Shown here piece by piece: positions 1-64,000 of a DNA stretch of 64,000 bases (position 1 is its first letter; each line of letters opens with the position of its first letter). The notes under the pieces were generated by a model. The model made no database searches and was not told the origin of the DNA. It worked only from the letters and a program-made list of their open reading frames with translations. Source of the DNA: Devosia indica (lineage in GTDB: Bacteria > Pseudomonadota > Alphaproteobacteria > Rhizobiales > Devosiaceae); contig NZ_PYVZ01000003.1 of assembly GCF_003056405.1 (NCBI RefSeq), positions 248,001 through 312,000 on the forward strand, in the 5' to 3' direction. The position numbers and the translations under genes were made by a program.

Positions 1-1479
1 CAGCTTGCCAATCGGATCCTCGGCCACCGTCTCGGCTGGAATGTCGTCATCGGCAATCTGATACACAAAGGAACCGTTGGCACCATTTTCCAGCAGGCGG
101 CGCACCAGATAGGCCAGTAGGTCCTTGTGCGCCCCCACTGGCGCATAGATACGCGTGGTCGTCCCCTCTGACTTGCGCAGCACATCGTGCAATTGCTCGC
201 CCATGCCGTGCAGCCGCTGGAATTCATAGCTGTCCTTTCCCCGGCTTGTCTGGGCGGCCAAATGCAGGACGGCGGCGGCGGTATGGGCGTTGTGGGTCGC
301 AAATTGCGGGTAGATATGCTCGGCGCCAAACAGCTTTCGCGCCGCCGCGATATAGCTCACATCGGTCGCCGCCTTGCGGGTGAAGACCGGATATCCAGGC
401 AGGCCCATGACTTGCGCGCGCTTGATCTCGGCGTCCCAATAGGCCCCCTTGACCAGCCGTACCATGATCCGGCGGTCCAGCCGGGCGGCAGTTTCCTCCA
501 GCCAATCGATCAGCGGCAGAACCCGCTTGCCATAGGCTTGCACCACCACGCCGAAGCCGTTCCAGCCCGCCAATTCGGGTGTTTCGAGTACAGCTTCGAT
601 CACATCCAGCGAGAGGTCGAGCCGGTCGGCCTCCTCAGCGTCGATGTTGAAGCCCATATTGGCCTTTGCCGCGACCAGAGCGAGCTGACGGGTGACGTCG
701 ACCAGTTCGGTCATCACGCGTTCGCGCTGGGCAAATTCATAGCGCGGGTGCAAGGCACTGAGCTTGACCGAAATGCCGGGATTGTCGCGCACCGAGCCAT
801 GAATGCAATGCGGTGCCAAGGCGTTGATGGCGTTGAGATAGGCATGGAAATAGCGCTGCGCGTCCTCGGCCGTGCGGGCCGCCTCGCCCAGCATGTCGTA
901 TGAATAGCGATAGCCCAGGGCCTCGGGCTTTCTGGCATGCGCAACGGCTTCGTCGATGGTTCGACCGAAGACGAATTGGCTGCCCATCAGACGCATGGCA
1001 TGGCTGACGGCAGTGCGAATGACTGGTTCACCCAGCCGCGCCACGGCCCGGTGCAACGCCGATTTCGGGGCGATTTCGGGATCGCCCAGAACTTCGGCAG
1101 TCAGGTTCAACGCCCATGACGAGAAATTGACCAGGGGGCTCTCGGAACCGCCAAAATGGCGGGCCCAATCGGCGCCGCCAATCTTGTCGTGGATCAGGGC
1201 ATCGACCGTCTCACTGTCGGGCACCCGCAGCAGGGCTTCGGCGAGCGACATCAACGCCAGGCCTTCCTCGCTATCCAGGCCGTATTCGGCCAGAAAGCTC
1301 TCCATCAGTCCCAGCTTGGTGCTGCTACGGACCGCCTGAACAAGGTCGACGGCGCGCCGCGAAATCTGAGCGCGGGCCACATCGTCAAGGCCAGTCTGGC
1401 CGATCAGGTCGCTGACGAGCGTGGTTTCGTCGGCATGGAGCCGGGCGCGAAGCAATTGGCGAGGCGGGGTCTGTGGCAT
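1..1479 (-). CDS. putA: Bifunctional proline dehydrogenase / pyrroline-5-carboxylate dehydrogenase PutA (N-terminal part)
   Basis: Oxidises proline to glutamate in two steps. The visible 493 codons cover the N-terminal helical domain and the FAD-dependent proline dehydrogenase barrel; the aldehyde dehydrogenase half lies beyond the left edge. Barrel motifs include NIDAEEADRLDLS, RLVKGAYWDAEIKRAQ and FATHNAHTAAA. The protein begins MPQTPPRQLL and goes straight into the helical domain, so the N-terminal ribbon-helix-helix repressor domain of enterobacterial PutA is missing. That fits regulation by the divergent Lrp-type gene 121 bases away. The ATG at 1479 was chosen because no in-frame conserved sequence lies upstream. 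Confidence 0.93.
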   Translation of the reverse strand, partial: MPQTPPRQLLRARLHADETTLVSDLIGQTGLDDVARAQISRRAVDLVQAVRSSTKLGLMESFLAEYGLDSEEGLALMSLAEALLRVPDSETVDALIHDKIGGADWARHFGGSESPLVNFSSWALNLTAEVLGDPEIAPKSALHRAVARLGEPVIRTAVSHAMRLMGSQFVFGRTIDEAVAHARKPEALGYRYSYDMLGEAARTAEDAQRYFHAYLNAINALAPHCIHGSVRDNPGISVKLSALHPRYEFAQRERVMTELVDVTRQLALVAAKANMGFNIDAEEADRLDLSLDVIEAVLETPELAGWNGFGVVVQAYGKRVLPLIDWLEETAARLDRRIMVRLVKGAYWDAEIKRAQVMGLPGYPVFTRKAATDVSYIAAARKLFGAEHIYPQFATHNAHTAAAVLHLAAQTSRGKDSYEFQRLHGMGEQLHDVLRKSEGTTTRIYAPVGAHKDLLAYLVRRLLENGANGSFVYQIADDDIPAETVAEDPIGKL

Positions 1480-1600
1480 AACCGGTCAATCCTGATTTTC
1501 AGCGCCATGATGCCAGAAACGTTATGGCCGTTTCGCCTGATCTGCTATGCACCGACAGGTGATTGAAACATCAGCGCACCAGATAATCAGAGAAGCGCCT

Positions 1601-2068
1601 ATGAAGTTCCCGCCCGGCAGTCCATTGGACCAGATCGATCGCCGCATTCTCAACGAACTGGCCAGTGACGGCCGGATCAGCGTTGCGGAACTGAGCCGTC
1701 GGGTCAATCTGTCCAAGACCCCCTGCCAGGCCCGTATCCGCCGGCTGGAGCACGAAGGATATATCCTGGGGTATCGGGCCGTAATCGACCCGACGCGGCT
1801 GGGCCTGCCGCATGTGGCCTTTGTCGAGGTGCGCCTGAGCGACACCCGCAAAGCGGCGCTGGACGCATTCAACAAGGCCGTGCGTGGCCTGCCCGAGGTC
1901 GAGCAGGCGCATATGATTGCTTCGAGCTTTGACTATCTGCTCAAGGTTCGCACCAAGGATATCGCCGCCTATCGGGAGGTGCTGGGCGAGAAAATCTCGG
2001 CCCTGCCACATGTCGCGCATACCTCTACCCATGTCTCGATGGAAGCGGTCAAGGACGACGCGGAATAG
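1601..2068 (+). CDS. putR: Lrp/AsnC-family activator, probable PutR
   Basis: A 155-residue Lrp/AsnC protein: an N-terminal winged helix-turn-helix (starting LDQIDRRILNELASDGRIS, recognition helix near NLSKTPCQARIRRLE) and a C-terminal RAM ligand-binding domain. In alphaproteobacteria such a gene divergent from putA is PutR, which activates putA in response to proline; the assignment here rests on that arrangement. The frame is open upstream to a start at 1547, but the ATG at 1601 gives the normal family length and begins just before the HTH. Confidence 0.85.
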   Translation: MKFPPGSPLDQIDRRILNELASDGRISVAELSRRVNLSKTPCQARIRRLEHEGYILGYRAVIDPTRLGLPHVAFVEVRLSDTRKAALDAFNKAVRGLPEVEQAHMIASSFDYLLKVRTKDIAAYREVLGEKISALPHVAHTSTHVSMEAVKDDAE

Positions 2069-2097
2069 TCACGACTTGCCAGGCGGGCAAGGCTCTG

Positions 2098-2118
2098 CCA
2101 TTGCGGCAGGAGCAATGG
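2098..2118 (+). promoter_or_regulatory. Hairpin in the cobF leader
   Basis: CCATTGC and GCAATGG form a perfect 7-bp stem around a 7-base loop. It ends a few bases before the G-rich Shine-Dalgarno of cobF and could affect cobF translation. The putR-cobF gap is only 63 bases, too short for a complete cobalamin riboswitch. Function is not shown. Confidence 0.3.
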
Positions 2119-2131
2119 TGCGGGGGCAACC

Positions 2132-2860
2132 ATGAAAACCATACTTGTCGTCGGGATCGGGACGGGCAGCGCCGAGCACGTCACGGTCGCCGCGATCGAG
2201 GCCCTTAACCGGGCCGATGTGCTGTTCATTCCGGACAAGGGTGAGGGCAAATCCGATCTGGCCGATGTTCGGCGCACGATCATTGCCCGCCATGTACTCA
2301 GGCCGGATCCGCGCCAGATCGGCTATGCCGTACCCAGGCGTGACGCCCAGAGCGCCGATTATGGTCAGGGTGTCGCCGACTGGCACCGGTCCCTTGCCGA
2401 TATCTACGCAATGCTGATCTCCGATGTTCCGGAGAATGGCACTGGGGCCTTTCTGGTCTGGGGCGATCCGGGGCTCTACGATTCCACGCTGCGCATTCTC
2501 GCCCTAGTTGCTGAGCCGATCCGGGTTGAAGTCATTCCGGGCATTACCGCCGTTCAGGCCTTGACGGCTGCCCATGGCATCGCCCTCAATCGCATTGGCG
2601 AGCCGGTGCTGATCACGCCGGGCCGCAAGCTTGGCGCCGTCACCACCGACACTGTGGTGATGCTGGATGGGCAAATGGCGTTTCGCGATGCCGACCCCAA
2701 TCTTGAAATCTTCTGGGGCGCCTATCTCGGCACGCCCGAGCAGATCCTGGTCGCCGGACGGCTGGGCGATGTTTGTGAAACCATCGTCAACACCCGCACT
2801 CTGGCCCGTGAGCGCCATGGCTGGATCATGGACACCTATCTTCTGCGTAAGCCGGAGTAG
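2132..2860 (+). CDS. cobF: Precorrin-6A synthase (deacetylating) CobF
   Basis: S-adenosylmethionine-dependent C1-methyltransferase of the aerobic cobalamin pathway; it methylates precorrin-5 and releases acetate to give precorrin-6A. The 242 residues have the tetrapyrrole methylase fold: N-terminal VVGIGTGSAEHVT, a central WGDPGLYDSTLRIL loop and VIPGITAVQAL. CobF is specific to the aerobic pathway, as is the following CobG. It is the first cob gene here, 63 bases after putR, and a GGGGG stretch precedes the ATG. Confidence 0.93.
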   Translation: MKTILVVGIGTGSAEHVTVAAIEALNRADVLFIPDKGEGKSDLADVRRTIIARHVLRPDPRQIGYAVPRRDAQSADYGQGVADWHRSLADIYAMLISDVPENGTGAFLVWGDPGLYDSTLRILALVAEPIRVEVIPGITAVQALTAAHGIALNRIGEPVLITPGRKLGAVTTDTVVMLDGQMAFRDADPNLEIFWGAYLGTPEQILVAGRLGDVCETIVNTRTLARERHGWIMDTYLLRKPE

Positions 2861-2893
2861 TGCTGCCAAACACGGGCTGATAATGATGAGCGC

Positions 2894-4111
2894 ATGACTT
2901 TGGCACCAACGAGCAGCCCTCGCACATTGCTGGCCGGGATCGTCGCGGGATCCGCTCGTCGCGGCGCCTGTCCAACCCTTTACGCACCAATGCAGACCGG
3001 CGATGGGCTCCTGGCGCGTGTCCGGGTTGCCGGAGCCAGACTGACACCCGCAGACCTAGCCGCTCTTGCGAAGCTGGCTGACGAGCATGGCAATGGCCTC
3101 ATCGAGATCACCGCGCGGGGCAATCTCCAGGTCCGCGGCCTGCGACCCGATACGGCCCCCGCCTTCGCCGAGGCCGTTGCTGCCTTGTTGCCTATCGAAA
3201 CCGGGCTCGCGATCGACATATCGCCCATCGCAGGCGACGATCCGGAGGAAATTGCCGATCCGCGGCCGCTCGCGGATGCCATTGGCAAGGGTGCCGCGGG
3301 AATGGCCGAGCGGCTCGGTCCCAAGGTCAGCGTGGTGATCGATGGCGGTGGGCAGATATCGCTCAGCCAACTCAAGGCCGATATCCGCCTCCGGGCACAA
3401 CCCGACAATAGCTGGGCCGTGACACTGGGCGGCGGCAAGCCGCAGCATATGGACGCCCAGGGCGTAGTGGCGACGGCATTAGCCTTGTTGGGCGCCCTTG
3501 CCGCAATCGGTCCCGAGGCAAGGGCAACCGATTTGTTCCCGGTACGGGATCAGGTCTCAAGCCCCGAAAGCCCTGAGGCCTCCCGCGTGCTGATACACTG
3601 GCGCCCCCGTCTCAACCTTGTTCAAGGCCATAGCCGCGCGATTGCCCTGCCATTTGGTGCGGCGCGCAGCGCCGAGATTATCGCTCTGTGCGACGCCGCG
3701 ATGGCCAGCAAGCTCACAAGGATGCGGCTCGCGCCGGAGCATATCCTGCTGCTCGACAACGCTCCCGACACGCTGATTGCCCAGGCTGCCGAAATCGGCT
3801 TCATCACCAAAGCCGATGATCCGCGCACCAGGGTCAGCGCCTGTATCGGCAGTCGAGGTTGCACTTCGGGTCATATCGCGGCGCGCGACCTCGCGGTGCA
3901 GCTCGCGCCACGCCTGCCAGCCGGCCAAACCCTGCATGTCTCGGGATGCGCGAAGGGCTGTGCCCATCCGCGCGCGTCTGACGTGACCCTGGTCGGTCAG
4001 GCCGACGGGATTGGCCTTGTCTTTGGCGGCCGCGCGGGCGATAGGCCTTCCAAGTTTCTGGATGCCGCAGCGCTTGGCGCCGGCGCTTTTCCTTTTCAGG
4101 GTGGGCGATGA
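2894..4111 (+). CDS. cobG: Precorrin-3B synthase CobG
   Basis: Oxygen-dependent enzyme that converts precorrin-3A to precorrin-3B, the step that commits to the aerobic route. The 405 residues resemble nitrite/sulfite reductases, with two ferredoxin-like halves. Iron-sulfur cysteines are visible: C-x5-C in CIGSRGC (about residue 316) and C-x3-C in SGCAKGCAHP (about residue 353). It overlaps cobH by four bases (ATGA), so the two are translationally coupled. Confidence 0.93.
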   Translation: MTLAPTSSPRTLLAGIVAGSARRGACPTLYAPMQTGDGLLARVRVAGARLTPADLAALAKLADEHGNGLIEITARGNLQVRGLRPDTAPAFAEAVAALLPIETGLAIDISPIAGDDPEEIADPRPLADAIGKGAAGMAERLGPKVSVVIDGGGQISLSQLKADIRLRAQPDNSWAVTLGGGKPQHMDAQGVVATALALLGALAAIGPEARATDLFPVRDQVSSPESPEASRVLIHWRPRLNLVQGHSRAIALPFGAARSAEIIALCDAAMASKLTRMRLAPEHILLLDNAPDTLIAQAAEIGFITKADDPRTRVSACIGSRGCTSGHIAARDLAVQLAPRLPAGQTLHVSGCAKGCAHPRASDVTLVGQADGIGLVFGGRAGDRPSKFLDAAALGAGAFPFQGGR

Positions 4112-4740
4112 CCCAATATGACTACATCAAGGATGGCGAGAGCATTTACCGCCAGTCCTTCGCCATCATTCGCGCCGAGGCTGATTTAAGCCCATTCTCC
4201 GATGACGAGGCCGAACTGGCCGTGCGCATGATCCATGCTGCGGGCCTGGTCGAGGCCGCAGAGCATTTCGTCTTCAGCCCCGGATTTGTGACGGCAGCAC
4301 GGATCGCGCTCAATGCCGGTGCACCGATCCTGTGCGACGCCGAAATGGTGGCACGGGGCGTGACCGCCGCCCGCCTGCCAGCCGACAATGCGGTTATCTG
4401 CACCTTGCGCGATCCGCGCGTCCCGACCCTTGCTGCGCGCATTGGCAATACACGCTCCGCTGCGGCGCTGCATCTGTGGGACGAACAACTCGAAGGCGCG
4501 GTGGTGGCCATTGGCAATGCGCCCACTGCCTTGTTTCACCTGCTCGAAATGCTGCGCGACGGCGCGCCCCGACCCGCCGCCATCCTGGGCATGCCGGTGG
4601 GCTTTGTCGGCGCCGCCGAGTCCAAGGATGCCTTGGCCCTCAGTTCCTATGGTGTGCCCTTTGCCATCGTGCGTGGCCGACTGGGCGGCAGTGCCATTAC
4701 CGCCGCCTGCCTCAATGCCTTGGCGAGGCCAGGCCTGTGA
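4108..4740 (+). CDS. cobH: Precorrin-8X methylmutase CobH
   Basis: Moves the C11 methyl to C12, turning precorrin-8X into hydrogenobyrinate. The 210-residue protein is of normal family length and carries the catalytic histidine at residue 43 in RMIHAAGLVE. Other conserved stretches are FSPGFVTAAR and GMPVGFVGAAESK. It overlaps cobG and cobI by four bases each. Confidence 0.95.
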   Translation: MTQYDYIKDGESIYRQSFAIIRAEADLSPFSDDEAELAVRMIHAAGLVEAAEHFVFSPGFVTAARIALNAGAPILCDAEMVARGVTAARLPADNAVICTLRDPRVPTLAARIGNTRSAAALHLWDEQLEGAVVAIGNAPTALFHLLEMLRDGAPRPAAILGMPVGFVGAAESKDALALSSYGVPFAIVRGRLGGSAITAACLNALARPGL

Positions 4741-5462
4741 GCGGCAAACTTTATGGCGTGGGCACCGGGCCGGGAGACCCGGAACTGCTGACCCTCAAGG
4801 CGGTCCGCGCGATATCCGAAGCAGATGTCGTGGCTTACTTCGCCAAGCGCGGCAATGCGAGCAATGCCAGGGCAATTGCCGCGGCCCATTTCCGTTCGGG
4901 CCAGGTCGAGGAGGCACTGGACTATCCGGTGACCACCGAGATCGACCGGCGCGAAAATGGCTACAAAAACCAGATTGAAGCCTTCTATGCCGAGGCTGCC
5001 GGGCGCATTGCATCCCATCTCGACGCCGGGCGAAGCGTTGCGGTGTTAAGCGAAGGCGACCCCCTGTTCTACGGCAGCTACATGCATTTGCATCTGCGCC
5101 TGGCTCCCCGTTACGACACCCAGGTCATTCCGGGCATAACCGCGATGTCGGGCTGTTGGTCGGAGGCAGGGCTGCCCCTGGTGCAGGGAGACGATATCCT
5201 GACCGTGCTGCCCGGCACGCTGGACCGGGACGAGCTGGTCCGCCGGCTGGGCAATACCGAAGGCGCCGTCATCATGAAGCTCGGCCGCAACCTGGCAAAG
5301 GTCCGCGTGGCCCTTGCCGATGCCGGCCGGCTCAGCCAGGCGGTCTATGTCGAACGCGGTACGACGGCCAATGGCCACTTCATCCCTCTCATCGACAAGG
5401 GCGATGACGTTGCGCCCTATTTTTCACTGGTACTGGTGCCCGGCTGGAGCAATCGGCCATGA
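4737..5462 (+). CDS. cobI: Precorrin-2 C20-methyltransferase CobI
   Basis: Adds the C20 methyl to precorrin-2 using S-adenosylmethionine. The 241 residues show the methylase signatures GVGTGPGDPELLTLKAV, LSEGDPLFYGSYMHLH and IPGITAMSGCW. The frame stays open far upstream inside cobH, but the real start is the GTG at 4737 that overlaps the cobH stop (GTGA); the conserved N-terminus begins there. Confidence 0.93.
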   Translation: MSGKLYGVGTGPGDPELLTLKAVRAISEADVVAYFAKRGNASNARAIAAAHFRSGQVEEALDYPVTTEIDRRENGYKNQIEAFYAEAAGRIASHLDAGRSVAVLSEGDPLFYGSYMHLHLRLAPRYDTQVIPGITAMSGCWSEAGLPLVQGDDILTVLPGTLDRDELVRRLGNTEGAVIMKLGRNLAKVRVALADAGRLSQAVYVERGTTANGHFIPLIDKGDDVAPYFSLVLVPGWSNRP

Positions 5463-6214
5463 ACGGCAGGCTCGTCATTCTTGGGACCGGTCCGGGTAAT
5501 CCCGAACAGACCACGCCACAGGCGCGCGATGCTATCGCCGTCGGGGAGCAGTTTTTTGGCTATGGCCCCTATCTCGACCGGCTGAACCTGCGCCCCGACC
5601 AGCACCGCATGCCCTCAGACAACCGTGAAGAAATCGGCCGGGCTCGAGCGGCGCTCGAAGCAGCCTCAAAGGGGGCTTCGGTCTGTGTGGTGTCGGGCGG
5701 CGATCCGGGCGTCTTCGCCATGGCCGCAGCCATCTGCGAGGCCATCGAGACCGGCCCTGAAACCTGGCGCCGGCTTGAGATCACCGTGCTGCCAGGCGTC
5801 ACTGCCATGCTGGCCGTCGCAGCCCGCGCGGGGGCGCCGCTGGGCCATGATTTCTGTGCCATTTCGCTTTCGGACAATCTCAAGCCCTGGGAATTGATCG
5901 AGCGCCGCCTGCGCGCCGTGGCCGAAGCGGGCCTGGTCATCGCGCTCTATAACCCGATCTCCAAGGCACGGCCCTGGCAATTGGGCACCGCTTTCAAGAT
6001 TCTGCGCGAGTCCCTGCCGGTGACGACACCGGTGATCTTCGGCCGCGCCGTGGGGCGTCCGGACGAGCATTTCGTGGTCGTTCCGCTTGGAGAAGCCGAC
6101 CAACAAAGCGCGGACATGGCCACCTGTGTCATCATCGGCTCGGCGGAAACGCGGATCATCGAGCGGCCCGGCATGGACCCGCTGGTCTATTCGCCGCGCG
6201 GGGTGGGAATATGA
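5459..6214 (+). CDS. cobJ: Precorrin-3B C17-methyltransferase CobJ
   Basis: Methylates C17 of precorrin-3B and contracts the ring to give precorrin-4. The 251 residues have LGTGPGNPEQTTPQA at the N-terminus, VVSGGDPGVFAMAAA in the middle and the CobJ-typical YNPISKARPWQL. There is no C-terminal fusion domain. It overlaps cobI and cobL by four bases. In related alphaproteobacteria cobK often sits between cobJ and cobL; here it does not. Confidence 0.94.
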   Translation: MNGRLVILGTGPGNPEQTTPQARDAIAVGEQFFGYGPYLDRLNLRPDQHRMPSDNREEIGRARAALEAASKGASVCVVSGGDPGVFAMAAAICEAIETGPETWRRLEITVLPGVTAMLAVAARAGAPLGHDFCAISLSDNLKPWELIERRLRAVAEAGLVIALYNPISKARPWQLGTAFKILRESLPVTTPVIFGRAVGRPDEHFVVVPLGEADQQSADMATCVIIGSAETRIIERPGMDPLVYSPRGVGI

Positions 6215-7422
6215 CCGGCCGGTGGCTTTCGATTATCGGCATTGGTGAAGACGGGCTCGACGGGCTGTCGCGGGCGGCCCGTACGGCCGTTGGCGAGGCC
6301 GAAATCGTCTTTGGTGGCGAGCGGCACCTGGCGCTGGTCGCGCCTATCGTTTCGGGCGAGACGCATGTGTGGCAGTCGCCGTTCTCGTCCTCGATCGAGG
6401 CGGTGCTCGCCGCGCGAGGCCACAAGGTTTGCGTGCTGGCATCCGGCGATCCGTTCCATTATGGCGTCGGCGCCACGCTGAGCCGGCGGGTCGATCCGGC
6501 ACAAATGCTTGTCATTCCACAACCTTCTGCATTCAGCCTCGCCGCTGGCCGGCTGGGCTGGCCACTTCAGGAGGTCGCCTGCGTGTCGCTGCATGGACGG
6601 CCGATCGATCTGATCCGGCCGCATCTGCATCCGGCGGCGCGGATATTGGCGCTGACCTCGGACGAGCATGGGCCGGGGGCGCTGGCGGCGCTGCTGGTCG
6701 AGGCGGGATTTGGCCGCTCGATCATCACCGTGCTGGAGGCCCTGGGGGGTCCAGATGAACAAATCCGCTCGCAGATGGCCGATGGGTTCATGCTGAGCGA
6801 GATCAACCCGCTCAATATCTGCGCCATCACTGTCGCGCCGCTGCCGGGGGCGCGCGTGCTGCCACTGACGCCGGGGCTCGACGACGCGCTCTTTGAACAT
6901 GACGGGCAGATCACCAAGCGCGACATCCGCGCGGTGACCCTGGCTGCATTGGGCCCGCGGCGGCACGAGCTGCTCTGGGATATCGGGGCGGGCTCGGGTT
7001 CAATTGGCATAGAATGGATGCTGGCCGATCCCGGCCTGCGCGCCGTGGCCATCGAGAGCGATCCAGACCGCGCCGCCCGTATCATGCGCAATGCCCGCAA
7101 GCTCGGGGTGCCGGAGCTGCGCGTGGTGACGGGCAAGGCGCCATTGGCGCTCACCGGGCTGGACGCGCCCCATGCCATTTTCGTGGGGGGAGGCGGCACC
7201 CATCCCGGTGTGATGGACACGGCAATCAGCGCACTGCAGAGCGGCGGGCGGCTGGTGGCCAATGCAGTGACCCTGGAAATGGAACAGGTGCTGCTCGCCC
7301 TCTACGCCGAGCATGGCGGAGAGCTGGTGCGGCTTTCGGTGGCCCACGCAGCAACGCTGGGCGCGGTCACGGGTTGGCGGCCGGCCATGCCGATCACCCA
7401 ATGGCGCTGGAGCAAGCCATGA
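6211..7422 (+). CDS. cobL: Precorrin-6Y C5,15-methyltransferase (decarboxylating) CobL
   Basis: A fusion of two methyltransferases. Residues 1 to about 205 are the CbiE-type tetrapyrrole methylase ([25 protein letters not shown]). Residues from about 225 are the CbiT-type class I methyltransferase with the SAM loop [13 protein letters not shown] near residue 256. Together they methylate C5 and C15 and decarboxylate the acetate on C12. The 403-residue length is normal for a fused CobL. Its substrate precorrin-6Y (dihydro-precorrin-6A) needs the CobK reductase, which is not encoded in this operon. Confidence 0.94.
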
Positions 7423-8180
7423 CGGTGCATTTCATCGGCGCCGGTCCGGGCGCGGCAGACCTGATTACGGTGCGGGGCCGCGACCTGCTCGCGCGCTGCC
7501 CGGTCTGTCTTTATGCCGGGTCCATCGTACCAAAGGACATGCTCGACTGGTGTGGGGCAAAAACGCGCCTCGTCGATACTGCGCCGATGTCGCTCGATGA
7601 GATCGAGGCCGAATATGTCCGCGCCCATGACGCAGGCGAGGACGTGGCGCGGCTGCACTCAGGTGATCTCTCGATCTGGAGCGCGGTGGCCGAGCAGATG
7701 CGGCGGCTCGACCGGCTGGGCATTCCCTATACGCTGACGCCCGGCGTGCCGGCCTTTGCCGCTGCCGCGGCGGCATTGGGCCAGGAGATAACCCTTCCGG
7801 CGATCAATCAATCTCTGGTGCTGACCCGCATTGGGGGCCGCGCCTCGCCCATGCCGGAGGGTGAAACGCTTGCTGCGTTCGGGGCCACGGGCGCGACCCT
7901 CGCCATCCATCTGGCCATCCATTCGCTCGCGCGCGTCGTTGCCGAGCTGACCCCGCTCTATGGGGTGGACTGCCCGGCGGCTATCGTTGCCCATGCAAGC
8001 TGGCCGGAGCAAAAAATCATCCGGGCGACCCTAGGGACGATCGAGCAGGCGTTCGACCCGGCCATTGAGCGCACGGCGATCATCTTTGTCGGCAAGGGGT
8101 TGGGTGCACAAGACTTTCGCGAAAGCGCGCTTTACGATCCCGATTACCAGCGCCGCTTCCGCGGGCGCGACGGACTTTAG
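7419..8180 (+). CDS. cobM: Precorrin-4 C11-methyltransferase CobM
   Basis: Methylates C11 of precorrin-4 to give precorrin-5. Motifs are [16 protein letters not shown], the cysteine-containing CPVCLYAGS stretch and [12 protein letters not shown]. The frame is open upstream inside cobL; the ATG at 7419 is chosen because it overlaps the cobL stop (ATGA), has a GGAG at 7409-7412, and gives the normal 253 residues. It is the last cob gene of the run. Confidence 0.93.
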
Positions 8181-8192
8181 GAGGCTCAACCA

Positions 8193-8969
8193 ATGGCAAA
8201 TCTCACCCTTCCCGAACTCAACGGCAAGGCCGTGCTCATTACGGGCGCTTCCACCGGCATCGGCGCCGCCTTGGCCAAGGCATTCGGCGCCCAAGGCGCG
8301 ATGGTCGGCGTGCACTATAATTCGAGCGAGGATGCGGCCCGTGCCGTGGCCGATGCCGTCGAAGCGGCCGGCGGCAAGGCGCATCTGGTGCGCGCAGATG
8401 CCTCGAAGTCCGGGGCCATTGCCGCAGCGGTGGAGGAAACCGCGGCGGCATTTGGCCGGCTGGACGGGCTGATCAACAATGCCGGCGGCATGGTGGCGCG
8501 CCTGCCCTATGCCGAGATGACGGACGACCATTATGACGCGGTGATGGACCTCAATGGCCGCTCGGTGCTGGCCGCCACGCGGGCTGCACTGCCGCATATG
8601 AAGACGGCGGGCGGTGGCTTTGTCATCAACACGACGTCCATCGCCGCCCGGAACGGGGCCAGCGGTGGCGCAGGGCTTTATGGATCGTCCAAGGCGTTCA
8701 TCGCCAATGTCACGCGCGGCATGGCCAAGGAATTCATCCCCTTCGGCATTCGCGTCAACGCGGTGGCGCCGGGCGTGATCGAAACGCCATTCCATGAGCG
8801 CTATTCGACCGAAGCCCAGCTCAAGGCGCAACTGGCAACCGTGCCGCAGGGACGGCTTGGCGTCGCCGAGGACTGCGTCGGGGCCTATCTGTTCCTGGCC
8901 TGCGCAAGCCTGTCCGGCTACATCATCGGGCAGACCATTGAGGTCAATGGCGGCATGCTAATGCCGTGA
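8193..8969 (+). CDS. SDR-family oxidoreductase (FabG-like)
   Basis: A 258-residue classical short-chain dehydrogenase. It has the nucleotide-binding TGASTGIG near residue 18, NNAG near residue 96, a serine in NTTSIAARNG, the catalytic YGSSK and a C-terminal GQTIEVNGGMLMP typical of FabG-like enzymes. A strong AGGAGG precedes the ATG, only 12 bases after cobM, so it is probably co-transcribed with the cob genes. The substrate is unknown. It might be unrelated to cobalamin; a role replacing the missing CobK is only a speculation, since CobK belongs to a different family. Confidence 0.85.
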   Translation: MANLTLPELNGKAVLITGASTGIGAALAKAFGAQGAMVGVHYNSSEDAARAVADAVEAAGGKAHLVRADASKSGAIAAAVEETAAAFGRLDGLINNAGGMVARLPYAEMTDDHYDAVMDLNGRSVLAATRAALPHMKTAGGGFVINTTSIAARNGASGGAGLYGSSKAFIANVTRGMAKEFIPFGIRVNAVAPGVIETPFHERYSTEAQLKAQLATVPQGRLGVAEDCVGAYLFLACASLSGYIIGQTIEVNGGMLMP

Positions 8970-8976
8970 GGGGCGA

Positions 8977-9792
8977 TCAGGCCGCCGGATTTTTGGGCGG
9001 AACATCCTTTAGATGATCGAGCAGATAGGCCTGGGTCGCCGCATTGGCGACAATCAGGCATCCGGTCTGCTCGTAGATGTCCGCCCCCCTGCCCCACCAG
9101 TCCGAGACAACCCCGCCGGCTTCCTCGACCAGCAGAATGCCGGCGGCGGTGTCGACAAAACCAGTCTCCTCGAAATAGCCAGTCAGACGCCCGCAGGCGA
9201 CCCAAGCGCAGCTATTGGCGGCACTGCCCACGATCCGCACCGCCCCGATGGGGGCACGAATGGCGTCGAGCCGGGCATAGGCGCCCGGATGAAGCGAGAG
9301 GTTTGGTGTGGGCAGACCCGTACCGACGCACATCATGGCGATGTCGGTCGAGCGGCTGACCTGCAAGCGCTCGCCATTGAGAAAGGCGCCGCCCCCCTTC
9401 TTGGCGGTGAACATCTCGTCTGCGACCGGATCATAGACAAGACCGCACAAGGTCTGGTTGCCGCGCCGAAGCGCAATGGTGATGGTGTAGTGCTGGCCAT
9501 AGATGAAGTTGGTCGTCCCATCAATCGGGTCGACCAGCCAGCGATGGTCGGGATCAGACCCATCGACAGGGGCAAATTCTTCCCCGGTGAGGCTCCAGTC
9601 CGGATTGATCTCAAACAGGCGCTTGCGGATAAGCTGCTCGGATTGTCGATCGGCATCCGAGACAAAATCGCCCGGTCCCTTTATGCCGATCTCGAGATCG
9701 CGGAAATTCTTGAAATGGTTGAGGGTCAGCGCGCCGGCCTCGCGGGCCGCCCCGACCATCTGGTCGAGAATTCTGTCGTAATCAATGCTCAT
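8977..9792 (-). CDS. Inositol monophosphatase family protein
   Basis: Magnesium-dependent phosphatase of the IMPase/FBPase/CysQ superfamily, 271 residues. Metal-binding motifs are visible: GDFVSDAD, TGEEF, DPIDGTTNF (about residues 88-96) and a C-terminal WVACGRLTGYFE stretch. It could dephosphorylate inositol phosphate, histidinol phosphate or another sugar phosphate; sequence alone does not decide. It overlaps the upstream GDPD-like gene by four bases and closes the ABC operon, which suggests it acts on a product of that enzyme. Confidence 0.85.
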   Translation of the reverse strand: MSIDYDRILDQMVGAAREAGALTLNHFKNFRDLEIGIKGPGDFVSDADRQSEQLIRKRLFEINPDWSLTGEEFAPVDGSDPDHRWLVDPIDGTTNFIYGQHYTITIALRRGNQTLCGLVYDPVADEMFTAKKGGGAFLNGERLQVSRSTDIAMMCVGTGLPTPNLSLHPGAYARLDAIRAPIGAVRIVGSAANSCAWVACGRLTGYFEETGFVDTAAGILLVEEAGGVVSDWWGRGADIYEQTGCLIVANAATQAYLLDHLKDVPPKNPAA

Positions 9793-10625
9793 GAAAGCAG
9801 GGCTGCATGCAGCCCCTCCGGATCGTCGGTGGTTATTTGGTCAACCTTGAGCGCCAGCAGGCGCTCGACCTGTTCGAGGCTGGCCGGGGTGACCTGGCGA
9901 ATGGTCCAGGCGTCGATGCGCTTGCCCGCAGCATGAATGGGCGCGACGATGTCGAACCCGGCATCCTGCGCGGAAAGCACCAGCTCAAATGCCAGGTAGA
10001 TCATGTCGGCCCGCGGTGCGGCGATCAGGGCGTCCCCAATGAAACTGGCGAAATCGCCCGTGGCCTGAAGCCGCGCCAGGGATTCGCCATAGCAGGGATC
10101 ATACCCCGTCTTGAGCGCTGGTACGGCGCTGGACAATGCTCGGATGGCGCCGATGTCGCCGCCCGAGAGGATAAAGGCATCCGCCACGGGCCCGACGCTA
10201 TCGGCGAAATTGGCAATGGTCAGCTCATCCAGCGCCGCCAGCTCTTCCTTGAAATCGAGCTGCAGCATCGCCCCTTGCTGAGGCGGCTGCTCGGCCAGCA
10301 AGGCGCACAGATCTTCGAGCCGCAATATCTTGTCGGGCAGGATGGCGCCGTCATTGTCGCGCAGGTGCAGGCTGCGCAGCACTTCGGCCGAGGTCTCGCG
10401 CACCAGACCTGTACCTGTCGTTTCCTTGTCCAGCTCGAAATTGTGCAGCACGGCGCAGCCGTGATCGGCATGAATGACCAGATCCACTTCCACGCTGGCC
10501 CCCAGGCGCATGCCCTCGAGAATGCGGGTGCCGGTAAAGACCGGATCGGTGACCTTGCGGCGGGCGCGGTGCCATTTCAGCCAGGTGCGGTGGCCGTTCC
10601 GGTCGATATGGAGCGGATGGGCCAT
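9789..10625 (-). CDS. Glycerophosphodiester phosphodiesterase-family protein
   Basis: A 278-residue GDPD-like TIM-barrel protein. The family HRG motif appears as KWHRARRK, the metal EVD as ASVEVDLV, and the HD motif as VLHNFELD. Both catalytic histidines are therefore kept, but HRG and HD are each altered at the second or third residue, so specificity may differ from ordinary GDPD. The C-terminus (IDAWTIRQVTP, VDQITTDDPEGL) is typical. The ATG at 10625 begins one base after the stop of the ABC ATPase; an upstream extension would run inside that gene. Confidence 0.78.
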   Translation of the reverse strand: MAHPLHIDRNGHRTWLKWHRARRKVTDPVFTGTRILEGMRLGASVEVDLVIHADHGCAVLHNFELDKETTGTGLVRETSAEVLRSLHLRDNDGAILPDKILRLEDLCALLAEQPPQQGAMLQLDFKEELAALDELTIANFADSVGPVADAFILSGGDIGAIRALSSAVPALKTGYDPCYGESLARLQATGDFASFIGDALIAAPRADMIYLAFELVLSAQDAGFDIVAPIHAAGKRIDAWTIRQVTPASLEQVERLLALKVDQITTDDPEGLHAALLS

Positions 10626-10626
10626 T

Positions 10627-11661
10627 TCAGCTCCGATAGACGCGTGCATTGTCACGATAGGCTGCCATGGCCTGGGGTTTGAGATTGACCTTCTGCCCGG
10701 CGCTGAAGAGATCGGGATGTGCGACCATGGCTTTGAGACGGGTGCCATCTCCCAGGTCGAGATCGACCAGGCCGTGGGTGCCGTAGTCGGTCACCCGGTG
10801 TACCTGCGCCTCACCCGTTTCGGCCGCTTCCAGGTCCAGCGCTTCGGGGCGAATGGCCAGGGTGGCCGGGCCATCGGGGATCGGAATGTCGAGACCGAAA
10901 TCGGCCCGGGTGAACCGGCCATTGGATACCGCGCCATCAACCAGGTTCATCGTGCCGATGAAGCCGGCCACGAAGGGGGTCTGAGGCTCGCGATAGACCA
11001 CATCCGGGCGGTCGATCTGCTCGGTGCGGCCGTCGCGCATGACGACAATGCGATCGGCCATGGCGAGCGCCTCGTCCTGACCGTGGGTAACGAACAGGGT
11101 CGTGATCTTGAGGCGCTGCTGGATATCGCGAACTTCCTCGCGCAGCCGCTCGCGCAAATGCTGGTCGAGGCTGGCAAAGGGTTCGTCGAGCAGGAGAATC
11201 TTGGGCTCAAGCACGAGCGACCGGGCCAGCGCCACGCGCTGCTGCTGCCCGCCCGAGAGCTGGTTGACACCGCGTGTGCCATAGCCAGCCAAGCCGACCA
11301 GTTCGAGCACGGCTTCGACCTTCTCGGTGATCTGGTCCTGCGGCAGGCCGCGCAGTTTCAGACCAAAGGCCAGGTTCTTGAACACATTCATATGGGTCCA
11401 GAGCGCATGGCTCTGAAACACCATGCCGGTCGGCCGGCGCTCGGGCGGAAGATGGGTGATGTCGTCGCCATCGATGGTCATCAGGCCCGAGGTGGGCCGT
11501 TCGAACCCGCCGACCATGCGCAGCAGGGTCGACTTGCCGGAGCCGGAGGGGCCGAGCAGGCAGACAAGCTCGCCGTTCGCCACTTCGAGCGAGAAATTGT
11601 CCACAGCGACGGTCGGGCCGGCGAAGATCTTGGAGACGTCGGTAATTTTCAGAACGGACAT
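10627..11661 (-). CDS. ABC transporter ATP-binding protein (FbpC/PotA type)
   Basis: The 344-residue ATPase has Walker A GPSGSGKST, signature LSGGQQQR, Walker B ILLLDEPFASLD and the switch histidine in FVTHGQDEA. The region after about residue 235 is a TOBE-type regulatory domain. It powers the importer encoded just upstream. The ATG at 11661 (MSVLKITDVS) is preferred because the protein core begins at once and the gap from the permease stop is 10 bases. Confidence 0.9.
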   Translation of the reverse strand: MSVLKITDVSKIFAGPTVAVDNFSLEVANGELVCLLGPSGSGKSTLLRMVGGFERPTSGLMTIDGDDITHLPPERRPTGMVFQSHALWTHMNVFKNLAFGLKLRGLPQDQITEKVEAVLELVGLAGYGTRGVNQLSGGQQQRVALARSLVLEPKILLLDEPFASLDQHLRERLREEVRDIQQRLKITTLFVTHGQDEALAMADRIVVMRDGRTEQIDRPDVVYREPQTPFVAGFIGTMNLVDGAVSNGRFTRADFGLDIPIPDGPATLAIRPEALDLEAAETGEAQVHRVTDYGTHGLVDLDLGDGTRLKAMVAHPDLFSAGQKVNLKPQAMAAYRDNARVYRS

Positions 11662-11671
11662 ACTTGTTTCC

Positions 11672-12526
11672 CTAGCCGCCAAAACCGCGGGCGAAGGCGC
11701 CACCGCCAATGACGCGGCGGGCGAACATGAGAGCGATGAAGGAGGGCACCCACAGCATCACCGAGAGCACGGCGCCATATTGGATGACCATCTGATTGTT
11801 GATGAAGGAGATCATCAGCACCGGCATGGTGCGGATGCCCGGGGCCCCGATCAGCCAGGCGCCTTCGGTCTCGTAGAAGGTGCCAACGAAGCTGAGCAGC
11901 ACGGCAGCGGCAATGGTCGGTCCGGCCTGTGGCAGGGTGATCGACCAGAACACCCGGAAGGGCCCGGCCCCCACATCCCGCGCCGCTTCTTCCATGCGCC
12001 GGTCCACCGACTGGAAAGCGGCAACAGGAATCCAGATCATGAACAGCAGCGTGCCAACGAGCTGGATCAGCACCACGCCCCAGAAAGTGCCGATCAGATT
12101 GAGTTGCAGGAAGATCGCGGCGATGGCGATCAGCAGCCCGAATTTGGGGAAGGCATGGCCGGCCAGGAACGAGAAGAACAATACATTGCGACCCGGAAAG
12201 CTGAGGCGCGCAAAGGCATAGGCCGCCGGCAGGCAGATGGCCGCCGAAAGCAGCGTGACGACGGTGGAGAGCTGCAGGCTCAGGGTCAGTGCGCTCCACA
12301 CGTCGGCCCGGGTCAGGGTCTGGTTCCAGAACCGGAGGCCGAATTGCTGCGGGATGACATTGGGATAGCGCCAGACCTCGGTGAAGGCCCAGACACCGAC
12401 CACCAGCAGCGGCACGATGACCGCCGCTGAAAGGGCCACGGCAAAGATAATGCCCGTCCAGTCGGTGGGCGCGCGAACCAGGGCCGGACGGCGGGTGGCG
12501 AGCGTGGCGGGAGCAAGCTGTTCCAT
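11672..12526 (-). CDS. ABC transporter permease
   Basis: Inner-membrane permease of 284 residues with about six hydrophobic segments and the cytoplasmic EAA loop MEEAARDVGAGPFRVFWSITLP near residue 175, which docks on the ATPase. Begins one base after the stop of the first permease. The start MEQLAPATL was chosen over an upstream frame extension because it follows that stop directly. Confidence 0.88.
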   Translation of the reverse strand: MEQLAPATLATRRPALVRAPTDWTGIIFAVALSAAVIVPLLVVGVWAFTEVWRYPNVIPQQFGLRFWNQTLTRADVWSALTLSLQLSTVVTLLSAAICLPAAYAFARLSFPGRNVLFFSFLAGHAFPKFGLLIAIAAIFLQLNLIGTFWGVVLIQLVGTLLFMIWIPVAAFQSVDRRMEEAARDVGAGPFRVFWSITLPQAGPTIAAAVLLSFVGTFYETEGAWLIGAPGIRTMPVLMISFINNQMVIQYGAVLSVMLWVPSFIALMFARRVIGGGAFARGFGG

Positions 12527-12527
12527 C

Positions 12528-13412
12528 TTACTTCCCCTGATTGCGTGCGACCGAGCGCACATAGAACAGCCCGAAGGCGATGCAGAAGCAGAAGGTGATA
12601 ACCGCCTGCGTGATCGCATTGAGCGGGTCGTTCACCTCGCGGAAAGTGCGGTTCATGAACGGACCCATCATTTCGGGCGAGGCCGGCCCCAGCAGGTAGG
12701 GCAGCGTGAAGGACGAGAAGATGCCCAACACGGCAAAGGATATGGCCACCAGCACCGAATTGGAGATGCGGGGCAGAATGATGTGCCAGAACACCTGGAA
12801 GCGATTGGCGCCGACATCGCGCGCGGCCTCGATCGCCTGGTTGGCAACATTGCCCAGGCCCGAAAGCAGGATCAGCACGGTGAGCGGGATATTGTCCCAC
12901 ACCAGGCCGATCACCGGCCCCCAGGGGGTGAGATAGGGTGTGCGGATCTTGGGCAGGCCGACCGAATTGAGAATGATGTCGACCATGCCATTGGGGCCCA
13001 GCACGCGGATGAAGGCATAGGCCAGGATGATCGAGGGCACGAACATGGGAAAGATCGCCATGGCCTGCACATAGGCAGGCAGCCGCCCGGCCGAGAAGCG
13101 CAGGTAGAGCGAAATGGGCAGACAGATCACCAGCAGCAGGATGGCGCACATCAGCGTCGTCCAAAGCGTAATCGTCAGATTGTTGATCGAATACTGGTCG
13201 GAAAAGAAGAAGACATAGCTGTCGAGATTGAAGCCGATGGCACCGGTTTCATCCGGGCGCCACAGGGTGCGGAAAATGGCGTTGATGATCGGCCAGATCA
13301 CCAGCCAGGCGACCAGGAAAACCGGAATGGCGACGAGCAGGAGGCCATGTGGCCTCCTGCTGTCATTACTGTCGATAAGCGGCCGTGGTGCCGCCGGAGC
13401 CGCGTCGGTCAC
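12528..13412 (-). CDS. ABC transporter permease
   Basis: Inner-membrane permease of 294 residues, with hydrophobic segments from GLLLVAIPVFLVAWLVIW onward and the EAA loop IEAARDVGANRFQVFWHIILP near residue 195. Its start overlaps the stop of the binding-protein gene by four bases. Together with the next permease it forms the heterodimeric channel of an FbpB/PotBC-type importer. Confidence 0.88.
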   Translation of the reverse strand: MTDAAPAAPRPLIDSNDSRRPHGLLLVAIPVFLVAWLVIWPIINAIFRTLWRPDETGAIGFNLDSYVFFFSDQYSINNLTITLWTTLMCAILLLVICLPISLYLRFSAGRLPAYVQAMAIFPMFVPSIILAYAFIRVLGPNGMVDIILNSVGLPKIRTPYLTPWGPVIGLVWDNIPLTVLILLSGLGNVANQAIEAARDVGANRFQVFWHIILPRISNSVLVAISFAVLGIFSSFTLPYLLGPASPEMMGPFMNRTFREVNDPLNAITQAVITFCFCIAFGLFYVRSVARNQGK

Positions 13413-14560
13413 GAGTTGCGGTCGACGTTGGGAGCGACGTTGCGGTACCAGCCATCATTGATGGCGCCATCCCAGGCCCCGCCGGGGAAGGTCGGGATGG
13501 TGGTGGGCACGATATCGGCAAAACGCTCGCGCAGCTCGGGCGAGACATAGTCCCAGCTCACGCCGGGGAAGCCGCCCAGTTCGGTCAGGATGGCGCTCTG
13601 GATTTCTTCGGACAGGATGAAATCGGCCAGCTTGAGCGAGGCATCGCGGTTGACGCCATTCTCGATGACGATGGAGCGGGTGAAGCCGCCGGCCAGCGCC
13701 AGATCCTGAAGCTGCACCAGACCCGTATCGGCGGGCAGAACGCCCTGATCGATGGCCTGCAGCACCTGGTCGGACCAGACCGGGGTCATGGTGACCACAC
13801 CCTGCGCCAGAAGCTGGATCGACTGGGTATTGCCCGAGGAGTAGGCGCCGTTGTCATAGAGCGAGGGGGCGAGATCGGCGAGAATGTCCCAGGTCTTGGT
13901 CAGGGCTTCGTTGCCGAATTCCTCGGTGTAGTTGTCGACGGTAAAGGCCGAAGGATCCAGGCCGTTGGCCTGGTGGATGGCGCGGCGCACGAAATTGCCG
14001 CCCGAGCCGCCCTTGTCGGGACGGTTATAGACGAACTGGCCGGGATTGGCCTTGATCCAGGCGACCAGGTCATCCCAGTTCTTTGGTGCATCGGCAGCGC
14101 TGAGCTTGGTGCTGTCATAGGCGAGCAGGACCTGAGACCCGCGATAGGGCAGCGAGTAGTCGCTCTCGATGGCCAGCGGGTTGATCTTGTCGTAGTTGGA
14201 CAGGCCAGCTTCCTTGATATTGGTGTAGATGCCCGCTTCAATGGCGCCGGCAGGCAGCAACGCATCGCCCGATTCAAAGAAATCGGCCTGCGGATCGGCG
14301 CCCTGCTGTTTGGCGGCCATGGCGCGCTCGCCAATGGCGATGATGCCTGCGCCATCGCCAGCATCGACCAGATTGATCGATACGCCCGGATTGGCGGCTT
14401 CGAAAGCCGGCTTGACCGTATTGGTCCAGAAGTCGAGGATGTTGCTGTCCGAGCTGGTGTACCAGTCGATCACGCCTTCAGCGGCGAAGGACATGCGGGG
14501 CAAAAGGGCCGAACCGGCCACAACACCCGCAGCGGAAATCATGAAGTCACGACGTTTCAT
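13409..14560 (-). CDS. Extracellular solute-binding protein with Tat signal
   Basis: The 383-residue periplasmic protein starts MKRRDFMISAAGVVAG, a twin-arginine signal peptide that ends near SFAAEG. The mature part begins VIDWYTSSDSN and resembles cluster D proteins of the FbpA/AfuA/putrescine type. The cargo is unknown. Because the operon also encodes a GDPD-like and an IMPase-like enzyme, a phosphodiester or sugar phosphate is my preferred guess, rather than iron. The ATG at 14560 is the one that puts the RR motif at residues 3-4. Confidence 0.87.
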   Translation of the reverse strand: MKRRDFMISAAGVVAGSALLPRMSFAAEGVIDWYTSSDSNILDFWTNTVKPAFEAANPGVSINLVDAGDGAGIIAIGERAMAAKQQGADPQADFFESGDALLPAGAIEAGIYTNIKEAGLSNYDKINPLAIESDYSLPYRGSQVLLAYDSTKLSAADAPKNWDDLVAWIKANPGQFVYNRPDKGGSGGNFVRRAIHQANGLDPSAFTVDNYTEEFGNEALTKTWDILADLAPSLYDNGAYSSGNTQSIQLLAQGVVTMTPVWSDQVLQAIDQGVLPADTGLVQLQDLALAGGFTRSIVIENGVNRDASLKLADFILSEEIQSAILTELGGFPGVSWDYVSPELRERFADIVPTTIPTFPGGAWDGAINDGWYRNVAPNVDRNS

Positions 14561-14789
14561 GTTTTTTCTCCCATCATGGCGACCGGGGCGGCCACCGCGC
14601 ATTAATATGCCGAATGCGGAGGCGGCGCGTCGGCAAGAACCGACATGACGAACCGGATCGGCACCGGATCGCCCGCCTCATGGGCCTCCTCCCTCTTCGC
14701 GTTGACGGACGGAAGGCGGTCCCAATCTCAAGTCGGGTTGCACCTGCCGCGATACGCCATCGCGAGAACAAGACAACACCGAATAGCGA

Positions 14790-14805
14790 TTGCACACAAG
14801 TGCAT
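14790..14805. promoter_or_regulatory. Putative LacI operator, proximal copy
   Basis: TTGCACACAAGTGCAT: arms TGCAC/GTGCA. It shares its first eight bases and its spacing with the second copy 78 bases away. The likely ligand is the LacI protein encoded next to it. Confidence 0.6.
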
Positions 14806-14867
14806 TTTTTCGCTCTGATGGATGCCTAGATAGGCGCGTCACATAACGCTTTGATGACAACACTGAA

Positions 14868-14883
14868 TTGCACACCTGTGCAA
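14868..14883. promoter_or_regulatory. Putative LacI operator, distal copy
   Basis: TTGCACACCTGTGCAA: perfect 7-bp arms TTGCACA/TGTGCAA around CC. The strength of the palindrome and the proximal copy make this the best-supported operator pair of the window. Confidence 0.65.
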
Positions 14884-15008
14884 AATATCACCGAACGCGT
14901 TGCAAGCCGTCACTCGAATGGCAGGAAACGGCGAATTTTTGTGCTGCCCGAGGGCTCTCAAGGCTCGGCCAGAACGATCCGCCGTCGCGCTCTGCAGAAG
15001 GCAATCCG

Positions 15009-16022
15009 CTAGTGCTTGCCGGGGCGAACAGATCGCCGCCAGACCGGGATCGGCTCGATCATGCGGCGCTCCGAAACAGCGCGTTGCGGCTGCAGCAACA
15101 AGTCGACCACCTCGTCAGCCATGGGGTTCAAGGGCTGCCGGAAAGTGGTCAATTGGTAGGATGCCCAGCCTGCCTGCTCGATGTCGTCAAACCCGACGAC
15201 GCAGAGATCATCGGGAATCTTGAGGCCGAAATCCTGCCGCGCCACATCCATGAAACCCAGAGCCAGCAGATCGGTCACGCAGAACACACCATCTGGCGCT
15301 TCGGATCGACCAAAGACCCGGCGCGCGGCCTCCTGACCGGACTCGTAGCTGGTCGGCCCGGCCTCAGTCACAACCACCTGCACCCCCTCGGCGGCGGCCG
15401 CTGCGACGAACACCTTTTCGCGCTCGACCAGGCTGGCCGTGTGCGCGTTTGAGGTGATCAGCCCCAAGCGCTCACACCCGGCCCGGCGCAACAGGAAGAG
15501 TGCCTCGCGCCCCGCCATGGCGTTGTCGACACCAAGATTGCTCGAGCCCTGCAGCCGCTCGTCGCGGTTGATCAGGATCACCTGCTGACCATTGGCGAGG
15601 CACGTTTCAATCAACGACGCGGGCGGGGTGCCGGAGAGCACCACGGTGGCGTCGGCCCGGTAGTTGAGGGTCTGGCGCAGCGCAGCAGAGACGCTTTCGG
15701 TATCGGTCTCGGTATTGATCACCATGGTAATCTTGCCCGAAGCCTGCAGCTTGCGCGTCAGCACATCGACCATGCGGGCGCGGATGGGCGTGGTCATATC
15801 GGCCACCACCAGGCAGACGATATTGCTGCGCTCGCGCAGGCCGCGCGCCAGATGATTGACGTGATAGCCCAGCGCATCGGCCGCCTCGAGCACCTTGCGC
15901 CGCGTAGCCTCGGAAACGCTGGCGCCATCGGTAAAGGTGCGCGAGACAGCCGAACGCGATACGCCGGCCCGATCAGCCACCATTTGCGCACTGACAAAGG
16001 ACGGGGGTTTCAAATCGCTCAT
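15009..16022 (-). CDS. LacI-family transcriptional regulator
   Basis: The 337-residue repressor has an N-terminal HTH (VSAQMVADRAGVSRSAVSRTF), a hinge LARGLRERSNIV and a periplasmic-binding-like ligand domain ending VGFDDIEQAGWASYQLTT. It lies upstream of the ABC/GDPD/IMPase operon on the same strand, with the operator pair between them, so it probably controls that operon. Confidence 0.9.
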   Translation of the reverse strand: MSDLKPPSFVSAQMVADRAGVSRSAVSRTFTDGASVSEATRRKVLEAADALGYHVNHLARGLRERSNIVCLVVADMTTPIRARMVDVLTRKLQASGKITMVINTETDTESVSAALRQTLNYRADATVVLSGTPPASLIETCLANGQQVILINRDERLQGSSNLGVDNAMAGREALFLLRRAGCERLGLITSNAHTASLVEREKVFVAAAAAEGVQVVVTEAGPTSYESGQEAARRVFGRSEAPDGVFCVTDLLALGFMDVARQDFGLKIPDDLCVVGFDDIEQAGWASYQLTTFRQPLNPMADEVVDLLLQPQRAVSERRMIEPIPVWRRSVRPGKH

Positions 16023-16088
16023 CGCCTAGCCCTGACACAGGTTGGCGGCGATAGTGAAGTGAAAATCGGCTCCGTCAAGCCATGCTGA

Positions 16089-16577
16089 CTAGATCGGCAA
16101 GACCCGCGAGAACTTCACTGCTCCAAGCGAAAAACTACTCTCGATATGTGCCACGCCATCGAGCTGGGTGAGCCTTTCGCGCAGAAAATGCTCATAGGAT
16201 TCGAGATCGGCGCAGACGACGCGGAGCAGGAAATCGAACTGCCCGGTCATCAGATAGCACTCCATCACCTCTGGCCAGCGACTGATCGCAGCGCCGAAGG
16301 CATCCAGGTTGCGCGCCCTTTGCTGCTCGAGCTTGATGGAAATGAAAACCGAGACCGGCAGGCCGACCGATTTCTGCTCGATATTGGCGCTATAGCCGGA
16401 AATGACACCGTCTCGCTCAAGCTGACGCAACCGGCGCAGGCAAGGCGAGGCGGACAGACCGACCTTGTCAGCCAGCGCCTGGACCGTCACGCGACCATCC
16501 TCCTGCAGCGCCCGGAGGAGCTTGCGATCAATAGGGTCGATTCCGGACTTGGTGGTTTCCGCCTCAGATTGCGCCAA
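16089..16577 (-). CDS. Lrp/AsnC-family regulator, MdeR-like
   Basis: The 162-residue Lrp protein has an HTH from IDPIDRKLLRALQEDGRVT to SASPCLRRLRQLE and a RAM domain after it. It is divergent from a homodimeric-type E1 gene 102 bases away. In Pseudomonas putida the mdeR regulator (Lrp family) accompanies mdeB, a 2-oxobutyrate dehydrogenase E1 homologous to AceE; the same pairing is seen here, so I infer amino-acid-derived 2-oxoacid sensing. Confidence 0.85.
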   Translation of the reverse strand: MAQSEAETTKSGIDPIDRKLLRALQEDGRVTVQALADKVGLSASPCLRRLRQLERDGVISGYSANIEQKSVGLPVSVFISIKLEQQRARNLDAFGAAISRWPEVMECYLMTGQFDFLLRVVCADLESYEHFLRERLTQLDGVAHIESSFSLGAVKFSRVLPI

Positions 16578-16650
16578 TTTTGCCGATATCCTGCTCAGAG
16601 TGCGAGATTGGCGATCAGATTAGACGGAAATCACCTTTGAGCAAGTTGTA

Positions 16651-16663
16651 ATGTCAGACATAT
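16651..16663. promoter_or_regulatory. Palindrome ATGTCAGACAT before the E1 gene
   Basis: ATGTC-A-GACAT is a perfect odd-centred palindrome about 18 bases before the E1 start codon, next to its Shine-Dalgarno. The 12-mer TGTCAGACATAT recurs exactly at 19123-19134 before the peptide importer. A GntR-type operator is possible. Confidence 0.4.
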
Positions 16664-16679
16664 CGATTGGAGGAGCGGT

Positions 16680-19049
16680 ATGGCAGGCAAGAGCATCGAG
16701 CGCATTGAAGCGATTGAGGCACTGACCAAAAAGTCTCTCTGGCTGGCAAGCTGGATGGTGCATCACGCCAATCACATCCGGCCCAATCCCGATGGGGTCA
16801 AGGTTGGCGGCCACCAGGCCAGCTCCGCCTCGATGGCTGCCATGCTGGCCACGCTGTATTTCGGCGTGCTGAAGCCCGAGGACCGGCTTGCCGTCAAACC
16901 ACATGCGGCGCCGATCTTCCATGCCATCCAGTATCTGATGGGCCGGCAGAGCCAGCAAAAGCTGATAGATTTTCGCGCTTTTGGCGGCGCCCAATCCTAT
17001 CCCTCCCGCACCAAGGATACCGAAGACGTCGACTTTTCGACCGGCTCGGTTGGGCTGGGCGTGGCGATGACGGCCTTTGCGTCCATGGTGCAGGATTATG
17101 TGCGCGCCAAGGACTGGGCCGGCAAGGCGCGGCCCGAGGGGCGCATGATTGCGCTGGCCGGCGATGCCGAGCTCGACGAGGGCAATATCTATGAATGCCT
17201 GCTCGAAGGCTGGAAGCATGGCTTGCGCAATTGCTGGTGGATCATCGACTATAACCGCCAGAGCCTGGATGGCGTGGTCCGCGAAGGGTTGTACGACCGC
17301 ATCGAAGCGATCTTCAAGGCATTTGGCTGGAGGGTAGTCACCCTCAAATATGGCGCCCTGCAGCGCGCCGCCTTCGCCGAACCCGGTGGCGAGCGTCTCA
17401 AGGCCTGGATCGACGCCTGTCCCAACGACCTCTATTCGGCACTGATGTTCCGGGGCGGTGCGGCCTGGCGGGAACGCCTCACCGACGAGATCGGCGACCA
17501 GGGTGATGTTTCTGCCCTGCTCGAGCGCCGCAGCGATGAGGACCTGGCGGCGCTAATGGCCAATCTGGGCGGGCATTGCGTAGAGAGCCTGCTCGACCAG
17601 TTCGAGAACGCCGGCACGGACGAGCCGACCGTTTTCATCAATTACACGGTCAAGGGCTGGGGTACGCCGCTGGCCGGGCACAAGGACAATCATGCCGGAC
17701 AGATGACCTCGGCCCAGATCGAGCAATTGCGCGCTGCCCACAATATCCGAAACGGACATGAATGGGATGTGTTCGAAGGGCTCGATCACGCTGACGCCCT
17801 GGCCGAATTTGTGCGGACTGTCCCCTTCAACACAGCCAAGCCCAGGCGCCTGACCGCTCCGGCAGTGCCCACCAGCGGCCCGCAGTTCATCGGCACGGGC
17901 GCCACCTCAACCCAGGCCGCATTTGGACGCATTCTCGACGCCATCGCCAAGACAGACAGCGAAATGGCGCGACGGATCGTGTCGACTTCGCCGGACGTGA
18001 CGGTTTCGACAGGCCTGGGGAGCTGGGTCAACCGGCGCAATTTGTTCGCCCGCAAGGAGACGGCCGACCTGTTCCAGAAGGAGGCGATCCCATCGACCCA
18101 GAAGTGGCGGTTCACCCCTGACGGGCAGCATATGGAACTGGGCATTGCGGAGATGAACCTGTTCCTGATGCTCGGAGCAGCGGGGCTCAGCCATTCGCTG
18201 TTCGGCGAACGCCTGTTGCCCATTGGCACCCTCTACGATCCGTTCATCTCGCGGGGGTTGGATGCCCTCAACTATGCCTGCTACCAGGACGCACGTTTCC
18301 TGCTGGTGGGCACCCCATCGGGCGTATCCCTGGCCGGCGAAGGAGGCGCGCACCAATCCATCGCCTCGCCGCTGATTGGCATGTCGCAGGACGGACTGGC
18401 CAGCTTCGAACCGGCTTTTGCCGACGAGTTGTCGGTCATTATCGACTGGGCGTTTGACTATATGCAGCGCACGGGCGATGCCAGGCCCGACCTGGCAGAC
18501 TGGCCGCGCGATGTCACCGGCGGCTCGGTCTATCTGCGCCTCTCCACCCGCACGCTGGAGCAGGTGCCGCGCGAGATGGCGCCACCACTGGCCGATGACA
18601 TCATTCGTGGCGCCTATTGGCTGCAACCACCAACACCGCAATGCGAGGCGGTCATTGCCTATCAGGGGGTTCTGGCCAGCGAAGCCATTGCGGCGGCAGC
18701 CCGTATCGGTGGTGACCGGCGCAATGTCGCCGTGCTGGCCGTGACCTCTGCGGACAGGCTCAATGCCGGCTGACAGGCTGCCCAGCGCGCTGGGCTGCAT
18801 GGTGACTTCGAGACCACCAGCCATATTGAGGCCCTGCTGAAAGACGTTCCGCACCGCGCCGGGTTGGTGACGGCCATTGACGCTCACCCGGCGACACTGG
18901 GCTGGCTCGGCAGCGTGCTGGGCCATCGCACCATGGCGCTCGGCGTCGAGCATTTTGGCCAGACCGGCACGGTTTCGGACCTCTACCGCCATTTCGGCAT
19001 CGGCGCCGAGACGATCGAAGCCGCCTGCCGGCAGGTTTTCGGGCGCTAA
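16680..19049 (+). pseudogene. Homodimeric 2-oxoacid dehydrogenase E1 / transketolase-like protein (AceE/MdeB type) with internal TGA
   Basis: Thiamine-diphosphate enzyme of the AceE family, about 789 codons. The cofactor motif starts GDAELDEGNIYE near residue 161 and ends DYNRQ near residue 190; the pyrimidine-binding part contains DGQHMELGIAEMNLF. Translation from the ATG at 16680 (GGAGGAG upstream) stops at a TGA at 18771-18773, after 697 residues. The same frame then continues without a shift for 92 codons with clear family sequence (VTAIDAHPATLGWLGS, LGVEHFGQTGTVSDLYRHFGI) to 19049. At the TGA, homologues have tryptophan (RLNAGW), so TGG to TGA fits. It may be a true nonsense mutation that removes the C-terminal transketolase domain, or a sequencing error. 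2-oxobutyrate dehydrogenase is the likeliest ancestral role. Confidence 0.82.
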
Positions 19050-19122
19050 GCAGACGCCCGACACAATCCGAACGTTGAACGGGAAAAGGAGAACTGCCGG
19101 ACTTGCCAAGTCCAGAATGATT

Positions 19123-19137
19123 TGTCAGACATATGTC
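19123..19137. promoter_or_regulatory. Palindrome cluster before the peptide importer
   Basis: TGTCAGACA overlaps a second perfect palindrome, GACATATGTC (19128-19137). The 12-mer TGTCAGACATAT is identical to the one before the E1 gene. The FadR-type GntR regulator encoded at the end of this operon is a candidate ligand. The rest of the 216-base gap from 19050 shows no gene. Confidence 0.4.
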
Positions 19138-19265
19138 ATATGGCAGATTTGGGAACGATCTGCCGGACCGCGGCACCAGCCGCGCCAAAGCTAAGTGACC
19201 AGACCCGAGGGGAAGGGCCTGGCGCATCAGGGAACGCCTACTGCTCTGCAACAAGGAGGGAGCTC

Positions 19266-20867
19266 ATGCATATCACACGGAAACTTGTCGCTGCGCTGGC
19301 CGTCGCCACCGCATTGACACTGCCAGCGATGGCGCAGTCGACCATTTCGGCGCCCGGCCAGTCCACCTCTGGCACCTATATGGACTATATGAAGACGGTC
19401 TATGACCGCGCGACCTTTGCCGAATTGCTGCAGGTGCCGATCGCGACCTTCGACAAGGAATTCGAACTCACTCCGATGGCGGCGGAAAGCTGGAGCCAGT
19501 CGGAAGATGGTCTCACCTGGACGTTCAAGCTGCGCGAAGGCCTGGTCTGGTCCGATGGCGAACCGCTCACGGCCGAAGACTATGTCTTTGCCCTGCAGCG
19601 CGCCGCGACAACCGGCTATGACTTTGCCTGGTATTGGGACTTTGCCGGCGGCATCAAGGGCTGGAAGGAAGTCACCGAAGGCACCGCCGACGTGTCCACC
19701 CTTGGTCTGGTCGCTGTCGATGACCTGACCATTGAAGTCACGACCGTAGCGCCCAAGCCGTATCTACCCTCGGTGACCAGCCTCTGGTACCCCGTTCCCA
19801 AGCACAAGGTGGATGAGCTGGGCGACGACTGGGCGCTCAATGTCGACACCATCGTGTCCTCCGGTCCGTTCGAAATCGAGAGCTGGGAGAAGTCGAACAA
19901 TGCGGTCGTCTTCACCAAGTCCGATACCTATACCGGTCCCTGGCAGGCGCAGATCGACCGCCTCGAAGTCGACCCGACGCTGGGCGCGCCCGAGGTCGGG
20001 CTGCCGGCCTTCCTGGCCGGTGACGCGGACTATTCCTTCCTCAACACGGGGCAGGTTCCGGTGGCCATGTCGGCGGACCCCGATGGCATCCGCCGCAACG
20101 CGGTGTTTGCTACCTCCTACCTCTCCTATGATCTGGAATCCGAGCCGTTCAATAATGTCGATGTGCGCCGTGCCTTCTACTATGCCATCGACCGCGAAGA
20201 GCTGACCTCAACGGTTCTGCGGGACATTGCCATTCCGGCGGGCTCGATCCTGCCGCCCGGCTATCCTGGCTACAATCCCGATGTCGTGGCCCAGGCCACC
20301 TTCGACCCCGAAAAAGCCCAGCAGTTCCTTGCCGATGCAGGCTATCCGAACGGCGAAGGCTTCCCGGAGATCGAAATCTGGATCCGCGAGGAAGGCGGCT
20401 ACAACGGCGCCATTGTGCCGGCCATGGCGCAATATCTTCAGGCCGAGCTCGGCGAGCATCTGGGGATCACCGTCAATATCCGCCAGCTTCCCGGCGCGGA
20501 CTGGATGGATGGCCTGCGCGGCGCGACGAACAACATCTTCATTGCGCCGTATGAGTACGACTATCTCGATCCGTCAAACTTCTACGGCATCTTCTACAAT
20601 GGCGGGCGCCACAACTATTTCGTGCCCGAATATGATGCCCTTGTCGCCGAAGCGGATTCGGAAAGCGATTGGGATACCCGCTACGCGCTCTATGCCCAGG
20701 CTGAACAGGTGATGATCGATCAGGGGCTGATCGTTCCACTGGTGCATCCGATCACTACAGCCATCATCTCCAGCGAGCTGGGCGGAGAGGCTACCGAGCC
20801 CAATTCGCTGGGCTTCACCCCACTGGATCGCCTTGGCCACTACTTCTTCACCCACCTGACGAAGTAA
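19266..20867 (+). CDS. Peptide/opine-type ABC substrate-binding protein
   Basis: The 533-residue periplasmic protein of the DppA/OppA family (cluster C) starts with a Sec signal MHITRKLVAALAVATALTLP cut after PAMAQS. Family stretches include WTFKLREGLVWSDGEPLTAEDYVFALQR and VRRAFYYAIDREEL. The frame is open upstream, but the ATG at 19266 has AGGAGGG just before it and begins the signal peptide. It leads an operon with ATPase, two permeases and a PLP enzyme; cargo unknown. Confidence 0.9.
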   Translation: MHITRKLVAALAVATALTLPAMAQSTISAPGQSTSGTYMDYMKTVYDRATFAELLQVPIATFDKEFELTPMAAESWSQSEDGLTWTFKLREGLVWSDGEPLTAEDYVFALQRAATTGYDFAWYWDFAGGIKGWKEVTEGTADVSTLGLVAVDDLTIEVTTVAPKPYLPSVTSLWYPVPKHKVDELGDDWALNVDTIVSSGPFEIESWEKSNNAVVFTKSDTYTGPWQAQIDRLEVDPTLGAPEVGLPAFLAGDADYSFLNTGQVPVAMSADPDGIRRNAVFATSYLSYDLESEPFNNVDVRRAFYYAIDREELTSTVLRDIAIPAGSILPPGYPGYNPDVVAQATFDPEKAQQFLADAGYPNGEGFPEIEIWIREEGGYNGAIVPAMAQYLQAELGEHLGITVNIRQLPGADWMDGLRGATNNIFIAPYEYDYLDPSNFYGIFYNGGRHNYFVPEYDALVAEADSESDWDTRYALYAQAEQVMIDQGLIVPLVHPITTAIISSELGGEATEPNSLGFTPLDRLGHYFFTHLTK

Positions 20868-20882
20868 CCCAGCGTTCCAACA

Positions 20883-20916
20883 GGCGCCTCCCGGGCATTC
20901 CCAGTCGGGAGGCGCC
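20883..20916 (+). terminator. Hairpin after the binding-protein gene
   Basis: GGCGCCTCCCG and CGGGAGGCGCC form a perfect 11-bp stem around a 12-base loop, without a following T-run. Located 15 bases after the binding-protein stop. Such hairpins usually protect the upstream mRNA or partly terminate, so that the binding protein is made in excess over the transporter. Confidence 0.6.
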
Positions 20917-20937
20917 ATCAGTTTCGGGGACCAGCAC

Positions 20938-22692
20938 ATGGCTTTGGTAGAAATCGCGGATCTCAAGGTCAGCTTTCGCCAATATGGCGGAACCATCGAC
21001 GCGGTACGCGGCATCAGCTTTTCGGTTAATGAAGGGGAGAGCCTCGGCATTGTGGGGGAGAGCGGATCGGGCAAGTCGGTGAGCTGCAGTGCCCTGCTCC
21101 GACTGTTGCCGGCAACGGCTGAAGTCAGCGCCACAAAGCTCGAACTTGATGGCATTGATGTGCGCAAGGCGCGCAAGGAGGATCTCGCCCGGCTGCGCGG
21201 CCGCTCTGCTGCCATGATCTTTCAGGACCCGATGACGGCGTTCGATCCGGTCTTTACCATCGGGCACCAGATCGCCGAGACCATCCAGTCCCATCGCAAT
21301 GTGTCCAGACGCGATGCGCTCAAGGAAGCCGAAGACCTGCTGCTGCGCGTCGAGATCAAGAACGCCAGCGACGTTCTCAACTATTTTCCGCACCAGCTCT
21401 CCGGGGGCATGCTGCAGCGCGCTATGATCGCCATGGCCCTCTCCTGCCGGCCCAAAGTGCTGATTGCCGACGAGCCGACCACTGCGCTCGACGTCACCAT
21501 CCAGGCGCAGATCCTGCAACTCATCAAGAAGGTGCAGGCCGAATTCGGCATGGCGCTGATCATGATTACCCATGACCTGGGCGTGATTGCCGAAACGGTC
21601 GACCGCGTGCTGGTGATGTATCGCGGCGAGGTCATGGAACAAGGGCCGGTGCAGCAGATCTTCGATGCGCCGCAGCACGCCTATACCAAGGAGCTCCTGG
21701 CGAGCCTACATGCCAGTTTCGAGCCCTCGCGCGGCAGCGACAACAAAACCCCGGCGCTTGAGCTCAAGGGCCTGGCCAAGGCCTACCGTATCCGCCGCCG
21801 GCGCGGGCTGTTCACCGACTATTCCGACTTCCACGCCGTGCGCGAGGTCAATATCGCCCTACCCAAGAACCGCATTGTCGCCATTGTGGGTGAGAGTGGC
21901 TCGGGCAAGACCACGACCGGCATGATGGCCATGCGGCTGACCGATGTGAGCCGCGGCCAGATCCTGGTGGATGGGCAGGACATTTCCGCCCTATCGCCTG
22001 AGGCCCTGAAGCCCTGGCGCAAGAAGATGCAGGTCGTTTTCCAGGACAGCTATTCGGCGCTTGATCCAATGATGACGCTGACCCAGACCATTGCCGAGCC
22101 ACTGCATATTCATGGCATTGGCAGTGCCAGGGAGCAGGAAGAGACGGCGCTGGACTGGCTGGAACGCGTCGGCCTCGACCGCACTTACGCCAATCGCTAC
22201 CCGCACGAGCTTTCGGGTGGCCAGCGGCAGCGCGTCGCGATTGCCCGGGCGCTGGTGCTCGAGCCCGATGTGCTGGTTGCTGACGAGCCGACCTCGGCGC
22301 TCGACGTCACCGTCAAGGCGCAGATCATCGGGCTCTTGAAGAAGTTGCAAGCGGAGATGGGCCTCTCGATCCTGTTCATCAGCCATGACCTGTCGACGGT
22401 GAAGTCCCTGACCGACAGTGTCGTGGTGATGTATCGCGGCCGTGTGGTCGAGGAAGCACCGACCGAACGCATCTTCTCGGACCCGCAGCACCCCTATACC
22501 CGCGCGCTGCTTGATGCGGTTCCGGCAACCAATCCCAAGAACAAGCGCGAGCGCACATTCCTGACTGCCGAGCAGATCGCCGCCCAGACACCACGCCTGA
22601 CCACGCTGCAGGCGGGCATTGCCCCGCACAGCGACCCGCAACTTGTTGCCATCGCCCCAGACCACCGGGTCGAGGCCTATGTGACCAATTGA
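20938..22692 (+). CDS. Fused dual ATP-binding protein of a peptide-type ABC transporter
   Basis: A 584-residue fusion of two ATPase domains (DppD-DppF or GsiA type). Domain 1 has Walker A GESGSGKS near residue 41, signature LSGGMLQR and Walker [13 protein letters not shown]. Domain 2, from about residue 276, has [17 protein letters not shown] and [12 protein letters not shown]. Each is followed by the oligopeptide C-terminal segment ([20 protein letters not shown]). It energises the adjacent permeases. Confidence 0.92.
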
Positions 22693-22705
22693 GGGAGAGG
22701 GTCTG

Positions 22706-23635
22706 ATGCTCGGCTATATCCTGCGCCGCCTCGTTTCGGTTGCCTTCACCTTCATCGCAGTGTCGCTGATTATCTTCCTGATGATGCATGCCGTGCCCGG
22801 CGGCCCCTTCGACGCCAATGACATGCCGGTTTCCGAAGCCGTGCGCGCCAAGCTGATGGCCCAGCTCGGGCTCGATCAGCCGCTATACGTCCAGTACCTC
22901 AAATATATGTGGGGCGTGCTGCATTTTGATTTCGGCGTGCCTTATCAAAGCCCCGGCGAGAGCGTGCTGCAGCTCCTCTCCCGCGCCTGGGTGCCGAGCC
23001 TTGTGCTGGGTGGGCTCGGCGTGCTCATCGGTGCCCCACTTGGTATCCTGCTGGGCATGGCGGCCGCGCTCAACCGCAATAGCTGGATCGACTATCTGGC
23101 CTCGGCGGTCGCCACGATCGGCCTCACCATTCCAGTGTTCGTCACCTCGATGCTGCTGATCCTTGTGTTCGCGGTCTGGCTCAAATGGCTGCCCGCCAGC
23201 GGCTGGCCCAATCCGGAGCGGTGGATCCTGCCGATCATCGCCTATGCGGCGATCCCCGTTGCCACCTATGCCCGCTACACGCGCTCGGCCATGCTCGACA
23301 CCATGAGCCGGCCCTTCGTTACCGTGCTGCGCGCCAAGGGGCTTAGCGAGCGCCGTATCGTCTTCCAGCATGTGCTGCGCAATTCGGCCATTCCGCTGGT
23401 CACCGTGTTCCTCCCCATGTTCATCGGCACCGCCACCGGCTCGATCTTTGTCGAGGCCATGTTCCGCGTGCCGGGCCTGGGCGCTTACTTCGTCTCCTCC
23501 ATCGAGACGCGCGACTATCCGCTGGAAATGGCGCTGATGCTGATGATCACCTTCATGTACTGCATCGCCTATCTTCTCTCAGACATCGTCTATGCGCTGA
23601 TCAATCCGCGTATCCGCGTGGGAGGCGCAGAATGA
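22706..23635 (+). CDS. Peptide-type ABC permease (DppB-like)
   Basis: The 309-residue inner-membrane protein begins MLGYILRRLVSVAFTFIAVS, the usual DppB-type first helix. It has several more hydrophobic segments and the cytoplasmic coupling loop FVTVLRAKGLSERRIVFQHVLRN. A GGGAGAGGG lies before the ATG, and the gene overlaps the next permease by four bases. Confidence 0.92.
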   Translation: MLGYILRRLVSVAFTFIAVSLIIFLMMHAVPGGPFDANDMPVSEAVRAKLMAQLGLDQPLYVQYLKYMWGVLHFDFGVPYQSPGESVLQLLSRAWVPSLVLGGLGVLIGAPLGILLGMAAALNRNSWIDYLASAVATIGLTIPVFVTSMLLILVFAVWLKWLPASGWPNPERWILPIIAYAAIPVATYARYTRSAMLDTMSRPFVTVLRAKGLSERRIVFQHVLRNSAIPLVTVFLPMFIGTATGSIFVEAMFRVPGLGAYFVSSIETRDYPLEMALMLMITFMYCIAYLLSDIVYALINPRIRVGGAE

Positions 23636-24528
23636 CCGACACCATCGTTCCGCCCGCCGTCGAAGCCGCCCCGCCCCGCCAGCGCAGCCCACTGTGGTTC
23701 GCCTGGCAGCGCTTCCTGTCCAACAAGGCGGCCGTCGCCGGCGGCATCGTGATGAGCATCCTGATCCTGATGGCAATCTTTGCGCCGCTGATCACCCCGG
23801 TGCCGCCCGAGGCGCAATTGTTCCTCACCCAATCGCTGGCCTTCCCTTCGGCCGAGCATTGGTTCGGCGTGGATAATCTGGGCCGCGACTTCTATACGCG
23901 CATCGTTTATGGGGCCCGCGTCTCGCTCTCCATCGGCTTCATTGCTGCTGGCTTCTCGGTGCTGATCGGTATTCCACTGGGGGCCCTGGCCGGATATTTC
24001 GGCGGCCGGACCGACTGGATCATCATGCGCATCATCGAGTTGTTCTCGGTGGTGCCGCCGCTCCTGGCGGCCATGCTGCTGGGCACGCTTATTCGCGGTG
24101 GCTACATGTCGATTGTCGCGATTGCGGCGCTGTTCGGCTGGGTGCAGGTGTGCCTGCTGGTCCGCGCCCAGGTGAAGGCCTTCCGGGAAAAGGAATTCGT
24201 TCGGGCAGCACAGGCCTTGGGTGCCTCGCCCTGGTACATCATCCGCCGCCATCTCATTCCCAATTCGATCAGCCCGATCATTGTCGGTTTCGTGCTGGCC
24301 ATCCCGCTGGCCATGATGCTCGAAGCCTCGCTCAGCTTCCTCGGCATCGGCGTGCCTCCGCCCACCGCCACCTGGGGTCAGATGATCAATGAGGGCATCA
24401 ATTTCATGTTCTACTACTGGCACCTGGCCGTGTTCCCCACGGCAGCGCTGGCCATCACCGTGCTTGCCACCTCGCTGTTTGGCGATGGATTGCGCGATGC
24501 CCTCGATCCCACCCTGAAAGGCCGCTGA
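23632..24528 (+). CDS. Peptide-type ABC permease (DppC-like)
   Basis: The 298-residue permease has the N-terminal DppC pattern (WQRFLSNKAAVAGGIVM), the LFGVDNLGRDF-like stretch HWFGVDNLGRDFYTRIVYGAR and the coupling loop FVRAAQALGASPWYIIRRHLIP. It pairs with the preceding DppB-like permease. Confidence 0.92.
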   Translation: MTDTIVPPAVEAAPPRQRSPLWFAWQRFLSNKAAVAGGIVMSILILMAIFAPLITPVPPEAQLFLTQSLAFPSAEHWFGVDNLGRDFYTRIVYGARVSLSIGFIAAGFSVLIGIPLGALAGYFGGRTDWIIMRIIELFSVVPPLLAAMLLGTLIRGGYMSIVAIAALFGWVQVCLLVRAQVKAFREKEFVRAAQALGASPWYIIRRHLIPNSISPIIVGFVLAIPLAMMLEASLSFLGIGVPPPTATWGQMINEGINFMFYYWHLAVFPTAALAITVLATSLFGDGLRDALDPTLKGR

Positions 24529-24531
24529 ACC

Positions 24532-25731
24532 GTGTCCGACAATCTCGCCCGGCACTTCCTCCTCCGTGAGGATGTCACCTTCCTCAATCACGGTTCTTTC
24601 GGCGCCTGCCCGCGCCCGGTCTTCGAGACCTATCAGGGCTGGCAACTCGAACTGGAGCAGGAGCCGGTAGAGTTCCTGGGCCGTCGCCTGCACGATCTGC
24701 TGCGCGTGCCCCGTGAGGCCCTGGCGGCCGAGCTGGGATGCGATGCCGATGACATTGTCGGCGTGCCCAATGCCACCAATGGCCTGAACATCGTCGCCCA
24801 GTCGCTTGATCTCAAACCCGGCGACCAGATCCTCACCACCGACCATGAATACTCGGCGCTGGAAAAGACCTGGGCCTATGTCTGCCGCAAGACCGGCGCC
24901 GAGATCGTCGTGGTCAAGGTCCCCATGCCTTTGGTCAGCGAGACTGCGTTCACCCAGACCATCATTGATGGCATGACCGAACGGACGAAGGTGCTGTTTC
25001 TCAGCCACATCACATCGCCCACAGCCCTCTTGTTCCCGATCGAGAACGCTATTGTCGAGGCGCGCAGGCGTGGCATCTGGTCGGTGATTGATGGCGCCCA
25101 TACACCGGGCCATATCAAGCTCAACCTCGATGCGATCGGGGCTGACTTCTATGCGGGCAATTGCCACAAATGGATGATGACCCCCAAGGGATCGGCCTTC
25201 CTCCATACGCGCCGCGAGATGCAGGGCCTGCTCAACCCGCTGGTCATCAGCCATGGCTGGACCAAGGATTCCAAGGCGCCAGGGGCCAAGGGCGCCTTCG
25301 GCAATTCTCCCTATATCGACGAAATTGAAATAAGGGGCACGCGCGACCCCGCGCCCTGGCTGACCGTTCCGGCCGCCATAGCCTTCCGCAAGGAGAATGA
25401 CTGGTGGGCCATTGCCGAGCATTGCCATGCCCTGGCGCAGGACACGGCACGACGGCTCGGCGAATTGACTGGTCTTGCGCCTCTGGGCAGTGCGGCGTTC
25501 TGCGCCCCACAAATGGTCGCCATGCCCATTCCGGAATGCGACACGCTCGCGGTTCACACGACGCTGTTCGAAAAGTACGGGATCGAGATCCCTGTCTTCA
25601 AATGGCAGGACACCTGCATCGTGCGCCTGTCGGTGCAGGGCTATAATTCGCGCCCGCAAATGGACCGGCTGATCGAGGCACTCACCGAATTGCTTGATCT
25701 CAAGCAGGCGCCCTTGGCAGCGCAAGGCTGA
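24532..25731 (+). CDS. Class V aminotransferase-fold PLP enzyme (isopenicillin N epimerase-like)
   Basis: The 399-residue pyridoxal-phosphate protein contains FLNHGSFGACPRPV near the N-terminus, the aspartate of VIDGAHTPGH, and the Schiff-base lysine in NCHKWMMTPKG (about residue 213). This is the CefD/cysteine-desulfurase-like group; the reaction could be epimerisation, transamination or lyase chemistry on an amino acid or small peptide. It starts with GTG three bases after the permease stop, so it is co-transcribed with the importer and probably handles the imported substrate. Confidence 0.85.
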   Translation: MSDNLARHFLLREDVTFLNHGSFGACPRPVFETYQGWQLELEQEPVEFLGRRLHDLLRVPREALAAELGCDADDIVGVPNATNGLNIVAQSLDLKPGDQILTTDHEYSALEKTWAYVCRKTGAEIVVVKVPMPLVSETAFTQTIIDGMTERTKVLFLSHITSPTALLFPIENAIVEARRRGIWSVIDGAHTPGHIKLNLDAIGADFYAGNCHKWMMTPKGSAFLHTRREMQGLLNPLVISHGWTKDSKAPGAKGAFGNSPYIDEIEIRGTRDPAPWLTVPAAIAFRKENDWWAIAEHCHALAQDTARRLGELTGLAPLGSAAFCAPQMVAMPIPECDTLAVHTTLFEKYGIEIPVFKWQDTCIVRLSVQGYNSRPQMDRLIEALTELLDLKQAPLAAQG

Positions 25732-25796
25732 CAAATGCGCCAATATGTGGTGTGAGTGGCCAATAAAGGTCCGCCGCACCTGGAGGAATGGGCCCC

Positions 25797-26525
25797 ATGA
25801 GTCGGGAAGCCGCCCTGAGTTATCTGGAACCGCTTGAAAACCGCACACGCAATGTGGCGGTGCTGGACGCGCTCGCCGAAATGGTCGAGCGCGCCGGCCT
25901 CAAGATCGGCGACCGACTGCCGCCCGAGGTTTCGCTGGCGGCCTCGCTGGGTGTTGGCCGATCGACCATTCGCGAAGCGCTCAATCGCTGGGAAGGCCTG
26001 GGGATCATCCGGCGCCGGCGCGGTGATGGCACCTACCTGGCCGCGCGCGTGCAAACCTCGCGTGGTCTGGTCCCGACCATGGTGCGGCTGGAAGGCGAGG
26101 CCCTGCTACGGCTGCTCGAAATCCGCCGCACGCTGGAAAACGATGTGGTGCGAAAGGCCACGCAGCACGCCACAGCCAGGCAACGCGCAGAGATTGCGCG
26201 GCTCTGTGACGTGCTGCTGGCCGACGTCAATTCCGGACGCCCGTGGCGCAAGGCGGACCACGCCTTTCACAACGCCATCTACGACGCGTCGGGCAATCCG
26301 ATGTATGGACAGATACTGGTCAATCTGGACCATGCGCTGGAGCGCGGGGAGATCTCGCCCTTCAATCGCGACGCCTTTGGCCTCGATTCCTTTCCATTGC
26401 ACCGTGACCTGGCCGACGCCATCGTCGCCGAGAATGCCGATCTGGCGGTGGCCGCCATCAATGGCATTCTGGACTCGGTCGAGGACGAGGTCCGCGCCAT
26501 CATCGCGGACGGCAAGCTCGTCTAG
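25797..26525 (+). CDS. FadR-subfamily GntR transcriptional regulator
   Basis: The 242-residue regulator has an N-terminal winged helix (LKIGDRLPPEVSLAASLGVGRSTIREALNRWEGLGIIRRRRGDGTYL, read across residues 35-80) and a C-terminal FCD all-helical ligand domain with metal-type histidines (DHAFHNAIYDASGNPM). The ATG at 25797 is chosen over one at 25788 because the GGAGG at 25782-25786 lies 10 bases before it, but only one base before the other. It follows the peptide importer and PLP enzyme and converges on the creatininase gene with a 4-base overlap. It may regulate either side. Confidence 0.88.
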   Translation: MSREAALSYLEPLENRTRNVAVLDALAEMVERAGLKIGDRLPPEVSLAASLGVGRSTIREALNRWEGLGIIRRRRGDGTYLAARVQTSRGLVPTMVRLEGEALLRLLEIRRTLENDVVRKATQHATARQRAEIARLCDVLLADVNSGRPWRKADHAFHNAIYDASGNPMYGQILVNLDHALERGEISPFNRDAFGLDSFPLHRDLADAIVAENADLAVAAINGILDSVEDEVRAIIADGKLV

Positions 26526-27328
26526 GCAAGCTGCCAGCGCTCCGACCCCGGCAGGGGCATGCGCTCGACTTCGCGCAGCACCTCGATCATGCCTGCAACA
26601 TTGCGCTCGGCCATAAGCCGCCCCTTTTCGGCGCTCGCCAAGGCCGCTTCACCAACCGCGCCAGATGGATTGATGTCCGAGGCAATCCAGGCATAGACAT
26701 GCCCGAAGGCCCCGGTGGGCCGGAGATACTTGAACGCCTGCTCGTCCCGCGCGGCGATGGAGGGGAAGTTCTCGGCCCGGTCCATATCGACCAGGTCGGG
26801 GCGGAAATGCAGGATCAGCGAGGTTTCTGCGTCGCCGCCATGAATACCGTGACGCCGTTCCAGATCGCTCAGAACGCCTTCTGGTGCACCGAAGCGCCAA
26901 CCGCTTTTGACGGCCAGCATGCCGGCCGCGACGCGCAGTTCACGCGCGACGATTCCCATGATCTCTTCATTGCCACCATGGGAATTGACGAAGACGATCT
27001 TCTTCACCCCTGCCCGCGCGACCTCCAGCCCGATCTGGGTCCATGCGTCGATCAGATTGGTGGCCTTGTGGGTGATCGTGCCCTTGGCCCAGATATGCTC
27101 GTTGGACTTGCCCACGGCCTGCACGGGCAGGATGCGGATATCGAGATCGCCCGGCGCGCGCTCGGCCAGCAGGTTCATCATCGATTGGTTGATGATGGTG
27201 TCGGTGCCTACCGGCAAATGCGGACCGTGCTGCTCAATCGCCGCGATGGGCAGGATGGCGATGGTCTTGTCCGGGTCGAGATTGTCGAATTCGCGGGCAG
27301 CGAAGTCGGTCCACCAGATTTTTCTCAT
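26522..27328 (-). CDS. Creatininase-family amidohydrolase
   Basis: A 268-residue metal-dependent hydrolase of the creatininase family. Metal ligands are visible in IEQHGPHLPVGTDT (about residues 31-45), VNSHGGNEEI and the HGIHGGDAETS stretch. Members open cyclic or linear amides (creatinine, 3-dehydro-compounds, formamidopyrimidines). It is transcribed with the RidA gene 11 bases upstream and divergently from an ABC importer, amidohydrolase and flavoprotein operon. The true substrate is not known. Confidence 0.88.
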   Translation of the reverse strand: MRKIWWTDFAAREFDNLDPDKTIAILPIAAIEQHGPHLPVGTDTIINQSMMNLLAERAPGDLDIRILPVQAVGKSNEHIWAKGTITHKATNLIDAWTQIGLEVARAGVKKIVFVNSHGGNEEIMGIVARELRVAAGMLAVKSGWRFGAPEGVLSDLERRHGIHGGDAETSLILHFRPDLVDMDRAENFPSIAARDEQAFKYLRPTGAFGHVYAWIASDINPSGAVGEAALASAEKGRLMAERNVAGMIEVLREVERMPLPGSERWQLA

Positions 27329-27339
27329 GGTCTTTTTCC

Positions 27340-27729
27340 TCAGGCGGGGCCGGCAGCGATGGCTTCAATCTCGACCACGAAATCGGGCCGGGCAAAGCCA
27401 GAAACGATCATCAGGGTCGAGGCCGGATAGGGTTCGGCGAACAGCGCATTGCGCACCGCCATATAGTCCGCCAGGTGCTCGCGGCCCGTGACGTAGGCGT
27501 TGATCCGCACGATATCGGCCAGCTTCAACCCCGCCTCGGCGAGAATAGCGGCGATGTTGTCGAAGCAGAGCCTTGTCTGCCCCGTACAGTCCGATGGGAT
27601 CGTTCCGACGGCGTCAATGCCTAGCTGCCCCGAGCAGAATACGAGCTTTTGCCCCTCGGGCACAACTACGCCGTGGCTATACGGGGCGAAGGGCGGATGG
27701 ATGGTCGTCGGGGTAAGGGGGGTGAACAT
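27340..27729 (-). CDS. RidA-family enamine/imine deaminase
   Basis: The 129-residue RidA/YjgF/RutC protein has PFAPYSHGVVVPEGQKLVFCSGQ and the C-terminal arginine-bearing stretch VRINAYVTGREHLADY, followed by FVVEIEAIA. These trimers hydrolyse reactive imines or aminoacrylates to ketones and ammonia. Members in catabolic operons often clean up after an oxidase or lyase. The ATG at 27729 is preferred; a GTG at 27735 in the same frame is possible. Confidence 0.87.
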   Translation of the reverse strand: MFTPLTPTTIHPPFAPYSHGVVVPEGQKLVFCSGQLGIDAVGTIPSDCTGQTRLCFDNIAAILAEAGLKLADIVRINAYVTGREHLADYMAVRNALFAEPYPASTLMIVSGFARPDFVVEIEAIAAGPA

Positions 27730-27736
27730 GCACACT

Positions 27737-27750
27737 CATCAATTTTGATG
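27737..27750. promoter_or_regulatory. Palindrome in the divergent ridA / importer promoter region
   Basis: CATCAATTTTGATG: perfect 6-bp arms around TT, 8 bases from the ridA start and about 190 bases before the ABC operon. It may be an operator for the divergent unit. No other palindrome of this length stood out between 27751 and 27940. Confidence 0.35.
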
Positions 27751-27940
27751 CGAATGCTAGAGATGGACGCGCCCCCTGGCCAGCCCAACAGCCACCCACT
27801 GCATGCATGGCAGGCATTCTTTCATTTTGCCTATTTTTTAGCTTCACAGATGCGGTTGCATGTCGAAAGGTACAACAAGGGCGGCCCCAGCCGTCAGAGC
27901 AACAAGCCGCGGCGAGGGATCGCGGCACAGGGAGCGCATG

Positions 27941-28939
27941 ATGCAGATTTCGACCAAGACCATTCTTCTGGCCGCGCTGGCGCTGGCCAGCAGCCCGGCG
28001 GCGGCGCAGGAACTCGACGCCGTCATCTTCGCAACCAACTGGCTCGCCCAGGCCGAACATGGTGGCTACTACCAGGCCATCGCCGATGGGACCTATGAGG
28101 AATACGGACTCGACGTGACGGTCATGCAGGGCGGGCCACAGTCACCAGGCCGGCCGATGCTTGTGAGCGGTGGGGTGCAGTTCTACATGGGCGGCGCATC
28201 GGGCGCGATCAACGCCGTAAAGGAAGAGATCCCCACAATTACGCTGGCGGCGATCTTCCAGAAGGATCCGCAGATCCTGATGTCGCATCCGGGCAAGTTC
28301 GAGAGTTTCCCGGCGTTGGCCGGGGCCTCGAAATACATCCTGGGTGCGGACGGCTTCACCTCGTACTTCTCCTGGATGAAGACCGAATGGCCCGAATTTG
28401 TCGAAGAAAAATACGAGCCCTATCAGTTTAACCCGGCCTCCTTCCTCGCCGACGACATGGCGATCCAGCAAGGCTATCTGACCTCCGAACCGCTCTCCAT
28501 TGAGCGCGAGGCCGGCTTTGCGCCCGATGTCTGGCTGCTGGCCGACCAGGGCTACACCCCCTACTCCACCACGATTGAGGCGATGAAGCCCTGGGTGGAC
28601 GAGAACCCCGACATTGCCAAGCGCTTTGTCGAGGCCTCGATCATTGGCTGGTACAACTACCTTTACGGCGACAACGCCGCGGCCAATGAGCTGATCAAGG
28701 CCGACAATCCGGAAATGACCGACGACCAGATTGCCTATGGCATCGCTAAGATGAAGGAGTACGGTATCGTTGTTTCCGGTGATGCCGAGACCCAGGGCAT
28801 TGGCTGCATGACCGACGCGCGCTGGGCTGAGTTCTACGACAAGATGGTGGAAGTGGGTGTCTATGAGGCTGGCCTCGACATCACCACGGCCTACACCACC
28901 GAATTTGTCTGTCAGGGCCTCGGCATGGACCTGATGTAA
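27941..28939 (+). CDS. NMT1/ThiY-type ABC substrate-binding protein
   Basis: The 332-residue periplasmic protein of the NMT1/SsuA/ThiY family has a Sec signal QISTKTILLAALALASSPAAAQ. The mature chain starts with the family pattern VIFATNWLAQAEHGGYYQAIADG, seen in pyrimidine, thiamine-precursor and riboflavin-type binders. GGAG at 27931-27934 is 6 bases before this ATG; another ATG lies three bases upstream. Adjacent catabolic genes suggest the cargo is a small nitrogen heterocycle. Confidence 0.88.
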   Translation: MQISTKTILLAALALASSPAAAQELDAVIFATNWLAQAEHGGYYQAIADGTYEEYGLDVTVMQGGPQSPGRPMLVSGGVQFYMGGASGAINAVKEEIPTITLAAIFQKDPQILMSHPGKFESFPALAGASKYILGADGFTSYFSWMKTEWPEFVEEKYEPYQFNPASFLADDMAIQQGYLTSEPLSIEREAGFAPDVWLLADQGYTPYSTTIEAMKPWVDENPDIAKRFVEASIIGWYNYLYGDNAAANELIKADNPEMTDDQIAYGIAKMKEYGIVVSGDAETQGIGCMTDARWAEFYDKMVEVGVYEAGLDITTAYTTEFVCQGLGMDLM

Positions 28940-28954
28940 CCAACGCCCACGACC

Positions 28955-28978
28955 GGTGCGGGCAATCCTGCCCGCGCC
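28955..28978 (+). terminator. Hairpin after the NMT1-type binding-protein gene
   Basis: GGTGCGGGCA and TGCCCGCGCC pair over 10 bp (one U-G) with a 4-base loop, 15 bases after the stop codon. No T-run follows beyond TTT. Probably an mRNA-protecting or partially terminating hairpin that favours the binding protein. Confidence 0.55.
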
Positions 28979-29006
28979 GCTTTGACCCTAGACCGGGTTT
29001 TGTATT

Positions 29007-29837
29007 TTGACTGATATTCTCGAAGCGGCCCCCAACACGGCCGAAACCGCTCCCGAGCGCACCGTTGTGTCGATGCGCAATGTGAGCAAGCTATTCTCCA
29101 ACGGCACGCTGGCCCTCAAGGACATGAGCCTCGACGTGCGGCGCGGAGAGTTCCTCAGCCTTCTCGGCCCGTCGGGCTGTGGCAAGTCCACCGCCTTGCG
29201 CATCATCGCCGGGCTGGGTGCTGCCTCATCGGGCTCTATCGACTGGCCCAGTTCGCGCATCAACGCCAAGGGTCTGCCCGAGGGCGATGTCGGCTTCGTC
29301 TTCCAGGAGCCGACGCTGATGCCCTGGGCGAGCGTGTTTGACAATGTCTATCTGCCACTGCGCCTGAATGGCATGAGCAAGTCGGGCGCCCGGCCCCGCA
29401 TCATGGAAGCCCTAGCCTCGGTTGGCCTGTCCGATTTCGAGAAATCCTATCCGCGCGAGCTGTCGGGCGGCATGAAGATGCGCGTATCCATTGCAAGGGC
29501 ATTGGTCACCAAGCCGCGCCTGCTACTGATGGATGAGCCCTTCGCTGCGCTGGACGAAATCACCCGGCAAAAGCTCAATGACGACGTCCTTCGTCTTTGG
29601 CGCGAGACCGGCATCACGGTGATCTTCGTGACCCATTCGGTGTTCGAAAGCGCCTTCCTTTCCAACCGGATCGTCGTCATGCGCGCCCGGCCGGGCCAGG
29701 TCTGCGCCGACCTCGCCATTGAGACCACGGGCGAGCGCGACGCCAACTATCGCACCTCAGAGGAATATCGCGCGACCACCGACCGGGTGTCCCGCGCCCT
29801 TCAGGAAGCCATTATGCTGGGAGCGCAGGGACAATGA
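29007..29837 (+). CDS. ABC transporter ATP-binding protein (SsuB/ThiZ type)
   Basis: A 276-residue ATPase with Walker A GPSGCGKST near residue 55, signature LSGGMKMR, Walker B LLLMDEPFAALDE and the switch histidine in FVTHSVFES. The longest frame begins with a TTG and lacks a clear Shine-Dalgarno; an ATG at 29073 just before the conserved core is an alternative start. It overlaps the permease start by four bases. Confidence 0.88.
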   Translation: MTDILEAAPNTAETAPERTVVSMRNVSKLFSNGTLALKDMSLDVRRGEFLSLLGPSGCGKSTALRIIAGLGAASSGSIDWPSSRINAKGLPEGDVGFVFQEPTLMPWASVFDNVYLPLRLNGMSKSGARPRIMEALASVGLSDFEKSYPRELSGGMKMRVSIARALVTKPRLLLMDEPFAALDEITRQKLNDDVLRLWRETGITVIFVTHSVFESAFLSNRIVVMRARPGQVCADLAIETTGERDANYRTSEEYRATTDRVSRALQEAIMLGAQGQ

Positions 29838-30700
29838 CCGACGCCGTCCAGACCTCGAATATGTCCGAAGCCGGCACTGACAGCGCCGTCGCCATCGCAG
29901 TGGCGCGCACCGGTACGGTCGAAAAAATCCTGCGCATCGTCATTCCGTTCATCATGGTGGCCCTGGCCATCGGGCTGTGGCAGTTGCACATCACGGTCAA
30001 CGAGGTGCCGCGCTATATCATGCCGGCGCCGGGCGATGTGATCGCCGCGCTCTATACCGACTGGGGCACGCTCTCCCCGTCACTTCTGGTGACGCTGCGC
30101 ATCACCTTCCTGGCACTCGGCATCGCGCTGGTCGGAGGCGTCGGGCTTGCCATTATTCTGGTTCAGAGCAAGTGGATTGAACTGGCGATCTTCCCCTTCG
30201 CCGTTATCCTGCAGGTGACGCCGATGATCGCCATCGCGCCGCTGCTCATCATTTACATGCCCGACACGCAATCGGCTTTGCTGACCTGCGCCTTTGTCGT
30301 CGCCTTTTTCCCGATCCTCTCCAACATGGTGGCGGGACTCAAGAGCGTCGACCACAATCTGCTCAATCTCTTCGAGCTTTATGGCGCCAATCGCTGGCAG
30401 ACCCTGCTCTATCTCAAGTTGCCGGCCTCCCTGCCCTACTTCGCGGCGGGCCTGCGCATTGGCGGTGGGCTGTCACTGATCGCGGCCGTGGTGGCCGAGT
30501 TTGCGGCCGGTTCGGCAGGCAAGGGTGCGGGCCTCGCCTTCCGCCTGCTTGAGTCAGGGTATCGGCTCAACTATCCGCGCCTTTATGCGGCGCTGATCCT
30601 GTTGATGGTCACCGGCGTGGCGATCTTTGCGGCGACCTCGCTGATCGCCTGGCTATTGCTGCATCGCTGGCACGAAAGCGCCATGAAGCGGGAGAACTGA
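29834..30700 (+). CDS. ABC transporter permease (SsuC/ThiX type)
   Basis: Inner-membrane permease of 288 residues with about six hydrophobic segments, beginning near residue 33. The coupling loop is NLFELYGANRWQTLLYLKLPASLPYF, typical of taurine/nitrate/pyrimidine-precursor importers. It is followed two bases later by the amidohydrolase gene, so importer and enzyme are one transcription unit. Confidence 0.9.
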   Translation: MTDAVQTSNMSEAGTDSAVAIAVARTGTVEKILRIVIPFIMVALAIGLWQLHITVNEVPRYIMPAPGDVIAALYTDWGTLSPSLLVTLRITFLALGIALVGGVGLAIILVQSKWIELAIFPFAVILQVTPMIAIAPLLIIYMPDTQSALLTCAFVVAFFPILSNMVAGLKSVDHNLLNLFELYGANRWQTLLYLKLPASLPYFAAGLRIGGGLSLIAAVVAEFAAGSAGKGAGLAFRLLESGYRLNYPRLYAALILLMVTGVAIFAATSLIAWLLLHRWHESAMKREN

Positions 30701-30702
30701 GG

Positions 30703-32016
30703 ATGCCCCTCACTATACCCGCCAATGGCCATTATGTGCTGGCCAATGCCAGTGTGCCTGAAGCGCTTATCGGCGACCCGAAGTCCGGCGCGCTGCAAAG
30801 CGTGGATATCACCATTGCCGATGGCGCCATTGCCACCATTGGATCGGCTGGTTCGGCCGCCTTGCCCCAGCGGGTCGACCTGCGCGACGACATCGTCCTC
30901 CCCGCCTTTTTGGATCTGCACACGCATCTCGACAAGGGTCACATCTGGCCACGCAAGCAGAACCCGGACGGCACCTGGATCGGGGCCTTGCGGGCTGTGC
31001 TGGAAGACCGCGAGGCGAACTGGGCGTCCGACGACGTTGAGCGGCGCATGGATTTCTCATTGCGCTGCGCCTATGCCCACGGCACCGCTGCCATTCGCAC
31101 GCATCTCGACATGGCGCCGCCCCAGCATGAAATAAGCTGGGACGTGTTCGAGGCCATGCGCGAGCGCTGGGCCGGGCGGATCGAATTGCAGGCAGCGGGC
31201 CTGATGGGACCCGACACCATACTTGATGATTCTGCGCTCCGTGCTGTGGCGACCCGTACCAAGGCCGCCGGCGGCATTCTGGGCGGATCGACGGCTGTGC
31301 ACCCGGAAAACCCAAGAATCATGCGACGCCTGGTCGGGGTTGCAGGCGAACTCGGGCTCGATATCGACCTGCACACAGACGAGTCTCCAGACCCGGCGGC
31401 CAATGCACTCGAATGCCTTGCCGATGCGGTCATCGAAGCCGGCTTTTCCGGCTCGGTTGTTGCCGGGCACTGCTGCTCGCTGGCGGTGCAGGACGCGGAC
31501 ACGGCAAGGCGCGTGATCGATAAGGTCGCCCGGGCCGGCATTGCGGTGGTCTCACTGCCCATGTGCAATATGTACCTGCAGGACCGGGACAATGCGTCCG
31601 GCGTGCGCACGCCCCGCTGGCGCGGCGTGACCTTGCTGAACGAGTTGAAGGCCGCAGGCGTCCCTGTGGCAATTGCCTCGGACAACACCCGTGACCCCTT
31701 CTATGCCTATGGCGACCTGGACGGCTTCGAGGTGCTGCGCGAGGGCGCGCGGATCCTGCATTTCGATCATCCGCAGGCCGACGCCTTGGCCTGGACGCGC
31801 GCGGTTTCGGCCGATCCGGCCGCTATCGCCCGATTTGCTTTCACCGGCGAACTCAAGGCCGGCGCTTCGGCGGATCTGGTGCTGTTCAAGGGCCGCAACT
31901 GGACTGAACTGATGTCACGCCCGCAGGCCGACCGCATCGTGATCCGAGCTGGCAAGGCAATCGATACCACCCTGCCCGACTACCGTGAACTTGACGACCT
32001 GATGGGACCATCATGA
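30703..32016 (+). CDS. Cytosine deaminase-like amidohydrolase
   Basis: The 437-residue metal-dependent TIM-barrel hydrolase carries DLHTHLDKGHIWPR (metal histidines, about residue 75), the TRTHLDM-like IRTHLDMAPP, the metal histidine in VAGHCCSL and the catalytic aspartate in ASDNTRDPF. These are CodA-group features. Substrates of the group include cytosine, isoguanine, creatinine and other cyclic amidines, so the natural substrate is open. It is in one operon with the importer and the following flavoproteins. Confidence 0.87.
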   Translation: MPLTIPANGHYVLANASVPEALIGDPKSGALQSVDITIADGAIATIGSAGSAALPQRVDLRDDIVLPAFLDLHTHLDKGHIWPRKQNPDGTWIGALRAVLEDREANWASDDVERRMDFSLRCAYAHGTAAIRTHLDMAPPQHEISWDVFEAMRERWAGRIELQAAGLMGPDTILDDSALRAVATRTKAAGGILGGSTAVHPENPRIMRRLVGVAGELGLDIDLHTDESPDPAANALECLADAVIEAGFSGSVVAGHCCSLAVQDADTARRVIDKVARAGIAVVSLPMCNMYLQDRDNASGVRTPRWRGVTLLNELKAAGVPVAIASDNTRDPFYAYGDLDGFEVLREGARILHFDHPQADALAWTRAVSADPAAIARFAFTGELKAGASADLVLFKGRNWTELMSRPQADRIVIRAGKAIDTTLPDYRELDDLMGPS

Positions 32017-33416
32017 GCATTGCAGAATTCCGCGCCGAACTGGGTGATATCCCGCAGGAAGACAATCCGCGCATCGTGCAGCAGCGTAGCCGCGACCACT
32101 ATTGGTATTCGCCGGTCCTCAAGGCCAAGCTCGACCATGTCACTGCCGAAGTGGTGGTCTCGCCGCGCTCTACTGAAGAGGTCAAGACCACACTTCGCGC
32201 CGCCTACAAGCACGGGGTGGCCATCACCCCGCGCGGGGCCGGCACAGGCAATTACGGCCAGGCCATGCCACTGTCCGGCGGCGCCATGCTCAATTTGATG
32301 AATATGGACAAGGTGCTCGAGATCAAGCCCGATCGCGTGCGGGCCCAGGCTGGCGCCGTGCTCGAGGCCATGGACCATGAAACAAAAGCGGCCGTAGGCG
32401 GGGAATTGCGCTTTCACCCCTCGACCTACCGCATGGCCTCGCTGGGCGGCTTCATTGCCGGGGGCTCAGGTGGCGTCGGCTCAGTCCGTTGGGGCGGGCT
32501 GCGCAATCTGGGCAGCATATTGGGTCTCAAGATCGTCACCTGCGAGGCCGAGCCGCGCGAGCTCGATCTCAAGGGCGAGGACATCCTCAAGGTGGCCCAT
32601 GCCTATGGCACCAATGGCATAATCGTGGAAGCCGAAATGCCCTTGGCACCCGCTTATGACTGGGTCGACATGATAGTTGGGTTCGACGAGTTCATGGATG
32701 CGGCCGCCTTTGCACAGGCCGTTGCGCTGCAGGATGGTTTGCTGGTCAAGGAGGTCGCGCCCTGCGCAGCGCCGATCCCGGAGGCCTATTTCAACCGGCA
32801 CAAGCCCTATCTCAAGGACAGCCAGTCGGTTGTCCTCTTGATGGTGGCCCCAGTTTCGGTCGACGCGATGGAGCTGTTTGTCGCCCACCACAAGGGTGAT
32901 CTGGTCTACCGGGCCGACCAGGCGAGTGACGAAGAAAAGCGTCGCCTGCCTCCGGTCTATGAGCTGGCCTGGAACCATACGACGCTGCGCGCACTCAAGG
33001 TCGACAACAGCATCACCTATCTCCAGACGCGCTATCCAAGCATCGAGCATGTCCGGAAAATCTACGAATTGCTGGGCGACGAACTGCCCATGCATATTGA
33101 AATCACCCGCCAGGATGGGGAGGTGACCTTCGCCGGCCTGCCGCTGGTTCGCTATACAACTGAAGAGCGGCTCGAAGAGATCATCCGCATCCATGAGGAC
33201 AATGGCTGCAATGTCTTTAATCCGCACCGTTATACGCTTGAGGAAGGCGGCATGAAGCGGACTGACCAGAAGCAGCTCGACTTCAAGCGCGAGGCCGACC
33301 CCAAGGGCATCCTCAACCCAGGCAAGATGGTCGCGTGGGAGAATCCGGACTTCGATTTCAATGCCGGCAAGGTGTGGCTGTTCGACGGTCTCAACACAGT
33401 CCGGCAGAGTGCCTGA
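32013..33416 (+). CDS. FAD-linked oxidoreductase (GlcD/VAO family)
   Basis: The 467-residue flavoprotein has an N-terminal PCMH FAD-binding domain (VVVSPRSTEEVKTTL, TPRGAGTGNYGQAMPL, GGFIAGGSGGVGSVRWG) and a C-terminal FAD-oxidase domain ending KREADPKGILNPGKMV. The group oxidises hydroxy-acids, amines or heterocyclic C-N bonds. It overlaps the amidohydrolase by four bases and is coupled to the quinone-reductase gene (TGATG). An imine product would explain the RidA gene across the divergent promoter. Confidence 0.85.
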   Translation: MSIAEFRAELGDIPQEDNPRIVQQRSRDHYWYSPVLKAKLDHVTAEVVVSPRSTEEVKTTLRAAYKHGVAITPRGAGTGNYGQAMPLSGGAMLNLMNMDKVLEIKPDRVRAQAGAVLEAMDHETKAAVGGELRFHPSTYRMASLGGFIAGGSGGVGSVRWGGLRNLGSILGLKIVTCEAEPRELDLKGEDILKVAHAYGTNGIIVEAEMPLAPAYDWVDMIVGFDEFMDAAAFAQAVALQDGLLVKEVAPCAAPIPEAYFNRHKPYLKDSQSVVLLMVAPVSVDAMELFVAHHKGDLVYRADQASDEEKRRLPPVYELAWNHTTLRALKVDNSITYLQTRYPSIEHVRKIYELLGDELPMHIEITRQDGEVTFAGLPLVRYTTEERLEEIIRIHEDNGCNVFNPHRYTLEEGGMKRTDQKQLDFKREADPKGILNPGKMVAWENPDFDFNAGKVWLFDGLNTVRQSA

Positions 33417-34006
33417 TGCGGGTCCACGTCATCCACGCCCATCCGGTTGAAACGAGTTTCAACCGGGCCCTGTTCAACACCACCGTCGAGAGCCTGCAAC
33501 AAGCCGGGCATGTGGTCGATCCGCTCAATCTCTATGAGGAGGACTTCCCGGCCGTCCTAAGCCGTGAAGAGCGCCTGGGCTATCACGACATTCCCGAGAA
33601 CCTGACCCCTTTGACAAAGCCCTATGTCGAACGGCTGAAGGCGGCTGACGCCCTGGTTTTTGTTCATCCGGTCTGGAACTACGGCTACCCGGCCATTCTC
33701 AAGGGCTATTTCGACCGCATCTTCTTGCCCGGTGTCTCTTTCACCATGGAAGGAGGCAATGATCGGGGCAGGCTCAAGCCGGGATTGGGCAATATCAAGA
33801 AGGCGGCCTTCGTCACCACTTATGGCGGCGACCGTTGGCGCACATTCCTGATGGGCGACCCGCCGCGCCGCATCGCCATGCGCTGGGGCTGGGTTACCTT
33901 CCAGACCAGGCCGAAATATCTGGCGCTCTATGACATGAACAATGTCACACAGGAACAGCGGGTGGCGTTTCTGGAGAAGGTGCAGGCCGAGATGGGGCAG
34001 TTCTGA
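33416..34006 (+). CDS. NAD(P)H-dependent quinone/flavin oxidoreductase (flavodoxin_2 family)
   Basis: A 196-residue flavodoxin-fold protein of the KefF/MdaB/NQO1 group. It has IHAHPVETSFNRAL at the N-terminus and the conserved VHPVWNYGYPAILKGYFDRI with VSFTMEG. The frame continues upstream inside the flavoprotein gene, but the ATG at 33416, which overlaps its stop, begins the conserved first strand. It may supply reduced flavin or recycle an acceptor for the neighbouring oxidoreductase. Confidence 0.87.
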   Translation: MRVHVIHAHPVETSFNRALFNTTVESLQQAGHVVDPLNLYEEDFPAVLSREERLGYHDIPENLTPLTKPYVERLKAADALVFVHPVWNYGYPAILKGYFDRIFLPGVSFTMEGGNDRGRLKPGLGNIKKAAFVTTYGGDRWRTFLMGDPPRRIAMRWGWVTFQTRPKYLALYDMNNVTQEQRVAFLEKVQAEMGQF

Positions 34007-34149
34007 AGCAGCGAAGCCCGCCTCTTGTTTCAGACAGGAAGATCGTCTTGCCAGGCCGCCACATAGCTAAAATTGCGGCCATTCTCCTTAGGCCGAATTG
34101 AGAACTATGCCGGCACTGTGGAGGCGATGTTGGACTTAGGGACATGCAG

Positions 34150-34716
34150 ATGGCCAAGTCGTGGTTGGACTGGTTCACCGGCAAGGGTGTGGACGACTGG
34201 GACCGACGTGCAAAGTCTGCCCCTGAAATGCCTCCCCTTGATCCAGAGGATTTTGATCCAGTTACCGGAGCAATCCATTGGGCCAAATTCACCAGGATAC
34301 TGGAAGCGGAGCGGCTCCAGTCTGCGGGCGCTCTCCTGGTCATTGACCTGAACGAGCGATCGGCCGAGATCGAATCCCTCGCCGAAGAAAGCCGCAAAAG
34401 CGTATTGCCCTGGCTGTCCCAATCGATCAGGCATGCGGTTCGCGCCGATGATCTGGTGACCCATCTCTATGGTTACAGGTTCGCCGTTCTGTTGCGCGGC
34501 GCGGCACAGGAGGTGGCGGACACAGTTGCCAAGCGCATCCGGGAATCGGTGGATGACACGATCTTCATGACCAATGAAGGCATTTCCCGCCTGGGTGTCG
34601 CCGTTGGTGGCGTGACCTACGATCCGGCGGATGAGCCAAAAAGCGACATCATCAAGGCGGCCTTCGACAATCTCGGCTATGCTGGCAAAAGCGAGCCATT
34701 CATTCTGATCTCCTGA
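34150..34716 (+). CDS. Degenerate GGDEF-domain protein
   Basis: A 188-residue cytoplasmic protein with no membrane segment or sensor domain. From about residue 37 it follows the diguanylate cyclase fold: DPVTGAIHWAKFTRIL (compare D-LT-L-NR), LLVIDLNERSAEI in place of the metal strand, and RADDLVTHLYGYRFAVLL, where the GGDEF signature is replaced by YGYRF. The residues for GTP and metal binding are lost, so it is probably not a cyclase. AGGGA at 34138-34142 supports the ATG at 34150. It stands alone between the catabolic operon and the lptE/lptD pair. Confidence 0.7.
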   Translation: MAKSWLDWFTGKGVDDWDRRAKSAPEMPPLDPEDFDPVTGAIHWAKFTRILEAERLQSAGALLVIDLNERSAEIESLAEESRKSVLPWLSQSIRHAVRADDLVTHLYGYRFAVLLRGAAQEVADTVAKRIRESVDDTIFMTNEGISRLGVAVGGVTYDPADEPKSDIIKAAFDNLGYAGKSEPFILIS

Positions 34717-34832
34717 AGTGAGTGTGCGCTTTCGCGTCTCCTTGGCGTCTGGCCTGAGACACGGAACCGGCTGCGACGAATCTTCCTGGCACGGAATGTG
34801 CTGTTCAGGGCCGACTGGACAACCCGGTCAGT

Positions 34833-35327
34833 CTAGCGACCATAACCGGCCAATATCGCTGCTCTAAGGGCGTCCGCTGTGCTCTTTGCTGCCGTTTCAC
34901 GTGCCGCGGCGGCCGAGGCAATATCCGTCGGTGTCAGCTTTCCGCCCTGGTATGCTGTATCGGTGAAGCGAGTGGCCTCGAAGATCGTTTCTTCGCCATC
35001 CACGATTGTCACGCTGGCCTCAACCCGCACGTTGACCGGTCTCGCCACGGCATAGGCATCCGAAATCGAGCCCTGCGGGGTGCTGGTGCTTGCAGCGATG
35101 TCCAATGTCGGATCGCCTGGCAATGCCGGTCCCGGAAAGGCGAGCTTGAGGCGATTGAAGATGATCTGCTCGAGATGGGTGTCGGGCGAGGCGAAGTGAA
35201 ACCGGACGGCGCTCATGTCCCGCCCGGAAGCCGCGTCACCATAGACCGGTGAAAAGCTGGTGCATCCGGCCAGGGTCATGGCCATCACGGCATAGGCAAG
35301 GACAGATCCGAAGCTGCGATATGTCAT
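34833..35327 (-). CDS. LptE-like outer-membrane lipoprotein
   Basis: A 164-residue lipoprotein: signal peptide with lipobox LAGC, cysteine at residue 22, then SFSPVYGD, which resembles the start of alphaproteobacterial LptE. The middle (HLEQIIFNRLKLAFPGP) and the end (ETAAKSTADALRAAILAGYGR) fit the alpha/beta LptE fold. It lies 12 bases after lptD on the same strand. LptE plugs the LptD barrel in lipopolysaccharide export, so the pairing makes sense; the assignment rests on context plus weak similarity. Confidence 0.6.
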   Translation of the reverse strand: MTYRSFGSVLAYAVMAMTLAGCTSFSPVYGDAASGRDMSAVRFHFASPDTHLEQIIFNRLKLAFPGPALPGDPTLDIAASTSTPQGSISDAYAVARPVNVRVEASVTIVDGEETIFEATRFTDTAYQGGKLTPTDIASAAAARETAAKSTADALRAAILAGYGR

Positions 35328-35339
35328 GGCTCCCCTTCC

Positions 35340-37640
35340 CTATTGCAGCAGATTGCCGATTGGCACGGCGCCGGAATAGCCGACATCAAGGCCCGCCGGG
35401 GCAAGCAGGCGGAAGGTGGCGGTGGCGCGAAGATCATTGGGCGAGCTGTGCGTTGGCCCAGTGCGTGTGACATTGCCTGACACGACGAGATAGCCGTCAT
35501 TATAGGTCAGGCCACCACCGACTTGCAGGAAACTGTTGGCGGCCAGATCCCAATAGGCGTTGCCGCTAGCACTCCAATATTCGGCAACTGGAACGCTCGC
35601 TTCGACACCGATCTCGTGCATGTCCTTGATGTTCCCCGTCGCCGGCGTTGCCTTGGCGTAGCGGTAATTCAGCGCGCCAGACCAACCGTCCTGCCCGTAG
35701 CTCACGCCCAGACCTGCGCGCGCAATGTCAAAGCTCGTCGTATCAACGTGCAGCTTGGCGCCGGCCTTGAAGGAATTTGCGAGGGCCCCATAGGCACCGA
35801 CCACAGCGTAGGACGCTGCATTTTCCAGACCCGAGCCGACGCCAACCTGCTGCTGATTACCCAAGGCAAAGGCGTTTGTGCCTGCTAGCTGGAAGGATTG
35901 TCCGCCCACCAGCTCAAGATAGCTGCCGTCCATCAGGCTGGCGAGATAACGCCCCCCAAGATTGACGCGCAACCCGGTTTCCTGCCGATCGATACCGGAA
36001 AAGCGATTGTAGCTGAAGATGTTCGTGTCATCGAAGACCAGGCTCTGTGAATCTTCATTGGTGATCCCCGGCGCGGTATTGGAGGCGCCGCGATAGACGA
36101 TCTGGCCAATCGGCTCGACGAGATGGGTCACGCCATTGCCATAGGCAGCCATGGGGTAACGGATGTCGAGCGCCGCAACGGGCGTTGCGCCCAGAAGCGT
36201 TTGGGCGGCCGGCGCCGACGCCAGGCCGCTGCCCCCATCATAGCCGGCCGCGTCCAGCCGCAATCCCAGGAATGGTGTGACCACAGCACCCCCAGCAATC
36301 CACTGGTTCTGCCAGCTCGCCTGTGCCATGCCGTGCACGCGGTTGCCGGCATAACCATAGTCGTAGGGAATGCCATTGACCGTGGTGGTGTAGTCCAGCT
36401 TGCGTGTTATCCCGAGCAAGCGCGCTTCCACGTCCACCCGGCCTGCACCCGGCGGCAAAGCAAAACTGCGTTCGACCCGGATATTGGGGAGTGCAATACC
36501 CTGCTGGTCCCGCACCGAATCCGGGTTCTCGCCCAATATGTTGAACTGTTGGATGCGGGCGTCGACAAAGGTGTCGTCGCTCAAATGCGTTGCGTAGACC
36601 TCATTGACTGCCGAGCGGCGCGGATCGAGCATGTAGTCGGCAAAATAGGCGCTGTCGGTAAACAGCGAATAGGCCGCACCAACCGTCCAGTCCTCCACCG
36701 GCTTGAACTCGCCCGCGGCCTGGATAGCACCACGCCAATCGGTCTGGGCATCGGCAAAGGTAAAGGCCGTCTTGTCGAACTGGTAAAGGCCCGAGGCCTT
36801 GATGCTGAACGAGCCGCGATCAAAGCGCTGGATCCATTCAGCGCCCATCAGGAAGCCCTGGCGGCTCAGAAGGGTCGGCGACAAGATGACATTGGTGTTT
36901 CGGGTCGAATAGACCGTAAAGGGCACCTCTGCCTTGACCCCGGTCTTTTCGCTGTAGCCCAGAGTGGGCTTTGGGATTGTATCGAGCGCGTCATTGCTCA
37001 GGTCCGGCAGCCAGAGATAGGGCAGCCAGGCGACGGGGACACCCAGCAAGGCCAGGCTCGGCTGTTCCAAAGTGAGAGAATTGTCCTCGGCGTTCTGGAC
37101 GATCCTGGCGGCGCTGATCGACCAGCCGATGCGCTGGCCGGATGGCCCAACGCAATCGCCACAGGGGGCATATTGCGCATTGGTGAGGATCGAATTGAGC
37201 ACCTGATCGAACTCAGCATCGTCCGCGGTGACACGCGCGCCGTCGCGCCCGGTCAGGGTCATGCTCTCCAGCACAACGCGCTTGAGGCCTTCGGTCAGGT
37301 CAAGGCGGTCGCTCTGCGAGGTGTTGCCGGCCGGGTCGATGACCACGACATTGCCGATGAGTTCCATTTCCGCGTCGGCCCGGCGGTAGACCAGGCGGTC
37401 GCCTGAGAGGGTATAGCCGCTGACGCGCAGCACGACGTCCCCACGAGCCGTGATCTCATTGCGCACTGAGTCAAAGACCAGTTCCTCGGCCTCGACGGCT
37501 GTTGGAGCGGATGGGTCGATTGGCGCAGCAAAAAAATCGTCGGGCAGGAGACCTTGCGCGAATGCAGGCGCACTTGCTGTGGCTGGCAGCAGGGCCAGTG
37601 CACAGGCCCAGCCCAGAATCGCGCCCTTACCGGGTCTCAT
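35340..37640 (-). CDS. lptD: LPS-assembly protein LptD
   Basis: Outer-membrane barrel that inserts lipopolysaccharide. The 766 residues begin with a signal peptide (about 28 residues, ending APAFAQG), then the OstA/LptA-like periplasmic domain (AEELVFDSVRNEITARGDV), the C-x-x-C in YAPCGDCVGPSG, and a long C-terminal beta-barrel. The ATG at 37640 is preferred to a TTG one codon upstream. In related genomes lptD usually sits with lptFG and surA-pdxA-rsmA; here it has only the LptE-like gene, so it may be a second copy. Confidence 0.87.
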   Translation of the reverse strand: MRPGKGAILGWACALALLPATASAPAFAQGLLPDDFFAAPIDPSAPTAVEAEELVFDSVRNEITARGDVVLRVSGYTLSGDRLVYRRADAEMELIGNVVVIDPAGNTSQSDRLDLTEGLKRVVLESMTLTGRDGARVTADDAEFDQVLNSILTNAQYAPCGDCVGPSGQRIGWSISAARIVQNAEDNSLTLEQPSLALLGVPVAWLPYLWLPDLSNDALDTIPKPTLGYSEKTGVKAEVPFTVYSTRNTNVILSPTLLSRQGFLMGAEWIQRFDRGSFSIKASGLYQFDKTAFTFADAQTDWRGAIQAAGEFKPVEDWTVGAAYSLFTDSAYFADYMLDPRRSAVNEVYATHLSDDTFVDARIQQFNILGENPDSVRDQQGIALPNIRVERSFALPPGAGRVDVEARLLGITRKLDYTTTVNGIPYDYGYAGNRVHGMAQASWQNQWIAGGAVVTPFLGLRLDAAGYDGGSGLASAPAAQTLLGATPVAALDIRYPMAAYGNGVTHLVEPIGQIVYRGASNTAPGITNEDSQSLVFDDTNIFSYNRFSGIDRQETGLRVNLGGRYLASLMDGSYLELVGGQSFQLAGTNAFALGNQQQVGVGSGLENAASYAVVGAYGALANSFKAGAKLHVDTTSFDIARAGLGVSYGQDGWSGALNYRYAKATPATGNIKDMHEIGVEASVPVAEYWSASGNAYWDLAANSFLQVGGGLTYNDGYLVVSGNVTRTGPTHSSPNDLRATATFRLLAPAGLDVGYSGAVPIGNLLQ

Positions 37641-37945
37641 CAATGAGCACCCCTAAGGTTCGATGCTTTTGAGCTTCGGGTGGCCATGACCGCACTACGC
37701 CAACGTTAAGAACTCGCAACGCCGTCCCAAGCCGATACGCCCGCGGACGACAAACTAGCCACCAATCTAGGGGCGGGCAATGAAGAATGTGCAAACTCCC
37801 GGGCAATGTGACCGTTGCGCAATGATCCATCGCAAGCATCAGGCATGTTCATTTGAGCACGTTGGGGCGGCAAACCCGCCCATTTGTCGCAAATCTGTAG
37901 TAAAATCAGCCTATGGGCGTGTTCAGATTACCAAGGACACCGTCC
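37641..37945. other. Divergent promoter region between lptD and a GDPD gene
   Basis: About 305 bases without a supportable gene. It contains a short hairpin GGGCGG-caaac-CCGCCC (37865-37881) and, directly after, ATTTGTCGCAAAT (37882-37894), an imperfect palindrome 52 bases before the GDPD start that could be an operator for the DeoR regulator. I see no reliable -35/-10 pair. Confidence 0.4.
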
Positions 37946-38692
37946 ATGACACCTACTCCCCTGCCCGGCCCCGCTCGTCACGAAGTTCAGGCGCATCGCG
38001 GCGCCTCTGCCATAGCCCCGGAAAACACCATTGCTGCTTTTCGCGCTGCCGCAGAGGCCGGCGCGAAATGGGTGGAACTGGATGTTGCGCTGAGCGCCGA
38101 TGGGCAGTTGATCGTCATTCACGATGACAGCGTTGACCGCACCAGCTCGGGCAGCGGGTCGCTGGGCGCGCTCACGCAGAGCGAGATTGCGGCGCTCGAT
38201 GCGGGGAGCTGGTTCAGCCAGGACTATCAAGATGAACGGATCCCGACGCTGGCAGAGACCATTGCCGCGTTGGGCGAGCTGGGTCTGAGCGCCAATGTCG
38301 AAATCAAGCAGCACAAGCACCACAAGTCGCTCGATCAATTGGTAGGAGCCGTACAGGCCGACATCTCGAAACGCTCGGGCGGCACCGAGATCATGATCTC
38401 GAGCTTCGACCCCGAAGCACTCAAGGCCATGCATGCGCTCGAACCCGAGCTGGAAATGGCCATGCTCTGGGGGCGTCCGCCCGAGGACTGGGCCGAGCAA
38501 CTCGCGGCCATCCCGGCAAGCACCATTCACATGCACTTCAAGGCGCTATCGATCGGCATGCTCGAAGAAACGACCAAGCGCGGTATCAAGGTCAGGGCCT
38601 GGACCTGCAATGATCCGATGCAGTTGGTGTCATTCTGGGATGCGGGCCTCACCGGTGTCATTACCGACAATCCCAAGCTCTTTCTGGGATAA
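37946..38692 (+). CDS. Glycerophosphodiester phosphodiesterase
   Basis: A 248-residue GDPD with all classical motifs: AHRGASAIAPENT, VELDVALSADG and IHDDSVDRT. The C-terminus is WTCNDPMQLVSFWDAGLTGVITDNPK. It hydrolyses glycerophosphodiesters to glycerol 3-phosphate and an alcohol. No signal peptide is evident, so it is probably cytoplasmic. AAGGA at 37933-37937 supports the ATG at 37946 over one at 37913. A DeoR-type regulator begins 6 bases after its stop. Confidence 0.9.
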   Translation: MTPTPLPGPARHEVQAHRGASAIAPENTIAAFRAAAEAGAKWVELDVALSADGQLIVIHDDSVDRTSSGSGSLGALTQSEIAALDAGSWFSQDYQDERIPTLAETIAALGELGLSANVEIKQHKHHKSLDQLVGAVQADISKRSGGTEIMISSFDPEALKAMHALEPELEMAMLWGRPPEDWAEQLAAIPASTIHMHFKALSIGMLEETTKRGIKVRAWTCNDPMQLVSFWDAGLTGVITDNPKLFLG

Positions 38693-38698
38693 ATAGGG

Positions 38699-39487
38699 AT
38701 GATGGGGCAAGACACGCTGTCGGATCGGCAACGCGACATCCTGGCCCTGATTGCGGCGGATGGCGCCCAGTATATCGAGCAGTTGGCGGCACGCTATGCG
38801 GTCACGACCCAGACCGTGCGGCGCGACATCAATGCCTTGTGCGATATGGGCTATGCACGGCGGTTCCATGGTGGCGTGGACGCGCCCGTTACCGTGCGGA
38901 ACATCTCGATCAATGCCCGCGCGACTCTCAACAGCGGCGCCAAACAACGCATTGCGCGCCGTATTGCCGCCGATATCGAGCCTGGCTCTACCGTGTTCAT
39001 GGGTATTGGCAGCACGGTGCAGTTCGTAGCCGAAGCCCTGCGGAACCGGGACGATCTTCGCGTCGTCACCAACAATATCGATGTGGCGCTGGCCCTGTGC
39101 AATGCGCCACAGGTGGAAGTGCACATGACGCCGGGGCTGTTGCGGCACAATGACCGGGACGTGGTGGGTTCGGATTCGCTGGCGTTCTTCGAGAAGTTCT
39201 ATGCCACCCATGCCATCGTCGGCGCCGGCGCGCTCGACCCGGAAAAGGGCATTCTGGATTTCAGCTATGCCGAAGCCCAGACCACGACCACGCTGATTGC
39301 CAATTCGCGGGTGCAGTATCTGGCGGCCGATATGAGCAAATGGACGCGTGACGCCTCCGTGCGCGTGGCGCCGTTCAGCCGCATCACCAGCTTTTATACC
39401 GATCAACTGCCAGATGATGGCATGGCATCTGCGGCTCTTCAGGCTGCCGGAACCAATGTGGTGCTTTGCGGCCCGGATGCGGACTAA
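38699..39487 (+). CDS. DeoR/GlpR-family transcriptional regulator
   Basis: A 262-residue repressor with the DeoR winged helix (LSDRQRDILALIAADGAQYIEQLAARYAV, then TTQTVRRDINALCDMG) and the sugar-phosphate sensor domain (MGIGSTVQFVAEAL, VVTNNIDVALAL, VGAGALDPEKGILDF). GlpR-type proteins sense glycerol 3-phosphate. That is the product of the GDPD gene it follows, which supports a glycerol-phosphate role. Confidence 0.88.
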   Translation: MMGQDTLSDRQRDILALIAADGAQYIEQLAARYAVTTQTVRRDINALCDMGYARRFHGGVDAPVTVRNISINARATLNSGAKQRIARRIAADIEPGSTVFMGIGSTVQFVAEALRNRDDLRVVTNNIDVALALCNAPQVEVHMTPGLLRHNDRDVVGSDSLAFFEKFYATHAIVGAGALDPEKGILDFSYAEAQTTTTLIANSRVQYLAADMSKWTRDASVRVAPFSRITSFYTDQLPDDGMASAALQAAGTNVVLCGPDAD

Positions 39488-39500
39488 GCGTAAGTCCTTT

Positions 39501-40232
39501 TCAGGCCAGCACCTGGGCACGATCCAATGCCCGGATCGTTTCAAACAGAATGGCGGCCTGATCTGCATCACCCTGTTCAATCGCGGCGATCAGTGCCTGA
39601 AACTGGCTTACCGAGGCCGCACGATAGTCCGGGCCACTCAGAGCGCCATCGCGCGTCAGGGCCAGCGCGAGGGTCAGTTCGACCACGCCGATGACCGAGC
39701 GCAGCAGCGGATCGCGGCTGGTCTCTGCCAGGACGCCATGGACTTCCAGGCAAGACAGCCCGAATTGCTCGATCGATTCACCGGCTGTTTCCATCTGGTG
39801 GCACCAATATTTGAGCAGGCGTACCTGTTCGGACGTGCGCTGCCGGGCAGCCAGCGCGATCATGGGTGCTTCCAGCGCGGCACGGGACCGGAACAGGCTT
39901 TGGTGAAACTCCGGGTCGGCTGGCGCATCGAAATGCCAGGCCAGCACCTGCGGATCAAAGAAATTCCAGCGGCTGCGTGGTGAAACCCGCGTGCCCACCT
40001 TGGGACGGGCCTCGACCAGCCCCTTGGCCTCGAGCGTTTTGAGCGCCTCACGCAGCACCGTGCGGGAGACGCCATAGGTTTCCATCATCACCGCATCGCT
40101 GGCCAGCACCGAGCCGATCGCGAATTCTCCCGTGACGATAGAATGGCCAATCTCGTTGATGACGAAGGTATGGAAGTTCCGTGCGGCGCGGCGTCCGGAA
40201 AGCGAGCGGATCAACCCGCCGGTCTCGATCAT
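39501..40232 (-). CDS. FadR-subfamily GntR regulator of the ytf operon
   Basis: A 243-residue GntR protein: winged helix (IVTGEFAIGSVLASDAVMMETYGVSRTVLREALKTLEAKGLV region, residues 30-75) and an FCD ligand domain. The sequence TRVSPRSRWNFFDPQVLAWH is typical of regulators of sugar-acid and galactose catabolism in proteobacteria. It is the last gene of the ytfQRT-yjfF unit, 65 bases after yjfF, and probably controls that importer. Confidence 0.87.
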   Translation of the reverse strand: MIETGGLIRSLSGRRAARNFHTFVINEIGHSIVTGEFAIGSVLASDAVMMETYGVSRTVLREALKTLEAKGLVEARPKVGTRVSPRSRWNFFDPQVLAWHFDAPADPEFHQSLFRSRAALEAPMIALAARQRTSEQVRLLKYWCHQMETAGESIEQFGLSCLEVHGVLAETSRDPLLRSVIGVVELTLALALTRDGALSGPDYRAASVSQFQALIAAIEQGDADQAAILFETIRALDRAQVLA

Positions 40233-40297
40233 GTGGAGAGCTTTCGAACACGCCCGGCGCGGCGATCAATCCGCCCCGCCCTCTGCCAGCCATACAT

Positions 40298-41266
40298 TCA
40301 GGACGCTTTCTCTCCCTGCGCAGAGGCAGCAAAAATAAGCCGCTGCAACACGATGAACAGGAACAGCAAGGCCCCGATTACAATCTTGGTCCACCAACTC
40401 GACAGGGATCCGTCGAAAATGATGTAGGTCTGCACCAGCCCCAACAGCATAACCCCGATAAAGGTGCCAAGCACAAAACCATAGCCACCGGTCAACAGGG
40501 TCCCGCCGATCACCACCGCACTGATCGCGTCGAGCTCGACGCCCACGGCGGCCAACGGGTAGCCCGCTGAAGTATAGAGGGAGAAGACGATTCCCGCCAA
40601 GGCGGCCAGCGTGGATGACACCATGTAAACACCGATGGTTGTCCGGGCCACCGGAACGCCCATCAGAGACGCCGAAACCGGATTGCCGCCAAGTGCATAG
40701 ACATAGGAGCCAAAGCGTGTCCGATGCGCGACCAGGGCCCCGACGATAAAGACAGCGACCATCAGCAAGCCGATGAAGCTCAACCGTCCTCCGCCCGGCA
40801 GGCGAATGATGAGATCGGATATCCAGTCGTAAAACTCGTGGTTCACCGGCACGGAGTCCTGCGTGATGACGGAGGCACCGCCACGGGCCAGGAACATGCC
40901 TGCCAGTGTGACAATGAAGGCCGGTACCTGCAGGTAGTGGACCGCGAGGCCCATCCCGGCGCCAAAGCTGGCAGCGACAGCAAGGGACAGGGCAAAAGCG
41001 GCAAGCGGATGCCAGCCGGCCCAGGCGATCAACACCGCGACCAGCACGCCGGTAAAGCCGATGACCGCGCCGACCGACAGGTCGATACCACCTGAGATGA
41101 TGACGAAGGTCATGCCCACCGCAGTAATGCCGAGAAAGGCATTGTCAGTCAGGAAATTGCCCAAGACGCGCGTGGAGAACATGGACGGGAATTGCATGAC
41201 CGCCAGAGCATAGGCGATGGCGAAGATGACGGCCGTGGCGACCAGCGGACGAAGGCTGCGGCTCAT
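40298..41266 (-). CDS. yjfF: Sugar ABC permease, YjfF-like
   Basis: A 322-residue CUT2 (BPD_transp_2) permease with about eight to ten hydrophobic segments. It has the family stretch LGITAVGMTFVIISGGIDLSVGA and the ELDAISAVVIGGTLLTGGYG loop near the C-terminus. It overlaps ytfT by four bases. In E. coli YjfF and YtfT form the galactofuranose channel. Confidence 0.88.
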   Translation of the reverse strand: MSRSLRPLVATAVIFAIAYALAVMQFPSMFSTRVLGNFLTDNAFLGITAVGMTFVIISGGIDLSVGAVIGFTGVLVAVLIAWAGWHPLAAFALSLAVAASFGAGMGLAVHYLQVPAFIVTLAGMFLARGGASVITQDSVPVNHEFYDWISDLIIRLPGGGRLSFIGLLMVAVFIVGALVAHRTRFGSYVYALGGNPVSASLMGVPVARTTIGVYMVSSTLAALAGIVFSLYTSAGYPLAAVGVELDAISAVVIGGTLLTGGYGFVLGTFIGVMLLGLVQTYIIFDGSLSSWWTKIVIGALLFLFIVLQRLIFAASAQGEKAS

Positions 41267-42261
41267 TTGCTGGTCTCCCGGACAGGCATGCGCGTTGGCA
41301 TGATGCGGCTTGCCAAAGGCGACTGGATGATGAGGACAAGGAAGATCAAGGCAGCCTTGACGATCAGATTGAATTCGGGCGGAAAGCCTGAGACCAGAAT
41401 ACCGGTGTTCATGGCCTGGATGATGAGGGCGCCCAGCACCGCAAGGGGGACGGAGAAACGCCCTCCCAGGAGCGAAGTCCCGCCAATGACCACGGCCAGA
41501 ATGGCATCCAGTTCAAGCCAGAGGCCGGCATTATTGGCATCGGCGCCGCGAATGTCGCCGGCGACAATGATGCCCGCAATTGCCGCGCAAACGCCGGACA
41601 GGCCATAGACATAGAGCAGCAGCATGCGGCTGCGAATGCCCGCGAGGCTCGCGGCCGCCCGGTTGACACCAACGGCCTCGATAAAAAGACCCAGGGCGGT
41701 CTTGCGCACCAACAGCGTCACCAGCACCAGAAGGGCCAGGGCTATGACCGCCGCCATGGGAAAGCCGAGGAATGAGCCGGTGCCAATAAAGATCAGCACA
41801 GGGTCGGTGAAGGTGACGATGAAACCTTCGGTGATGAGCTGGGCAATACCGCGCCCGGCCACCATGAGCACCAGGGTTGCCACAATGGGCTGAATGTCGA
41901 GCACAGCGACGAGGAAACCGTTCCAGAGGCCACAGGCGAGGCCAACCGCGAGCGCGGCGGCAACAGCGACGGGTGCTGGATAACCGGCCACCACCAATGT
42001 CGCAGCCACCGCGCCCGCCATGGCCATCACCGCGCCGACCGAAAGATCGACACCCTTAGTGGCGATGACACCCACCATGCCAATGGCCAGAATGGCCACC
42101 GGCGCGCCCCTGTTAAGCACATCGATCAAGCTGCCAAAGAGCCGCCCGTCTTGCCAAGTTATGCGGAAGAAATTGGGGAACAGCAACCAGTTAATCAACA
42201 AAACGCCAACCAAGGCCAGCAATTGCGGATTGGCGAGACGAGACAGAATACGCCGCGTCAT
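41263..42261 (-). CDS. ytfT: Sugar ABC permease, YtfT-like
   Basis: A 332-residue CUT2 permease. Family motifs are APVAILAIGMVGVIATKGVDLSVGAV and LELDAILAVVIGGTSLLGGRF. It overlaps ytfR by four bases on one side and yjfF by four on the other. Confidence 0.88.
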   Translation of the reverse strand: MTRRILSRLANPQLLALVGVLLINWLLFPNFFRITWQDGRLFGSLIDVLNRGAPVAILAIGMVGVIATKGVDLSVGAVMAMAGAVAATLVVAGYPAPVAVAAALAVGLACGLWNGFLVAVLDIQPIVATLVLMVAGRGIAQLITEGFIVTFTDPVLIFIGTGSFLGFPMAAVIALALLVLVTLLVRKTALGLFIEAVGVNRAAASLAGIRSRMLLLYVYGLSGVCAAIAGIIVAGDIRGADANNAGLWLELDAILAVVIGGTSLLGGRFSVPLAVLGALIIQAMNTGILVSGFPPEFNLIVKAALIFLVLIIQSPLASRIMPTRMPVRETSK

Positions 42262-43775
42262 GCGAGCTCCTCATCGCGGTGATTGGCGATCGCCTGCACG
42301 ATGACGCCGGGATTGATATTCTCGCCATTGAGTTCGGCGACCATTTCGCGGTCCCGCATCACCACAATGCGGGTGGAATATGCCACAACCTCATCGAGCT
42401 CGGAGGAGATGACCACGAGGGCCAGCCCTTCGTCCCGCAGCCGATTGATGGTGCGGACAATCTCGGCATGGGCCCCGACATCAATGCCGCGGGTCGGCTC
42501 GTCGAGAATGAGAAAGGCCGGGTCGGTGGCGAGCCAGCGCGAGAGGATAACCTTTTGCTGGTTACCACCCGAAAGCAGCTTGATCGGCATATCGAGGGAA
42601 GCGGCGCGAATATCCATGGATTCGCCAAACCGACCGGCAATCTCCATCTGTTCGTCGCGATTGAGCGCGCTGAACCAGCCCAGCTTGCCCTGCAGCGCAA
42701 TGATAATGTTTTCGCGGACTGACAAATCACCAAATATGCCTTCGGCCTTGCGGTCTTCGGGGCAGAAGCCGAAGCCATGCCGGATGGCATCGGTCGGGCG
42801 GGCGATGGTGGTCCTGGTGCCGGCAATGGAGACTTCACCCTCATCGGCGGCATCGGCGCCAAACATGATGCGGGCCATTTCCGTGCGGCCGGAACCGAGA
42901 AGGCCCGCGACGCCAATCACCTCGCCCTTGTGAATGGTGAGATTGAACGGATGCACGCTGCGCTTGCGGCCATATTGGGAGTAATCGAGCAGGACATCGC
43001 CCATGGGACGTGCATCCTCGACGCCGGTTGCACCGGAGAAGGCAACGTCCTTGCCCAGCATCAGGCGCACCACGTCGGTGCGGCTCATTGCGTCCAGCGC
43101 CCGGGTCTCGATCAGCTTGCCATTACGCAGGATGGTCACCCGGTCGGCGACGGCAAAGACCTGATCCAGAAAGTGGGTGATGAAGACGACGGCCAAACCC
43201 CGAGCCTTGAGGTCGCGGATAATCTCGAACAGGCGCTCCACCTCGTTGCGGTCGAGGCTCGCCGTAGGCTCGTCCAGGATCAGCACCTTGCCCGAGAGTT
43301 CGACGGCACGGGCGATTGCGACGATCTGCTGCACCGCGACCGAATAGGCGCCCAGTTCACTCGATGGGTCGATCTCAAGGCCGTAGCGCCTGAGGATGCC
43401 ACGGGACTCCCGTTCCATCTTCCGGCGATCAACCAGACCGAAACGCGTGGGTTGATGGCCAAGGAAGAGATTTTCGGCAACGGAGCGGTTGGGCAGGAGA
43501 TTGACCTCCTGATAGACGGTGCCGATACCGTGGGTCTGGGCCTGCTGCGGATTGTCCAGATGGATCGGCGCGCCGTCGGCCAGCACCTGGCCGCCATCGG
43601 GTTGGTAGGCGCCAGTGAGAATCTTGATCAGGGTTGACTTCCCGGCACCGTTTTCGCCCAGGAGCGCGTGGACCTCACCGGCTCGCAGGCCGAAATCCAC
43701 CGCGTCGAGCGCCACGTGATTGCCGAAAATCTTGACGATGCCGCGCGCTTCGAGCGCGTATTGCTCATCAGGCAT
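42258..43775 (-). CDS. ytfR: Sugar ABC ATP-binding protein, YtfR-like
   Basis: A 505-residue double ATPase of the CUT2 class (RbsA/MglA/YtfR). Domain 1 has GENGAGKST, YSVAVQQIVAIARA and ILDEPTASLD. Domain 2 keeps LLGSGRTEMAR as the degenerate Walker A, LSGGNQQKVILSRW and ILDEPTRGIDVGAH. Gene order ytfQ-ytfR-ytfT-yjfF matches the E. coli galactofuranose importer. Confidence 0.92.
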   Translation of the reverse strand: MPDEQYALEARGIVKIFGNHVALDAVDFGLRAGEVHALLGENGAGKSTLIKILTGAYQPDGGQVLADGAPIHLDNPQQAQTHGIGTVYQEVNLLPNRSVAENLFLGHQPTRFGLVDRRKMERESRGILRRYGLEIDPSSELGAYSVAVQQIVAIARAVELSGKVLILDEPTASLDRNEVERLFEIIRDLKARGLAVVFITHFLDQVFAVADRVTILRNGKLIETRALDAMSRTDVVRLMLGKDVAFSGATGVEDARPMGDVLLDYSQYGRKRSVHPFNLTIHKGEVIGVAGLLGSGRTEMARIMFGADAADEGEVSIAGTRTTIARPTDAIRHGFGFCPEDRKAEGIFGDLSVRENIIIALQGKLGWFSALNRDEQMEIAGRFGESMDIRAASLDMPIKLLSGGNQQKVILSRWLATDPAFLILDEPTRGIDVGAHAEIVRTINRLRDEGLALVVISSELDEVVAYSTRIVVMRDREMVAELNGENINPGVIVQAIANHRDEELA

Positions 43776-43862
43776 GTGCCCTCCCCTGCCTGTGGGCAGT
43801 CTGCACTAAACTTTCAATGGCGTCATGGCCCGCCATGATAAGCCATTTCCATGTTGGGCCAC

Positions 43863-43884
43863 CCGGCCCGCGAGATTGGGCCGG
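43863..43884 (-). terminator. Hairpin between ytfQ and ytfR
   Basis: CCGGCCC and GGGCCGG form a 7-bp perfect stem with an 8-base loop in the 165-base gap after ytfQ. There is no T-run. Probably a stability hairpin raising ytfQ expression above the rest of the operon. Confidence 0.5.
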
Positions 43885-43940
43885 ATGGTGAGGATGCTGA
43901 AGGCTCAGCGGGTTATCGGCAGTGCCGCATGGCCCGCTAT

Positions 43941-44912
43941 TTAGTAGCCGAGGTCCTTGCGGCGCTCATATTCGCCCTGCGGGTCATCGGCAGCCGTGTA
44001 GAGCTTGGATTCGGTGATGATGAACTTCTCGGGCATGGTGCCATCGGCCCAGTAGGCGGCCAGGGCATCAAAGGCCGGACCGGCCATGTTGGGGGTCAAT
44101 TCGACCGTGGCATTGGCTTCGCCCGCGGCAATGGCGGTGAAGATATCTGGCACGGCGTCGATTGAGACGACCAGAATATCTTCGCCCGGCGCAAGGCCAG
44201 CGTCCTTGATGGCCTGGATGGCCCCCACGGCCATATCGTCATTATGGGCATAAACCGCACAGATATCGGCGCCGCCATTGGACGATTTGAGGAAAGCTTC
44301 CATCACCTCCTTGCCCTTGGAGCGGGTGAAGTCGCCGGTCTGGCTCTGGGCGATGGTGATGTTGGACGCATCGGCGATGGCCTCTTCGAAGCCCTGCTTG
44401 CGGTTGATGGCCGGGCTCGACCCCACGGTGCCCTGCAACTCGACGACATTGCACTCTTCGCCTGCCACTTCATCGACCAGCCACTGGCCCGCCACGCGGC
44501 CTTCAAGCACCTGGTCGGAAGCCACCGAGGTCAGATAAAGATCTTCCGGCGCGTCGATGCCACGATCAAGCAGCACGACCGGAATTTCGGCTTCCTTGGC
44601 TTCGCTCAGCACGTCTTCCCAACCGGTGGCAACAACGGGTGCGACCAGAATGGCGTCAACGCCCTGGGCGATGAAACCGCGAATGGCCTTGATCTGGTTT
44701 TCCTGCTTCTGCTGTGCGTCGGCAAATTTGAGGTCGACACCGCGCTCTTCGGCCTGCTGGCGGGTCACGGATGTCTCGGCGGCGCGCCAACCGGATTCAG
44801 AACCGATTTGCGAAAAGCCGATGACCTTGCCGGAGATGTCCTGCGCCAGGGCACCCGAAGACAAAGCGGTAGCGAGGCCTGCCGCGAGGGCAAGCTTGGT
44901 TATGATGTTCAC
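43941..44912 (-). CDS. ytfQ: Galactofuranose-type sugar-binding protein YtfQ
   Basis: A 323-residue periplasmic binding protein: signal peptide NIITKLALAAGLATALSSGA, mature start DISGKVIGFSQIGSESGWR, which is the YtfQ signature, and VYAHNDDMAVGAIQAIKDAG. YtfQ binds furanose forms of galactose or arabinose. The GTG at 44912 is chosen because GGAGG lies 8 bases before it and the signal peptide begins there; the frame is open further upstream without a signal. Confidence 0.9.
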   Translation of the reverse strand: MNIITKLALAAGLATALSSGALAQDISGKVIGFSQIGSESGWRAAETSVTRQQAEERGVDLKFADAQQKQENQIKAIRGFIAQGVDAILVAPVVATGWEDVLSEAKEAEIPVVLLDRGIDAPEDLYLTSVASDQVLEGRVAGQWLVDEVAGEECNVVELQGTVGSSPAINRKQGFEEAIADASNITIAQSQTGDFTRSKGKEVMEAFLKSSNGGADICAVYAHNDDMAVGAIQAIKDAGLAPGEDILVVSIDAVPDIFTAIAAGEANATVELTPNMAGPAFDALAAYWADGTMPEKFIITESKLYTAADDPQGEYERRKDLGY

Positions 44913-45270
44913 AATGAAGTCCTCCCAAATGCCGCCCGGCGTATTCGCTTCAGGCGGTATGGGGACGCTATATAAAGTACTATTATATGTAAAGATCAAA
45001 TTTCTGGTGGTACGATCGACCCTCGCGCCCGCCTTTTCAGAACGTTCAAAATCCCAGGAATTCGGGGACTAATGCGTTGTCGGGATGTCCCTGTGCGGCG
45101 CTGCTCCGAAAAAGCAAAAACACTGTTCCATTGTGCGCGCATTGGCTGCATTCTTGGCCCGACTTGGGGGGAAATCGGGAAGATCCAAGCGAGGCGCGCC
45201 AGGCGGTGCGCGACAGGTGTGAAGGCGCCATCCCCATTGCGCACGACTTCGGCGAGGACAGGGAATTTCA
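44913..45270. promoter_or_regulatory. Divergent promoter region between ytfQ and a LacI gene
   Basis: The 358-base gap has no supportable gene. Around 44967-44992 it is strikingly AT-rich for this genome (TATATAAAGTACTATTATA) with an AGTACT core, a probable promoter/operator for ytfQ. The remainder shows no strong palindrome. Confidence 0.45.
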
Positions 45271-46323
45271 TTGGTCAGCAAAGCCGCAACGCTACTGGAA
45301 GTCGCCCGGCTGGCTGGCGTGTCCACGGCCACGGTCAATCGCGTGCTCAAGCAGCAGGGCTATATTTCGGACGATGCGCGCCAGAGAGTGCTCGCCGCCG
45401 TTGCGGCCACCAATTATCGTCCCAATGTGGTGGCGCGCGGCCTGCGCACGCAGCACACTTATACGATCGGGTTGATGCTGACGGCCATTACCGTCAATCC
45501 TCTGTTTGTGGGCGTGGCCCATGCCGTGGAGGCAGCCGCCATTGCGGCGGGGTATCGCGTGGTGATCTTCAATCATGGCGGCAGCCCGAGCCATGAGCGC
45601 CATGGTATCGAGACCTTTATCGCACAGCGGGTGGATGCGGTGCTGTTCTGCACGACGGCCAGCCCGGAAAATGTGGAGATACTCGTCGAATCCGGCATTC
45701 CTGCCATAGAGATCGAACGCTCGCTGACAGAAACGGCCCGATCCGTTCGGGTCGACAATTATGTGGGCGCGCGCGCGGCGGTGGACCATCTGGTGAGCCT
45801 GGGGCACCGGCACATCGCTTTTGTCGGCGGGGATCCGGCGATTTATCCGCGCGATCTGGCCCGCCAACGATCGGTGGAAGACGACCGGCTTGCCGCCTAC
45901 CGCGACGGCATGGCTGCCCACGGCCTCCAACCAATGCCTGAGCATGTGCGGCTGGGAACTTATTACGATCTCGACGCAGAGATTTCCGGTACCGAGGGCC
46001 AGCAGCACACCAACGCGCTGATGGCCCTGCCCGAGCCACCGACGGCGATCTTTGCGACATGCGATATTCTGGCCACCGGGGTCCTGCAATCGCTCTACCG
46101 CATGGGCAAGCGCGTGCCGCAGGACGTGTCCGTGGTCGGGTTCGACGACACGATTGCGGCCTATCTGGCGCCCGAACTAACGACTGTTGCACAGCCCATG
46201 ACCGCCTTGGGGCGACATGGGTTTGACATGGCTCTGGCGGCGATCGAAGGCCGTGAAGTGCCCAATGAAATCGTTCTCGAAACAAGCTTGGTGATCCGAA
46301 ATTCGACAGGCCCGGCACCATAG
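45271..46323 (+). CDS. LacI-family transcriptional regulator
   Basis: A 350-residue LacI protein with HTH LLEVARLAGVSTATVNRVLK, hinge NVVARGLRTQ and a ligand domain with IFATCDILATGVLQSLYRMG and VVGFDDTIAAYLAPEL. The frame starts with TTG at 45271, preceded by an AGGGA stretch. It lies divergent from ytfQ and 121 bases before a CUT1 binding-protein gene, so it may regulate either; the downstream unit seems likelier because ytf already has its own GntR. Confidence 0.87.
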   Translation: MVSKAATLLEVARLAGVSTATVNRVLKQQGYISDDARQRVLAAVAATNYRPNVVARGLRTQHTYTIGLMLTAITVNPLFVGVAHAVEAAAIAAGYRVVIFNHGGSPSHERHGIETFIAQRVDAVLFCTTASPENVEILVESGIPAIEIERSLTETARSVRVDNYVGARAAVDHLVSLGHRHIAFVGGDPAIYPRDLARQRSVEDDRLAAYRDGMAAHGLQPMPEHVRLGTYYDLDAEISGTEGQQHTNALMALPEPPTAIFATCDILATGVLQSLYRMGKRVPQDVSVVGFDDTIAAYLAPELTTVAQPMTALGRHGFDMALAAIEGREVPNEIVLETSLVIRNSTGPAP

Positions 46324-46371
46324 GGTGAGACAGTTTGACACACCCATTAACGACATGTTAGCAATCTGCTA

Positions 46372-46394
46372 TGTCAACGATGACACACCTGTCA
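46372..46394. promoter_or_regulatory. Alternating TGTCA/TGACA operator-like cluster
   Basis: TGTCA-ACGA-TGACA-CACC-TGTCA: three alternating half-sites with 4-base spacers, including the palindrome ATGACACACCTGTCAT (46380-46395). It lies between the LacI gene and the binding-protein gene, downstream of a TTGACA at 46335-46340. Confidence 0.45.
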
Positions 46395-46444
46395 TACGGG
46401 ACATAGCGCGGCTCGCAACGGTCGAGTTCAAAGGGAGGATATTC

Positions 46445-47719
46445 ATGCGGCACATATTGCTAGCGGCGACAGCGTTCGCCACCACATTAATCAGCGCGCC
46501 GGCTTTTGCGCAGACGGTGACGTTCTGGCAGTTCTCTACCAATCCCAACGACATTGCAGCCTGGGAAGGGATCATCGAGGCCTTTGAGGCCAGCCATGAA
46601 GGCATCGATGTGGTTATGGAGATCGTACCCTGGTCCGAGCAGCAGCAAAGGCTTGTCACCGCACTGACGACCGGGGGCCTCCCCGATGTGTCGATGCTGG
46701 GAAATAACGTGGTGGCGCAGTTCCAGGCCATCGGCGCATTGGCGCCGCTCGATGACGCATTTGCAGCCTATGACGCCGAACATGGTACCGATGTCGCCGC
46801 CGATATCTGGCCTGGAGACAGGGGCTACTACAATCTGGGCGGCCAGTGGTGGGCCTCGCCCATCGCAGTGGAAACCCGCGCCCTTTACTATCGCAAGGAC
46901 CTGTTCGAACAGGCCGGGCTGGATCCCAATTCACCCCCCGAAACCTGGGAGGAACTGCGCGCCACGGCCAAGACCCTGACTGAGGGAACGCCGGACGGCA
47001 CCTATGGCATTGGCCTGTCCACCAGCCTGGACTATTTCACCGTCCACAATTTCATGAGTGCCTATCTCGGTTATGGCGCCCGCATGCTGGCCGATGACGG
47101 CACTTGCGGCTTCAACTCGCCTGAATTCAAAGAGGCCCTTTCAGTTTACACGGGAATTGCGCTCGACGGCTCGACCCATCCCGACGCGGCCAGCATGGAT
47201 GGCAATACTTTTCAGCGCGGCTTTCTCGACGGCCGATATGGCATGATCCTCATGCATCCGAGCCTTTATCGCGATCTGGTCACAGAGCAGCCCGAATGGC
47301 TCGATCAAGTCGATATTGCCAAGGTGCCGGCGGGCCCCGCCAATCGCTCCGGGTTCCTGGGCGGCTGGCCGCTGGTAATGTGGGATGCGTCGGAGGCCAA
47401 GGAAGCGGCCGGACAGTTCATCATGTTCGCCACCCATGGCGAGGCCTTCAAGGAGCTGGCCGTGGCCGGTGGCTTTATTCCGGGCAGTATTTCGCTGGCG
47501 CAAGGAGAGCCGTGGACGGAATTCCCCTATCCGCTCTTTGTCGAACAATTGCAGGATGCACGACCCTATCAATATCCGAGCGAGGCCATTGCGCAGATGG
47601 GTCAACTTGAAGTCGACACGATCCAGAAAGCCGTTCAGGCCGTTGCTCTTGGCCAGAAGGACGTTGATCAGGCGGCAAGCGATCTGTGCACCGACATCAA
47701 CACAGTCCTCGCGCGCTAA
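46445..47719 (+). CDS. CUT1-type sugar ABC substrate-binding protein
   Basis: A 424-residue periplasmic binding protein (family 1) with signal peptide RHILLAATAFATTLISAPAFA and mature start TVTFWQFSTNPNDIAAWEG. Further family pattern: VPWSEQQQRLVTAL and LPDVSMLGNN. GGAGG at 46434-46438 supports the ATG at 46445. It heads an operon with two permeases, a dehydrogenase and a Hyi-type isomerase, but no ATPase gene. Confidence 0.9.
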   Translation: MRHILLAATAFATTLISAPAFAQTVTFWQFSTNPNDIAAWEGIIEAFEASHEGIDVVMEIVPWSEQQQRLVTALTTGGLPDVSMLGNNVVAQFQAIGALAPLDDAFAAYDAEHGTDVAADIWPGDRGYYNLGGQWWASPIAVETRALYYRKDLFEQAGLDPNSPPETWEELRATAKTLTEGTPDGTYGIGLSTSLDYFTVHNFMSAYLGYGARMLADDGTCGFNSPEFKEALSVYTGIALDGSTHPDAASMDGNTFQRGFLDGRYGMILMHPSLYRDLVTEQPEWLDQVDIAKVPAGPANRSGFLGGWPLVMWDASEAKEAAGQFIMFATHGEAFKELAVAGGFIPGSISLAQGEPWTEFPYPLFVEQLQDARPYQYPSEAIAQMGQLEVDTIQKAVQAVALGQKDVDQAASDLCTDINTVLAR

Positions 47720-47726
47720 GAGCATT

Positions 47727-47766
47727 CCCCGGGCGGAGCCGACCTCCCACCGTCCGGGGCTTTTTC
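47727..47766 (+). terminator. Terminator-like hairpin after the binding-protein gene
   Basis: CCCCGGGCGG pairs with CCGTCCGGGG (10 bp, one G-U) around a 13-base loop and is followed by CTTTTTC. This looks like a rho-independent attenuator between the binding protein and its permeases. Confidence 0.6.
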
Positions 47767-47788
47767 TTCCTTCAGTCAAGACCGGTCC

Positions 47789-48685
47789 ATGTCCACATCC
47801 GCACAAGTGCACGTGCCCCGGGCGTTTGGTAAAGCAGCCCTGCCCTATGCGCTCGTCGCCCCCGCCATACTCGTGGCCCTGGGCATCGCCGTGCTCCCCC
47901 TGCTCTACGCGCTCTGGTTGTCATTTCAGGACTGGTATCTGCTGCGCAACCCGCAGCCGGTGTGGGGTGGGCTTGTCAATTTTGAGGCCCTGCTGACCGA
48001 CGGCGCCTTATGGCGTGCTTTCTGGCGCACCTGGATCTGGACACTGGGCACAGTGGCCGTCGAGATCGCTCTGGCCCTGCCCCTGGCCCTGCTGCTCAAC
48101 CGCGACACGACCATTGCGCGCCTGGCCTCGGCGCTGATCCTGCTGCCCTGGGTGATGCCCTTTATCGTGCTGGGCTATGGCTGGCGCTTCCTGCTCGACA
48201 GCGAGGTGGGGGCACTGCACGCCCTGCTGCAGTTCTTCGGCATTGCCGGCAACAGCTCCATCCTCAACGACCCGAACCTGGCTCTGGCTGTCATAACCTT
48301 CATCTCTGGCTGGAAAGGCATGCCCTTCATGGTGCTGGCGCTTCTGGCAGCCCTCAAATCTATCCCGGACGAGCTTTATGAGGCGGCAGCCATTGATGGG
48401 GCCGGCCCCTGGCAACGTTTTGCCAGCATCACCCTGCCTTCGATCCAGAACACCATGCTGATCATTGGTCTGGTGCTGGGCATTCTGGCCTTTTACAGCT
48501 TCGACCTGCCCTGGATCATGGCGCGAGGCGGTCCACAGGACGCCACAACCATTCTGGGCATCACCATGTTCAAGGCGGTCTTTACCGACCTCAGGCCGGC
48601 CTATGCCGCTGCTATCAGCGTGGTCATGCTGGTGATCCTGGCCGCAGCGTCCTTCCTGACCCTGAAACTGGGGAGGCGCCCGTGA
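47789..48685 (+). CDS. CUT1-type sugar ABC permease (MalF/UgpA-like)
   Basis: A 298-residue inner-membrane permease with first helix around AALPYALVAPAILVALGIAVLPLLY and the EAA coupling loop ELYEAAAIDGAGPWQRFASITLP. Overlaps the next permease gene by four bases. Confidence 0.92.
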   Translation: MSTSAQVHVPRAFGKAALPYALVAPAILVALGIAVLPLLYALWLSFQDWYLLRNPQPVWGGLVNFEALLTDGALWRAFWRTWIWTLGTVAVEIALALPLALLLNRDTTIARLASALILLPWVMPFIVLGYGWRFLLDSEVGALHALLQFFGIAGNSSILNDPNLALAVITFISGWKGMPFMVLALLAALKSIPDELYEAAAIDGAGPWQRFASITLPSIQNTMLIIGLVLGILAFYSFDLPWIMARGGPQDATTILGITMFKAVFTDLRPAYAAAISVVMLVILAAASFLTLKLGRRP

Positions 48686-49512
48686 ACCGCGGCAACAAGC
48701 GCCTGCGCAATGCGCTCCTGGACATCCTGACCATCATGCTGCTGGGGCTGGTGCTGCTACCAATCATATGGGTGTTTATTGCCTCGATCCGCCCCGATGC
48801 CGACATCATGTCGCGCAGCCTGATCCCGATGCAGATCACCTTCGATCATTTTGCGGAGATCTTTTCGCGCGGCGACTTTCTTGTTGCCCTGCGCAACAGC
48901 CTGATTGTGGGCAGTCTCGTGGCCGTCTGCACGGTACTCATCGCGGTTCCCGCCGCCTATTCGCTCAGCCGTTTCACCTATTTGGGACGCGACTTCATCG
49001 GCTTTCTGATCCTGGCGACGCAAATGCTGCCAGCGGTCGCCGTGCTGGTGCCACTTGTGGTGATCATCCGCTCGCTGGGCCTGGCCAATACATTGACGGC
49101 ACTAACTTTCACCCACCTGGCGCTGGGACTCCCCATCGCGGTCTGGATGCTCAAGGGCTATATCGATGCCGTGCCGCGTGAGCTCGAAGAGGCCGCCGTC
49201 ATCGACGGATCATCGCAACTTGGTGCCATGGTGCGGATTACGTTGCCGCTGATCCGACCGGCAGTGGTGGCCGTAGGGACTTTTGCATTTGTCCTATCCT
49301 GGGGAGAGTTTCTGCTGGCGCTGGCGCTGATCACCAGTGCTGAGGTCAAGACGCTGCCACTGGCCCTGCAGACCCTGTTTGACCCCTACTCGTTCAGTTG
49401 GGGTGTGGTGATGGCCGGGGGCGTGGTGATCGCCGCGCCGACGGTGGTGCTGTTCCTGCTGTTCCGCAATCAACTCGTTGGCGGGCTGACCGCTGGCGGT
49501 ATCAAAGGGTGA
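48682..49512 (+). CDS. CUT1-type sugar ABC permease (MalG/UgpE-like)
   Basis: A 276-residue permease beginning with GTG within the preceding stop region. It has the MalG-type N-terminal helix (ILTIMLLGLVLLPIIWVFIASI) and the coupling loop ELEEAAVIDGSSQLGAMVRITLP. No ATPase follows; a dehydrogenase gene starts five bases later. Confidence 0.92.
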   Translation: MNRGNKRLRNALLDILTIMLLGLVLLPIIWVFIASIRPDADIMSRSLIPMQITFDHFAEIFSRGDFLVALRNSLIVGSLVAVCTVLIAVPAAYSLSRFTYLGRDFIGFLILATQMLPAVAVLVPLVVIIRSLGLANTLTALTFTHLALGLPIAVWMLKGYIDAVPRELEEAAVIDGSSQLGAMVRITLPLIRPAVVAVGTFAFVLSWGEFLLALALITSAEVKTLPLALQTLFDPYSFSWGVVMAGGVVIAAPTVVLFLLFRNQLVGGLTAGGIKG

Positions 49513-49517
49513 CATAA

Positions 49518-50561
49518 GTGTCGTTGACGACCCAATCGCTCTATTTCACCGGTCCGCGCGCCGTCGAAGTGCGCTCCGAGACGCTCGATGGCCCCGGACC
49601 CGGCCAGGTGCTGCTTGAATTGCTGGTGTCCGGGATCAGTGCCGGCACAGAGCTCAATGTGTTTCGCGGGCTCGCGCCGCAATGGCGCCAGGCGATGGAC
49701 CCCCGAACGCGCTTATTCTCCGACGCCCATGGATCGGACTGGCACTGGCCGGCGCGATATGGTTATGCAGCAGTGTGTCGTGTCGCAGCGCTCGGCGACA
49801 CAGTCACGCGGATCGGCATGAACGAGATGGTCTTTGCCTATGTGCCGCATGGGCAATATGCCGTGGTTGACGCCGAGGCCGTAGTGCCCCTCAACGCAAT
49901 AGACGACCCCGAGATCGGCGTGTTCTTCGCCAATCTGAACACCGCCTATAATGGCCTGCTCGATGCCAATATTGTGCTTGGCGCCGATGTGGTGGTCAGC
50001 GGGCTGGGCGTGATCGGACAATTGGTGACGCGATTGCTGGTCCGCAACGGCGCCCGGCAGATCATCGGCATTGACGGCATCGAACAGCGCCGGCAGGCGG
50101 CTCTCGCGGGTGGCGCAACCACGGTGATCGACCCCGCCGCCGGGGAGGTTGCAGAGCAGGTGCGCGACCTGACCGAGGGGCGCGGCGCTGACACGGTCAT
50201 TGAGGTCTCAGGCGCGGCCCCGGCGCTGAACGAGGCCATTCGCACGGTCGGGTTCAATGGTACCGTGGTGGCCATGTCCTGGTATGGCGGAAGCTTTGAA
50301 AGCCTCAGCCTGTCGGGCGAATTTCACCACAACCGGCCGCGCATCATCTCTTCGCAGGTCGGCACCGTGAACCCTTTTCTCGGGCCGCTCTGGTCCGTGA
50401 CACGACGCGGCAACATCGCGCTCGAATACCTGTCTGCCCTTGGCACAGATCTCAAGGGCTTCGTCACGCACCGTGTACCGCTGGCCGAAGCGGAACGTGG
50501 ATATGGCCTGCTCGACCAGGGTTCGCCTGAGGTCATGCAGGTGCTGATCGATTATCGCTGA
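49518..50561 (+). CDS. Medium-chain dehydrogenase/reductase (zinc-type alcohol dehydrogenase family)
   Basis: The 347-residue MDR protein has an N-terminal GroES-like domain and a Rossmann domain with VVSGLGVIGQL near residue 155 and a binding-site aspartate in GIDGIEQRR. The usual catalytic-zinc cysteine is replaced in LVSGISAGTELNVFRG, so it may act without zinc. It probably oxidises a sugar or polyol brought in by the adjoining importer. Start is a GTG. Confidence 0.82.
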   Translation: MSLTTQSLYFTGPRAVEVRSETLDGPGPGQVLLELLVSGISAGTELNVFRGLAPQWRQAMDPRTRLFSDAHGSDWHWPARYGYAAVCRVAALGDTVTRIGMNEMVFAYVPHGQYAVVDAEAVVPLNAIDDPEIGVFFANLNTAYNGLLDANIVLGADVVVSGLGVIGQLVTRLLVRNGARQIIGIDGIEQRRQAALAGGATTVIDPAAGEVAEQVRDLTEGRGADTVIEVSGAAPALNEAIRTVGFNGTVVAMSWYGGSFESLSLSGEFHHNRPRIISSQVGTVNPFLGPLWSVTRRGNIALEYLSALGTDLKGFVTHRVPLAEAERGYGLLDQGSPEVMQVLIDYR

Positions 50562-50582
50562 ACTCGAACCAAATGGTCCAAG

Positions 50583-51356
50583 ATGAAATTATCCGCCTGT
50601 ATTGAATGGCTATTTGCCGACGCCAGCGCCGACTTTGCCGACCGTATCCGCCTCGCCAAGTCGGCGGGTCTGGACGCAGTCGAATTCTGGTTGTGGTCCA
50701 ACAAGGATCTGGACGCCATTGAGGCGGCACTCCAGGAAACCGGCATGACGCTGAGCGGCTTCGTTGCCGAGCCGATGATCGCCCTGACCGATCCGGCCAA
50801 TCATGCCGCTTTTCTTGCCGGACTCGCCACATCGGTGCGGACGGCGCAGCGCCTGGGCGCCAGGGTGCTGATCGCACAGGCGGGTGACGATCTGCCTGGC
50901 CATACGCGGGAAGAACAGCACAAGGCCCTAGTGGATTGCCTGAGGGCTGCGGCCGACGTGCTCGAAGGCAGCGGCGTTCGGCTTGGGGTCGAGCCGCTCA
51001 ATACCTTGATCGACCACAAGGGCTATTACCTGTCCTCGACCCGCGAGGCGCTCAATATCGTGGATGAAGTCGGCCGCCCCGAGATCGGCATCGTCTATGA
51101 CCTCTATCATTCCCATGTGATGGGCGAGCGGATCGAAGACGTACTGCAGCAGCGTGTGTCACGTGTCATCCACGCCCATGTTGCCGACCATCCCGGCCGC
51201 AACGATCCGGGCCTGGGTGAAATCGACCTCGGCGAACGGCTGGCCTGGCTTTACGCCAATGGCTATACCGGCGCGGTGGGGCTCGAATACCAGCCGGAGG
51301 GCAGCACGGCAGAGGCTCTTGACCGCGTCCGTGCGGCCCTGAGCGTGCCCGCCTGA
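50583..51356 (+). CDS. Hydroxypyruvate isomerase-family TIM-barrel protein
   Basis: A 257-residue protein of the Hyi/OtnI group. Metal and catalytic residues appear in GVEPLNTLIDHKGYYL, IVYDLYHSHVMGE, the diagnostic ADHPGRNDPGLGEID and GLEYQPEG. It isomerises a small 2-oxo sugar acid or keto-sugar. It is the last gene of the CUT1/dehydrogenase unit and converges with the ugpC-like gene. Confidence 0.85.
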   Translation: MKLSACIEWLFADASADFADRIRLAKSAGLDAVEFWLWSNKDLDAIEAALQETGMTLSGFVAEPMIALTDPANHAAFLAGLATSVRTAQRLGARVLIAQAGDDLPGHTREEQHKALVDCLRAAADVLEGSGVRLGVEPLNTLIDHKGYYLSSTREALNIVDEVGRPEIGIVYDLYHSHVMGERIEDVLQQRVSRVIHAHVADHPGRNDPGLGEIDLGERLAWLYANGYTGAVGLEYQPEGSTAEALDRVRAALSVPA

Positions 51357-51377
51357 GCCTCCGGCCAGGCGGATAGC

Positions 51378-52451
51378 CTAGAGCGCGCGTTCGGTCTCGG
51401 CATCGAAGATGTGCACCCGTTCAGGCGCGATGGTCAGGCCAACCGTGTCTTTGGACCTGATGTCGCTGCGTCCGGTGATGACCACGGTCAACTCCGGCGC
51501 GCCGTCCGTCGTCAGATAGGTCAAGGACCCGGTCGATTCCACGACGGAGACCGGCAAGACGATCTGGCCAGATGTGCCGGGGGTCGCCTCGATATGTTCA
51601 GGACGCAACCCGACAGTGACCCTGCGGCCTGGCTCCAGGTTTCGGCCAATGGGCAAGGCCGCGACCCCCTCAATCTCCAGGGTTACATGCTGGCCGTCGG
51701 CGGCGATGGTGCCGGGGATGAAGTTCATCGCGGGTGAACCAATAAAACCGGCGACAAAGCGGGTGGCCGGAGTATCGTAAAGCTCAAGCGGACTGCCTTG
51801 CTGTTCGATGACGCCATCGCGCATCACCACCACGTGATCGGCCATGGTCATGGCCTCGATCTGGTCGTGGGTGACATAGACCGAGGTTGCGCCGAGCCGG
51901 TCATGCAGCGCGCGAATTTCCTTGCGCATATGCACGCGCAGGGCGGCGTCGAGATTGGACAGCGGCTCGTCGAAGAGAAAGGCCTTGGGGTTGCGGATGA
52001 TCGCCCGCCCCATGGCCACACGCTGGCGCTGGCCCCCGGAGAGCTCTCGTGGATAGCGATGCATCAATTGCTGCAGGCCAATGGTCTTGGCGACCTCGTC
52101 TGCAGCCTTCTTTGCTTCGGCCCTTGGCACGCGCTTCAAACGCAGGGAATAGGTCAGGTTCTGTTCCACGGTCATGTGTGGATAAAGCGCGTAGGACTGG
52201 AAGACCATGGCGACATCGCGCTTGCGCGGCGGCACCCCGTTCATCACCGCGCCGGCGATCTTCATGGTGCCACCGGTGATGCTTTCCAACCCAGCTATTG
52301 ATCGCAGCAAGGTCGACTTGCCGCAGCCCGAGGGCCCGACCAGAGCCACGAACTGGCCCTTGGGAATGACCAGGTCGATGTTCTTGAGCGCGTGGAAACT
52401 GCCATAGTGCTTGTCGATGCCAACGAGTTCGATCTGGGGCTGGGCACTCAT
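51378..52451 (-). CDS. ugpC: CUT1 ABC ATP-binding protein (UgpC/MsmK type)
   Basis: The 357-residue ATPase has Walker A GPSGCGKST near residue 40, signature [20 protein letters not shown] and a C-terminal TOBE domain (RRVTVGLRPEHIEA). UgpC/MsmK-type proteins can serve several importers. It is the only CUT1 ATPase in the window, between two CUT1 permease pairs. Start MSAQPQIELVG overlaps the permease stop by four bases; the frame is open upstream. Confidence 0.9.
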   Translation of the reverse strand: MSAQPQIELVGIDKHYGSFHALKNIDLVIPKGQFVALVGPSGCGKSTLLRSIAGLESITGGTMKIAGAVMNGVPPRKRDVAMVFQSYALYPHMTVEQNLTYSLRLKRVPRAEAKKAADEVAKTIGLQQLMHRYPRELSGGQRQRVAMGRAIIRNPKAFLFDEPLSNLDAALRVHMRKEIRALHDRLGATSVYVTHDQIEAMTMADHVVVMRDGVIEQQGSPLELYDTPATRFVAGFIGSPAMNFIPGTIAADGQHVTLEIEGVAALPIGRNLEPGRRVTVGLRPEHIEATPGTSGQIVLPVSVVESTGSLTYLTTDGAPELTVVITGRSDIRSKDTVGLTIAPERVHIFDAETERAL

Positions 52452-53275
52452 TTGAGGGCTCCCGAGGTTAGGCCGGACACGATGCGGCGCTGCAGGATGA
52501 CGAAGACGAGGATGATTGGGGTCACATACATTGCGGCATAGGCCATGATCCCGTTCCAATCGGTGGAGTTCGGGCCCAGGAAGCCCGATAGGCCGACACT
52601 CGCCGGCTGAAGAGACTGCGTCGTGATGATTGATTTTGAATAGATGTACTCGCCAAAGGCCTGCATGAAGGTGAGAATGGCCAGCACGAGGATGCCGTTT
52701 CGTGCCAGCGGGAGCACGATGAAGAAGAAGGCGCCCCAGCGCGAATTGCCATCGACCAGCGCCGCTTCCTCGAGCTCGCTTGGCACGCTCATGAAGGTGG
52801 CACGGACGAGGACGATATAGAACGGGATCGACTTACCCGCGGCGGCGATGATCACCGCCGTTCGCGGATAGTCGAGCAGGCCGATCTGGTTGAAGCCCAC
52901 GTAGAGCGGGGTGATCATCACCGAGGCTGGCAGGACCTGCAGCATCAGGATGGCGAACAGGCCAATATCGATCCAGGGATTGCGGTAGCGGGCCAGCACA
53001 TAGGCGCAACCAGTGCCGAGCAAAACGGTCAGGGTCGTTACGCCGGTGGCGATGACCAGGCTGTTCCAGAGGAACGTGTCCATGGTCCGCCGTTCCCAGG
53101 TCGCCGGAAAAATGGAGAAATCCGGTTCGCGGGGCCAGAAGGTCGGCGGATTGGCAAATATCTCCGAGGCGCCCTTGAGGCTGGTGGCATACATCCAATA
53201 GAGCGGGAACAGATAGACTGCTGCCAGCGCAAGGGCGAGAACCAGCAGGAGTTTTGGTGCAGCAACCCGGGTCAT
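52448..53275 (-). CDS. CUT1-type sugar ABC permease (MalG/UgpE-like)
   Basis: A 275-residue permease with N-terminal helix (LLLVLALALAAVYLFPLYWMYATSL region) and coupling loop ELEEAALVDGNSRWGAFFFIVLP. Overlaps both neighbours by four bases. Confidence 0.92.
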   Translation of the reverse strand: MTRVAAPKLLLVLALALAAVYLFPLYWMYATSLKGASEIFANPPTFWPREPDFSIFPATWERRTMDTFLWNSLVIATGVTTLTVLLGTGCAYVLARYRNPWIDIGLFAILMLQVLPASVMITPLYVGFNQIGLLDYPRTAVIIAAAGKSIPFYIVLVRATFMSVPSELEEAALVDGNSRWGAFFFIVLPLARNGILVLAILTFMQAFGEYIYSKSIITTQSLQPASVGLSGFLGPNSTDWNGIMAYAAMYVTPIILVFVILQRRIVSGLTSGALK

Positions 53276-54174
53276 CCGCGCACCTCATGGCGGGTCGAGC
53301 GGACATAGACGATCGAGGCGACCAGAACGAAGATCAGCATCATCATCGAGACGGTGGCGCCCTTGGCAAAATCGAAGAGCTGGAACGACCACTGCCAGGC
53401 CCAGTATTGCGCCACATTGGAACTGTTCGCAGGTCCGCCTTCGGTGATGGCGGGGAACAGGTCAAACTGCTGCAGCGTGTAAATCAGGCCGAGGGCAAGG
53501 ACCGCGCCGATGGTCGAGCGCATCATGGGCAGCGTGATGGTGGTAAAGCGCTGCCAGCCATTGGCACCGTCGAGTTCAGCCGCTTCGTACAGATCACGCG
53601 GAATGCCGGCGAGACCAACCGACAGCAGCATCATGTTGAAGGCCAGGCCGAGCCAGATATTGGCGATGGTGACGGCCCAGATCGACAGGTTTGGATCCGA
53701 TTTCCAGAACATGGTGCCATCGATAATGCCGAGCCCGCGCAGGATCGCGTTGAGCACGCCGAAATCGCCGGCCAAGATCCAGCCCCAGAGCGCGCCGACC
53801 ACGAGGCCGGGCATGACCCAGGAAACGAGGAACAGGCCACGGATTGTCGAGGCAAAGGGGAAGCTGAGCATGAAGAAGATGGCCAGCGCAAAGCCGAAGA
53901 TGAACTGCCCGGCAATCGAGCCGAAAACGAAGATTGCGGTGTTCCGGATGACCAGCCAGAACTCGGGCTGACTGACTATCGCAACATAGTTCTCAAATCC
54001 GGCAAAGGGCCGGGAGAACGTGTTGAGATTGAACATGTCGACTTGCTGGAAGCTCATCACGACGTTGTAGACGAGCGGGACGCCGGCAAGGGCGAACAGA
54101 AAAAGCATCGTCACGCCGACCATGATGAGATCGAAGCCCTTCCCATCGGTGATGCTGGACAGAATGCGGCGCAT
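53272..54174 (-). CDS. CUT1-type sugar ABC permease (MalF/UgpA-like)
   Basis: A 300-residue permease: first helix VGVTMLFLFALAGVPLVYNVV, coupling loop DLYEAAELDGANGWQRFTTITLP. It follows the binding-protein gene after an 87-base gap containing a strong hairpin. Confidence 0.92.
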   Translation of the reverse strand: MRRILSSITDGKGFDLIMVGVTMLFLFALAGVPLVYNVVMSFQQVDMFNLNTFSRPFAGFENYVAIVSQPEFWLVIRNTAIFVFGSIAGQFIFGFALAIFFMLSFPFASTIRGLFLVSWVMPGLVVGALWGWILAGDFGVLNAILRGLGIIDGTMFWKSDPNLSIWAVTIANIWLGLAFNMMLLSVGLAGIPRDLYEAAELDGANGWQRFTTITLPMMRSTIGAVLALGLIYTLQQFDLFPAITEGGPANSSNVAQYWAWQWSFQLFDFAKGATVSMMMLIFVLVASIVYVRSTRHEVRG

Positions 54175-54213
54175 GGTCCGACCTCTTTCCGTTTAGGTTT
54201 GTTGAAGTGCAGG

Positions 54214-54246
54214 GTCTTCCCGGAAGCGCTGCGGCCCCGGGAAGAC
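54214..54246 (-). terminator. Hairpin between binding protein and permease genes
   Basis: GTCTTCCCGG and CCGGGAAGAC form a perfect 10-bp stem around a 13-base loop, 16 bases after the binding-protein stop. Likely a stability or partial-termination element. Confidence 0.6.
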
Positions 54247-54261
54247 TTGTGGCCATCAGGC

Positions 54262-55494
54262 TCAGTTGAGGATCGTGTCGATCGTCGCCTGTGCCTGGCT
54301 CAGCGCCTCGTCCGGCGTCATCTGACCGGTCAGGGCCGCCTGCTCGGCGTCGTAGATCGCCTTGGAGATCTTCTGCCATTCAGGGTGCGGACCACGCGGC
54401 TGGGCGTATTGCAACTGTTCCTGGAAGACAGCGAGTGCGGCGTCCTTCTTCTCGATACCGGACAGAGGCAGTTCGACGTCGGACCGCGTCGGCAGATAGC
54501 CGAATTCGGGGAAGAGGCGGTCGTCCTGGCTGACGAAATATTCCAGGACCTTGAAGGCTTCTTCCGGATGCTCGGTTGTGGACATGATGCCGAGATTGAA
54601 GCCGCCGAGCGCCGAGGATCGTTCATCGCCTTCCCCAAAGGTCGGCAGCAGGGTTACGCCCCAGTCGAAGTCGGCGTCTTCGACCATGCGATCGATTTCC
54701 CACGGGCCAGAAATCGCCATTGCGGCGTTGCCCGAGTTGAAAGTGCCGGTGGAATCCCACTGGCCGAGCGAGAGGACGTCCTGGCTCAGAACGCCATCGT
54801 CGATCATGCCCTTGACCATGGACAACCATTCGCGGGCGCCCTCGGTGTTGACATTGTCGTAGCCGCCGCCGGACATCTGGATGACGGGCAGGAACTGGAA
54901 GGTGCCTTCCTCGTTGCCACGTGCCGAAAGCGTTGCGCCATATATGCCCTGGTCGGGCTTGGCGAGGATGCGGGCATATTCCTCGAACTCCGCCCAGGTC
55001 TGGGGTGGTTCGGTAATCCCGGCCTCTGCAAACATGTCCTTGTTGTAGAAGACCCCGATCGTGTCGGTGTACTTGCCGACACCATAGAGGCGCCCGTCCC
55101 AGCTCACCGAATTGAGCGGTCCTTCAAAATAGACTTCGGGATTTATGACATCGCTCTGGGCAGCCATATCCGTGATGTCGAGAAACGCCCCGCGCGATGA
55201 GAACAGGGCAAAGTCCGGATTATCAAGGCTGACGATGTCCGGCGCGTTGCCGGTGGCAAAGGCGCGCAGTGTTTCGTTGACGATCTCGTCGAATTGCAGG
55301 ATCCGGTATTCGACGTTGATGCCATTGTCCATCTCGTCGAATTCCTTGGAGAAGGTATCGGACGGTCCGACCTGGTTGGCGCCGTCAATCGACCAGACAG
55401 TGATGGTCACCTCGTCCTGCGCCTGAGCCGGCACCGCTGCGACCAATGCGCCGAGCGCAAGCCCGGCCAATAGACCTCGTTTAGCAAACTGCAT
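54262..55494 (-). CDS. CUT1-type sugar ABC substrate-binding protein
   Basis: A 410-residue binding protein (family 1): signal peptide KRGLLAGLALGALVAAVPAQA, mature start DEVTITVWSIDGANQ. GGAGG just before the ATG at 55494 decides the start; the frame is open upstream without a signal. First gene of the importer unit after the LacI gene. With the intracellular GH127 gene nearby, a furanose-containing oligosaccharide is a plausible cargo, but this is not shown. Confidence 0.9.
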   Translation of the reverse strand: MQFAKRGLLAGLALGALVAAVPAQAQDEVTITVWSIDGANQVGPSDTFSKEFDEMDNGINVEYRILQFDEIVNETLRAFATGNAPDIVSLDNPDFALFSSRGAFLDITDMAAQSDVINPEVYFEGPLNSVSWDGRLYGVGKYTDTIGVFYNKDMFAEAGITEPPQTWAEFEEYARILAKPDQGIYGATLSARGNEEGTFQFLPVIQMSGGGYDNVNTEGAREWLSMVKGMIDDGVLSQDVLSLGQWDSTGTFNSGNAAMAISGPWEIDRMVEDADFDWGVTLLPTFGEGDERSSALGGFNLGIMSTTEHPEEAFKVLEYFVSQDDRLFPEFGYLPTRSDVELPLSGIEKKDAALAVFQEQLQYAQPRGPHPEWQKISKAIYDAEQAALTGQMTPDEALSQAQATIDTILN

Positions 55495-55603
55495 TATATC
55501 CTCCCTTTGCGGCCCTCGGGCCGCGACCATGCCGCTCGGGTTTCCTCTTTCCCTTGCGGCCTTCCTCGCTGCCATGGGCGGTGCAAACGCCCGTGGCAGC
55601 ATC

Positions 55604-56644
55604 TCAACTCTCCTGCAGCATTTCCTCCTGGTTGCGGACGGCGATTGCATCGCCGCCACAGGATTGGCGCAGCACGAGCTTGCAGGGCAGCTTGCGGATG
55701 CCCGGCTCGACCGGCTTGCCTTCAGCAAGATCCAGGATCAGGCGGCCCGCTTCGCGGCCAAGTTCCTTCAAATTCATATCGATGGTGGTCAGCGGCGGCC
55801 GCGTCGCCGCTGCGACAATCTCCCAGTTGTCGAAGCCGATGACCGAGACATCGCCTGGCACCTCGACATTGCGCTCACGCAGCGCATCGACCACGCCGCG
55901 CGCAATCTGGTCATTGCCGCAGAAAATCCCATCCGGACGCGGTGCATCGCCATCCCAGAGCTTTGCGATCGCCGCGTGCCCCCAGGCCTCGGACCAGGGC
56001 CCATGCAACACCTGCGCCCCCCGCCCCGCCACCGCGCGGAATGCACCGGCCCGTGCCGCGACCGAGACGAAGCTCTCCGGCCCCGTGATGTGTACCAGTG
56101 CCTTTCGCCCAATCTGTGCAAGCCATTGGGTCGCCTCGCGTGCGCCCTGCGCATCGTCGGACACCAGCGTCACCGCATCATCGGGACCCTCGGTAAAGGC
56201 ATAGACCACAGGAACCGGCAGATGGGACAGATCAACGGGCAAACGGCGGTCGATGCGCTTGCCGGTGGCAATGATGCCATCAACCTGCTTGTCGAGCATG
56301 GCGTCGAGATGGAGCCTGGCGAGTGCCGCATCATCCTCGATGCCACACAGGAACACCGACACGCCCTGGTCCACCAAGGCTTCGGACACGCCGGCCATGA
56401 CCGGCAGGGTGAACCGGCCATAGGTGTCGTTGGTCAACAGGCCAATGGTGAAGCTGCGCTGCTGGGTCAGCGCGCGTGCCATGGCATTGGGGCGAAAACC
56501 GAGCGCAGCCGCTGTCTGCTTGACCCGCCGGCGGGTTTCCTCGGTCATCCGACCGGTATCGTTGAGGGCCTTGGAGGCCGTGGCAACGCTGACGCCGGCG
56601 ACGCGGGCGACGTCGTAGATGCGAATGCGCTCAGCCTTTACCAC
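55604..56644 (-). CDS. LacI-family regulator of the CUT1 operon
   Basis: A 346-residue LacI protein: HTH IYDVARVAGVSVATASKALNDTG, hinge AMARALTQQRSF, ligand domain containing LHGPWSEAWGHAA, IFCGNDQIARGVVDALR and IGFDNWE. It is clearly paralogous to the LacI at 60008 through those same stretches. The GTG at 56644 has GAGG 9 bases upstream; a TTG at 56659 is the alternative. Lies 109 bases upstream of the binding-protein gene on the same strand. Confidence 0.87.
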   Translation of the reverse strand: MVKAERIRIYDVARVAGVSVATASKALNDTGRMTEETRRRVKQTAAALGFRPNAMARALTQQRSFTIGLLTNDTYGRFTLPVMAGVSEALVDQGVSVFLCGIEDDAALARLHLDAMLDKQVDGIIATGKRIDRRLPVDLSHLPVPVVYAFTEGPDDAVTLVSDDAQGAREATQWLAQIGRKALVHITGPESFVSVAARAGAFRAVAGRGAQVLHGPWSEAWGHAAIAKLWDGDAPRPDGIFCGNDQIARGVVDALRERNVEVPGDVSVIGFDNWEIVAAATRPPLTTIDMNLKELGREAGRLILDLAEGKPVEPGIRKLPCKLVLRQSCGGDAIAVRNQEEMLQES

Positions 56645-56661
56645 GTCCTCACACCTCAATG

Positions 56662-56699
56662 GAAAACCCTTTTCTCAATATTGGTAAAACGGTTTTTCA
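56662..56699. promoter_or_regulatory. Operator-like sites before the LacI gene
   Basis: AAAACGGTTTT (56686-56696) is a perfect 11-base palindrome inside GGTAAAACGGTTTTTC, and a related GAAAACCCTTTTC lies at 56662-56674. They are just upstream of the LacI start and are probable autoregulatory operators. Confidence 0.5.
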
Positions 56700-56719
56700 A
56701 CACTCGTCAATAGTCATAT

Positions 56720-57622
56720 TTATCCCGCCAGAGCGAGGTAGTCGCCACCGCGCGCCTGCTTAAGATGGTTCAGGGCATGGATCTGCCCGGTCATTTCCAG
56801 CGCATCGCGATAGACCGGGTCATGCCAGCCTTCGATGTCGATCGAACCCGTCCAGCCGGCCAGCCGCAGCTCGGAAATGATGTCGGTCCAGTTGCTATCG
56901 CCAAAGCCTGGCGTGCGCATGAAGACGAAGGGTTCCTTGCCGAAGATTCCGTGCTCGCGGATCACATCCCAACGAATGGTGGCGTCCTTGCCGTGCAGAT
57001 GAAAAATCTTGGGCGCCCATTTGCGGATCTGCGGCAAGGGGTCGATCAGATAGACCATCTGGTGGCAGGGCTCCCATTCGAGCCCAATATTGTCGTCCGG
57101 CGTCTCATTGAACATCAACTCCCAGGCATCGGGATTGTGCGCAATATTCCAGTCGCCGGTCTGCCAGTTGCCATCCATGGCGCAGTTTTCAAAGGCGATC
57201 CTGATGCCCTTGTCGGCGGCGCGCCTTGCCAGTTCCGACCAGACTTCGCGGTATCTGGGCAGGCTGTCGGTCAGCGGCTTGTTGCGAATGCGACCGGTGA
57301 AGCCGGCGACGCAAGTGGCACCGAAATGATGCGCATTATCGATGCAATCCTTCCAGCCCTGCAGGGTCTGGCGGTCCATTTCCTGGTCTTCGAGCACATT
57401 GCCGAACATGCCGAGGGTAGAAATGGTGATATTGCGATCCCCAATGGCATCCCTGCAGCGCTTGCCCAGTTCGGCGATGTCCTGGCCGTTGGTGGTCTGC
57501 CAGAAAAATGGCTGGAAGCTTTCAAAGCCCAGATCGGCGATTTCGGCGATGCGCTCGGCGGCCTTACCGGCCGAAGCCGAAACCATGGTGCCGATGCGGA
57601 TGGAATTTGCGGGGTCACTCAC
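56720..57622 (-). CDS. Sugar phosphate isomerase/epimerase-like TIM-barrel protein
   Basis: A 300-residue AP_endonuc_2-type barrel protein. Likely metal ligands lie in IAFENCAMDG, IGLEWEPCHQM, KIFHLHGKDA and GSIDIEGWHDP. It belongs to the IolE/IolI-like group acting on keto-sugars or inositol derivatives. It is 12 bases downstream of a Gfo/Idh/MocA dehydrogenase, a common pairing in which the dehydrogenase makes a keto-sugar. Confidence 0.85.
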   Translation of the reverse strand: MSDPANSIRIGTMVSASAGKAAERIAEIADLGFESFQPFFWQTTNGQDIAELGKRCRDAIGDRNITISTLGMFGNVLEDQEMDRQTLQGWKDCIDNAHHFGATCVAGFTGRIRNKPLTDSLPRYREVWSELARRAADKGIRIAFENCAMDGNWQTGDWNIAHNPDAWELMFNETPDDNIGLEWEPCHQMVYLIDPLPQIRKWAPKIFHLHGKDATIRWDVIREHGIFGKEPFVFMRTPGFGDSNWTDIISELRLAGWTGSIDIEGWHDPVYRDALEMTGQIHALNHLKQARGGDYLALAG

Positions 57623-57634
57623 GTTGATATTTCC

Positions 57635-58669
57635 TCAAACTGCAATTGGGATGCGCTGCCCGGTTCGCGCGCTCTCAATGGCGGCAAGAACCATGGCCAG
57701 GCTGTTGATATTGTCGGCACCCGCGGTTTCAGGCTGGGCGCCAGATTCTATGGCGGCGAGAAAGTCGGCGATGACGCTGGCATGGCCGTGGACCTGGCCG
57801 GCATCGGCGGGCGGCGGCACCTCTATTTCCTTGAGGGGACGGAAGAAGCCGCTGTCGCCGTCCACAACGCGTGCCTCGAACCGGTCTTCGCCATCCCAGA
57901 GCAGCGTGCCCTTGGTGCCTATGATGCGCCAGGCGCTTTCCCAGCTCGTATTGGCCCCTTCAGCGCACCAGGAGCCGCGATAGTTGAAGACCACATCGTT
58001 TTCGAATTCGAAGATTGCGTTGGCCGCTGCGCCATGGCGATACCAGGAGCCGGGCGGGTTGGTCTCAAGGCAATAGACCGCCCGCGGGGCCTTGCCCGCC
58101 ATGAAGCGAGCGGCGTCGAGCGTATGAATGGCCATGTCAAGCAAGAGGACATTATCCATGTCCTCGCGGAACCCGCCAAAATGCGCACCAATAAAGAAAT
58201 CGCAATTGAGGCTCGTAATCTCACCCAGCGCGCCAGTCTCGACCAGGCGCCGGATGCGGCGCACGCCGGCGATGAAGCGGCGGTTCTGGACGACGGCGTG
58301 GACGCGGCCTGCCGCCTTGGCTTGGGCGACCATCGCCTTTGCGTCAGCTAGGCTCGTGGCCATGGGCTTTTCGGTCAGTACGTGGCAGCCATGGCGCAGC
58401 CCGGTTTCAACCAGCCCTGCCCGCGCCGAGGGGACCACGACATCAAACAGCAGGTCGGGTTTGGTCTCTGCCAGGACGGCGTCGAGGTCTGTGCCGATGG
58501 CGATGTCATCAAGGGCAAATTCGCTGGCACGAGTCGTTGCGGTGGCCCGATCGAGATCGACCAGGCCGACAATCCGCACTTTGTCCTTGAGCAGGGCATG
58601 CTCGGACAGGGCGGCCAGCCAACCCTTGGACATGCTGCCACAACCGGCAAGCACCGCAGAATAGACCAA
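57635..58669 (-). CDS. Gfo/Idh/MocA-family oxidoreductase
   Basis: A 344-residue NAD(P)-dependent sugar oxidoreductase. The Rossmann fold begins SAVLAGCGSMSKGWL; the family lysine motif is TEKPMATS near residue 97; the catalytic region has DNVLLLDMAIHTLDAARF. Probably oxidises a cyclic sugar or inositol for the adjacent isomerase. It is divergent from a LacI gene with two CGTAAACG-type operators between them. Confidence 0.88.
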   Translation of the reverse strand: MVYSAVLAGCGSMSKGWLAALSEHALLKDKVRIVGLVDLDRATATTRASEFALDDIAIGTDLDAVLAETKPDLLFDVVVPSARAGLVETGLRHGCHVLTEKPMATSLADAKAMVAQAKAAGRVHAVVQNRRFIAGVRRIRRLVETGALGEITSLNCDFFIGAHFGGFREDMDNVLLLDMAIHTLDAARFMAGKAPRAVYCLETNPPGSWYRHGAAANAIFEFENDVVFNYRGSWCAEGANTSWESAWRIIGTKGTLLWDGEDRFEARVVDGDSGFFRPLKEIEVPPPADAGQVHGHASVIADFLAAIESGAQPETAGADNINSLAMVLAAIESARTGQRIPIAV

Positions 58670-58733
58670 GATATCCTCCCTCTGGACTTTGGCCTGCCCT
58701 TGCCATCTTGTGCAGCATCAGGGCAGAAAGTCC

Positions 58734-58747
58734 CGTAAACGTTTACG
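58734..58747. promoter_or_regulatory. LacI-type operator, perfect palindrome
   Basis: CGTAAACGTTTACG is a perfect 14-base palindrome with a central CG, the classical LacI/GalR layout. It lies 65 bases before the Gfo/Idh/MocA gene and 89 before the LacI gene. Confidence 0.7.
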
Positions 58748-58785
58748 ACGTTACATTTCGCACGTTTCGACTGTCAACTGGATTT

Positions 58786-58799
58786 CGTAAACGTTTTTT
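58786..58799. promoter_or_regulatory. LacI-type operator, half-degenerate copy
   Basis: CGTAAACGTTTTTT shares its left ten bases with the site 52 bases away. It lies 37 bases before the LacI start, suited to autoregulation. Confidence 0.6.
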
Positions 58800-58835
58800 G
58801 TCGATGATTGGGGCTGTGGGAAAAGTACGAAAAAT

Positions 58836-59876
58836 ATGACTGGCATCAGAGAGTTGGCGCAGCGCCTCAACCTGTCCATCGGCACCGTTTCTCGTGCACT
58901 GAACGGCAAACCTGACGTCAACGATGAGACCCGGCAGCGCGTTCTCGAGGCCGCCAACGCGATGGGATATGTACCTAACCAGGCGGGCCGGTCCCTGCGC
59001 AAGGGCGCCACGGGCGTCGTCGGCTTCATGATGCAGACTGGCGCGCAGATCACCGGTGAGGGCGATGTGTTCTTCATGAGTGTGTTTGACGGGGTGCAGA
59101 CCGTTTTCGCGCGGCACCAGCTCGATCTGGTGGCTCTGCTCTGTTCTTCTGAGGAGGATCCGGATGCCTATATGCAGCGCGTCGTGGCCCGCGGGTTTGC
59201 CGATGCACTGATCATTTCGGCGACGAAGCGGGAAGACCATCGCATTGACTATTTGGCCAGCCGCAACATTCCTTTTATTGCGCTGGGTCGTTCGCAGACC
59301 GATGTGGGTCATCCTTGGCTGGATCTTGATTTCGAGGGCATGGCCGAAACCGGGGTTGCGCGCCTGGTCGCCAAGGGGCATCGGCGTATCGGTATTTTCG
59401 CCCCGTTGGATAATACCAATCTGGGTTTCGTGTTCATCGAGGCCTACCGCAAGGCGCTGGAACAGCGCGGACTGCCGTTTGATCCCGACCTGATCTTCCG
59501 GGCCCACCCCAATGAACGCGGCGGCCATGACATTGCCCATGCCATCGCCGCCATGCCGCCAGGCAAGCAACCGACCGGCTTCATCCTGACCAATGAATTG
59601 ATGACGCTGGGGTTCTACAATGGCCTTTATGAGGTCGGGCTGCCGCCGGGGCAGAAATTCGCCGTCATCAGCCGGGACAGCCCGCAGGCGCATTTTCTGG
59701 TCCCCAAGCTGACCAGTTTCCGGCTGTCGCTGCGCGATCTCGGCATTGCCCTGGCCGAGGCGCTGCTGGCCACGATGCCGGCCTATGCCGCGCACTATCC
59801 GCTCGGCGTCGTGCGCAAAATCGTCCCGCTGGAACTGGTCGACGGCGATAGCGACATGCCGGTCTCAACCGGCTAG
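58836..59876 (+). CDS. LacI-family transcriptional regulator
   Basis: A 346-residue LacI protein: HTH IRELAQRLNLSIGTVSRALNGK, hinge NQAGRSLRKGATGV, ligand domain with ILTNELMTLGFYNGLYEVG and AVISRDSPQAHFL. It is not closely like the other LacI proteins of the window. Divergent from the Gfo/Idh/MocA-isomerase pair with shared operators, so it most likely represses that pair and itself. Confidence 0.9.
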   Translation: MTGIRELAQRLNLSIGTVSRALNGKPDVNDETRQRVLEAANAMGYVPNQAGRSLRKGATGVVGFMMQTGAQITGEGDVFFMSVFDGVQTVFARHQLDLVALLCSSEEDPDAYMQRVVARGFADALIISATKREDHRIDYLASRNIPFIALGRSQTDVGHPWLDLDFEGMAETGVARLVAKGHRRIGIFAPLDNTNLGFVFIEAYRKALEQRGLPFDPDLIFRAHPNERGGHDIAHAIAAMPPGKQPTGFILTNELMTLGFYNGLYEVGLPPGQKFAVISRDSPQAHFLVPKLTSFRLSLRDLGIALAEALLATMPAYAAHYPLGVVRKIVPLELVDGDSDMPVSTG

Positions 59877-59902
59877 CCGGCCGCCAGCCCATAGTGACCA
59901 TC

Positions 59903-59930
59903 TTGACACGGGCAATGCTTGACGTAATGT
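59903..59930 (+). promoter_or_regulatory. Predicted promoter of the LacI-GH127 unit
   Basis: TTGACA (59903-59908), a 16-base spacer and TAATGT (59925-59930). The expected transcription start, near 59937, falls just before an 18-base palindrome. Confidence 0.55.
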
Positions 59931-59939
59931 TCATGCGAC

Positions 59940-59957
59940 TCGGAAAAGCTTTTCCGA
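59940..59957. promoter_or_regulatory. 18-base perfect palindromic operator
   Basis: TCGGAAAAGCTTTTCCGA is perfectly self-complementary, centred on GC, and lies immediately downstream of the predicted promoter, where a bound repressor would block RNA polymerase. Likely ligand: the LacI encoded from 60008. Confidence 0.72.
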
Positions 59958-60007
59958 ATGAGTTCTGACCCATTTCCACGCAATGCTCCGCGCCATTCGA
60001 GACCAGC

Positions 60008-61033
60008 ATGTCCGAGGGAAAATCGCCAAATCGCTACACACTGCGCGACGTGGCACGGCATGCCGGGGTCAGCCTGGGCACCGCATCCAAGGCGCTCAAC
60101 AAGTCAGGCACGCTGCGGCAGGAAACACGCGAAAAGGTGCTCAAGGCGGCCAATGAGCTGGGGTTTCGGCCCAATGACCTGGCACAGGCCCTGCATCGGG
60201 GCCAGAGTTTTACCGTCGGCCTGATTTCCAATGATAGCTTCGGGCGGTTCACCATGCCCATCATGGAGGGCCTGGAAACCGTTCTGCACGCGGCCGGCAT
60301 TGCGCTGTTCATGTGCAACGCCACGGACGATCCGGAACGCGAGAAGCGACATATCGACCAATTGCTGGGCAAACGCGTCGATGGGCTGATCTTCACCGGG
60401 CGCCGGGCCGACCGCCGCCCCGTCCCCGGCCTGGCACTGGGCAATCTGCCGGTGTTGTACGTCTTCTCGCAGAGCGACGAACCGGGCGCTGCCTGTCTGT
60501 TGCCCGATGATGAGGGCGGCGCGCGCCTTGCCACTGCGCACCTGCTTTCGCTTGGGCGAACGCGGATTGCCCATGTGACCGGCCCGGAGGATTTCGAGGC
60601 GGTCCGCTTGCGGCGGCGCGGATATGAGGCGAGCCTTTCAAAGGCCGACCCGGCATTGATCCTGCACGGCCCCTGGTCGGAGGCCTGGGGCCGGGAAGCG
60701 GCAGCGCGCCTGCTCGCCATGCCGACGCGGCCCGACGCCATTTTTGCCGGCAATGACCAGATCGCGCGCGGCATTGTCGAGACGCTGCGCGACAATGCCA
60801 TTTCCGTGCCCCAGGACATTGCCGTGATCGGCTTTGACAACTGGTCGGTGATGACAGAGGCGAGCCGGCCGCAACTCAGCAGCATCGACATGAATCTCAA
60901 ATTGCTCGGCGAGGAGGCCGGGCATCGGCTGATCCGCATGATCCGGGGCGAAAGCCAGAGCGGCACAAGCCGCCTGCCCTGCACGCTTGTTCCCCGCGCC
61001 AGCACCGTTCCAACCCCACAACCAGGCCAATAA
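60008..61033 (+). CDS. LacI-family regulator of the GH127 gene
   Basis: A 341-residue LacI protein: HTH LRDVARHAGVSLGTASKALNKSG, ligand domain with LHGPWSEAWGREAA, IFAGNDQIARGIVETLR and IGFDNWSVM. Paralogue of the LacI at 55604. The GH127 gene starts 17 bases after its stop, so regulator and enzyme form one autoregulated unit. Confidence 0.9.
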   Translation: MSEGKSPNRYTLRDVARHAGVSLGTASKALNKSGTLRQETREKVLKAANELGFRPNDLAQALHRGQSFTVGLISNDSFGRFTMPIMEGLETVLHAAGIALFMCNATDDPEREKRHIDQLLGKRVDGLIFTGRRADRRPVPGLALGNLPVLYVFSQSDEPGAACLLPDDEGGARLATAHLLSLGRTRIAHVTGPEDFEAVRLRRRGYEASLSKADPALILHGPWSEAWGREAAARLLAMPTRPDAIFAGNDQIARGIVETLRDNAISVPQDIAVIGFDNWSVMTEASRPQLSSIDMNLKLLGEEAGHRLIRMIRGESQSGTSRLPCTLVPRASTVPTPQPGQ

Positions 61034-61050
61034 TGGCCGGAGGAGACCCT

Positions 61051-62961
61051 ATGCGCCGCTATTCCCCAGTCGATTTCACCCGTGTGCACCTGACCGGCCC
61101 GTTCTGGTCGGAGCGGCTTGAAACCGTGCTCACGCGCACGGTGCCCAGCCAGTACAAGAAGCTCGATGAAAACGGCATTCTTGAATCCCTGGATCTGAAG
61201 GATCCGCCGCCGCCGCTGCGCGTGCCCTATAACGACCATGGCTTTACCATGCAGTTCTTCTGGGATTCGGACATCGGCAAATGGATCGAAGCGGCCGGCT
61301 ATGCGCTGCGGCATCGCCGCGATGCGGAGATCGAGCGGCAGGTGGACGAGATCGTTGACAAGCTTGAAGCTGCGCAAATGCCCGACGGCTATCTCAACCT
61401 GTGGTATCAGGGCCATGAAATCGAGAACCGCTGGACCAATCTGCGTGACCGGCACGAACTCTACAATATCGGGCATCTGCTCGAGGGTGCGATCGCCTAT
61501 TACCAGGCAACGGGGAAGCGCAAATTCCTTGAGGTGATGGAGCGCAGCCTGGACCATATCCGCAGCACGTTCGGGACCGGTGATGGGCAAAAGCGCGGCT
61601 ATCCCGGCCACCAGGAAATCGAGATCGCGCTGATCCGGCTCTACCAGCTCACCGGGGAGCGCAAGCAGCTCGATCTGGCCGCCTATTTCATCGACGAACG
61701 CGGCCGCCAGCCGCATTACTTCGATCAAGAAGCGATTGCGCGGGGCGATGACCCGGCCAAGTACCACTTCTTCAACACCGGCAATTACGAGTATGGCCAG
61801 GCCCACAAGCCGGTGCGCGAGCAGGACAAGGTGGTCGGGCACGCCGTGCGCGCCATGTATATGTACACCGCCATGGCGGACCTGGCGGCGGAACTGGACG
61901 ATGACAGCCTGCGCCATGCCTGCGAAGTGCTGTGGAAAGATGTGACCACCACGCGGATGTATGTCACCGGCGGCTTCGGCCCGTCGGCCTCGAACGAGGG
62001 TTTTACGACCGACTACGACCTGCCCAATGACACCGCCTATTGCGAAACCTGCGCGTCCATCGCTTTCGTGTTCTGGGCCCAGCGCATGCTCAACCTCGAG
62101 CTCGACGGGCAATATGCCGAGGCCATGGAACTGGCGCTCTACAACGGCGTGCTGTCCGGTCTCTCCCGGGATGGCGAGCTTTATTTCTACGAGAACAAGC
62201 TGGACAGCGATGGCAGCCATCGCCGCTGGCCCTGGCACCCCTGCCCCTGCTGCACGATGAATGTGTCGCGGCTGGTGGCCTCGATCAGTGGCTATTTCTA
62301 TTCGGTGGGTCCGGGTGCCATTGCGGTCAATCTCTATGGTGGCAACAGTGCGGAACTCGATCTCGATGGGCGTCGCGTCCGGATCGAGGAACAGTCGGAC
62401 TATCCCTGGTCCGGCAAGATCAAGGTCAGCGTGCATCCCGATGGTCATGGCGTGTTCGCACTCAAGCTGCGCATTCCGGACTGGGCACGCGATGGTGTGG
62501 CGAAGTTGAATGGCAATCCGGTTGATGTGCCGGGCCAGTTGCAGAACGGCTACCTGGTGATTGAGCGGGACTGGATCGAGGGCGACGAGGTCGAACTCGA
62601 CCTGCCCATGGCGCCCCGCCGCATCTATGCCAATCCCAAGGTCAAGATGGACCGGCACCGCGTTGCCCTGGCGCGGGGACCGCTGGTCTATTGCGCCGAG
62701 CAGGTGGACAATGAGACGCCGGTGCCCGACCTGATCCTGTCGCGAGATGCGGCAATTGCCGAAACGCCGCGGGCCGATCTTTTCGATGGCATCGTCACCC
62801 TGACCGCGCCGGCACAGACCATTGGCAGCGATGATTGGGGGCCGGACCTTTATCGCACGACGCCGCCGGCACCCGCCGATACGACGCTGACCGCCATACC
62901 CTATTATCTCTGGGCCAACCGGGAGGCGGGGCCGATGCAGGTCTGGATTCGCGAGGACTAA
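61051..62961 (+). CDS. GH127 beta-L-arabinofuranosidase-like glycoside hydrolase
   Basis: A 636-residue protein of glycoside hydrolase family 127. The zinc/catalytic site of the family (HypBA1 E338, C340, C417, C418) is matched by E332 and C334 in CETC and by C400 and C401 in CPCC. The barrel helices come first, with beta-sandwich segments in the last third. No signal peptide, so it acts in the cytoplasm on imported sugar. GGAGGAG supports the ATG at 61051 over one at 61033. Some GH127-related clans cleave other furanosides, so the exact substrate is open. Confidence 0.88.
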   Translation: MRRYSPVDFTRVHLTGPFWSERLETVLTRTVPSQYKKLDENGILESLDLKDPPPPLRVPYNDHGFTMQFFWDSDIGKWIEAAGYALRHRRDAEIERQVDEIVDKLEAAQMPDGYLNLWYQGHEIENRWTNLRDRHELYNIGHLLEGAIAYYQATGKRKFLEVMERSLDHIRSTFGTGDGQKRGYPGHQEIEIALIRLYQLTGERKQLDLAAYFIDERGRQPHYFDQEAIARGDDPAKYHFFNTGNYEYGQAHKPVREQDKVVGHAVRAMYMYTAMADLAAELDDDSLRHACEVLWKDVTTTRMYVTGGFGPSASNEGFTTDYDLPNDTAYCETCASIAFVFWAQRMLNLELDGQYAEAMELALYNGVLSGLSRDGELYFYENKLDSDGSHRRWPWHPCPCCTMNVSRLVASISGYFYSVGPGAIAVNLYGGNSAELDLDGRRVRIEEQSDYPWSGKIKVSVHPDGHGVFALKLRIPDWARDGVAKLNGNPVDVPGQLQNGYLVIERDWIEGDEVELDLPMAPRRIYANPKVKMDRHRVALARGPLVYCAEQVDNETPVPDLILSRDAAIAETPRADLFDGIVTLTAPAQTIGSDDWGPDLYRTTPPAPADTTLTAIPYYLWANREAGPMQVWIRED

Positions 62962-63140
62962 GGCTTGCATGGCATTCATCACGGCATTGGCGCGTTTGCG
63001 CGTGCCTTTGCCTGGCGGCGATATTGGGTAGCGCATCGGGCCTGTGCGGCGAAAACGCAGCCACTTGCCGGCTCCTTTTTGGAACAGTGGACGTGCTGAA
63101 GTGCCGGATGGCCCTGAGCCTCCGGGTTTGAGATGGACGT

Positions 63141-63200
63141 GTTCCGAGGCGCGTGCGTCTCAGTAAACTTAGATAAATAGAGACGTCGCCGCCTCGGAAC
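63141..63200. other. 60-base composite hairpin
   Basis: GTTCCGAGGCG and CGCCTCGGAAC form a perfect 11-bp outer stem. After a 4x4 internal loop, CGTCTC and GAGACG form a 6-bp inner stem around an 18-base AT-rich loop. It could be a structured RNA, a terminator for GH127, or a mobile palindrome remnant. Confidence 0.5.
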
Positions 63201-63406
63201 GCTGGGTTTCTCCTGCTGTCGTGGCCCCTATTGATCGCTCGTCGCAAGGTGGCCCAACGAGCAGGCAGGCCCTGGAGCGACCCAGCACCCAACCAGCTCC
63301 TCCCGCAAAGTTCGCTGCAGTCCGTCCGCGCGGGAGTGATGGGAGGAGGATAAGGGAGGTTTTGGGTGCGGGGATAAAAAAGTTGACCGGGTGTGGTGAT
63401 GGCCGA

Positions 63407-63451
63407 CCTCGTCCTTCGAGGCTGCGCTGCGCTTCGCACCTCAGGATGAGG
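63407..63451. repeat. Intergenic palindromic repeat, copy 1
   Basis: Starts CCTCGTCCTTCGAGG and ends CCTCAGGATGAGG; the ends pair, and GCTGCGCTGCGCTTCGC lies in the middle. This arrangement is common between genes of alphaproteobacteria as a dispersed hairpin repeat. Confidence 0.65.
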
Positions 63452-63481
63452 TCTGGGGAGGAACCGGTGTTTGGCGAGCCG

Positions 63482-63521
63482 TCATGGTGAGGTGGGCGCG
63501 AAGCGGCCCTCGAACCACGAG
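63482..63521. repeat. Intergenic palindromic repeat, copy 2 (variant)
   Basis: Starts TCATGGTGAGGTG and ends CCCTCGAACCACGAG with GCGCGAAGCGG in the centre. It has the same layout as copy 1, in reverse orientation, with GGT/ACC in place of the TCC/GGA of copy 1. Confidence 0.55.
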
Positions 63522-63836
63522 AGCGGCGATCAGCGAAAGTTGCGCCAGCTCAGGATGGCCCCGGCCTGCGCCGGGTGACAGCCTGTGGGTTTTATGAGGC
63601 TATGCAACAAGTCCGACATCATGGCGGAAATCGACCCCATTTCGGTCATTAAGCGGTTCTGAAGTTGCTCCTGGAAGCTGCCATTCCTCGGAAGCGATAT
63701 GTGGTGTTTGACCGCCAAGTCATGTTGACGAAAAGCACCGGCCGCCGGTAATAGACGTGCATGGGGACTGCGAACTCCCCACGAGGCGTCAGCTGAAGAT
63801 CGCGTTCCATATCAACCCGGCAACGGAGGAACGCTC

Positions 63837-64000
63837 ATGCCTGCGCCCAATGCCATTTCTTTCGATAAACTCACCCGCATCATCGGAACGCCCCGCGCAC
63901 CACTTTTACTCGACGTGCGTTCGGAAGAAGACTTTGCCGCTGATCCGCGGTTGCTTCCCGGGGCTACCCGGATCGACGACCAGGCGCTTGCCGACCTCGT
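63837..64000 (+). CDS. Rhodanese-domain protein (chromate resistance/sulfurtransferase type), 5' part
   Basis: The first 54 codons read ISFDKLTRIIGTPRAPLLLDVR followed by SEEDFAADPRLLPGATRID, the start of a rhodanese domain. This N-terminus is typical of the proteins annotated as sulfurtransferase/chromate resistance protein; the rest lies beyond the right edge. GGAGG is 6-7 bases before the ATG. Confidence 0.7.
   Translation, partial: MPAPNAISFDKLTRIIGTPRAPLLLDVRSEEDFAADPRLLPGATRIDDQALADL

Follow-up and report, generated by a model that had tools for sequence, protein, structure and literature searches.

A recent nonsense mutation probably interrupts an AceE-like E1 gene at an invariant tryptophan codon in Devosia indica

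Within a window of 64,000 nucleotides of the Devosia indica genome (contig NZ_PYVZ01000003.1), the reading frame of a predicted thiamine-diphosphate enzyme is interrupted by a TGA at a position where related genes carry a tryptophan codon. Such a codon may mark the loss of the gene, a leaky or recoded stop, or a base-calling error, and the question is which of these readings the locus best fits. Comparisons of sequences make it probable that a nonsense mutation of recent date changed one base (TGG to TGA), by which an accessory AceE-like E1 gene would have been inactivated or nearly inactivated. The case looks like an ordinary nonsense mutation and not like a novel decoding rule. In-frame stops in bacterial genes have been surveyed (Belinky et al. 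2021, PMC7918605), and the resulting pseudogenes and polymorphisms likewise show a single stop in a constrained gene with low dN/dS and are expected to be short-lived; in that survey, however, only stops common to two or more genomes were kept, whereas the present TGA occurs in a single genome.

The interrupted gene and the identity of its product

The open reading frame starts with ATG and ends at the TGA after 697 amino acids (16680..18773, + strand; Table 1). Beyond it the frame stays open for 91 sense codons (18774-19046) up to a TAA at 19047-19049. Counting the TGA as a residue gives a protein of 789 residues, which matches its relatives without interruption. Among the records, Devosia marina and D. 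subaequoris stand closest to the source genome. Residues 1-789 fell into a single tblastn alignment with the locus of the nearest relative, D. marina (L002; 95.4% identity), in which no other stop and no frameshift were found, and the identity to locus L027 is 94.7%. This one-piece alignment bears out the statement of the first-pass annotation that the frame is intact on either side of the TGA, without a shift. Its count of 697 residues before the stop was also correct, but the 92 codons that it placed after the stop are 91 sense codons, and 92 only when the terminal stop is counted.

Table 1. Features of the E1 locus, in positions of the window
Feature	Position	Strand	Remark
Lrp/AsnC-type regulator gene	16089..16577	-	Divergent; frequent neighbour of the E1 gene
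GGAGGAG, Shine-Dalgarno-like	16669..16675	+	Ahead of the ATG at 16680; putative, from its position
AceE-like (E1/transketolase-fold) thiamine-diphosphate enzyme gene, interrupted	16680..19049	+	789 codons plus final TAA
First 697 codons	16680..18770	+	Transketolase_N, PDH_E1_M and start of the C-terminal domain
In-frame TGA	18771..18773	+	TGG in 79/79 related loci aligned across the site
91 post-stop codons	18774..19046	+	Homologue of the relatives' C-terminus; residues 698-789 hold 23 invariant columns
Perfect 16-nt palindrome	18780..18795		Begins 6 nt after the TGA

At residue 698, TGG is found in every one of the 79 loci that align across the site, out of 80 related loci in all. W698 is moreover an invariant column of alignment A1, composed of 33 of the 77 full-length sequences (that of the window and those of 76 of the 80 loci), which confirms the proposed change from TGG to TGA at a conserved tryptophan. 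The stop thus sits in a frame left open by the relatives. Since homology continues over the 91 codons past it, with a dN/dS of 0.12 against D. marina, the stop does not lie there by chance, and the family sequence that had been noticed in the tail is genuine.

Transketolase_N and PDH_E1_M were both detected over their Pfam cut-offs, as was Transketolase_C_1 at residues 644-774, the latter only with the TGA read as W; Transket_pyr scored 22.7, under its 27-bit cut-off. The combination of Transketolase_N, pyrimidine-binding and C-terminal domains with an AceE fold places the protein in the E1/transketolase superfamily. Its structure model (mean pLDDT 82, pTM 0.83) found its best Foldseek match in E. 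coli AceE (4qoy_A; TM 0.81 by query, E 1.4e-37, ~20% identity), transketolases ranking next, and phmmer aligned the protein with E. coli AceE over residues 33-593, all before the stop (E 6.8e-26). The E. coli enzyme (PDB 1l8a, 4qoy) has the same domain order and the same fold over its whole length, but it counts 886 residues against 789 here and is only distantly similar in sequence. The AceE equivalog model TIGR00759 (NCBIfam) matched along the length of the protein, with the TGA as W, at 177.9 bits, far under its curated cut-off of 859.9 bits, and identity with the AceE equivalog was accordingly ruled out. Judged on these scores the protein is AceE-like and not an AceE equivalog: the earlier label AceE/MdeB-like holds for fold and domain order, whereas the protein stays far below the AceE cut-off (178 vs 860 bits). 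Its predicted role is probably to decarboxylate a 2-oxo acid, with Lrp as the regulator. The genome also carries, at another place, a canonical PDH E1-alpha gene. A second copy of the E1 gene able to stand in for this one was not found, two other matches being weak (E about 3e-4).

Effect and age of the stop

Termination at the TGA removes 92 of the 789 residues, and 23 of the 271 invariant columns of the 33-sequence alignment fall at residues 698-789, W698 among them. From the stop onwards, 77 of the 131 Transketolase_C_1 residues are lost, so that most of the C-terminal transketolase domain is missing from the truncated product, as the first-pass annotation had proposed. In the structure model, the stop interrupts helix 691-706, which belongs to the C-terminal domain, and strands 728-733 and 751-754 as well as helix 738-745 come after it; the conserved stretches H-P-x-T-x-x-W-L-G and G-V-E-x-F-G-Q-T-G are also lost. 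The part removed is thus both conserved and, given a stop in mid-helix, structurally needed. With ribosomes stopping after residue 697, the product would lack one half of this helix, both strands and the two conserved stretches, and would probably misfold or be degraded; a truncated enzyme that is both stable and active is unlikely. Ordinary near-cognate reading of the UGA by tRNA-Trp could still yield full-length protein in trace amounts, with Trp back in its place.

The gene is under strong constraint on both sides of the stop. Computed one pair at a time, dN/dS against D. marina amounts to 0.042 before the stop and 0.119 after it, and the corresponding values for the two sisters, D. marina and D. 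subaequoris, against each other are 0.032 and 0.089. Codons unique to the D. indica lineage comprise 114 synonymous and 16 non-synonymous changes before the stop and 8 and 1 after it, a ratio that resembles those of both sisters (Fisher p = 0.59). These lineage-unique codons also include changes that arose on the common stem of D. marina and D. subaequoris; the upper bound of about 4-5% computed for the part of the branch that evolved neutrally is therefore optimistic, and we would put it under about a tenth. Neither a second lesion nor an excess of non-synonymous changes was found on the lineage; tail residue 705 deviates from a nearly invariant column, and D. subaequoris deviates there too.

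Strong constraint and the lack of decay suggest that the stop is very recent and that any neutral period was short and, with no further lesion and no relaxed constraint, the claim is one of a nonsense mutation and not of an old pseudogene. Loss of function and recency are both what we infer from these patterns. The absence of decay is expected for a very recent stop and equally for a sequencing error, and a constrained tail would likewise be seen if the gene were intact and the base miscalled, or if the stop were read through. If real, the mutation would capture an accessory enzyme gene at the onset of its loss, soon after the first hit and before decay. Its main bearing is on annotation, where the gene should be marked as disrupted or the record be verified with the reads.

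Sequencing error, readthrough and recoding

The main rival to a recent inactivation is a sequencing or assembly error, the chromosome having TGG and the gene being intact. We consider it unlikely, while giving it more weight than any other alternative. It would account for a lone differing base in an otherwise normal, strongly constrained gene, and the assembly is a draft of 69 contigs (G000, 3.95 Mb); its completeness is nevertheless 99.98% and its contamination 0. An indirect check on the quality of the assembly came from 312 kb of this contig set beside D. marina alone (222 coding-like ORFs with an orthologue, ~85,000 codons), where 15 of the 222 ORFs had an in-frame stop in this genome. 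In 13 of the 14 others, each of at least 150 aa, the last stop fell within the first 91 codons and the stretch before it was short or mostly not codon-like, as expected of over-long ORF starts; the 14th, of 118 aa, is ambiguous. The reverse comparison flagged 11 of 231 own ORFs against D. marina. In the forward comparison only the E1 stop has long codon-like sequence on both sides and, since it stands alone there, the assembly is not error-prone in general, although a single base error at this position is possible. Among the options listed by the first-pass annotation, recent inactivation is favoured over sequencing error, and dedicated readthrough or recoding finds no support.

Functional readthrough, in which a leaky TGA would give two isoforms, the full-length one with Trp inserted and at a low, perhaps regulated, level, is much less probable than an error. 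In its favour, TGA is the leakiest stop in E. coli and is read there mostly as Trp (PMC11126739), and Trp is the ancestral residue at this site; decay is absent from the tail, and a perfect palindrome starts just past the TGA. The TGA is however present in no relative, so nothing shows its retention, and the RNA after the stop, palindrome included, does not fold better than shuffled sequences do (z +0.44 and -0.35). The decoding machinery also appears ordinary: the tRNA-Trp(CCA) gene is identical to those of five relatives, with an anticodon stem of 5 bp, and RF2 (513 bits, over its cut-off) has a complete frame and, compared by eye in a residue-by-residue view covering G019 and G063, differs from D. 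marina at 5 of 355 residues. The low-level reading of UGA as Trp known in E. coli (PMC11126739) may occur here too, as a property of any UGA and as trace leakage at most.

The palindrome is found in this genome and is absent from four relatives. Perfect 16-nt palindromes number 11 in the 312 kb, a perfect 6-bp stem occurred in the range tested after 2.2% of 20,000 random positions, and a search of Rfam for structured RNA at the site returned one chance-level match (17501-17558, E 0.79). Having been noticed after the fact, the palindrome constitutes weak evidence and is probably a coincidence. We regard as still more doubtful than functional readthrough in general the conjecture that the TGA and this lineage-specific palindrome, as a short mRNA hairpin, form a new leaky stop which sets the dose of full-length E1 via UGA-to-Trp readthrough.

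A change of genetic code or a selenocysteine, making TGA a sense codon in this organism, is the least credible reading, as it has the single TGA in its favour and nothing beyond, and only one such TGA occurs in 222 genes. A TGA=Trp code is characterised (PMC13092985) by a tRNA-Trp with a UCA anticodon, or with CCA and either a 4-bp anticodon stem or a Hirsh-type change. No TCA, CTA or TTA anticodon was present among the 44 tRNA genes, each read by ARAGORN, which rules out a suppressor tRNA, and the identity of tRNA-Trp(CCA) in five relatives together with its five stem pairs argues against a Hirsh-type change or a 4-bp stem; the locus therefore does not fit such a code. A missing or altered RF2 was rejected on its score and complete frame, and a selenoprotein on the best scores for tRNA-Sec (46.7 vs a 47-bit cut-off, at a place that ARAGORN reads as tRNA-Ser(TGA)) and SelB (186 vs 242.25 bits). 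Within the completeness of the assembly, these results already refute a change of code or a selenocysteine. Nothing new about decoding follows from the E1 stop; a sizeable full-length product, if found, would bear on stop-codon readthrough in Alphaproteobacteria.

Gene neighbourhood and losses among relatives

Where the DNA upstream of the E1 gene exceeds 700 bases (76 loci), a divergent Lrp/AsnC gene precedes it in 46; among the 26 closest loci (L002-L027), it does so in each of the 25 that have upstream DNA. In Pseudomonas putida, the gene of the Lrp-type regulator MdeR is divergent from mdeB, as is the regulator gene here from E1, a likeness in gene arrangement; literature searches for MdeB and mdeR gave nothing of use. 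A homologue of the solute-binding protein gene follows E1 in 19 of 70 loci. Downstream of E1 in the window (19122-25731, same strand) lie peptide-type ABC transporter genes (SBP_bac_5, fused ATPases and two permeases) and, after them, a class-V aminotransferase gene; these genes might supply the substrate of E1.

A DNA match to the E1 gene was obtained in 40 of 75 same-genus genomes, some as short fragments only and about 36 substantial by our reading of the list. The gene is accessory, dispensable and lost now and then, with independent breaks in the homologues of G112, G072, G014, G029 and L059; those of G014 and G029, from the same family, are frame breaks. Locus L178 (G112:C2:280541-282886), which belongs to a different genus within the family, is open apart from a single in-frame TAG at residue 284. 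In a same-genus genome of ~2.0 Mb (G072), which looks like a reduced, pseudogene-rich genome, locus L181 on contig C78 is a decayed copy with five stops, two of them at conserved Trp, and with frame changes. Two of the 101 order-level matches obtained from 199 genomes have an internal stop, that of the window and that of G189. In Pannonibacter sp. SL95 (L059), the frame breaks at about 6055-6070, one codon before the stop position of the window: the match ends at residue 696, and the TGG and tail carry on in another frame, possibly through a sequencing indel.
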